A DNA stretch of 27,032 nt from a virus: IMG/VR virus record IMGVR_UViG_3300009466_000014, positions 1 to 27,032 of that record; one strand, 5' to 3'. Positions 1 through 27,032 of this stretch are shown piece by piece. Position 1 is the first letter of the stretch. Each line of letters opens with the position of its first letter. Below the pieces are notes generated by a model. That model had not been told where the DNA came from. It did not search any database and was given only the letters and a program-made list of their open reading frames with translations. The translations under genes were made by a program, and so were the position numbers.

Positions 1-1
1 T

Positions 2-55
2 TCTAACCTTCCAGAACAAACATTTATAAAAGCAGAGGAGATTGAAAATGATTGA
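2..55 (+). CDS. C-terminal end of an upstream gene (partial)
   Basis: An open frame enters from the left edge and stops at 53-55, giving a 17-residue acidic tail (SNLPEQTFIKAEEIEND). Its stop overlaps the next gene's start in the ATGATTGA arrangement that recurs in this operon, which is the main reason for accepting it. Nothing can be said about function, and the fragment is short enough to be chance. Confidence 0.4.
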   Translation, partial: SNLPEQTFIKAEEIEND

Positions 56-218
56 AGTCCAGAAGAATTACAAAATCACACTCACAGAAGACCAAGCACA
101 ACAGCTCTATCGTCTTCTACAATCATCATCAAAAGAATTCTCATATGGGGAACGATTTGATGAACTGGGGTTTCTTCACGATGAACTACAAAAACTATTT
201 GATACGGGGATACGATGA
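48..218 (+). CDS. Small protein of unknown function (56 aa)
   Basis: The ATG at 48 follows an AGAGGAG ribosome binding site about 7 nt upstream. The product (MIEVQKNYKITLTEDQAQQL...) is soluble and rich in Glu, Gln and Leu, with predicted helices and no membrane segment. Its stop overlaps the next start (ATGA at 215). The ITLTE-x-Q start and helical tail loosely resemble the 72-aa product at 11247, so the two could be distant paralogs. Function is unknown. Confidence 0.7.
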   Translation: MIEVQKNYKITLTEDQAQQLYRLLQSSSKEFSYGERFDELGFLHDELQKLFDTGIR

Positions 219-517
219 CTGACTTTCAACCAAAACCACAAACACCAGAGCAAGTAGATCAAGGTCTTCGTGAGGCTTTTATACAAGCAAAGAAAGATGG
301 TGTGATGGATGCTACTCCTTATCTTGAAAGATGGAATAGTTATGATGGATTATTAGTAAAAGTTCCAAAAGAATCTGGTTGGAAGTGCTACTTATTTGGT
401 AATCGTCCTGGTGGAAATGGTATAATTTATGTTCCACCAGAAGAAAGAGTGCCTAATCGTTTTGTGAGGTTTATGATGCGAATTTGTTTTGATTGCCTAT
501 GGGTGGAGGAGAAATGA
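215..517 (+). CDS. Small conserved-looking phage protein (100 aa)
   Basis: The gene starts at an ATG overlapping the previous stop by ATGA and ends overlapping the next gene the same way. The sequence (MTDFQPKPQTPEQVDQGLREAFIQ...) has an N-terminal helix, a central Gly/Pro-rich stretch (FGNRPGGNG) and an aromatic C-terminus (RICFDCLWVEEK). No enzymatic motif or membrane segment is evident. I do not recognise the family. Codon use and packing support a real gene. Confidence 0.7.
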   Translation: MTDFQPKPQTPEQVDQGLREAFIQAKKDGVMDATPYLERWNSYDGLLVKVPKESGWKCYLFGNRPGGNGIIYVPPEERVPNRFVRFMMRICFDCLWVEEK

Positions 518-699
518 TTGAACGAGTAAAATTCACACACATCACACGAATGATTGATCCAAAGACACGCATTCATTATCTGGATGCGATTGATGAGAAT
601 GGACGACACTGGACTGCTCAGATGACACATACAGAAGAACCTTGGATTATCTACAAAGAAGTTTGGAAAGAAGACCCACAGCAACCTTACATGCTATGA
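514..699 (+). CDS. Small hypothetical protein (61 aa)
   Basis: I chose the ATG at 514 because a strong GGAGGAG sits just upstream and the ATG overlaps the previous stop by ATGA. An in-frame upstream start at 493 would overlap more and lacks a site. The product (MIERVKFTHITRMIDPKTRIH...) looks like a small beta-rich soluble protein with the core HYLDAIDENGRHWTAQM. It overlaps the next start by 4 nt. Function is unknown. Confidence 0.65.
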   Translation: MIERVKFTHITRMIDPKTRIHYLDAIDENGRHWTAQMTHTEEPWIIYKEVWKEDPQQPYML

Positions 700-1283
700 C
701 TGAAATCGAAAAGACAGAAGCAGAAATCAAAGTGCTTCAAAAGAAACTTGACCTCCTCAAAGAGATTGAAACACACAAATCTCAACCAAGAATGACCTTT
801 GAAAACGCTGGGGAGTATGAGGTTGTTTCTTATAATGGCGAGAATTATTATCGTCTGGAATACCCAACTGCTGATATTTGGTATAAGAGAACAGATGATG
901 ATAATGGTGTAACTTTCCTAAAACAGATTACTGATGGTGAAACTCATCGTTTACTTGAAGGTCTGTGGTTCAATCAGGTGAAGGGAGGCATGATTGATGA
1001 ACCTTATAAGAATGTGAAAGCATATTGGGATGAGAAAGATAATCCAAAACCTATGGATGAAGTTGTGGATAGGTTGATTAAAAAGTACGAAGCACAAAAA
1101 CTCTGGAATATTTTGTCAAACAAATATGATTATATTTCAGCAACTTGTGATGATATTGTATCCGCAGTAGAAGAATGGTTACCTAAACCACAATCTGCCG
1201 AAGGATCACAAAATGTAGATACTGAACTACTTGTAGATGGTTTCAATCACTGCTTACAAAAAATTAAGGAGATGCTACGATGA
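696..1283 (+). CDS. Hypothetical protein with N-terminal coiled coil (195 aa)
   Basis: The start at 696 gives ATGA overlap with the previous stop; the in-frame ATG at 642 would need a 58-nt overlap. Residues 1-25 (TEIEKTEAEIKVLQKKLDLLKEIE) form a short coiled coil. Next is a beta-rich middle with many Tyr/Trp and Gly (YNGENYYRLEYPTADIWYKRT), then a helical acidic C-terminus. The order 'coiled coil plus small domain' is common in phage accessory proteins, but I recognise no family. Confidence 0.7.
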   Translation: MTEIEKTEAEIKVLQKKLDLLKEIETHKSQPRMTFENAGEYEVVSYNGENYYRLEYPTADIWYKRTDDDNGVTFLKQITDGETHRLLEGLWFNQVKGGMIDEPYKNVKAYWDEKDNPKPMDEVVDRLIKKYEAQKLWNILSNKYDYISATCDDIVSAVEEWLPKPQSAEGSQNVDTELLVDGFNHCLQKIKEMLR

Positions 1284-1462
1284 CTGAACGAAACTTTGCT
1301 AAAGAACTTGCTCATCACCGCTATATTGATATGGAGGATGGGAATGATACTGAAACCATTTGTTATCCTTCTTTGATTTGTATTATCACCGAGTTGTGTG
1401 ATAGAATAGAGCAACTTGAAAAAGACAACAACCTCTTAAAATCCTACGCATGGGAACAATGA
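1280..1462 (+). CDS. Small hypothetical protein, coiled-coil C-terminus (60 aa)
   Basis: The ATG at 1280 overlaps the upstream stop by ATGA, and a GGAG site lies about 7 nt upstream. The C-terminal third (ELCDRIEQLEKDNNLLKSY) has a heptad-like pattern with an ELCDRIEQLE motif also seen in the next gene (DLKTRVEALEKDKN), hinting that the two small proteins are related or interact. Function is unknown. Confidence 0.65.
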   Translation: MTERNFAKELAHHRYIDMEDGNDTETICYPSLICIITELCDRIEQLEKDNNLLKSYAWEQ

Positions 1463-1695
1463 CTGAACTATCACTTAAATGGAAACAAATCTTTGATGAA
1501 ATCTCAACAGCAGATGAACATGTTGTTGGAAAAATCAACTACTATAATCTCACAAGTATCTTGGAAGATTTGTATGTAGAAAATGCTGATCTCAAAACAC
1601 GAGTAGAAGCACTGGAAAAAGATAAGAACCAATGGTATCATCCAGAAAGCAGTGTAGCATCAAATAACATTGACTTTGAGGGTTGTTATGACTGA
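1459..1695 (+). CDS. Small hypothetical protein, coiled-coil middle (78 aa)
   Basis: The start at 1459 makes the ATGA overlap with the previous stop; the upstream alternative at 1450 gains only three residues. The product (MTELSLKWKQIFDEISTADEHV...) carries a coiled-coil segment (YVENADLKTRVEALEKDKNQ) similar in pattern to the preceding protein, then a polar tail. No enzymatic motif is seen. Confidence 0.65.
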   Translation: MTELSLKWKQIFDEISTADEHVVGKINYYNLTSILEDLYVENADLKTRVEALEKDKNQWYHPESSVASNNIDFEGCYD

Positions 1696-1927
1696 AGAAG
1701 ATAAGTATGCTCTCAAAGAGTTTCTCCGTGGTGCTGGTGTAGTTGTTGGTGTTGTTGGCATTCTCATTACTATTCTGATGGTGCTTGCTTACTCCACCAC
1801 AGGTGGTGAACCATTGAGTTCATCATTTGAAGTGGTTGACAAATATAAAGAGTGTGATATAGTAAGATATGCACCACACCAAGTTGCCGAGTACAAGTAT
1901 TTCCTTTATTGTGAGAAAAACAAATGA
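1688..1927 (+). CDS. Small single-pass membrane protein (79 aa)
   Basis: I chose the ATG at 1688 (MTEEDKYALKEFLRG) because it forms the 8-nt ATGACTGA overlap with the upstream stop. Residues 14-37 (AGVVVGVVGILITILMVLAYSTTG) form one clear transmembrane helix after a short charged N-terminus. The C-terminal part has two Cys and many Tyr (YKECDIVRYAPHQVAEYKYFLYC). It is probably an inner-membrane accessory protein with unknown role. Confidence 0.7.
   Translation: MTEEDKYALKEFLRGAGVVVGVVGILITILMVLAYSTTGGEPLSSSFEVVDKYKECDIVRYAPHQVAEYKYFLYCEKNK
1836..1863 (+). promoter_or_regulatory. Candidate internal sigma70-type promoter (TTGACA-16-TATAGT)
   Basis: TTGACA at 1836-1841 is followed after 16 nt by TATAGT at 1858-1863, inside the membrane-protein gene. 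If active it would transcribe the 60-aa gene and the RNA-repair block. A match inside coding sequence can be chance, and none of the flanking elements of the other promoters in this window are present. Confidence 0.35.
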
Positions 1928-2106
1928 AACCTAAAACCCGTGTTATACTAGAAATGGCAATTGAAGAAGGTGTGCGTCGTGGTTGGCATCTTGCACACAA
2001 ACATGTAGAAAATCCTTTGCCAAGTGCCATTATGGAACGCATCGACGATGCTGTAATGTCTGCAATCTACGAATACTTTACCTTTGAACAGGAAGACTAC
2101 CAGTGA
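1924..2106 (+). CDS. Small hypothetical protein upstream of the RNA ligase (60 aa)
   Basis: The ATG at 1924 overlaps the previous stop by ATGA, and the stop overlaps the GTG start of the RNA ligase. The product (MKPKTRVILEMAIEEGVRRGWHLAHKHVENP...) is mostly helical with an acidic C-terminus (YFTFEQEDYQ). A compact helical protein with the pattern 'AIEEGVRRGWHLAHKH' recurs in phage accessory regions in my recollection, but I cannot name a family. Confidence 0.65.
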   Translation: MKPKTRVILEMAIEEGVRRGWHLAHKHVENPLPSAIMERIDDAVMSAIYEYFTFEQEDYQ

Positions 2107-3266
2107 ATTACGACTTTCCAGAAATTAACCACATTGATGATGTCATTCCTCATATTGAGGATTGGCAGGAGTTCAAAGTAATGGAGAAAGATTGGTATAC
2201 TGTTATCAACTACATGGTAGCATTTGAAGAAACATTCTCTCATGTCAGAAGTAGATCTATCTACAACATGAAGATTCGTCGTGAATGTCGTGGATTGATA
2301 TTTGATACTGCTACTGGTAAACTTCTTTCTCGTCCATATCACAAGTTCTTTAATGTTGGAGAACGTGAAGAAACCAAGGAAGAAATCATTAACTGGGCGT
2401 TACCTCATGTAATTTTGGAGAAGTTGGATGGTTCGATGATTCGTCCTATTCCAACACCAGAAGGTTTTCGTTTAGGTACAAAAGCTGGCATCACTGATGT
2501 TGCAATGAATGCAGAGTATTTTATTGCAGACAAACCAGAATATGCTAAGTTCATTAAATCAAGTTTTGCATGTGGGTTAACACCTATCTTTGAATGGGTT
2601 TCAAGAAAAAATCGTATTGTAGTTGATTATCCAGATGACCAGTTAATTTTAACTGCTGTACGAGATATACACAGTGGAAATTATATTCCATATTCTCAGT
2701 TGGTTGAAACAGGAAAAAATTATGATATTCCTGTTGTGAAAGCTATTGCTGGTGATGACACTGATATTGAAAAAATAGTTGACCACATTCGTAAATGGGA
2801 TGATGGTGAAGGTGTAGTTATTCGCTTTGATAATGGTCACATGGTCAAAGTTAAAGCAGATGAATATATTCTACGCCATCGCTCAAAAGAACAAATCAAT
2901 TCAGAAAAGAATATCATTCAAGTTATTTTGAATGATTCTGTAGATGATATGATTCCTCTGCTCACCCCTGAGGATGCTCAACGACTCAAAGACTTTCAGC
3001 AGAAGTTCTGGTGTGCAGTTGATGAAGTGTCCTCAGACCTCACCCAAATCTTTGAAGGTGGTGATAGGATGTATCCAGACAAAAAGGAGTTTGCTGTTGA
3101 ATTTGTGAACAAGATGCTCTTGCCTATTCATCGACCATTTATGTTTGGCATGAAACAAGGCAAAGACTGCAAGCAACTATTGACTGATTCAATCGAGAAG
3201 TCTTTGTCTTCTCAAACTAAACTCAACGATTCTCGCTGGATGTTCGGAGGTATTTCATGGAACTGA
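2103..3266 (+). CDS. rnlA: T4 Rnl1-type RNA ligase (387 aa)
   Basis: This is an ATP-dependent RNA strand-joining enzyme. Nucleotidyltransferase motif I, EKLDGSM, places the adenylated lysine at about K107. The upstream RRECRGLIFD and RPYHKFFN elements match the Rnl1 region that precedes the lysine. Motif III is FEWVSRKNRIVV, motif IV EGVVIRF and motif V MVKVKADEY. A C-terminal helical domain follows, and the length is close to T4 RNA ligase 1 (374 aa). The start is GTG, overlapping the previous stop. The next genes encode Pnk-like kinase and phosphatase, the known partners in T4 tRNA repair, which end-heal and then seal cleaved RNA. Substrate here is inferred, not shown. Confidence 0.92.
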   Translation: MNYDFPEINHIDDVIPHIEDWQEFKVMEKDWYTVINYMVAFEETFSHVRSRSIYNMKIRRECRGLIFDTATGKLLSRPYHKFFNVGEREETKEEIINWALPHVILEKLDGSMIRPIPTPEGFRLGTKAGITDVAMNAEYFIADKPEYAKFIKSSFACGLTPIFEWVSRKNRIVVDYPDDQLILTAVRDIHSGNYIPYSQLVETGKNYDIPVVKAIAGDDTDIEKIVDHIRKWDDGEGVVIRFDNGHMVKVKADEYILRHRSKEQINSEKNIIQVILNDSVDDMIPLLTPEDAQRLKDFQQKFWCAVDEVSSDLTQIFEGGDRMYPDKKEFAVEFVNKMLLPIHRPFMFGMKQGKDCKQLLTDSIEKSLSSQTKLNDSRWMFGGISWN

Positions 3267-3757
3267 TTATGATGTGTGGCATTCCTTGTGCAGGTAAGTC
3301 TACCTACATTCGCAGAGGAACTGAAAACACAGATGCTTTTGATGAGTATGTGATTCTATCTACAGACGACTACATCGAAGAGTATGCGAGGTCTGTAGAT
3401 AAATCATACAATGAAGTCTTTGATGATGTAATTCATGAAGCATCTGCTAAGATGTTTGAACAACTTGAATATGCTGTTCAACATGAAAAGTCAATTATCT
3501 GGGATCAAACTAATCTAACCAAAAAGTCTCGCAGGCAGAAACTGAAGAGAATTCCAGACACATATACCAAAACTGTGGTAGTTCTTCCCATTGAACTAGA
3601 AGATGCTATCATTCGCAATTCGCAAAGAGCGAATAAGTTTATTCCACGATCTGTCATCACTCGCATGTATCACCAATTTGAAATGCCAACTGAAGATGAA
3701 GGTTTTGATGCTATCATGACACATGATGGTACACATCTTAAACTGCAGGTAGCTTGA
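3257..3757 (+). CDS. Polynucleotide 5'-kinase, stand-alone Pnk kinase domain (166 aa)
   Basis: The enzyme likely phosphorylates 5'-OH ends of RNA. The P-loop is GIPCAGKST (residues 8-16), followed by an STDDY segment near D37/D38 like the RDDYR of T4 Pnkp. DQTNLTKKSRR (83-93) matches its DTNLNPERR, and RNSQRANKFIPRSVITRMY (120-138) matches the C-terminal kinase element. T4 Pnkp has about 300 aa and carries a phosphatase domain fused behind the kinase. Here the protein stops after the kinase, and a homologous phosphatase is encoded separately at 4109. The start overlaps the ligase gene by 10 nt, so expression is probably coupled. Confidence 0.88.
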   Translation: MELIMMCGIPCAGKSTYIRRGTENTDAFDEYVILSTDDYIEEYARSVDKSYNEVFDDVIHEASAKMFEQLEYAVQHEKSIIWDQTNLTKKSRRQKLKRIPDTYTKTVVVLPIELEDAIIRNSQRANKFIPRSVITRMYHQFEMPTEDEGFDAIMTHDGTHLKLQVA

Positions 3758-4134
3758 TGATTGCTGACTCGGTATTTGAACAAGTAATTGCAGTTGCAAA
3801 GTCTTCACCTTCTAAAAAACAGGTAGGAGCACTTCTTCTGAATAAGAATAAGGTAATTGTAAGTGCAACTAATCTTGAAACTAAATCACATCCACTCCAA
3901 GCTAAGTTTGCAGAGCGTGTAGGACTTGGTGAAAAGATCTATCTCCATGCTGAGATTGCTGCACTCGTGAAATGTCGTGATGAAGCAGACACTGTGATCG
4001 TTGCACGAATCAATCCACAAGGTAAACTACGAATGGCTCGCCCATGTCCTATTTGCCAGCTAGCATTGAAAGAAGCTGGCATCACTCACGTTCATTACAC
4101 TACTAACCATGGATTCCTCTACGAATACTCTTAA
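3757..4134 (+). CDS. Zinc-dependent cytidine-deaminase-fold protein (125 aa)
   Basis: The protein shows the zinc deaminase signature: HAE at H64/E66 (YLHAEIAAL) and PCPIC at C97/C100 (RPCPICQLALKEAGITHVHYTT). The QVGALLLNKNKVIVSATNL strand pair is typical of the fold. It resembles short phage and bacterial members of the dCMP/TadA-like superfamily rather than full-length dCMP deaminase. ATG 3757 overlaps the kinase stop as TGATG, and its end overlaps the phosphatase gene by 26 nt, so it sits inside what in T4 is a single Pnk gene. The substrate could be a free nucleotide or an RNA base. Its position suggests, but does not prove, RNA. Confidence 0.8.
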   Translation: MIADSVFEQVIAVAKSSPSKKQVGALLLNKNKVIVSATNLETKSHPLQAKFAERVGLGEKIYLHAEIAALVKCRDEADTVIVARINPQGKLRMARPCPICQLALKEAGITHVHYTTNHGFLYEYS

Positions 4135-4582
4135 GGATAAATGCATTATCTTTGATCTTGATGGTACTCTTTGTGACGTATCACATCGTCGTCAATTTGT
4201 TGCAACTAAGCCAAGAAATTGGGATGCATGGAACAAAGGAATTAGTCAGGATAAACCTGTAAAGCAAGTACTTGCAATGTTTCATTCATTGAAGTATTTC
4301 TTTCCTGTTTTCTTTGTGAGTGGCAGATCTGATGATTATCGTGATGTAACTATAAAGTGGTTAGAGGAACATGGAATCATGGAAGATGATTACAATGGTC
4401 TTTACATGAGAAAGTATAAAGATCATCGTGATGATGCTATTGTGAAGTCAGAGATTGCTGATATTATTGAAGAGCAGTATCAGATCTTTGCAGTCTTTGA
4501 TGATCGCAAAAGGGTCTTGACAATGTGGCAAGAGCGTGGTATATTTACGTTTGATGTCTCCCAAGGTAAAGGTGATTTCTAA
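4109..4582 (+). CDS. Polynucleotide 3'-phosphatase, HAD family, Pnk phosphatase domain (157 aa)
   Basis: HAD motif I is IIFDLDGTL with D16 and D18. Motif II is FFVSGRSDDYRDVT (S71, R73), a lysine lies in DDAIVKSEI (K113), and the acidic motif is FDDRKRVLTMW (D131/D132). These blocks line up in order with the T4 Pnkp phosphatase domain, including the final GDF. The enzyme probably removes 3'-phosphate or 2',3'-cyclic phosphate from cleaved RNA. The ATG at 4109 lies within the deaminase gene; no later in-frame start precedes motif I. Confidence 0.87.
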   Translation: MDSSTNTLKDKCIIFDLDGTLCDVSHRRQFVATKPRNWDAWNKGISQDKPVKQVLAMFHSLKYFFPVFFVSGRSDDYRDVTIKWLEEHGIMEDDYNGLYMRKYKDHRDDAIVKSEIADIIEEQYQIFAVFDDRKRVLTMWQERGIFTFDVSQGKGDF

Positions 4583-4947
4583 TGGGATTGTTTGATCGTG
4601 TTCATTGTGCATATCCAATCAATGAACATTTCAATAATAATACACTGCAAACCAAAGGATTGTCCAATTCAATGATTGAGTATTGGATAACACCTGCAGG
4701 TGAATTGTATGAGATTGATGATTATCATGCGGCAGACTTTGTAGAAGTAAATGATGAAGATTTGAAACCATGGGAAAGATTTCAATGGGTTCCTAATGGT
4801 AAGCATGGTAAAGTTAAACCAGTTTATATCACAGATTGCATTGAAGTTTACCCAGAACGGAATCCAAATGAAACCTGGGAAGAGTGGCCACGATGTAGTA
4901 TTTGCTTCAAAGAAGGTAAAATTACATACATAGAAATTATTCGATGA
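4582..4947 (+). CDS. Hypothetical protein of the 'GLFD' phage type (121 aa)
   Basis: The start overlaps the phosphatase stop as TAATG. The N-terminus MGLFDRVHCAYPINEH...LQTKGL resembles a widespread group of small phage and bacterial proteins that begin M-G-x-F-D and then carry a Cys-rich region and a QTK element. Most of the cysteines are missing here: only C9, one in ITDCIEVY, and CSIC near the C-terminus remain. The rest is beta-rich with many Tyr and Trp. Function is unknown. Confidence 0.7.
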   Translation: MGLFDRVHCAYPINEHFNNNTLQTKGLSNSMIEYWITPAGELYEIDDYHAADFVEVNDEDLKPWERFQWVPNGKHGKVKPVYITDCIEVYPERNPNETWEEWPRCSICFKEGKITYIEIIR

Positions 4948-5246
4948 CAGATTTTCCATATGAAGGATTTCCATTTAGACTAGAACACAAAGATGGAAAT
5001 GACAATAAAGTGTGTTGGTTTAGTTGCCAAGAACACTTACAAAAATACATAGACAGGTACAAGTCAATTGATGGTAACATCCAAACTATTACTGGTAAAG
5101 CATCACGAAAACAAAAACAAGAGTTGTTTTCATCATTAGACACATTCTTTGAACCAAATGAAACACCTGTGGCACCTGTGGGCACTCGCACTAGGAGAAA
5201 AAGCACACAAAAAAGATCAAGTAGCAGACAAAGTAGCAGTAGTTAG
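4944..5246 (+). CDS. Hypothetical protein with basic Ser/Arg tail (100 aa)
   Basis: The ATG at 4944 overlaps the previous stop by ATGA. Residues 1-45 (MTDFPYEGFPFRLEHKDG...VCWFSCQEHLQKYIDRYKS) form a compact domain with two cysteines. The last 25 residues are low-complexity and very basic (RTRRKSTQKRSSSRQSSSS). That tail lies exactly where the next gene overlaps by about 90 nt, so its composition may be shaped by the other frame. A nucleic-acid-binding role is possible but unsupported. Confidence 0.65.
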   Translation: MTDFPYEGFPFRLEHKDGNDNKVCWFSCQEHLQKYIDRYKSIDGNIQTITGKASRKQKQELFSSLDTFFEPNETPVAPVGTRTRRKSTQKRSSSRQSSSS

Positions 5247-5478
5247 GACTATCATCTTCACTACATATCTTATCACCAACTGCTTCATTGTAGCTGGTGT
5301 TATTCGACACTGGAATTCACGACAAATTAATGTTGAGGTAGAAATTTATGAAACTCCAAACTATTCCGAAAAATTATACTCAGAAAGATGGCACAATCTG
5401 GGAGTGGGTGGAGACACCAGAGTTGAGGGAGTATATCGCTCAGGCACAATCAAAAATCGTACAGGAGAGTTTGAATGA
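5158..5478 (+). CDS. Small single-pass membrane protein (up to 106 aa)
   Basis: The first ATG of the frame is 5158, deep in the previous gene. The recognisable part is DKVAVVRTIIFTTYLITNCFIVAGVIRHWN, one transmembrane helix flanked by charges. After that the frame (ETPNYSEKLYSERWHNLGVGG...) reads less like a protein and is overlapped from 5348 by another frame with better protein character. Either the two genes overlap extensively or one frame is damaged. The helix portion is the secure part. Confidence 0.5.
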   Translation: MKHLWHLWALALGEKAHKKDQVADKVAVVRTIIFTTYLITNCFIVAGVIRHWNSRQINVEVEIYETPNYSEKLYSERWHNLGVGGDTRVEGVYRSGTIKNRTGEFE

Positions 5479-5500
5479 GCCACCAAAACGAGCATCCTGA
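5348..5500 (+). CDS. Short overlapping reading frame with good ribosome site (50 aa)
   Basis: The ATG at 5348 has GAGG 9 nt upstream. The product (MKLQTIPKNYTQKDGTIWEW..., then VETPELREYIAQAQSKIVQE) looks like a genuine small alpha/beta protein. It overlaps the membrane-protein frame for its first 130 nt and the next gene for 26 nt. I rate it as likely as the competing frame in 5348-5478. Function is unknown. Confidence 0.5.
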   Translation: MKLQTIPKNYTQKDGTIWEWVETPELREYIAQAQSKIVQESLNEPPKRAS

Positions 5501-5711
5501 GATTGCAGAACATACCTGGATTGATGATACATTTCGTGTAACACAAACCAGATGGAAAACTTGGAGAAGTTATTCTAAAGATGGTTCTGAACTGATTACA
5601 TCATTGACAGAAGAACATTGTATTGCTGCAACTAGATTCTATATGAAAGGATTGCAGGAAGGATTTCCAGAAGCAAAAACTCATGCGGGAACTGTAGGTG
5701 GAAAACTCTGA
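5475..5711 (+). CDS. Small hypothetical protein (78 aa)
   Basis: The ATG at 5475 follows AGGAGAG by about 6 nt. The product (MSHQNEHPEIAEHTWIDDTFRVTQ...) has a strand-rich N-terminal half and a helical C-terminal half (EEHCIAATRFYMKGLQEG). No motif is recognised. A 4-nt gap separates its stop from the next start. Confidence 0.65.
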   Translation: MSHQNEHPEIAEHTWIDDTFRVTQTRWKTWRSYSKDGSELITSLTEEHCIAATRFYMKGLQEGFPEAKTHAGTVGGKL

Positions 5712-5715
5712 TAGT

Positions 5716-5865
5716 ATGCCACATCACGTACTGGACCCAACCACACCATGGTATGAGTTTTTGTCCTATATTGAGTGCTGTCGAAGCCTCAATCCACCAG
5801 GACATCCTTCACTCACTCGCTTTATGCGATACCATGAATACCTGAAAGAGGTTGGACTTAAATGA
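5716..5865 (+). CDS. Small hypothetical protein (49 aa)
   Basis: The frame runs from ATG 5716 to TGA 5863-5865 and overlaps the next gene by ATGA. The product (MPHHVLDPTTPWYEFLSYIE...) has clear protein character, with a Trp/Tyr-rich start and two cysteines, ending in RFMRYHEYLKEVGLK. No Shine-Dalgarno is evident. Function is unknown. Confidence 0.6.
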   Translation: MPHHVLDPTTPWYEFLSYIECCRSLNPPGHPSLTRFMRYHEYLKEVGLK

Positions 5866-6044
5866 ACGAATTCACTTTACACATGGACAAATACACTGAT
5901 GCAGAACTAGACGCAATGTGTCTAAACTCTGAAAACCAACAACTCAAGAAACGCATTGCAACTCTTGAGGAAGAAAACCAAAGACTAATCAATGATTTGC
6001 TTCAATTGTCACAACAAATGGAAGGTATGATTTATGAAGACTAA
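5862..6044 (+). CDS. Small coiled-coil protein (60 aa)
   Basis: The start overlaps the previous stop by ATGA. Residues 20-50 (LNSENQQLKKRIATLEEENQRLINDLLQ) form a strong leucine-heptad coiled coil, so the protein is likely a small dimer. It overlaps the next gene by 11 nt. The partner and role are unknown. Confidence 0.65.
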   Translation: MNEFTLHMDKYTDAELDAMCLNSENQQLKKRIATLEEENQRLINDLLQLSQQMEGMIYED

Positions 6045-6444
6045 TCAAAACGGTTATATTGATGCTGGTGTTGCTCTCCTAGCAGTTGGCGTGATTGTGA
6101 TTGGTGGTCTCATCTTTATTGGTGGTCCCCAATACAACGTATGGCAACAATCTCTTGCTGGTAAGGCAGAACTGCAGAAGGCAGAATATACTCGCCAGGT
6201 TGCAGTTCTAGAAGCACAAGCAAAGAAAGATTCAGCACAACAACTTGCTGATGCCGAGATCATTCGTGCTACTGGTGTCGCTAAAGCAAACCAAATCATC
6301 GGTGATTCGCTGAAGGACAACCGTGAGTATCTTCAATATCTGTATATCACTGGTCTTGAAGATGGTAGTAAAAATGGTAATGTGACCATCTATGTTCCCA
6401 CCGAAGGTGGAATGCCCGTCCCTACTCTTCAAATGAACAAATGA
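6034..6444 (+). CDS. Membrane protein resembling the C-terminal half of SPFH/prohibitin proteins (136 aa)
   Basis: Residues 8-28 (DAGVALLAVGVIVIGGLIFIGG) form one transmembrane helix. An Ala/Glu/Lys-rich amphipathic helix follows (KAELQKAEYTRQVAVLEAQA, then DAEIIRATGVAKANQIIGDS). It has the composition and the A-x-G-x-A-x-A-N pattern seen at the C-terminal end of prohibitin/HflC-like proteins, with the tail element IYVPTEGGMPVP. The SPFH domain itself is missing: family members are about 250-300 aa. It could form homo-oligomers in the membrane or interfere with the host's prohibitin or FtsH complexes. That role is inference. Confidence 0.65.
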   Translation: MKTNQNGYIDAGVALLAVGVIVIGGLIFIGGPQYNVWQQSLAGKAELQKAEYTRQVAVLEAQAKKDSAQQLADAEIIRATGVAKANQIIGDSLKDNREYLQYLYITGLEDGSKNGNVTIYVPTEGGMPVPTLQMNK

Positions 6445-7043
6445 TTGAAAAGCAAATTCAAGCCAAAGTTTACGGAAATCCCAGCGTATTTTCTCTGAGG
6501 TTCTATACCGAAGAAGACACTACATGGCTAAAAAACACTTTTGATGCATGGAAACTATTGCATGAATGTCTTCGTGAACAAGCAACTGGAGACCAAGAAC
6601 TGTTTCATGATGAACGAGCTACAAACATTCCTGAGGCAATTTCCGAAGCAATGTATTGTATGTTAACTACTGTTGGTAGGTATCGTAAATCAACAACTCA
6701 AAAATTAAAAAATTGTTCATTTGATGCATATGACATCATTGAAGGAAAAACAGTGCAAATTAAATCAACTCAAATGAAGTATGATTGCACATCGTTTGGC
6801 CCTAAAACAAAGCAAGACAAACTTGTCTTTATTGATTTTTATAATGATGGCAACCTTGATGGCACTGTAGATGTTTATGATATTCCATATGAGTTTATAA
6901 CAAATGTAATTGTTCGACAAAAAGATCAAATTACATTTGAGGATCGCAAGAAAGAAGGCAAGCGCCCTAGGTTTTCTGTAAAGAAATTTGTAATTGAGCC
7001 AAACAATCTTCAACCCCTTTACAAGGGAATCAAACTGTGGTAA
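6441..7043 (+). CDS. Type II restriction endonuclease, Bsp6I-like (200 aa)
   Basis: This gene lies directly before a C5 methyltransferase in restriction-modification order. ERATNIPEAISEA (58-70) matches a conserved element I associate with the Bsp6I family (GCNGC specificity). FDAYDIIEGKTVQIKST (94-110) gives a PD-(D/E)xK-type core with D95 and the variant Q106-x-K108 in place of E-x-K. The length suits a small type II enzyme. The start overlaps the previous stop by ATGA. The frame is intact, so activity is plausible. The GCNGC assignment is inference. Confidence 0.75.
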   Translation: MIEKQIQAKVYGNPSVFSLRFYTEEDTTWLKNTFDAWKLLHECLREQATGDQELFHDERATNIPEAISEAMYCMLTTVGRYRKSTTQKLKNCSFDAYDIIEGKTVQIKSTQMKYDCTSFGPKTKQDKLVFIDFYNDGNLDGTVDVYDIPYEFITNVIVRQKDQITFEDRKKEGKRPRFSVKKFVIEPNNLQPLYKGIKLW

Positions 7044-7046
7044 ACT
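7018..7046 (+). promoter_or_regulatory. Candidate promoter for the methyltransferase (TTTACA-17-TAAACT)
   Basis: TTTACA (7018-7023), exactly 17 nt, then TAAACT (7041-7046) lie over the last codons of the endonuclease gene. Transcription would begin near 7053, just before the methyltransferase start. The -35 lies in a small inverted repeat, CCCTT-TAC-AAGGG (7015-7027), which could be an operator. Separate expression of the methyltransferase is common in type II systems. Confidence 0.5.
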
Positions 7047-7059
7047 AATAAAAAGTCAA

Positions 7060-8007
7060 ATGAACCTCATGCTAAAAACTATTGACCTGTTTGCTGGAAT
7101 TGGCGGAATGCGTCTTGGATTTGAGAATGCTGGATTTCAAACCGTATTCTCAAATGATTTTGAACCAAAGTGTAAATTGACCTATGATTTAAACTTTGCT
7201 GATTCTAAACTTCATATTCAAGATCTTCGTGAGATTGATCCCACCATACTTCCCGACTTTAATTTTTTACTAGGTGGATTTCCTTGTCAGCCATTCTCTA
7301 TTGCTGGTCATCGTCAAGGATTTGAAGACGAAAAGGATCGAGGTAATTTATTCTTCTGTATTGCCAACATCCTTAAAGAGAAATCTCCTGATGGATTTCT
7401 TCTTGAGAATGTTAAAAATCTAGTCGGTCATGATGGTGGCAACACTATGAAAACCATTGGAAGTATTCTGACTCAACTTGGTTATCAGTTCAAGTATAAG
7501 GTTCTCAATACAATGGAATATGGCAATGTCCCCCAAAATCGTGAACGTATTTACATTGTAGGATTCAAAAATCCAGTACAACATCTAAAGTTTAGTTTTC
7601 CAGAAAAAGTAACACTCACCAAAAGTGTACGTGACTATCTTGAGCCAGTAGTAGATTCAAAATACTATTATAATGGTAAACCACTTTATGACAGAATCAA
7701 AGATGATGTAGTAGATGAGAATCAAATCTATCAGTGGAGACGTAAGTATGTACGTCAGAACAAGCGTGGTGTATGTCCTACTCTGACTGCAAACATGGGA
7801 GCTGGTGGACACAATGTTCCTATCATCAAAGTTTCTGATGGCATTCGTAAACTTACTCCACTTGAATGTCTACGACTACAGGGATTTCCAGATTGGTATC
7901 AACTTCCAAAAATTGCAGATGGGGCTCTTTATATGCAAGCTGGCAATTCAGTGAGTGTTCCTGTTATTGAGGCTATTGCTAAACAAGTTGTGATTGCGAT
8001 GAGTTAA
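7060..8007 (+). CDS. C5-cytosine DNA methyltransferase (316 aa)
   Basis: The canonical motifs are present in order. Motif I is DLFAGIGGMRLGFENAGF at residues 9-26. Motif IV is GGFPCQPFSIAGHRQGF with catalytic C76. Motif VI is LLENVKNL, motif VIII VPQNRERIYIVGF and motif X MQAGNSVSVPVI. The recognition region contains YQWRRKYVRQNK...CPTLTANMGAGGHNVP, a pattern I associate with small GCNGC-type enzymes. I chose ATG 7060; ATG 7069 is an equal alternative. A start upstream of 7053 would be lost if the local promoter is used. It should protect phage DNA from the adjacent nuclease. Confidence 0.93.
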   Translation: MNLMLKTIDLFAGIGGMRLGFENAGFQTVFSNDFEPKCKLTYDLNFADSKLHIQDLREIDPTILPDFNFLLGGFPCQPFSIAGHRQGFEDEKDRGNLFFCIANILKEKSPDGFLLENVKNLVGHDGGNTMKTIGSILTQLGYQFKYKVLNTMEYGNVPQNRERIYIVGFKNPVQHLKFSFPEKVTLTKSVRDYLEPVVDSKYYYNGKPLYDRIKDDVVDENQIYQWRRKYVRQNKRGVCPTLTANMGAGGHNVPIIKVSDGIRKLTPLECLRLQGFPDWYQLPKIADGALYMQAGNSVSVPVIEAIAKQVVIAMS

Positions 8008-8010
8008 TAT

Positions 8011-8036
8011 GAGGGGCTAAATGCCCCTCTTTTTTT
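8011..8036 (+). terminator. Strong intrinsic terminator
   Basis: GAGGGGC (8011-8017) pairs perfectly with GCCCCTC (8023-8029) around a 5-nt loop, followed by seven T. It ends the long operon four bases after the methyltransferase stop. Confidence 0.92.
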
Positions 8037-8043
8037 CTAAATA
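8037..8043 (+). promoter_or_regulatory. T4-like late promoter motif CTAAATA
   Basis: CTAAATA follows directly on the terminator T-run, 21 nt before the next start. The same heptamer precedes the virion genes at 25136 and 25352, and it resembles the T4 late -10 TATAAATA. A TATAAT at 8057-8062 is also present but sits against the start codon. Confidence 0.5.
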
Positions 8044-8064
8044 TTTAAAATTCAGATATAATCC

Positions 8065-9612
8065 ATGGCAGCAACTACAGCAAAAGAGAATCTAATGTGC
8101 TTGGCTTTTGCTTATTTTATGGATAGTGCTCCAGCAGGTAGACAAGACACTAATCACTTTGAAGCATGGGAAGAATTGTTTAAAGACTTCACAGTTAAAG
8201 ATGTGAAGGATAGATTTAAATCATATCTAGAATCTGGATTTGATTATAACTCTTTAAAGCAAACATATAGTGTAACAAAGAAAGCAACTCATGCTCATGT
8301 TGTAGTAGCATATAAACAGATCCTAAAGTTATATTTCTCTGGCATTATATCTAAGTCTAAACAGTATAGGATATACACACAATCAAGTTCATTTACTAGA
8401 ACTGTCAAAGATGCATGTTTGAAGAAGTTGAAGTCAGTATTTGATCTAAAAGGAGACTATCAACTACTATCGCCAATAGATTTCTTTATTGTTAACTATC
8501 CATTAAAAGGATCAATTGAAAAAGAATTCAAACAGAATATTATAAATGTCAAATCAACTGAGCAATTATTATTAAATTACCACAAGAATAAAGATAAAAC
8601 CTATGAATACATGATTGCAGACTATTTCAAGTCTAAGGATCTGATTGGTGTATCTCATAAGATGTTATCAAGTAAATCTAGTGTGCCCACCATAAAGATT
8701 GCAGGAAATGTGAGTAGACTTGGCAATTATGATAAACGATATATTGATCCATATTCTCAATTTGTTATACTATTGAAAGATAAATCTTCAGCTAAGGTTG
8801 AGAGTTTGATCAATGAGATTATTGATGTTAAATATGATTTATGGAACATTCGTGAGAACTTAGATTCATCATCTTGGAAATTAGTATTTGACTTCAACTA
8901 CAAAAAGTTAAACAATCAATTCAGTGATAGTAGATTTAATTTAGAGCCATTGCCATCTGGTGGTTCTGGTAGTTACAATGGTAAGTTTGATATTAAAAAG
9001 GGTGAAGCAGCTAAAACACCTTGGGTAGCAGGAATGGCACCTAAAACATTAGAACCAATGCTATCAGCTTATTCTGGTTATGATACAGTAATGTCAATGC
9101 TTGCAAGTAGAAGAGTTCAAGCATTATTGAAAGTAGCAGGTGTAGATAGAGAGAATGAAATTGATACACCAGAAGGTATGCGAGCACTATCATTCCTAAA
9201 GAATAGAAAGTTTCATAGTTATAGTGAACTCAAGAATGCTACTGAACCATACTTTGAACAACTTGGTAATGCAAAGATAATACAGGATTATATGCGTGAG
9301 TGTATTTCATTGATTCGTAAAGAAGGTAGATATACTGCAAATCTAGATGCTATTAGAACAGAGAAGATCCTTGCCAATCATTATATCTCACTGCAAATGT
9401 CATATTTTTGGATAGCTGGTGGCAGAAACTTCAAGTTATACTTTAAGAAGCAACTACTATTCAGTATATTTGGTGCTATCACCAAAAGATCATTTGGTAG
9501 AATTACTGCATCAAATGTATTGGTAGATGCTATCAGTAAAACAGTTCTAGAAGATAAGCAAAGAGAAGTTAAAGTATCAGTTAAGTCTGCACCACATGTA
9601 TTGATGACTTGA
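8065..9612 (+). CDS. Large protein of unknown function (515 aa)
   Basis: This is the second longest gene in the window and I do not recognise it. It is Lys/Ser/Tyr-rich with no signal peptide and no membrane segment. A helical N-terminal region (about 1-150) is followed by mixed alpha/beta sequence. A Gly/Ser-rich stretch follows at about residue 300 (PLPSGGSGSYNGKFDIKKGE), looking like a linker. The C-terminal region is helical. The late-type motif upstream suggests late expression, hence perhaps a virion or assembly protein. Codon use is strongly AT-rich, unlike the start of the helicase gene downstream. The frame is intact. Confidence 0.85.
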   Translation: MAATTAKENLMCLAFAYFMDSAPAGRQDTNHFEAWEELFKDFTVKDVKDRFKSYLESGFDYNSLKQTYSVTKKATHAHVVVAYKQILKLYFSGIISKSKQYRIYTQSSSFTRTVKDACLKKLKSVFDLKGDYQLLSPIDFFIVNYPLKGSIEKEFKQNIINVKSTEQLLLNYHKNKDKTYEYMIADYFKSKDLIGVSHKMLSSKSSVPTIKIAGNVSRLGNYDKRYIDPYSQFVILLKDKSSAKVESLINEIIDVKYDLWNIRENLDSSSWKLVFDFNYKKLNNQFSDSRFNLEPLPSGGSGSYNGKFDIKKGEAAKTPWVAGMAPKTLEPMLSAYSGYDTVMSMLASRRVQALLKVAGVDRENEIDTPEGMRALSFLKNRKFHSYSELKNATEPYFEQLGNAKIIQDYMRECISLIRKEGRYTANLDAIRTEKILANHYISLQMSYFWIAGGRNFKLYFKKQLLFSIFGAITKRSFGRITASNVLVDAISKTVLEDKQREVKVSVKSAPHVLMT

Positions 9613-9637
9613 CAGGTCAGGGCTGCCATGGTATGGT
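9609..9637 (+). promoter_or_regulatory. Sigma70-type promoter for the helicase (TTGACA-17-TATGGT)
   Basis: A perfect TTGACA at 9609-9614, a 17-nt spacer and TATGGT at 9632-9637 lie directly across the upstream stop codon, 21 nt before the helicase start. The leader ends in TTTTCACC and has no Shine-Dalgarno, as in the other promoter-driven genes further right. Confidence 0.75.
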
Positions 9638-9658
9638 AGCTCTATTGCTGTTTTCACC

Positions 9659-10900
9659 ATGAAGCTTCGACCCCACCAAAGCCGTAGCCTCACCAAGATG
9701 GAGCTGGTTCGCATGGGCCAGATCTATGTGCCCACTGGCGGTGGCAAGACACTGATCATGATCCGAGATCTGATCCGCCGTCTGAATGAGGCAGACAAGC
9801 CATTCACCGCCCTTGTGGTGGCACCTCGCATCCTCCTGGCTAACCAGCTCTCTTCTGAGTTTCTGGAGCACATCACTGATCCTATGGTTCGTGTGCTTCA
9901 TGTTCACTCTGGTGAGACACGGCATGAATCTACAACTCATCCTGATCACATTTATGATTGGGCAGTACAAACATACAAGCGTGACAAGATTATTTTTACT
10001 ACTTACCATTCTCTACATCGTATTATTGACAGTGGAATACACATTGATACAGCTTACTTCGATGAGGCTCACAATGCCTGTAAGCGAGACTTCTTTGCTT
10101 CTACTGCAATGATGTCTCAACATGCAGACTCTACATATTATTTTACTGCTACACCTAAACTGTCACAGAACCCCAAAGGTCGTGGCATGAATAACTCTAT
10201 TGTGTTTGGTAATGTCATTGAGAATGTACCTGCACCTGAATTGATCGACAATGGTAGCATCATTCCTCCAATGATACAAATTCATGAAGTAGATGGTGAG
10301 CGTGATAAAGAGAATGCAGCTAAACAAGATGCCAAGACTCTACTCAATATCCTTGATGGTCTTGATGATAGTAAAGCACAGAAAGTATTGGTAGCTGCAC
10401 CTAGCACTCGTGTATTGTGTCAAATGTTGTTTCGTACTGATGTCATGAATCAGTTCAAACAACGTGGCTATGAGATTCTTCACATCACATCTAAAGAGGG
10501 TGCATATGTCAATGACAAGAAAGTAAACAGGGAAGTATTCTTTGAGACAATGACTAAGTGGGGACAAGACAGGCAGAAGAAGTTTGTATTGTTTCATTAT
10601 TCTATTCTATCTGAAGGGATCAACTGTCCTGGTCTCACTCATTCAGTTTTGCTTAGGAATCTCAATGTGATTGAAATGTGTCAAACTATTGGTCGTGTGA
10701 TTCGTGTGGATCGTCAAGATGCACAGGATATGGCTGATGGTATTCTCACTCCTGGTGACTATGAATCATATCGAAAGTCTTATGGGTTTGTGACTGTACC
10801 AGTTCACAAAAACTATGGCAAGAATACTCAACAGCGTCTGCAGTCTGTGGTAGACTTTGTGTTCCGCCAAGGTATCCCACCTGAGTATTATGTTGATTGA
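9659..10900 (+). CDS. DEAH-type superfamily 2 helicase (413 aa)
   Basis: Walker A is PTGGGKT (25-31), motif II FDEAH (134-138), motif III FTATP (162-166) and motif VI QTIGRVIR (342-349), with SEGINCPG as motif V. The N-terminal RPHQ is the Q-like motif of type I restriction/UvsW-like helicases. It is shorter than T4 UvsW and lacks its N-terminal domain. A role in DNA branch processing or repair is likely but inferred. The first 250 nt are markedly richer in G+C than the rest, suggesting mosaic origin or host-like codon choice at the start. Confidence 0.88.
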   Translation: MKLRPHQSRSLTKMELVRMGQIYVPTGGGKTLIMIRDLIRRLNEADKPFTALVVAPRILLANQLSSEFLEHITDPMVRVLHVHSGETRHESTTHPDHIYDWAVQTYKRDKIIFTTYHSLHRIIDSGIHIDTAYFDEAHNACKRDFFASTAMMSQHADSTYYFTATPKLSQNPKGRGMNNSIVFGNVIENVPAPELIDNGSIIPPMIQIHEVDGERDKENAAKQDAKTLLNILDGLDDSKAQKVLVAAPSTRVLCQMLFRTDVMNQFKQRGYEILHITSKEGAYVNDKKVNREVFFETMTKWGQDRQKKFVLFHYSILSEGINCPGLTHSVLLRNLNVIEMCQTIGRVIRVDRQDAQDMADGILTPGDYESYRKSYGFVTVPVHKNYGKNTQQRLQSVVDFVFRQGIPPEYYVD

Positions 10901-10911
10901 ACCAGTTGCCA

Positions 10912-10956
10912 GGCTGGCACACCCCCCTTGACAAGCCAGCCAAACCATCCTAATGT
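10912..10956 (+). promoter_or_regulatory. Promoter with -35 inside a GC-rich inverted repeat
   Basis: TTGACA (10928-10933), 17 nt, then TAATGT (10951-10956). GGCTGGC (10912-10918) and GCCAGCC (10935-10941) are perfect inverted arms that place the whole -35 in the loop. A smaller hairpin, GCCAG-G-CTGGC, overlaps the left arm. It could act both as terminator of the helicase gene and as promoter of the next one. Confidence 0.75.
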
Positions 10957-10980
10957 ATCTTTGTTGACGAGGAGGATTCC

Positions 10981-11244
10981 TTGACCTACACACGACGCAG
11001 ACGCATTATGCCAAACAAAGATTATACCTGGGCTGAGATCCTGGGTGCTGGAGTTGCAATTATTGGAGTTGTAGCAGTTGCAGTTGCTCTTGGTGCAATT
11101 TTGATGATTCCAGTTGCATGGGTACTGCACTGGATTCTTGTAAATCTATTTAATTACACTGTACTCTCACTGTGGCAAGTATGGGGCATTCTAATTGGTG
11201 TCCGACTTGCATTTGGTGGACTAAACATTAACACAAACAACTGA
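10981..11244 (+). CDS. Multi-pass small membrane protein (87 aa)
   Basis: I chose the TTG start at 10981 because GAGGAGG lies 5 nt upstream. The ATG at 11008 has no such site. A basic N-terminus (TYTRRRR) is followed by two or three transmembrane helices: ILGAGVAIIGVVAVAVALGAI, then LMIPVAWVLHWILVNLFNY, and a weaker one around LWQVWGILIGVRLAF. It is driven by the promoter just upstream. The role is unknown; early-expressed small membrane proteins often act on host functions. Confidence 0.75.
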   Translation: MTYTRRRRIMPNKDYTWAEILGAGVAIIGVVAVAVALGAILMIPVAWVLHWILVNLFNYTVLSLWQVWGILIGVRLAFGGLNINTNN

Positions 11245-11246
11245 TC

Positions 11247-11465
11247 ATGAACGAAGGTAACATCACTGTCACTCTGACAGAATCCCAGCATGAACTCATC
11301 AATGAGATTCTACATCATGCCATGGATTCATTTCAACTAGTTGCACCATATGATGATGGTCTATATGATCTTCCGATGGACAATCCAATCATTCAGCGTC
11401 ATACAATGATTGAGAACCTTCGGGAAATGTTTTATGAACTCTGGGCTGATCGCTTCGCAAAATGA
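11247..11465 (+). CDS. Small hypothetical protein (72 aa)
   Basis: The start is 2 nt after the previous stop. The product (MNEGNITVTLTESQHELINE...) is acidic and helical, with the C-terminus ENLREMFYELWADRFAK. The ITVTLTESQ start resembles ITLTEDQ of the 56-aa product at 48. It overlaps the next gene by ATGA. Function is unknown. Confidence 0.65.
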   Translation: MNEGNITVTLTESQHELINEILHHAMDSFQLVAPYDDGLYDLPMDNPIIQRHTMIENLREMFYELWADRFAK

Positions 11466-11638
11466 TTCCACTTCTTCTTGCTACAGTCATTCAGTATGAT
11501 TTCGTATCGACTCCTGTTCCTGAAAGTATTGCAAGGCAATGTGCCAGCGATGTTGGCATTCCTTATGCTAGCGATGCTTTTAGTGATACTGAGTGGCAAG
11601 AGTTTAAACGCTGTATTATTTACAAAGTAGGACAGTAA
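11462..11638 (+). CDS. Small hypothetical protein, possibly exported (58 aa)
   Basis: ATG 11462 overlaps the previous stop by ATGA. The N-terminus MIPLLLATVIQYDFVSTPVP is hydrophobic enough to be a weak signal or membrane-associated segment, and two cysteines follow (RQCASDVG, KRCIIYK). It stops one base before the next start. Function is unknown. Confidence 0.6.
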   Translation: MIPLLLATVIQYDFVSTPVPESIARQCASDVGIPYASDAFSDTEWQEFKRCIIYKVGQ

Positions 11639-11639
11639 C

Positions 11640-11963
11640 ATGGGACAACGCTGGATAGCAACAATCCGAACTCAATCCAACATTCTCCAGAATATTGAGA
11701 TTGACACTCCTGGTATTGTACGACAAGATGCTATTGCACAAATTAAATCAACTTATGGTGCAAAAGAAGTTGTTACATGCAATTCAATTAGTTCATCATC
11801 TAGTAGTTCTTCTGGATCATATTCTGGTGGATCATCTGATGGTAGTTGGTTCTGGGTTTTGCTATTCGGTGCCATGATTGCTGTCTATGTGTTTAGATAT
11901 GTAATCATTGCTGCAGTTGTTCTAATTGCATTGTATTATCTCTACAAATGGTTTAAGAAATGA
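11640..11963 (+). CDS. Membrane protein with serine run (107 aa)
   Basis: The soluble N-terminal part (MGQRWIATIRTQSNILQNIE...) ends in AIAQIKSTYGAKEVVTCN. A low-complexity linker follows, with eight consecutive Ser and then GSYSGGSSDGS. Two adjacent transmembrane helices (WFWVLLFGAMIAVYVF and YVIIAAVVLIALYYLY) and a basic end KWFKK complete it. The layout suggests a cytoplasmic domain tethered to the membrane. The first 45 residues look like a small alpha/beta fold seen in phage proteins, but I cannot name it. Confidence 0.75.
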   Translation: MGQRWIATIRTQSNILQNIEIDTPGIVRQDAIAQIKSTYGAKEVVTCNSISSSSSSSSGSYSGGSSDGSWFWVLLFGAMIAVYVFRYVIIAAVVLIALYYLYKWFKK

Positions 11964-12592
11964 AAAGTATTCGCTTCATTGGTGATGTTCATGGTAATTG
12001 GAAGAAGTACAAGAAGATCATCAATGATTGCGATACTTCTATTCAGGTTGGTGACTTTGGAGTGGGCTTTGTGAGTAAGATCACAGAACAAGTTCATTCC
12101 AATCCACCGTATGATCACATGAACAAAGGTGACCACAGGTTTATTCGTGGTAATCATGATAATCCAAGTGTATGTAAAAAGCATCCATTCTGGATACCTG
12201 ATGGCACAATAGTTCATGATAAAATCTTCTGTATTGGTGGTGCAAAATCTATTGATGCACACATGAGAACAGAAGGTTACAACTGGTGGGTGAATGAAGA
12301 ATTATCATACAAAGAGTTTCTCATTCTATGTGATGTGTATGAAAAACTCAAACCACCTGTCATTGTGGCACATGAAATGCCAGAAAGCCTAACATACATA
12401 GTATGCTCTAAGTGTAATATGACGAAATACGACGATCCATCTATCACTCGTCAATTTCTTGATAATATATTAGAGATTCACAAACCAGACTTATTCATTC
12501 ATGGACATTGGCATGTCAATCATCACACCATACACAAAGGTGTTGAATATATTGGTCTGGGTGAATTAGAGTACATTGATTTGGAACTATGA
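11960..12592 (+). CDS. Calcineurin-like metallophosphoesterase (210 aa)
   Basis: All metal-binding blocks are visible: GDVHGN (D9, H11), QVGDFG (D32), RGNHDNP (N65, H66), AHEMP, and FIHGHWHVNH near the C-terminus. The length is typical of single-domain members. The substrate could be a phosphodiester, a nucleotide or a phosphoprotein, and the sequence does not decide. The start overlaps the previous stop by ATGA, and the stop overlaps the next start. Confidence 0.88.
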   Translation: MKSIRFIGDVHGNWKKYKKIINDCDTSIQVGDFGVGFVSKITEQVHSNPPYDHMNKGDHRFIRGNHDNPSVCKKHPFWIPDGTIVHDKIFCIGGAKSIDAHMRTEGYNWWVNEELSYKEFLILCDVYEKLKPPVIVAHEMPESLTYIVCSKCNMTKYDDPSITRQFLDNILEIHKPDLFIHGHWHVNHHTIHKGVEYIGLGELEYIDLEL

Positions 12593-12744
12593 ACACAGAA
12601 GACTGGACCAACCTGAACAAGATGCACAAGGAATTATCAAAGAATCATCTTGCAGCCTATGATACGGCATATCTTGAGAAGTATGTTGAACTTCTTGCCA
12701 AATCACTTGAAGGGAAAGGAGACCCACATCATGAACGACATTGA
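12589..12744 (+). CDS. Small helical hypothetical protein (51 aa)
   Basis: ATG 12589 overlaps the phosphoesterase stop by ATGA. The product (MNTEDWTNLNKMHKELSKNH...) is a charged helical protein ending GDPHHERH. It overlaps the next gene by 14 nt. No motif is seen. Confidence 0.6.
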   Translation: MNTEDWTNLNKMHKELSKNHLAAYDTAYLEKYVELLAKSLEGKGDPHHERH

Positions 12745-12952
12745 TTATTCTATTCATCTGTGTGAAAACAATGCTATTCGCCAGATGGATACATTTACCA
12801 ATCGAGCAATGAGAGCTAAAACAAATAAAACACGATACAAGAACTTTCGCAATGTTGATGCTCTGTATGCAGAGTATCGTGAATTGATTGAGGACGAACC
12901 AAATTATGTTACTTTCACACTTAATCACCTTGAGGGTATTTTCGATGATTGA
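12731..12952 (+). CDS. Small hypothetical protein (73 aa)
   Basis: I chose ATG 12731 because AAAGGAG lies about 10 nt upstream and it overlaps the preceding gene only slightly; a longer in-frame start at 12650 would run through that gene. The product (MNDIDYSIHLCENNAIRQMD...) is polar and helical with a basic middle (RAMRAKTNKTRYKNFRN) and acidic end. Function is unknown. Confidence 0.6.
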   Translation: MNDIDYSIHLCENNAIRQMDTFTNRAMRAKTNKTRYKNFRNVDALYAEYRELIEDEPNYVTFTLNHLEGIFDD

Positions 12953-13130
12953 GACCACTACATTCCCCGTTGAAGTTAATGCTATTGCAGCTGTTGCTGG
13001 GTTAGCTGGAGCACTTGTCGTGATTCTTTACGCATTCACACGGAACCATCAGTATGAAATGCGGAAAAGTCTCCGCAGGATTAAGAAGACTAATCAATCA
13101 GAGGTTGACCTTCCGCCTCAGGTGGGTTAA
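12945..13130 (+). CDS. Small single-pass membrane protein (61 aa)
   Basis: ATG 12945 forms the ATGATTGA overlap with the previous stop. Residues 11-31 (NAIAAVAGLAGALVVILYAF) are one transmembrane helix, followed by a basic segment (RNHQYEMRKSLRRIKKTNQ), so the C-terminus is probably cytoplasmic. Its last codons overlap the next promoter. Confidence 0.65.
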   Translation: MIETTTFPVEVNAIAAVAGLAGALVVILYAFTRNHQYEMRKSLRRIKKTNQSEVDLPPQVG

Positions 13131-13133
13131 TAT
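13090..13133 (+). promoter_or_regulatory. Design-A promoter (TTGACC-17-TAATAT)
   Basis: TTGACC (13105-13110), 17 nt, TAATAT (13128-13133). The upstream block CTAATCAATCAGAGG recurs at 17243, 17508 and 18131. GAGG (13101-13104) and CCTC (13116-13119) put the -35 in a hairpin loop. It lies over the end of the upstream gene and 25 nt before the next start. Confidence 0.75.
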
Positions 13134-13158
13134 ACAAAGGTAGTCAAGGGAACCACCC

Positions 13159-13401
13159 ATGATTGAGACCTTCACCACAAACCGCAAGCCCAAAGAGGTG
13201 TATCATTACACCACATCCCGCTGGGATTGGCAAGATGGTAATGTCAATCAGATGTGGATTGAAGAGGTTGATGACAATCAGTATGTTGCTATTGCACACA
13301 ATCCACGCAATAATGCTACTGCAGTTCTCTCTAATCCGAGAAACTATGCTGAAACTCTAAACTGGGTTCGTGGCTTCTGTGGTTCCTTCTGCATTCTTTG
13401 A
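13159..13401 (+). CDS. Small hypothetical protein (80 aa)
   Basis: ATG 13159 follows a GGGAACCACCC leader with no Shine-Dalgarno match next to the start. The product (MIETFTTNRKPKEVYHYTTS...) is beta-rich with many aromatic residues and ends in two Cys (RGFCGSFCIL). It is the first gene of a unit running to about 14528. I recognise no family. Confidence 0.65.
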   Translation: MIETFTTNRKPKEVYHYTTSRWDWQDGNVNQMWIEEVDDNQYVAIAHNPRNNATAVLSNPRNYAETLNWVRGFCGSFCIL

Positions 13402-13404
13402 ATC

Positions 13405-13755
13405 ATGAAACTTTCTCAAATTCCTCCTGCACTTGCTCAAAACTTTGGTTATGATGTAATGGCCATGAATGACACTGAAAAAGTAACTGTAGTTCGTCGT
13501 AAAATTGTTTATGAAGAACTGGTAATGAGTAAGGATGAATTTGAACAACTGAATAACAATCTTGAAGAAGAGGAAGATTTTAGTTACAATGAATTGAATA
13601 TGACTGACATTGGATTTGAAGATCTCACCAATGAATCCATTGAATATACTGCATTCCCTGGTGATGTAACATCATTTACTGATGATGCGGTTACATTTAT
13701 GTTTGAAAATGTAATCTGGAGTGAATCTTTTGAACAAATTCAAGTTGCAAGCTGA
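13405..13755 (+). CDS. Acidic hypothetical protein (116 aa)
   Basis: The start is 3 nt after the previous stop. The product is strongly acidic in its second half (NNLEEEEDFSYNELNMTDIG, ending in SESFEQIQVAS). Strong negative charge is typical of phage inhibitors and DNA mimics, but no specific evidence supports that here. The stop is shared with the next start as TGATG. Confidence 0.65.
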   Translation: MKLSQIPPALAQNFGYDVMAMNDTEKVTVVRRKIVYEELVMSKDEFEQLNNNLEEEEDFSYNELNMTDIGFEDLTNESIEYTAFPGDVTSFTDDAVTFMFENVIWSESFEQIQVAS

Positions 13756-13931
13756 TGAAACCGTATCCTCTGGGTATCGACAATCCCTATAAAATTATGC
13801 AAGAGATTGGTTCTACCAAATGGTCTATTTACAGACTAGAACCATTCCAGAAGGTGGCTACGTTTAAGTCACAAACTCAAGCCTATGATTGCCGCCGTGC
13901 TCTACTCAAAATCGAGGGTTACAACGCATGA
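13755..13931 (+). CDS. Small hypothetical protein (58 aa)
   Basis: ATG 13755 overlaps the previous stop as TGATG, and the stop overlaps the next start as ATGA. The product (MKPYPLGIDNPYKIMQEIGS...) looks like a small alpha/beta domain with a basic helix (YDCRRALLKIEGYNA). No motif is recognised. Confidence 0.6.
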   Translation: MKPYPLGIDNPYKIMQEIGSTKWSIYRLEPFQKVATFKSQTQAYDCRRALLKIEGYNA

Positions 13932-14059
13932 ATGGTAAGTACATCATCACTGGTGCAATAGGTTTCATTGTTATTATTGCATGGAATCTATTCCTGATTG
14001 AACGAGATAATAAGATGTTCAAGTCTTATTACATGCCAAATTACGAGCAAGTCCAATGA
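13928..14059 (+). CDS. Tiny membrane protein (43 aa)
   Basis: ATG 13928 overlaps the previous stop as ATGA, and the stop overlaps the next start as ATGA. Residues 5-24 (YIITGAIGFIVIIAWNLFLI) form a transmembrane helix, followed by a short polar tail. Function is unknown. Confidence 0.6.
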   Translation: MNGKYIITGAIGFIVIIAWNLFLIERDNKMFKSYYMPNYEQVQ

Positions 14060-14325
14060 AATTCACTGATCTTGAGTTTGAACCACATCCACATTATCCT
14101 GATGGAGTACATGCAAGGTATTTCTTCCCTAATGGGTATGGAGTATCTGTAGTCAAGTTCCCTGGCTCGTATGGTTTTCAAGATGGATTATATGAAGTAG
14201 CCATCATCAAAGGAACCAAAGAAAACTATGAAATCTGTTATGATACACCTATCACTGATGATGTCCTAGGACACCGAGATGAAACCGACGTTGAAAATAT
14301 CATGGAGGAAGTACAAACACTATGA
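14056..14325 (+). CDS. Small hypothetical protein (89 aa)
   Basis: The product (MKFTDLEFEPHPHYPDGVHA...) is beta-rich (YFFPNGYGVSVVKFPGSYGF) with an acidic helical end. The pattern 'F.N.YG.SVV...SYG...GLYE.A' looks like a compact beta-sandwich shared by many phage and bacterial hypotheticals, but I cannot name it. The stop overlaps the next start by ATGA. Confidence 0.65.
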   Translation: MKFTDLEFEPHPHYPDGVHARYFFPNGYGVSVVKFPGSYGFQDGLYEVAIIKGTKENYEICYDTPITDDVLGHRDETDVENIMEEVQTL

Positions 14326-14438
14326 TCACAACAATAATGGCAGGATTTGCCTTTGGTTATTGTGTAGCCGATATTATAATCAATTATCGTGCTCGTCGTG
14401 AACACAATAACTTACTAAAAACAACTATTCAGAGGTAA
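14322..14438 (+). CDS. Tiny membrane protein (38 aa)
   Basis: ATG 14322 overlaps the previous stop as ATGA. The N-terminal half (MITTIMAGFAFGYCVADIII) is a transmembrane helix and the tail is basic (NYRARREHNN). Function is unknown. Confidence 0.6.
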   Translation: MITTIMAGFAFGYCVADIIINYRARREHNNLLKTTIQR

Positions 14439-14441
14439 CAA

Positions 14442-14528
14442 ATGTCTAAAAAGCCTTATAACAAACAACCACAACCAAAGACTGTAAAGATCTTTGGCAC
14501 CTATCATACCTATACCAAAATCAAGTAA
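14442..14528 (+). CDS. Tiny basic protein (28 aa)
   Basis: ATG 14442 has AGAGG about 6 nt upstream. The product MSKKPYNKQPQPKTVKIFGT followed by YHTYTKIK is very basic and lies at the end of the 13159-14528 unit. Length is minimal, but the ribosome site and position support it. Confidence 0.5.
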   Translation: MSKKPYNKQPQPKTVKIFGTYHTYTKIK

Positions 14529-14544
14529 AAGATGTCTATCTGAC

Positions 14545-14552
14545 AATAAATA
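14545..14552 (+). promoter_or_regulatory. Late-type promoter motif AATAAATA
   Basis: AATAAATA is one base from the T4 late consensus. It lies just upstream of the candidate small RNA and about 30 nt before a strong terminator, with no gene between. Confidence 0.4.
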
Positions 14553-14555
14553 GTA

Positions 14556-14606
14556 TTGCTTATGTGTCGCAACTTAAGCAAAAGGGAGCAATTGCTCCCT
14601 TTTTTA
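14556..14606 (+). ncRNA. Candidate small RNA with antisense loop
   Basis: A transcript from the motif at 14545 to the terminator would be about 50 nt with two hairpins. Hairpin 1 pairs TTGCTTA (14556-14562) with TAAGCAA (14575-14581) and exposes a 12-nt loop containing TGTGTCGCAA. Hairpin 2 is the terminator. The loop is exactly complementary to TTGCGACACA in the leader of the next gene (14619-14628). This two-hairpin design is that of antisense RNAs. No expression evidence exists. Confidence 0.45.
14582..14606 (+). terminator. Intrinsic terminator with perfect palindrome
   Basis: AAGGGAGCAATTGCTCCCTT is a perfect 20-nt palindrome followed by T's (to 14605). The inner stem is GGGAGC-AATT-GCTCCC. 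It ends the 13159 unit and/or the candidate small RNA. Confidence 0.9.
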
Positions 14607-14607
14607 A

Positions 14608-14615
14608 TATAAATA
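14608..14615 (+). promoter_or_regulatory. T4 late promoter consensus TATAAATA
   Basis: This is an exact match to the T4 late -10. Transcription would start near 14620, so the mRNA of the next gene would begin at or within the TTGCGACACATAA arm. Confidence 0.6.
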
Positions 14616-14636
14616 TGATTGCGACACATAAAGCAG

Positions 14637-15038
14637 ATGAAGAAACTCTATGTAGGAGAGTTGGACAAATTGTTCAACATAGACGGATGTGGCTGGATAG
14701 AAGATGATCCAAGTAGATATACTGTAACAAGAGATTCACACTCATGGAATAAATGTACTAAAGGATTAACTACATGCCCTGAACATCAAAAAGAAATCAA
14801 TAGGCAAATGATGTTGAAAAGATATGCTGAAGGTTTGGATGTGACTGGTGCAAATAATCCAAGAGCAAAGACTTGGAAAATAATATATCAAGATGGAAGA
14901 GAGATAATCATCGGTGCATTGCAAAGATGGGCATTGGATAATGGTTATAGCAGGTCTGGTGTAAAGAACCTAGCCTACGGAAAATGGAAGAGATACAGGG
15001 ATTTGGTGTCAATTGAAGAAGTGTCACAAAGCTCTTGA
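14637..15038 (+). CDS. Homing-endonuclease-associated DNA-binding protein, NUMOD-like (133 aa)
   Basis: I chose ATG 14637 (MKKLYVGELDKLFNIDGCGW). The C-terminal half (TGANNPRAKTWKIIYQDGRE..., ending ALQRWALDNGYSRSGVKNLA, YGKWKRYRDL) matches the DNA-binding tail found behind GIY-YIG/HNH homing nucleases, with N-N-P-x-A-K-T-W-K and a helix-turn-helix-like end. The N-terminal part has two Cys and a His (WNKCTKGLTTCPEH) but no GIY-YIG or clear HNH motif. It may be a remnant or regulatory derivative of a mobile endonuclease. It is isolated by a terminator, inverted repeat and its own promoter. Confidence 0.7.
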   Translation: MKKLYVGELDKLFNIDGCGWIEDDPSRYTVTRDSHSWNKCTKGLTTCPEHQKEINRQMMLKRYAEGLDVTGANNPRAKTWKIIYQDGREIIIGALQRWALDNGYSRSGVKNLAYGKWKRYRDLVSIEEVSQSS

Positions 15039-15063
15039 CCATGCCCATGATCTGACCTATACT
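15035..15063 (+). promoter_or_regulatory. Sigma70-type promoter (TTGACC-17-TATACT)
   Basis: TTGACC (15035-15040) overlaps the stop of the previous gene. After 17 nt comes TATACT (15058-15063), 27 nt before the ATG at 15091. Its position rules out the longer in-frame start at 15013. Confidence 0.78.
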
Positions 15064-15090
15064 GTAAAGGTAATCAAGGAATGCAACTCA

Positions 15091-15543
15091 ATGGCTACCC
15101 GAGGACGCATCGGCATCGAACTGAAAGATGGTTCTGTAGTTTCCGCGTACTGTCATTATGATAATTATCCTGAGCACACTGGTAAAATCCTCAAAGAGCA
15201 GTATACCACTAAAGAACAAGTTTCCAAACTGATTGATGGTGGTTCTATGTCATCTATTCGCACTGCACATCTATGGGAAACCAAAGCAATCCGAGATAAA
15301 AACAATAATATCGTCACTGATGAACATGGTAATTGGCTTTATACACCCACCAGAAGCCCACAGCCTCTATATCATACAGAAAGAGGTGAAGAGATCTGTG
15401 TAGAACACTCTACCCTAAAAGAATTCATCTCTGGTAATTCTGGAGAAGAGTATGCTTACTTGTTCACTCTAAATAATGAATGGAAAGCCTACAAGATTGG
15501 CTGGGGCACCACCAATACCATTGAGGTCCAGATTCCAAACTGA
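15091..15543 (+). CDS. Conserved hypothetical protein of the 'GRIG' type (150 aa)
   Basis: I chose ATG 15091 because the promoter lies between it and the upstream start. The N-terminus MATRGRIGIELKDGSVVSAY followed by CHYDNYPEHTGKILKEQYTT matches a family shared by cyanophages and cyanobacteria, in which a 'G-R-I-G...DG...S.Y.H.D.YPE..G..L' domain is characteristic. The C-terminus (EYAYLFTLNNEWKAYKIGWG) is beta-rich. Biochemical function is not known to me. Confidence 0.75.
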   Translation: MATRGRIGIELKDGSVVSAYCHYDNYPEHTGKILKEQYTTKEQVSKLIDGGSMSSIRTAHLWETKAIRDKNNNIVTDEHGNWLYTPTRSPQPLYHTERGEEICVEHSTLKEFISGNSGEEYAYLFTLNNEWKAYKIGWGTTNTIEVQIPN

Positions 15544-15550
15544 CCACTCA

Positions 15551-15583
15551 GGGGCCACACCAGCCCCTTTTCTGCTTTATACT
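15551..15583 (+). promoter_or_regulatory. Terminator hairpin followed by -10 TATACT (design B)
   Basis: GGGGC (15551-15555) and GCCCC (15563-15567) flank a 7-nt loop and are followed by TTTTCT, an intrinsic terminator for the gene at 15091. TATACT at 15578-15583 lies 24 nt before the next start without a recognisable -35 at 16-18 nt. Confidence 0.65.
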
Positions 15584-15606
15584 ACACACAGTTCAGCCAA
15601 CCACCC

Positions 15607-15897
15607 ATGGCCACTCAACAGTTCATTCCTCAAGTCTCCAACCACTTCTCCAAAAGAATCCGTGTTAATACAGGAGATAGTATCTTCTATGTTTATCCTG
15701 ATAAACTTATGGAGTCTATTCCTCTTCCTGAAACTGAAGAAGATGCAATTGGTGATGGCTTTCTAGTCATCAGTGAGTATGATTCCAAGTTCTGCACTTA
15801 TTACTTGTGTATTGCAAATGAAGAATACATCGGTAGCCTTGATAAACTAGAATCTATTCTGTATGATTGGTCATTGTCCGAAGGATACCAATGGTAA
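15607..15897 (+). CDS. Small hypothetical protein (96 aa)
   Basis: ATG 15607 follows CAGCCAACCACCC. The product (MATQQFIPQVSNHFSKRIRV...) is a mixed, rather acidic protein (LPETEEDAIGDGFLVISEYD), with three Cys/Tyr-rich strands and a helical end (DKLESILYDWSLSEGYQW). A second frame at 15476-15766 overlaps but has poor protein character. Function is unknown. Confidence 0.7.
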   Translation: MATQQFIPQVSNHFSKRIRVNTGDSIFYVYPDKLMESIPLPETEEDAIGDGFLVISEYDSKFCTYYLCIANEEYIGSLDKLESILYDWSLSEGYQW

Positions 15898-15903
15898 CAT
15901 GCA

Positions 15904-16044
15904 ATGAACATTCCAAACTGGCAACATCACTCTAACAAACCAAAAACCACTAAAGGTCAATGCAAAGGAAAACTCAAGGCTAGGAAGCAATCTTTACAAC
16001 ACCTCAAAGCCCAGTATTTGCGACCAAAAAACAGCACTTTTTGA
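15904..16044 (+). CDS. Small basic protein (46 aa)
   Basis: The frame from ATG 15904 to TGA 16042-16044 gives MNIPNWQHHSNKPKTTKGQC followed by a Lys/Arg-rich helix (KGKLKARKQSLQHLKAQYLR). It is compact, strongly basic and fits between its neighbours. No family is recognised; DNA or RNA binding is possible from charge alone. Confidence 0.5.
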   Translation: MNIPNWQHHSNKPKTTKGQCKGKLKARKQSLQHLKAQYLRPKNSTF

Positions 16045-16054
16045 CCCTAAAACC

Positions 16055-16282
16055 ATGCCAGCCATCTCCCACAACCAAACACTGCATTTAATTCATTCTA
16101 AACTGTATTCAGCCTCACCATCCTCTTGGCCAGCAGATGAACCACTCATACATTGGTCAGTAAAGACTCCAGATAAAACACTTAAAGTAACCACATTTGG
16201 GTACAAGAATCCAATTAAAGAAATCAAGAAGCATATCCATAATACTATCACTACTCAGTTAGTAATAAGAGAATATATCTAA
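16055..16282 (+). CDS. Small hypothetical protein (75 aa)
   Basis: ATG 16055 is preceded by a C/A-rich leader (CCTAAAACC). The product (MPAISHNQTLHLIHSKLYSA...) has a strand-helix arrangement (WSVKTPDKTLKVTTFGYKNP, then IKEIKKHIHN). No motif is recognised. It ends just before a late-type promoter motif. Confidence 0.6.
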   Translation: MPAISHNQTLHLIHSKLYSASPSSWPADEPLIHWSVKTPDKTLKVTTFGYKNPIKEIKKHIHNTITTQLVIREYI

Positions 16283-16285
16283 AAA

Positions 16286-16293
16286 AATAAATA
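16286..16293 (+). promoter_or_regulatory. Late-type promoter motif AATAAATA
   Basis: AATAAATA lies 24 nt before the coiled-coil gene start, close to the T4 late consensus TATAAATA. Confidence 0.4.
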
Positions 16294-16316
16294 ATTCATC
16301 AATCACTAATCACAAC

Positions 16317-16505
16317 ATGATTACCTATCAACAGTTCAATGAGAACTTACAACAGAGACAACAACAACTCAATCAAAGACAAAGAGAAAAGCTACAAGCA
16401 GAAAGAGAAAGAGTAGCAAAGTATCATGCTAACAAGAAAGCAGAAGCAGATAGAGAAGATGAACAAGCAGAGATTATTAAGAGAATAGAGAAGATAAAGA
16501 AGTGA
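16317..16505 (+). CDS. Charged coiled-coil protein (62 aa)
   Basis: The product (MITYQQFNENLQQRQQQLNQ, then RQREKLQAERERVAKYHANK) is one long Gln/Arg/Glu-rich helix with strong coiled-coil character. The M-x-T/x-Y-x-x-F start is common in small T4-like cyanophage and phage proteins. The late-type motif upstream suggests late expression. Function is unknown. Confidence 0.65.
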   Translation: MITYQQFNENLQQRQQQLNQRQREKLQAERERVAKYHANKKAEADREDEQAEIIKRIEKIKK

Positions 16506-16559
16506 TACGGAAAGAATAGTATGAATATGTGTAATTATTAACATTGTATTAAATGTACT

Positions 16560-16718
16560 AAAAAATATAAGTTTGTGTTATGTAATGATGACAATAGAGA
16601 GAATTATTAAGTATATACTGTATGTGTGTCCGAGTGTCTCTGGTTGTCTCCGAGTGTCTCTATGTGTGTCCGAGTGTCTCTGTTTGTCTCAGAAAGGTTC
16701 GGAGGTTCAGCAGTCTTG
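16560..16718 (-). ncRNA. Candidate minus-strand non-coding RNA
   Basis: The consensus promoter at 16725-16753 should start leftward transcription near 16718. The RNA would contain three copies of AGAGACACTCGGA spaced 20 nt apart and no long open frame. A weak possible end is a 4-bp AT stem (ATAA/TTAT) followed by six U at 16565-16560. Only the promoter is convincing; the length is a guess. Confidence 0.4.
16621..16690 (+). repeat. 20-bp tandem repeat, 3.5 copies
   Basis: Units at 16621-16640 and 16661-16680 are identical (TATGTGTGTCCGAGTGTCTC). The unit at 16641-16660 differs at its 5' half (TGGTTGTCTCCGAGTGTCTC), and a fourth half unit begins TGTTTGTCTC. Period is exactly 20, about two helical turns. 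No spacers are present, so this is not a CRISPR array. Confidence 0.95.
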
Positions 16719-16724
16719 GCCCGC

Positions 16725-16753
16725 AGTATACCACATCACGCCGAGTTTGTCAA
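16725..16753 (-). promoter_or_regulatory. Consensus minus-strand promoter (TTGACA-17-TATACT)
   Basis: Read on the minus strand, TTGACA (16753-16748) is followed after exactly 17 nt by TATACT (16730-16725). It is one of the best matches in the window and the only convincing promoter pointing left. It faces the tandem repeat. Confidence 0.65.
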
Positions 16754-16878
16754 GCCCCCCAGCCCAAAAAACCCATAAGGACTCCAAATCATTCCGAGCC
16801 CCTCTGATTATTATCACTAATATCAGAAATTATTAACCATATACCATATACCCATAAGCATCACTGATCAATGACCCC

Positions 16879-16907
16879 TTGACACCAGACCCAGAATGCC
16901 CTATATT
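16879..16907 (+). promoter_or_regulatory. Sigma70-type promoter (TTGACA-17-TATATT)
   Basis: TTGACA (16879-16884), 17 nt, TATATT (16902-16907), 26 nt before ATG 16934. The upstream CTGATCAATGACCCC resembles the design-A block but lacks the hairpin. Confidence 0.78.
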
Positions 16908-16933
16908 GCATATGTCCCTGAGAGACCTCCCCA

Positions 16934-17056
16934 ATGGAAGCTCTGATTGCAGCCCTCTACAAGATCTTTTATGATAACTCCCAGGCGGGTTATTATAATG
17001 CTATCTCTGCAGTAATGGCTAATTATGATCACTATAATGATGGGAGTGATTATTGA
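16934..17056 (+). CDS. Small Tyr/Asp-rich protein (40 aa)
   Basis: The product MEALIAALYKIFYDNSQAGY followed by YNAISAVMANYDHYNDGSDY has a short N-terminal helix and an acidic, aromatic tail. The leader is AGAGACCTCCCCA, without a Shine-Dalgarno. Stop and next start overlap as TGATG. Function is unknown. Confidence 0.6.
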   Translation: MEALIAALYKIFYDNSQAGYYNAISAVMANYDHYNDGSDY

Positions 17057-17262
17057 TGGTTAACTACACTGAAGTGATTAGTTTCTTTAACTTACATTCC
17101 ATGAACCAAGACGAAGCTATCGAACTGCTACAGGAAGAGCTTTATAGTAATAACTATGTGTTCATGGAGAAAGTAATTGAAGAATATGTATTGGGATTAG
17201 AACAAACTGAATTAGCAAATCTTATCAATACCATAAGGACAGCTAATCATTCAGAGGGTTGA
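17056..17262 (+). CDS. Small acidic helical protein (68 aa)
   Basis: I chose ATG 17056 for the TGATG overlap. The product (MVNYTEVISFFNLHSMNQDE, then AIELLQEELYSNNYVFMEKV) is helical and acidic. Its end lies over the next promoter. No family is recognised. Confidence 0.65.
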   Translation: MVNYTEVISFFNLHSMNQDEAIELLQEELYSNNYVFMEKVIEEYVLGLEQTELANLINTIRTANHSEG

Positions 17263-17287
17263 CAGACCCCTGAAAATCGGTTAAGTT
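17243..17287 (+). promoter_or_regulatory. Design-A promoter (TTGACA-17-TAAGTT)
   Basis: The block CTAATCATTCAGAGGG leads into TTGACA (17259-17264), then 17 nt and TAAGTT (17282-17287). GGGT (17256-17259) and ACCC (17266-17269) form a short stem around the -35. The next start, 17316, lies 28 nt downstream. Confidence 0.72.
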
Positions 17288-17315
17288 ACCTTTGTTCACT
17301 TCTGAACCACCTCCA

Positions 17316-17498
17316 ATGGCTCTGATTCTCGACACCTGCAATCAGTACAATTCTGTTGCAAATCATGATCACAAAATGACATGGTGTGCATCTTGGGTTG
17401 ACCATTATAATTTCCTTGCAGGTATTAGTTTCAATACTGAAGCTGAGACTGCAATGTATAAAGAAGAGATGACTGAATACCTTTGCTATGATGTCTGA
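17316..17498 (+). CDS. Small hypothetical protein (60 aa)
   Basis: I chose ATG 17316; an in-frame start at 17292 lies too close to the -10. The leader GAACCACCTCCA lacks a Shine-Dalgarno. The product (MALILDTCNQYNSVANHDHK, then MTWCASWVDHYNFLAGISFN) is a small soluble protein with three Cys. Its TGA stop is the first three bases of the palindrome that precedes the next promoter. Confidence 0.65.
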   Translation: MALILDTCNQYNSVANHDHKMTWCASWVDHYNFLAGISFNTEAETAMYKEEMTEYLCYDV

Positions 17499-17552
17499 TT
17501 AGTATTACTAATCAATCAGGGGGTTGACAGAGGCCAGCCCCCATGCCATACT
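17496..17552 (+). promoter_or_regulatory. Design-A promoter with upstream palindrome (TTGACA-17-CATACT)
   Basis: TGATTAGTATTACTAATCA (17496-17514) is a perfect 8-bp-arm palindrome starting at the stop codon. The conserved CTAATCAATCAG block overlaps it. GGGGG (17519-17523) and CCCCC (17538-17542) put TTGACA (17524-17529) in a loop, and CATACT (17547-17552) follows after 17 nt. Confidence 0.78.
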
Positions 17553-17575
17553 TACATCGTTCACCACACAAGGCC

Positions 17576-17848
17576 ATGAACCTCACTTCTGAACAGGTCA
17601 AAGATCTCTGCCAGGCACATTGTTATCGTGTCATTGATCAAATGAACCACGATGATTTGATTAGCTATGCTGTACAGATGATGTACATGTCATTTGAGAA
17701 GAATCCTGGTGATGGTGACATTGATGTTGAAATGTTGGTTTCTGACATCTATGTTGCTGAAGATGAAGATGATGATTCTGTGCGAGAGTTTATCTCTGGC
17801 ACAGTAGGTGAAGAGATTGCTGAACAAGTTATTAACTATCAATTCTGA
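17576..17848 (+). CDS. Acidic hypothetical protein (90 aa)
   Basis: I chose ATG 17576 because the upstream in-frame ATG at 17543 lies inside the promoter spacer. The product (MNLTSEQVKDLCQAHCYRVI...) is helical and strongly acidic in the centre (VAEDEDDDSVREFISGTVGE). The phrase EFISGxxGEE also occurs in the 150-aa product at 15091 (EFISGNSGEE), possibly a shared short motif. Function is unknown. Confidence 0.68.
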   Translation: MNLTSEQVKDLCQAHCYRVIDQMNHDDLISYAVQMMYMSFEKNPGDGDIDVEMLVSDIYVAEDEDDDSVREFISGTVGEEIAEQVINYQF

Positions 17849-17852
17849 ACCA

Positions 17853-17987
17853 ATGGACACTTACGATTTTGCTGAACTTGAGGCTGAGGTTTATGATTGG
17901 CAGGATGACATGTTGATTCCTGCTGATGATGATGCTGAAGCTGAACGTAATTTCAGCCAACTGTTTAACTCCAACACTGATTATTGA
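17853..17987 (+). CDS. Small acidic protein (44 aa)
   Basis: The frame from ATG 17853, 4 nt after the previous stop, gives MDTYDFAELEAEVYDWQDDM, then LIPADDDAEAERNFSQLFNS. It is extremely acidic (about a third Asp/Glu). It may bind a basic partner or mimic nucleic acid, but this is speculation from charge alone. Confidence 0.6.
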   Translation: MDTYDFAELEAEVYDWQDDMLIPADDDAEAERNFSQLFNSNTDY

Positions 17988-17992
17988 TTATT

Positions 17993-18121
17993 ATGTCTAA
18001 AGAAGTTCTGATTTCGATGCTTCGCAAGGGAAAGAATGGTGAGCAAATTCTCACTATTCTCGACATGATTACTGATGATGAAACCACTGCAGAACCCACA
18101 TCTGAAGAGATTGAGTTCTGA
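17993..18121 (+). CDS. Small conserved-type protein MSKE-LISMLRKG (42 aa)
   Basis: The product MSKEVLISMLRKGKNGEQIL followed by TILDMITDDETTAEPTSEEI begins with a helix that I associate with small cyanophage and cyanobacterial proteins of the 'MLRKGxNGxQIL.ILD' type. The tail is acidic. The stop TGA again begins the palindrome of the next promoter. Confidence 0.65.
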   Translation: MSKEVLISMLRKGKNGEQILTILDMITDDETTAEPTSEEIEF

Positions 18122-18174
18122 TTAGTATTACTAATCATTCAGGGGTTGACAAGCTCAGCCCCACCTGTTAAATT
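18119..18174 (+). promoter_or_regulatory. Design-A promoter with upstream palindrome (TTGACA-17-TAAATT)
   Basis: This is a second copy of the 17496 arrangement. The identical palindrome TGATTAGTATTACTAATCA is at 18119-18137, then TTCAGGGG, TTGACA (18146-18151), 17 nt and TAAATT (18169-18174). GGGG (18142-18145) and CCCC (18159-18162) flank the -35. Confidence 0.78.
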
Positions 18175-18200
18175 ATTATTGTTCAATCGAGACAACCACC

Positions 18201-18464
18201 ATGACTGTTGCAACCACTCCTGTTCACCGTCAGTTCACTAAAGAGCAATCTACTGCCATTCAAAGTGTTACTGTAGATGGCACTGATGTTATTGTTACTT
18301 ACCACAGTAACGCAGACAAAGCCTACGCATTCACATGTAGTGAGTCCTATGCACAATTCCTGACTGATCTACTTACTAATGATCAGCTAATCAAGGATGT
18401 TAGCATGGGTTCGACTATTGCTGATGCCAAGAAGACTGGTGAATTAGTATCAGTTACTGTCTGA
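18201..18464 (+). CDS. Small beta-rich protein, possibly KTSC-like (87 aa)
   Basis: The leader is GACAACCACC, without a Shine-Dalgarno. The core SVTVDGTDVIVTYHSNADKA-YAFTCSE has the 'V..dG..V.V.Y.s...Y.f..' strand pattern of small KTSC-type domains, which makes that assignment tentative. The second half is helical. No catalytic motif is present. Confidence 0.7.
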   Translation: MTVATTPVHRQFTKEQSTAIQSVTVDGTDVIVTYHSNADKAYAFTCSESYAQFLTDLLTNDQLIKDVSMGSTIADAKKTGELVSVTV

Positions 18465-18478
18465 TTATTAACTATACT

Positions 18479-18497
18479 GGGGAGGCAACTCCCCTTT
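18479..18497 (+). terminator. Intrinsic terminator
   Basis: GGGGAG (18479-18484) pairs with CTCCCC (18489-18494) around GCAA, a stable tetraloop, followed by TTT. Confidence 0.75.
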
Positions 18498-18520
18498 CAA
18501 AATTATTAACATTACAATCT

Positions 18521-18570
18521 GTGACAGCTGAACTCATTGCTGCCCTTATCATGCTTAAATTATTAAGCAT
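18521..18570 (+). promoter_or_regulatory. Hairpin leader with weak -35 (GTGACA)
   Basis: GTGACA at 18521-18526 is followed only by weak -10 candidates (TTATCA near 18546-18551). ATGCTTAA-ATTA-TTAAGCAT (18551-18570) is a perfect 8-bp-stem hairpin 21 nt before the next start. It could be an operator or an mRNA leader element. Confidence 0.4.
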
Positions 18571-18591
18571 AACTACCAGGAAACTCTCATC

Positions 18592-18783
18592 ATGGCTCCG
18601 ATGATTTCTGTTAAACCTATTTCCAAAAAGGCCAAAAACAGGTTCGCTAATCTAATGGAATCATGCGAACATTGTATTGTAGAACAACATGTAGGAGATA
18701 AGATATTTCTTAGAAGTATGAATGGAAAGAACTTCTTTTGGGTAAATATACTTAAAGACCAAGATTGGCAAGTGGAGATGTAG
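18592..18783 (+). CDS. Small basic protein (63 aa)
   Basis: ATG 18592 (MAPMISVKPISKKAKNRFAN, then LMESCEHCIVEQHVGDKIFL). The N-terminus is basic and the rest looks like a small beta barrel (VGDKIFLRSMNGKNFFWVNI). Two Cys are spaced C-x2-C. Function is unknown. Confidence 0.65.
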   Translation: MAPMISVKPISKKAKNRFANLMESCEHCIVEQHVGDKIFLRSMNGKNFFWVNILKDQDWQVEM

Positions 18784-18800
18784 ATATTACATTATGTTAC

Positions 18801-18837
18801 ATGGGGTGGGTTAGGTGCTCACCTCATGCTGTAGGAT
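18801..18837 (+). promoter_or_regulatory. Design-B hairpin plus TAGGAT
   Basis: ATGGGGTGGG (18801-18810) pairs with CTCACCTCAT (18818-18827), allowing two G-U pairs. It is followed 4 nt later by TAGGAT (18832-18837) within ATGCTGTAGGAT. No -35 is visible at normal spacing. The element probably both ends the upstream transcript and starts the next one. Confidence 0.5.
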
Positions 18838-18861
18838 CAACAGGCAGTCGCAACCACACCA

Positions 18862-19026
18862 ATGAACCCGACCCTAAGTTACTTTGAAGCTCTAGACTTT
18901 GCAGCTGGTTGTCTAGTTGGCGATGAATTCCTGACTGAGTATGGCTCTGCTGTTCGCTGGGTTAATTGTACCATTGATCTGGGCGAACTGTTCACCTTTA
19001 TCGACAATTGCCTGCAGAAAGTATAA
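18862..19026 (+). CDS. Small hypothetical protein (54 aa)
   Basis: The product (MNPTLSYFEALDFAAGCLVG, then DEFLTEYGSAVRWVNCTIDL) is acidic and aromatic with three Cys. It ends in KV-stop where AAAGTATAAT also forms a -10-like string, as at the end of the gene at 19417. Function is unknown. Confidence 0.65.
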   Translation: MNPTLSYFEALDFAAGCLVGDEFLTEYGSAVRWVNCTIDLGELFTFIDNCLQKV

Positions 19027-19041
19027 TGTTTCAAAGTGTGA

Positions 19042-19079
19042 CAGGGCTGGGTTACCTGGCCCTGCTGATGCTGTATGAT
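19042..19079 (+). promoter_or_regulatory. Design-B hairpin plus TATGAT
   Basis: CAGGGCTGGG (19042-19051) pairs with CCTGGCCCTG (19055-19064) around TTA with two G-U pairs, followed by TATGAT (19074-19079) in ATGCTGTATGAT. GTGACA at 19038-19043 is 30 nt from the -10, which is too far unless the hairpin is extruded. Confidence 0.5.
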
Positions 19080-19102
19080 TCTGAGGCAGTCGCAACCGCA
19101 CC

Positions 19103-19342
19103 GTGATCAACACTCAACACCTGCCTGGAATCGGTCCCGACATCAGCCAAGCTGATCTGGCCGCCGAGCAGTTCCGAGCCAGGGTGGGCCAAGCCAAGCC
19201 CAAGCCCAGCGCCGAGCCTGTATGGGCTGAGGGTCACCAGCTGACCGCCGAGCAGTGGGATCAGTTTAAGCGTGACCGCTTCCACACTTGGCACGGTGAA
19301 GGCTGGGTTATGTCAGTCTCAACCTGGCTGGCCCAACGTTAA
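19103..19342 (+). CDS. Small hypothetical protein, GC-rich (79 aa)
   Basis: The start is GTG at 19103, directly behind the duplicated leader where the sister gene has an ATG. The product (MINTQHLPGIGPDISQADLA, then AEQFRARVGQAKPKPSAEPV) has a Pro/Lys-rich linker and a Trp-rich C-terminus (HTWHGEGWVMSVSTWLAQR). Base composition is much richer in G+C than elsewhere. Function is unknown. Confidence 0.65.
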   Translation: MINTQHLPGIGPDISQADLAAEQFRARVGQAKPKPSAEPVWAEGHQLTAEQWDQFKRDRFHTWHGEGWVMSVSTWLAQR

Positions 19343-19352
19343 GCTTTGTAAC

Positions 19353-19389
19353 GGGGCTGGCCACAGCTGGCCCCATCACCTGCTAGGAT
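19353..19389 (+). promoter_or_regulatory. Design-B hairpin plus extended -10 TGCTAGGAT
   Basis: GGGGCTGGC (19353-19361) pairs with GCTGGCCCC (19366-19374) around CACA. TAGGAT at 19384-19389 is preceded by TGC, a true extended -10, which could work without a -35. Confidence 0.55.
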
Positions 19390-19416
19390 TCTCAAGTCTT
19401 CAACCGACACCGAGCC

Positions 19417-20085
19417 ATGCAATTCGCTCTCACCGCTGTCAGCTCCAATGCCAAGACTGGCCCCATCCCCGTCAGCACCTCCAGCCGCGAGACCTGCCCG
19501 AGCACCTGCCCTTTCTACGATAAAGGTTGCTACGCTAAAAGTGGCCCCCAGAATATACACTGGAAAGCTGTAACTGAGGGCAAGCGAGGTGTGAGCTTTC
19601 AAGAGTTCACCTCTAAGATTCGCAAGCTGCAACGTGGGCAGATCTGGCGTCACAATGTATCTGGAGACCTGCCACACATCCTAGGTGACATTAACGCACC
19701 TATGGTCGAAGCCCTGGCTGATGCCAACCGTGGTCGCCTGGGTTACACTTACACTCACCACATTCTGAATGATCACAACCTAAAGGTCATTCAGGAAGCT
19801 AACGCTAAAGGCTTCACGATCAATGCATCCACAGAGGATGTAGAGGTGGCTGATGCTGTTATGTCAGAGCACGGCATTCCTGCTGTTGCTGTTGTCAAGT
19901 CTGACAAGACTGATAGATTCTATCGCACAGAATCAGGTCGTCGGGTTGTAACTTGCCCTGCAACAATCCACGAGAATGTAACTTGTGCAACCTGTAAGCT
20001 GTGTGCAAAGTCTGATCGTGATTTCATTATCGCATTCCCTGCACATGGCAATGCAAAGAAGACTGTGAACGAGATTGTGGCCTAA
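19417..20085 (+). CDS. Cysteine-rich phage protein resembling 'gene product 88' proteins (222 aa)
   Basis: The N-terminal cluster ETCPSTCPFYDKGCYAKSGP (C27, C31, C38) and the C-terminal cluster CPATIHENVTCATCKLCAKS suggest a metal or iron-sulfur site. The middle NVSGDLPHILGDINAPMVEA and GYTYTHHILNDHNLKVIQEA fits the GP88-like family of phage proteins with a TIM-barrel-like order of blocks. The biochemical activity of that family is not established to my knowledge. G+C is high at the 5' end. A GC-rich hairpin and extended -10 lie just upstream. Confidence 0.72.
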   Translation: MQFALTAVSSNAKTGPIPVSTSSRETCPSTCPFYDKGCYAKSGPQNIHWKAVTEGKRGVSFQEFTSKIRKLQRGQIWRHNVSGDLPHILGDINAPMVEALADANRGRLGYTYTHHILNDHNLKVIQEANAKGFTINASTEDVEVADAVMSEHGIPAVAVVKSDKTDRFYRTESGRRVVTCPATIHENVTCATCKLCAKSDRDFIIAFPAHGNAKKTVNEIVA

Positions 20086-20111
20086 AGTATAATTATTTCG
20101 GTTTGTGAACA

Positions 20112-20155
20112 ATCGGGTCTGGGGCATCGCCAGCCCCCACCCGATGCTGTAGGAT
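20112..20155 (+). promoter_or_regulatory. Design-B nested hairpin plus TAGGAT
   Basis: ATCGGGT (20112-20118) pairs with ACCCGAT (20139-20145), and inside it GGGGC (20121-20125) pairs with GCCCC (20133-20137). TAGGAT follows at 20150-20155 in ATGCTGTAGGAT. This is the strongest of the four related elements at 18.8-20.2 kb. Confidence 0.55.
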
Positions 20156-20201
20156 ACTGTCAAGCGAGGCAAACGGACCTCGCACAACTCACCCGAGAAT
20201 C

Positions 20202-20516
20202 ATGACCCGCTCTGACCGTCTCACCCGCACTTCGATCCCCACCGCTGTTGCCGTGGCTGTTGCTAAGGTCACAATCCGCCACCAGTGTGTGGTTGGCCGC
20301 CACCGTGCCCAATGGCTGTGTGATCTGGCCACCAGCCAGACTGCTCTCAAGGCTGAGCGCAAGCTAGCCCGCCAAGCCCTGCAGATCGCTGCTGATGCCG
20401 CTGGTCGCAGTGTTCGGACCCTCGCTGATGGCCGCACCATTGGGGATCGTGTGTTCAGCAAAGCCTCCAACCGTCGCCTGCGGGATTGGAGCCAAGATCG
20501 CAACGCCACTGTGTGA
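20202..20516 (+). CDS. Basic Ala/Arg-rich protein (104 aa)
   Basis: The leader is C/A-rich (CACAACTCACCCGAGAATC). The product (MTRSDRLTRTSIPTAVAVAV, then LKAERKLARQALQIAADAAG) is basic, Ala-rich and helical, ending RRLRDWSQDRNATV. G+C is about 60 percent, the highest in the window. It could be DNA-binding by charge. No family is recognised. A second frame at 20395-20691 overlaps but has no protein-like features. Confidence 0.65.
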   Translation: MTRSDRLTRTSIPTAVAVAVAKVTIRHQCVVGRHRAQWLCDLATSQTALKAERKLARQALQIAADAAGRSVRTLADGRTIGDRVFSKASNRRLRDWSQDRNATV

Positions 20517-20524
20517 TCAGTCAA

Positions 20525-20543
20525 GGGGGAGCCAGCCTCCCCC
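20525..20543 (+). terminator. GC-rich hairpin behind the Ala/Arg-rich gene
   Basis: GGGGGAG (20525-20531) pairs perfectly with CTCCCCC (20537-20543) around CCAGC. No T-run follows, so it is a factor-assisted terminator or RNA stabiliser. Confidence 0.65.
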
Positions 20544-20778
20544 ACCCATCAGCCATTCTGATCTATCAGCAGTGCTGATCAGTCAGGCAGGGCAGTATAA
20601 GCGCCCCTTATGGGTCGCGCCGCCCCGCCCCGTGAAAAACGTTGGGTCCTTCAAAGCTATACCGAACCATTTGAGCCCGAGAGATAGTTAATCACAAAAA
20701 AATTCCCAGACCCCTCAAAGGCACTCAAAGGTCCTCAAAGGGTCTCCAACCAACTCAAAAATTTCCCACCAAATTTTT
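20544..20778. other. Intergenic boundary between accessory and virion regions
   Basis: No gene is supported here. It holds a 7-bp-arm palindrome ATCAGCA-G-TGCTGAT (20565-20579), a TATAAG string (20596), a very GC-rich run around 20617-20631, and a 10-bp tandem repeat. A-tracts at helical spacing run up to the next start. The abrupt GC-to-AT switch lies near 20640. Confidence 0.7.
20714..20743 (+). repeat. 10-bp tandem repeat with phased A-tracts
   Basis: CTCAAAGG occurs at 20714, 20724 and 20734, exactly one helical turn apart. Further A-tracts at 20696-20702 and 20757-20761 keep roughly the same phase, so the segment may be intrinsically curved. Confidence 0.75.
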
Positions 20779-21153
20779 ATGACTTATATGGATTGCCCAA
20801 ATAATCAAAATGGCTACACATCAGAAGATCTTCACACATACCAGGATATCAGAGAAGATTTAGAAACAGATAGACAAGAAGCTATTGAATTTTTAGCCCA
20901 GCTAAAAACAAGATATCAAATGGAGATAAAAAATTCTGGTATACGAGAAGCACTCAAAGATCTTCATACTACCCTCAATATCACAAAACCATCAGAGTAT
21001 TATGAAGATGACATCGTAGTTGTATATGATGAGTTATATACATTAAACAAACAATTTTACGAATCCAAAACTAATACAGAAATTATCAAGTTAATCGAAG
21101 GAGAAGAAGAATATATCATATTTCCCCATTTACAATTTGAAAAACTTTTATAA
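20779..21153 (+). CDS. Acidic helical protein (124 aa)
   Basis: The product (MTYMDCPNNQNGYTSEDLHT...) is strongly acidic and mostly helical (YQDIREDLETDRQEAIEFLA, then QLKTRYQMEIKNSGIREALK). It has no membrane segment and is the first gene of the virion segment. There is no ribosome site. It could be a chaperone-like or scaffold protein, but nothing specific shows that. Confidence 0.7.
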   Translation: MTYMDCPNNQNGYTSEDLHTYQDIREDLETDRQEAIEFLAQLKTRYQMEIKNSGIREALKDLHTTLNITKPSEYYEDDIVVVYDELYTLNKQFYESKTNTEIIKLIEGEEEYIIFPHLQFEKLL

Positions 21154-21204
21154 AAATTTTTTCCAAGAAACCTTCATATATACTGTAAATCTTTATACAA
21201 TTTT

Positions 21205-21384
21205 ATGTCTACATTTTCATATACAACAGAAGTAGAGTACGATAACACATCTGGTGAATATTTCATTAAATTCCCTGATGAGGTACTAGAAGAGATGGGT
21301 TGGCAAGAGGGAGATACTTTAGAGTTTGAATACTTTGATCATCATGACACTCCTGGTATTCGCATACATAAAGTAGGAGACTGA
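21205..21384 (+). CDS. AbrB/SpoVT-like small protein (59 aa)
   Basis: The core YFIKFPDEVLEEMGWQEGDT-LEFEYFD has the swapped-hairpin AbrB pattern 'P..(V/L)....G(W/L)..GD.L.(F/V)'. Such proteins are DNA-binding dimers or antitoxin-like. With no partner toxin nearby, a transcription-regulator role is the simplest reading. It lies between the accessory and structural genes, 12 nt before the large virion gene. Confidence 0.75.
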   Translation: MSTFSYTTEVEYDNTSGEYFIKFPDEVLEEMGWQEGDTLEFEYFDHHDTPGIRIHKVGD

Positions 21385-21396
21385 TGACTTATACAT

Positions 21397-24300
21397 ATGG
21401 CTAATTGTAGTCCAAAAAAAGATAGGAAGACTGAAACTTTAACATTTCCATATCAATCTTGTCCTGTTACAGAAGAAAATCCTGCAACAACTTTATCCAT
21501 TTCATTTGGACCATATACTGATAAGTATTGGTTTGAGGTAAGACCACCTGATCTTGCACAGAAGACTATAGTAAATGGTAGCAAGAAGGAAAAACTAGTT
21601 AAGACTGTTATTCAGATTCCTGCTCTGGATGCAGAGAATGCTGATGGTGATAATGTAAACTTTGTTGATCAAGAGTTTTATCAACAAGAATACGAGTTTA
21701 TTGGTTCTGGTGATAATATTAAAAGTAGACCAGTCTATGAAAGATTCTGTAAAGCAGATAAAGTATATGACGAGCAATACTTCTATCATATCTTTGAATG
21801 GCCATTAACTCATGATATTCAGGAGAGAACCGTTGGTGGGATTACTGTAACTACTCCACCTGATGATGGAGATCCAGAAACTCCAGAAGCTTGCCCAGTT
21901 TATGCAGTATCCAGTACCAGCGTCAGCGGTACATTCACACTTAATAGAGTAGATAGTCAAGTAATTGGCCTACCTGAAGGTAGTATTGCATATCATGGTG
22001 GTACAAATGATAATAAGATCTTCTTTTATTACAAAGATACTACGAACAGAGATATGATTGCTGTTGGTGATGTCATCAACGGCTGGACAGTAGATAAAGT
22101 AGTCAATTATAACTCTGAGCATTTTAACGAGAAATCTTTGAGAACCACAGAATCTGTTAGAAGAAGAGTCTCTAAGGTTTCTGAGAAGAACAAAACTCCT
22201 GGATTTATCTTTGTCAACAAAAACGACGGAGCAGAGGATAGAATTATCAACGTCGGTGATAAAGTTACTGGCTATGGTATTCAAAAAGAGACCTACGTAG
22301 ATAGTATTCAGGGACTAAAGATCTTTCTTACTAAACCTTTAAAGTACAAAAGGAAAAGAAAAGTTAGAAACGTAACATTTACCAACACTAGTCTTGCCAA
22401 TAACATTTCAAACCAAATTTTATGTTATGCAGAGATTAGTGGCGGTAGTGCTTCATTTGTAAAAGATCAATACTATTCTAAGGATACTCCAAGTACACCT
22501 CAAAGTACTAGTATTGTTTATCATGTATTTGATGATAAAAAGAACAAAGATATCCAGTTAACTACCACCAAAGATATTAGGGTTCAAGCAAAAAGTAAAG
22601 GTGATGAAGGTGGATCTAATGATTCAGATAATCGAAAGCATTACCTAGTCACATTCTTAGATGAGACTACTATTAGTAACAAGAATGATGTTCAGATTAC
22701 CATTACTGATGACCAAACAGCATCTGGTGTTGAGAAATCATTTACATTTGTATCTAAAATTGAAGTAGTAGATAGTACAAGTTTTAAAGTTTGGTTTAAA
22801 AAAGATAATAATAAAGTTAATACTTTTGTTCGTGGTTGGAATGTAATCCGAGTTCCTGGAGGTGCTAATGTTCCAACAAATACAATTCAGGTTATTGCTG
22901 GTAAAGGCATTATTGATAGGTCTGCAGTATGTGGTGTTTATGTAAGTAACGATAAAAAGTTCTATACATATACTCCATTGTTCTATTCTAGAGACGGATT
23001 CTGTGAATCTACTTACTTAGAAGATGATGATGGTAAGTTTATACTTGGTAGTGTTATTCTAAATGATGGTAGTTATTACATTCAACAGCAATTCTTATGT
23101 GTTGCCCCTGCAAGTGATAATGCATATCAGATAAACAATGTATTTTGGACCTATTTTAATCGTCCAGCAGAGAAAAATGAACTTGCTGGTTGGGTTTCTA
23201 AGCTTTCTGGGTCTAACTTTGTTGCCATTCAACAAGAAATTGTTGATAGTGAAAAGGTAAAACTAGGAACTCGTACTGTGTTATCAGTAAAAGACTCGGA
23301 ATGTGACAATAATGTTACCCCAGACTACTCAAAAGTCTACTATCCACATAGTGAATTTAAGACTTTTAATGAATATATTGCACCAATCACTACAGATACA
23401 ATTTTTGACCCTTGTATTGATGTAAAAACTCCAAGATCTTACAGCAAAGAAGAGCTTGATAATGTAATTACATCAAATTTACAAGGTAGTTTTGACTTTG
23501 CAAACATCAATTTACCTCAAGAAATGTACAAACAAGTCATTTCTAATGAAAATTCACTGCAAAATACTCTGTTGAGGGCTATTGAATCAATTGGTGGGTC
23601 TGTTCCAAAGCAAACAACCATCCCAAACTTGCCACCGTTAATTGAAGGTGAGGATAAATCCAGTCAAGTATTTAAAACTGAAGCTGCTTATCGTATTCCA
23701 CCTAGGTTTAAATCATTAGAATACGTCATTGAGGACTTTAGTTTTGTTGATGATTCTGCGTTATTCCCAGATTCTGATGAGAATAATATACAAATTCAAA
23801 TTAAATCTATTCCAAGATGGACTGGTAATGTTTCTCCACCCAGTGCAGAAGGCTGGCAAGCTAATGTTAACACCGATGGAGAAGGATTTATTACTACAAT
23901 AACTGTTTCTGCTGTAGATTTTGCAGATCCAACCACTGAATGGGCAGCAGGACCAGCTCCCACTACGCTTTGGCATGGAGATGATACAAACTATCAAGTT
24001 ACTTTTGAAAAAACTCTAAACTTCAGAGTAAATGAAGTCAGTAAGAATCTTTCTAATGCAGTCAAGAACAAAGGTAATCCATATATGGATGAACCTCCAT
24101 ATGCAAAGCTCACCCAAGAATTAAAATCATCTGATACTACAATTACAGTAGATAGCACTCATCAATTCATTTCTGCTGGATACTTAATTATTCCAAAATT
24201 TATTGTGAAAAAAGAAATTAATCCAGAAACTAGAAATGAAACTCTACATCATTATTATCTTGGTGAAGAAATTATCTATTATAGAGACAAGACCGAAACA

Positions 24301-24627
24301 CAATTCTTACAATGTACACGAGGAATGTTTAGTACCACATCATCATTTGATAAAACTGCAAATACTGGGGATATAGAATCTGGAGTTACATATATAATTA
24401 AGAGTCTCGGATCTGTCAACTGGAAAGATTACGGTGCTCCAGATGGTTATGGTGTAGGAACTATCTTCACTGCAACATCTGATGGATCTGGAACTACCGA
24501 AAGTGGAGAAGTATACTTATTTGAAAGTACTATGACCCCATTTTCAGGAAGTACTTATGCACTCAATAGTTATCAAAAGAATAACTACTTGTCTCAATTC
24601 TGGCCTATTTCTATTCAGGACAAATAA
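21397..24627 (+). CDS. Large probable virion (tail/baseplate) protein (1076 aa)
   Basis: This is the longest gene, placed directly before PAAR, gp25 and gp6. It is beta-rich and Asn/Asp/Ser-rich with no membrane segment. Near residue 575-610, NNVFWTYFNRPAEKNELAGW-VSKL resembles the DUF4214-type helical repeat 'Y...F.R.A...EL..WV..L'. Near residue 900, LTQELKSSDTTITVDSTHQF followed by GEEIIYYRDKTETQFLQCTR matches a fold common in cyanophage tail structural proteins. A role in the baseplate or tail-fibre attachment is inferred from context. The exact T4 counterpart is unclear. Confidence 0.8.
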   Translation: MANCSPKKDRKTETLTFPYQSCPVTEENPATTLSISFGPYTDKYWFEVRPPDLAQKTIVNGSKKEKLVKTVIQIPALDAENADGDNVNFVDQEFYQQEYEFIGSGDNIKSRPVYERFCKADKVYDEQYFYHIFEWPLTHDIQERTVGGITVTTPPDDGDPETPEACPVYAVSSTSVSGTFTLNRVDSQVIGLPEGSIAYHGGTNDNKIFFYYKDTTNRDMIAVGDVINGWTVDKVVNYNSEHFNEKSLRTTESVRRRVSKVSEKNKTPGFIFVNKNDGAEDRIINVGDKVTGYGIQKETYVDSIQGLKIFLTKPLKYKRKRKVRNVTFTNTSLANNISNQILCYAEISGGSASFVKDQYYSKDTPSTPQSTSIVYHVFDDKKNKDIQLTTTKDIRVQAKSKGDEGGSNDSDNRKHYLVTFLDETTISNKNDVQITITDDQTASGVEKSFTFVSKIEVVDSTSFKVWFKKDNNKVNTFVRGWNVIRVPGGANVPTNTIQVIAGKGIIDRSAVCGVYVSNDKKFYTYTPLFYSRDGFCESTYLEDDDGKFILGSVILNDGSYYIQQQFLCVAPASDNAYQINNVFWTYFNRPAEKNELAGWVSKLSGSNFVAIQQEIVDSEKVKLGTRTVLSVKDSECDNNVTPDYSKVYYPHSEFKTFNEYIAPITTDTIFDPCIDVKTPRSYSKEELDNVITSNLQGSFDFANINLPQEMYKQVISNENSLQNTLLRAIESIGGSVPKQTTIPNLPPLIEGEDKSSQVFKTEAAYRIPPRFKSLEYVIEDFSFVDDSALFPDSDENNIQIQIKSIPRWTGNVSPPSAEGWQANVNTDGEGFITTITVSAVDFADPTTEWAAGPAPTTLWHGDDTNYQVTFEKTLNFRVNEVSKNLSNAVKNKGNPYMDEPPYAKLTQELKSSDTTITVDSTHQFISAGYLIIPKFIVKKEINPETRNETLHHYYLGEEIIYYRDKTETQFLQCTRGMFSTTSSFDKTANTGDIESGVTYIIKSLGSVNWKDYGAPDGYGVGTIFTATSDGSGTTESGEVYLFESTMTPFSGSTYALNSYQKNNYLSQFWPISIQDK

Positions 24628-24629
24628 AC

Positions 24630-24953
24630 ATGACAAGACCAATAGCAGCATTAGGAAATCCAGATTCCATTTCTTTTAGATCTTGTTGTACATATCCACC
24701 GAATATAGTAACACCAATTGCATCCACGGTATTTTCCAATGGAAGACCAAGAGCCAAGGCAGGAGACGTTCTGATCCCTGCTCCAGGCTTTCCTACGTGC
24801 CCAGACACAAGCTGTGTGGTCCTAGAAAGAGCCATCATAGCCCCAAGTAAGGTTTTTGTTAACGGAAGACCATCTGCCCACGTAGGGGACTTGACAAATA
24901 CCGTTTCACCACGTACAATATTACCTGCCCCCACCAACCTATTCGTGAACTAA
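24630..24953 (+). CDS. PAAR-domain spike tip protein (107 aa)
   Basis: The protein sharpens the membrane-piercing tail spike. It shows three similar blocks, with F-x-N-G-R-P-R-A-K-A-G-D and V-x-N-G-R-P-S-A-H-V-G-D as clear repeats, plus a Pro/Thr/Cys-rich middle (APGFPTCPDTSC). Length is typical. The start is 2 nt after the large virion gene and 1 nt separates its end from the next start. Confidence 0.88.
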   Translation: MTRPIAALGNPDSISFRSCCTYPPNIVTPIASTVFSNGRPRAKAGDVLIPAPGFPTCPDTSCVVLERAIIAPSKVFVNGRPSAHVGDLTNTVSPRTILPAPTNLFVN

Positions 24954-24954
24954 C

Positions 24955-25098
24955 ATGGCAAAATCACCTAGCTTCAGCAAGTCTGGATACACTCCAGGAA
25001 AACCAAAGATGACCCGTCAAGGGCGTTCAAAAAATACCCAGCTTTCTGCCACAAGTCGCAATGGTCGAAAGAAAGCATATCGAGGTCAAGGTCGATAA
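24955..25098 (+). CDS. Small basic conserved cyanophage-type protein (47 aa)
   Basis: The product MAKSPSFSKSGYTPGKPKMT, then RQGRSKNTQLSATSRNGRKK AYRGQGR, is extremely basic. It matches a short protein I recall next to gp25 in marine T4-like cyanophages. Its function is not known. An overlapping frame at 25061 begins inside it and runs through the terminator, so it is not a gene. Confidence 0.7.
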   Translation: MAKSPSFSKSGYTPGKPKMTRQGRSKNTQLSATSRNGRKKAYRGQGR

Positions 25099-25108
25099 TA
25101 CAGTATTT

Positions 25109-25132
25109 GGAGGTCATAGACCTCCTTTTTTT
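25109..25132 (+). terminator. Intrinsic terminator
   Basis: GGAGGTC (25109-25115) pairs perfectly with GACCTCC (25119-25125) around ATA, followed by seven T. Confidence 0.93.
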
Positions 25133-25135
25133 ATA

Positions 25136-25142
25136 CTAAATA
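25136..25142 (+). promoter_or_regulatory. Late promoter motif CTAAATA
   Basis: CTAAATA follows the terminator and lies 61 nt before the next gene, the same terminator-then-CTAAATA order as at 8011-8043. The leader contains AAGGG...CCCTT (about 25149-25167), a small stem. Confidence 0.55.
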
Positions 25143-25203
25143 CTACCGAAGGGATAGCAACCCCTTTAAAAGTTCTGTTAGACCCATTTTTTGGAGAAAA
25201 CAG

Positions 25204-25359
25204 ATGGCAATACATCCAAATCCCGATAGGGATACCACATACATGAAGAAGATGTGGGGGACAACTCGATTAATCACTGATTACGTTCCTCAAAAAGTTC
25301 AAAAATCAAAAAAATATCGTCTTGATTACTGTGAATACTTTGAGGATGTATCTAAATAG
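25204..25359 (+). CDS. Small basic protein upstream of gp25 (51 aa)
   Basis: ATG 25204 has TTGGAG about 7 nt upstream. The product MAIHPNPDRDTTYMKKMWGT followed by TRLITDYVPQKVQKSKKYRL is basic. Its function is unknown. The stop codon overlaps a second CTAAATA. Confidence 0.65.
   Translation: MAIHPNPDRDTTYMKKMWGTTRLITDYVPQKVQKSKKYRLDYCEYFEDVSK
25352..25358 (+). promoter_or_regulatory. Late promoter motif CTAAATA before gp25
   Basis: CTAAATA overlaps the preceding stop and lies 27 nt before the gp25 start, a suitable distance for a late transcription start. Confidence 0.5.
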
Positions 25360-25385
25360 TTTATAACTACTAGTGTTTTACCTAA

Positions 25386-25802
25386 ATGTCCACCGTTTCT
25401 CAAGAATTAGGCAAAATTTCTAGGTCTTTTAAGGACATTAGCTTAAATTTTGGCATAAATCCAGTTACAAAGGACGTTGTGGTGTTAAAAAATGAGGAAG
25501 CTATTAAACAATCAGTTAAAAATTTAGTTTTGACTAAATTGGGAGAAAGATTATTCAACCCATTGATTGGAACTGATACTACTAGCTACCTCTTTGAACT
25601 AAATTCGACATTTTCTGCAAATTCTTTAATTGAAGAAATTGAAAATGTACTGATTACATATGAACCAAGGATTACATTAGAGAATATTACTGTAAATGTT
25701 GATGATGATTCTAATGAATTTGAAGTAAGTATAGAATATTTAATTGTCGGGCTACCACCCGTCGTACAAAACGTAGACTTTATCCTCGTAAGAGAAAGCT
25801 AA
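25386..25802 (+). CDS. 25: Baseplate wedge protein gp25 (138 aa)
   Basis: This belongs to the GPW/gp25 family, a lysozyme-like fold without demonstrated lysis role that connects the baseplate wedge to the sheath. DISLNFGINPVTKDVVVLKN, then IKQSVKNLVLTKLGERLFNP, LIGTDTTSYLFE and YEPRITLENITVNVDD are the family's hallmark blocks. Length agrees with T4 gp25 (132 aa). It sits 3 nt before gp6, the usual order. Confidence 0.93.
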   Translation: MSTVSQELGKISRSFKDISLNFGINPVTKDVVVLKNEEAIKQSVKNLVLTKLGERLFNPLIGTDTTSYLFELNSTFSANSLIEEIENVLITYEPRITLENITVNVDDDSNEFEVSIEYLIVGLPPVVQNVDFILVRES

Positions 25803-25805
25803 TAG

Positions 25806-27032
25806 ATGGAACTACCTACTATCTCTGCATTAGAATTCGATCAAATCAGAGAATCCATTAAAAATTATATTAAAACAAAGACAGACTTCAAAGATTATGA
25901 TTTTGAAGGTTCTAACTTGTCTATGTTGGTGGATGTGCTGGCATATAACAGCATGTATTCATCATATAATATTAACATGGTAGCTAATGAACTAAACTTA
26001 GATACCGCAGTTCTTCGTGATAATGTAGTTTCACATGCAAAAAGATTAGGTTATACACCAAATTCATATACCTCAGCAAAAGTAAATTATAATATTACAG
26101 TAAATAACGTACAGTCTTACCAATCAGTTAGTGTAGATGCTGGACCTATATTTTCAACAACACAGAACAATAAAAACTACACTTTTGTACTTAGAGATAA
26201 ATTAAATATTAACACCCAAGGAAATAATTCAGTTACTTTCAATGATGTAGAGTTAATAGAAGGTTCTGAATTTAGTATTAGATATACAGTTAATGATGCA
26301 AATGAAAATCAAAGATTTTTCATTCCAAATAATTATGTAGATTCAGACAGTATTAAAGTTTTTGTGGTATCAGACCCAGGAACTAATCTGGAAGTTGAGT
26401 ATGAAAGAAAACTAGGTATTGTTGGAATTACAGCATCAGACAGAGTATTCTTTGTTGAAGAAGTTCAAGATCAAAAATATGAAGTAATATTTGGGGACGA
26501 TGTTATTGGTAGAAAGTTACAAAATGGCGAAATAATTATAATCAAATATATTGTATCCAGTGGTTCAGAATCAAATCAAATTTCCACCTCAGAATTAAAG
26601 TTTGTCGGCGTGATAACTGGAGATGATAGCAGTATTCCAGCAAGTAATATCACTACAACAGCACTAAGTGCAAAAACAGATGGTGGTTCCGAATTTGAAT
26701 CTATTAAGTCAATTAAATATAGAGCACCTAGATACTATGCTTCACAACAAAGAGCAGTAGTAAACAGTGATTATGAAAGTATTTTACAGAACATATATGC
26801 AAATGCGGATTTAATCCGAGTTGTTGGGGGAGAGACTAAATCTCCTCCAGAATTTGGTAAAGTTTTTATATCAATAAAGCCAAAAATTGGATCTACAATT
26901 TCATTAGTTGAAAAAAATAAAATTGTAACAGAATTAAAGAAATATGCAGTAGGCTCAATAACTCCAGTTATTGAAGATGCTATTCCATTTTTAATAGATT
27001 TGTATATTGACGTAATATATGATCAGACTAAA
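25806..27032 (+). CDS. 6: Baseplate wedge protein gp6 (partial, 409 aa visible)
   Basis: gp6 joins neighbouring wedges in the T4 baseplate. The N-terminus (IKNYIKTKTDFKDYDFEGSN, then LSMLVDVLAYNSMYSSYNIN MVANELNLDTA) is the conserved baseplate J/gp6 start. The later KSIKYRAPRYYASQQRAVVN and SDYESIL block is the usual 'P..Y..Q.RAVT..DY' core. The frame runs off the window with no stop; T4 gp6 is about 660 aa, so roughly a third is missing. Confidence 0.93.
   Translation, partial: MELPTISALEFDQIRESIKNYIKTKTDFKDYDFEGSNLSMLVDVLAYNSMYSSYNINMVANELNLDTAVLRDNVVSHAKRLGYTPNSYTSAKVNYNITVNNVQSYQSVSVDAGPIFSTTQNNKNYTFVLRDKLNINTQGNNSVTFNDVELIEGSEFSIRYTVNDANENQRFFIPNNYVDSDSIKVFVVSDPGTNLEVEYERKLGIVGITASDRVFFVEEVQDQKYEVIFGDDVIGRKLQNGEIIIIKYIVSSGSESNQISTSELKFVGVITGDDSSIPASNITTTALSAKTDGGSEFESIKSIKYRAPRYYASQQRAVVNSDYESILQNIYANADLIRVVGGETKSPPEFGKVFISIKPKIGSTISLVEKNKIVTELKKYAVGSITPVIEDAIPFLIDLYIDVIYDQTK

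Follow-up and report, generated by a model that had tools for sequence, protein, structure and literature searches.

The question raised by this locus is whether the DNA in front of a homing-endonuclease-like gene encodes an antisense small RNA (sRNA) directed against the leader of that same gene. The window, which is the whole stretch of viral DNA analysed here (27,032 nucleotides, or 27 kb), resembles T4-like Synechococcus phages, among them S-SZBM1, S-H9-2, and S-PM2, in patches. The locus lies in a run of small genes, with a short upstream ORF ending at position 14529 and a conserved phage gene (phrog_1987) following from 15091. The late-promoter motif, the hairpin with its 12-nt loop, the terminator, the second motif, and the start codon all lie where the preliminary description had placed them (Table 1). 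The leader had been described as exactly complementary to the loop; the match is perfect over 13 nt, but ten of these positions are in the loop and three in the 5' strand of the stem. In T4-type late promoters, transcription starts about six bases past the motif. With this usual spacing, the sRNA start would fall at 14558, where the stem begins, and the mRNA start at about G14621, so that the mRNA would begin not with the complementary sequence, as had been proposed, but two bases inside the match. The sequence NATAAATA has been reported as the late promoter of S-PM2 (PMC2984593). ATAAATA occurs three times in the whole 27 kb, and two of these copies are at this locus. Both predicted RNAs are read from the + strand, the sRNA and its target therefore sharing a strand.

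Table 1. Predicted elements of the sRNA-leader unit in the window
Feature	Positions	Strand	Remark or basis
Late-promoter motif 1, AATAAATA, predicted sRNA promoter	14545-14552	+	+1 predicted at 14558
Predicted sRNA, 48 nt, antisense hairpin plus intrinsic terminator	14558-14605	+	Predicted fold -22.2 kcal/mol; architecture kept in 162 distinct units
Antisense hairpin, GCTTA-[TGTGTCGCAACT]-TAAGC, 5-bp stem and 12-nt loop	14558-14579	+	Local stem kept across units
Antisense segment, TTATGTGTCGCAA	14560-14572	+	Perfect complement of the leader
Intrinsic terminator, GGGAGCAATTGCTCCC-TTTTTT	14584-14605	+	Stem 14584-14599, six T up to 14605
Late-promoter motif 2, TATAAATA, predicted mRNA promoter	14608-14615	+	+1 predicted near 14621
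TTGCGACACATAA, exact complement of 14560-14572	14619-14631	+	Sequence
Leader arm, TTGCGACACATAAAGC, complementary to the sRNA 5' end with one bulged A	14619-14634	+	Duplex, covariation
AAAGCAG, directly before the start codon	14630-14636	+	Near-invariant in alignment A1, yet included in one search pattern
ORF, 133 aa, ATG at 14637	14637-15038	+	C-terminal half related to the C-terminal part of GIY-YIG homing endonucleases

The arms form the single case in the window of a 13-bp perfect inverted repeat with arms within 60 nt. An inverted repeat of such length and geometry is held by 3% of Markov-1 resampled windows, so the sequence of the window alone is suggestive and gives no proof of function. 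The significance of the complementarity comes instead from relatives, which keep the pairing while the sequence changes. No match at the gathering score of Rfam 15 was obtained for the window and nine loci.

Querying viral contigs with the window ORF yielded 13 loci, the complete ones of which have the same architecture upstream with different sequences, for example, the loop and leader TTATTCGTGGTT with AACCACGAATAA and TTGTTTGTTTGGC with GCCAAACAAACAA. Two scans, for the leader ending alone (TATAAATA-N-AAAGCAGATG) and for the hairpin plus the second motif, together gave 62 units with 25 distinct arm/leader combinations, and the sole criteria for choosing these were AAAG[CT]AG at the leader end and TAAATA-N(4-8)-GCTT upstream. 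A leader-blind pattern, consisting of the hairpin and the second motif and nothing of the leader, gave 120 matches and 72 distinct combinations. A broad long-window duplex scan was too noisy, and arm and leader were therefore confined to promoter-defined windows. Tandem late motifs with a pairing arm, scanned over all fetched loci, revealed 162 distinct units, in a few of which the ORF is short or truncated; at least one of them (L140) appears to be a chance match. Six of these units are in the isolate S-SRM01, three in B23, and one in S-B68, and S-PM2 contains no unit of this type. A terminator-like hairpin with a T run stands ahead of the second motif in 155 of the 162 units, and the spacing from the first TAAATA to GCTT is exactly 5 nt in 66/66 rows, with 4 to 8 nt allowed.

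The proteins encoded downstream of the 162 units, sorted by sequence motifs, are nearly all homing-endonuclease-like (GIY-YIG, HNH, and NUMOD-like), with single cases of a weak PD-(D/E)XK match, an HNH_3 protein, and a TnpB/OrfB_IS605 protein (PF01385, E=2e-25). One arm sequence can precede different nuclease families, and similar proteins carry different arms. The TnpB (OrfB_IS605) gene is located behind an sRNA-leader unit in a viral contig (L385:8346-9245, - strand), so that an RNA-guided nuclease has its control module in common with homing endonucleases. At L272:11292, L272:22516, and L273:1598, the annotation of cyanophage endonuclease genes reads "translation initiation factor 2" or places the start codon within the small-RNA region.

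Arm and leader change together. For the 25 combinations, the own duplex has a mean energy of -19.5 kcal/mol versus -10.2 kcal/mol for swapped partners, and none of 20,000 permutations attained the observed sum. The 72 leader-blind combinations gave -21.9 versus -10.0 kcal/mol when permuted (standard deviation of the mean, 0.45), and 93% of them pair at -15 kcal/mol or better, the exceptions being one chance match and four RNA genes that stand alone, with no leader to match. In the gap-free subset, 13 of 15 arm-leader pairs changed on both sides, and the covariation score was 1.025 versus 0.27 for shuffled and about 0.1 for slid sequences. The rows behind this score were preselected for full pairing, so the energy tests on the 25 and 72 combinations are less biased; the swapped-partner controls ignore kinship among the sequences. 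The preliminary description had named as a refutation relatives in which loop and leader both change without keeping complementarity, and in the relatives both are altered with complementarity retained.

Two partners match the 5' hairpin strand, namely the local 3' strand and the leader, and the three strands change together, as in the sets GCTTA/TAAGC/TAAAGC and GCTTG/CAAGC/CAAAGC. An unmatched pair is present in some units (L071 and L101). Across units, the local stem comprises 468 Watson-Crick, 67 G-U, and 7 A-C cells, with G-U and A-C scored alike. A DNA dyad would show both mismatches equally, since G-T on one strand is A-C on the opposite strand, and the excess of G-U therefore speaks for RNA rather than DNA. 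Over the 162 units, pairing declines to the level of swapped partners no more than about 1 nt from each of the two predicted +1 positions. These patterns make pairing at the RNA level close to certain, with pairing in the cell remaining an inference. The leader A (UAAAGC against GCUUA; in the window, for example, 14630-14632) is bulged in nearly all class I duplexes, which may keep an AAAG resembling a Shine-Dalgarno sequence intact or protect the duplex from a nuclease. The AAAGCAG in front of the start codon is possibly a weak Shine-Dalgarno sequence that the duplex would hide.

Comparison with other contigs revealed a clean empty site, with the same flanks and no insert, for 33 of the 165 units tested. 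Homology to the empty site breaks off close to the first late motif (median, -8 nt) and is found again from the endonuclease stop codon onward (median, -1 nt), indicating that the RNA gene and the endonuclease gene were gained together. In several cases, the first late motif is also present in the empty site, and some units may thus have landed behind a pre-existing late promoter. No empty site was found for the copy in the window among the loci compared. Within one genome, the units are predicted from their sequences to be largely orthogonal, as the six own pairs of S-SRM01 reach -19 to -25 kcal/mol and the other combinations -2 to -15 kcal/mol.

Viruses of cyanobacteria thus appear to carry homing endonuclease genes with their own matched antisense RNAs, the pairs changing in step. 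The architecture, complementarity, three-way covariation, fixed promoter spacing, joint insertion, and predicted orthogonality of the units can be read from the DNA. We consider it probable, on comparative evidence alone and with no transcript seen so far, that an antisense sRNA, encoded in tandem, moves together with the endonuclease gene and prevents its translation, acting in trans. From the first late promoter, an RNA of about 48 nt would run from the base of the hairpin to the terminator, and the second, about 60 bp downstream, would produce the endonuclease mRNA, with a leader of about 16 nt complementary to the loop and the 5' stem strand of the RNA. The loop would make the first contact, after which the hairpin would open and the duplex would extend over the leader as far as the bases preceding the start codon, block ribosome binding, and probably mark the mRNA for decay. 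As the RNA and the gene are inserted jointly, the brake would move with the gene, and within one genome each cassette has its own pair, predicted to be largely orthogonal. Transcription of the RNA, its action in trans, and translational repression are inferred, as is the purpose (limiting toxic cleavage; dosage control as in IS10). The exact promoter-hairpin spacing, the separate hairpin, the retained terminator, and the limits of pairing at both predicted starts fit two separately started RNAs and support the sRNA-leader pairing proposed from the window alone. Both promoters are of the late type, and the sRNA would therefore act while the gene is being expressed, which counts against a brake by antisense RNA.

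The main rival, which we judge unlikely, is a hairpin formed in cis as in phage T4 I-TevI. An early or middle read-through transcript would pair the arm with the leader and hide the start codon, and the late promoter between the arms would free the mRNA late in infection. The topology is the same as that of the T4 endonuclease genes, in which late transcripts are missing the inhibitory 5' arm (PMC2988022), and the predicted fold of the read-through RNA of the present unit also joins the arms in cis (-43 kcal/mol). However, a cis hairpin leaves unexplained why a late motif stands at exactly 5 nt from the arm (66/66 rows), why a terminator lies between the arms (155/162), why a local hairpin is separately conserved, and why pairing ends at the predicted +1 of the mRNA. 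A second class of units is compatible with a cis device. In the 31 distinct class II units (GGGCAGCA...TGCGTAAGTCCCA), loop-leader complementarity is kept (-26.0 versus -17.4 kcal/mol) without a constant upstream late motif, as expected of such a device, and these units may work by cis folding of a read-through transcript. Class II units also occur in S-SRM01 and Sf-CH5. In the examples L449-L500, L274:900-1000, and L272:37560-37664, the leader pairing reaches the start codon and, unlike in class I, no clear terminator is present.

It is very improbable that the symmetry belongs to the DNA, either as an operator bound by the endonuclease or as the end of a mobile element, maintained by selection or template switching. 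I-TevI is known to repress itself through an operator at its late promoter (PMC2988022), and the inserted unit does begin at or near the first late motif, which agrees with one half of an earlier suggestion that the arms mark the edge of a mobile element. The other end of the insertion is the endonuclease stop codon and not the second arm; moreover, a DNA repeat does not account for the strong bias for G-U over A-C in the local stem, for the conserved third strand, or for arms that are common to different nuclease families and differ between similar proteins. A chance inverted repeat between a terminator and a promoter, which the 3% of resampled windows would allow, is refuted by the covariation and by the recurrence of the architecture with altered yet complementary sequences in 162 distinct units and can practically be dismissed.

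Phage homing endonucleases are tightly timed, through cis hairpins and autorepression. In type I toxin-antitoxin systems (istR/tisB and zor/orz), a separately encoded sRNA gene lies beside a harmful gene and pairs extensively with the mRNA leader; the present units differ in that their product is a homing endonuclease, they are mobile in phage genomes, and they have tandem late promoters. An RNA structure silences T4 I-TevI, segB, and Aeh1 mobE early, and its upstream arm is absent from the late mRNA (PMC2988022). Like the present unit, these are endonuclease genes of T4-like phages with a late promoter directly before the gene and an arm complementary to the region before the start, and motif 2 lies between the arms here as well, so a late mRNA would lack the upstream arm. 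The present arm, however, has its own late motif at a fixed spacing, its own hairpin, and a terminator, from which a separate RNA is expected, and the pairing sequence differs among units. In IS10, an antisense RNA over the initiation region limits the transposase, more strongly at higher copy number (PMC5006887). RNA-OUT and RNA-IN resemble the present pair as an antisense RNA of a mobile element against the mRNA 5' end of an enzyme acting on DNA, possibly for dosage control, and the complementarity and covariation with the initiation region of the enzyme mRNA agree with this type as far as sequence comparison can tell. The IS10 enzyme is a transposase and not a homing endonuclease, and RNA-OUT is read from the opposite strand of the same DNA, whereas the present sRNA is encoded in tandem on the same strand, so both partners must evolve together. 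By analogy, the present unit may be regarded as the setting of T4 endonuclease control combined with the logic of IS10, with the antisense RNA in tandem. CfrI of S-PM2 likewise belongs to a T4-like cyanophage and is linked to a homing-endonuclease gene, but this RNA of about 225 nt lies on the opposite strand, antisense to both psbA and the endonuclease gene (PMC2984593, PMC12197685); the present sRNA and its target share a strand, and CfrI is a different RNA. No description of such a unit was found in Rfam or in the searchable papers, with most subscription journals outside the literature covered.

A more speculative extension, which we regard as possible but doubtful, is that the cassettes (GIY-YIG, HNH, probably PD-(D/E)XK, and one TnpB) form a coded set with swappable antisense RNAs. 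Cassettes of the same type would limit each other by dose and those of different types would not interfere, and in mixed infection a phage already producing the RNA would shut off a newly arriving endonuclease of its own type, amounting to an RNA-based incompatibility among selfish genes within viruses. Apart from this extension, a dedicated antisense RNA that is borne by the gene, has its own code, and is common to unrelated nuclease families would constitute a new layer of control for common cyanophage selfish genes. It would make testable how homing endonuclease genes restrain the harm they do and whether they disturb one another in coinfection. The dozens of natural pairs of sRNA and leader, apparently orthogonal, would moreover serve as a ready set of translational switches. 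Solitary sRNA genes without a matching leader occur at L356:7543, L358:14207, L381:4075 / L389:429 (- strand), and L445:5272 (- strand). They were considered as independent immunity genes, which was rejected because most of their terminators are decayed and they look like remnants.

The C-terminal half of the window ORF shares 54 to 69% identity with the C-terminal part of the GIY-YIG proteins L005 and L007-L010, and the ORF thereby meets the test of homology to the DNA-binding part of homing endonucleases. The designation of the gene as homing-endonuclease-like consequently holds for this half only, as no nuclease motif (GIY-YIG, HNH, PD-(D/E)XK, or other) was recognised, Pfam gave no match, and PHROG and NCBIfam gave none that was significant. 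The ORF may be a nuclease-less relative or may bear an unrecognised nuclease domain. Its structure model (pLDDT, 73; pTM, 0.41; best fold match, I-HmuI with E=0.23) was rejected as too weak a basis for assigning a function. No direct homologue of the ORF was detected in named phages by tblastn, no relatives were found in genome contigs, and a back-translation search found no relatives of the downstream gene among viral contigs. Farther downstream, positions 16624 to 16690 of the window contain about 3.3 tandem copies of the 20-bp unit TGTCTCCGAGTGTCTCTGTT in a stretch with no convincing genes.
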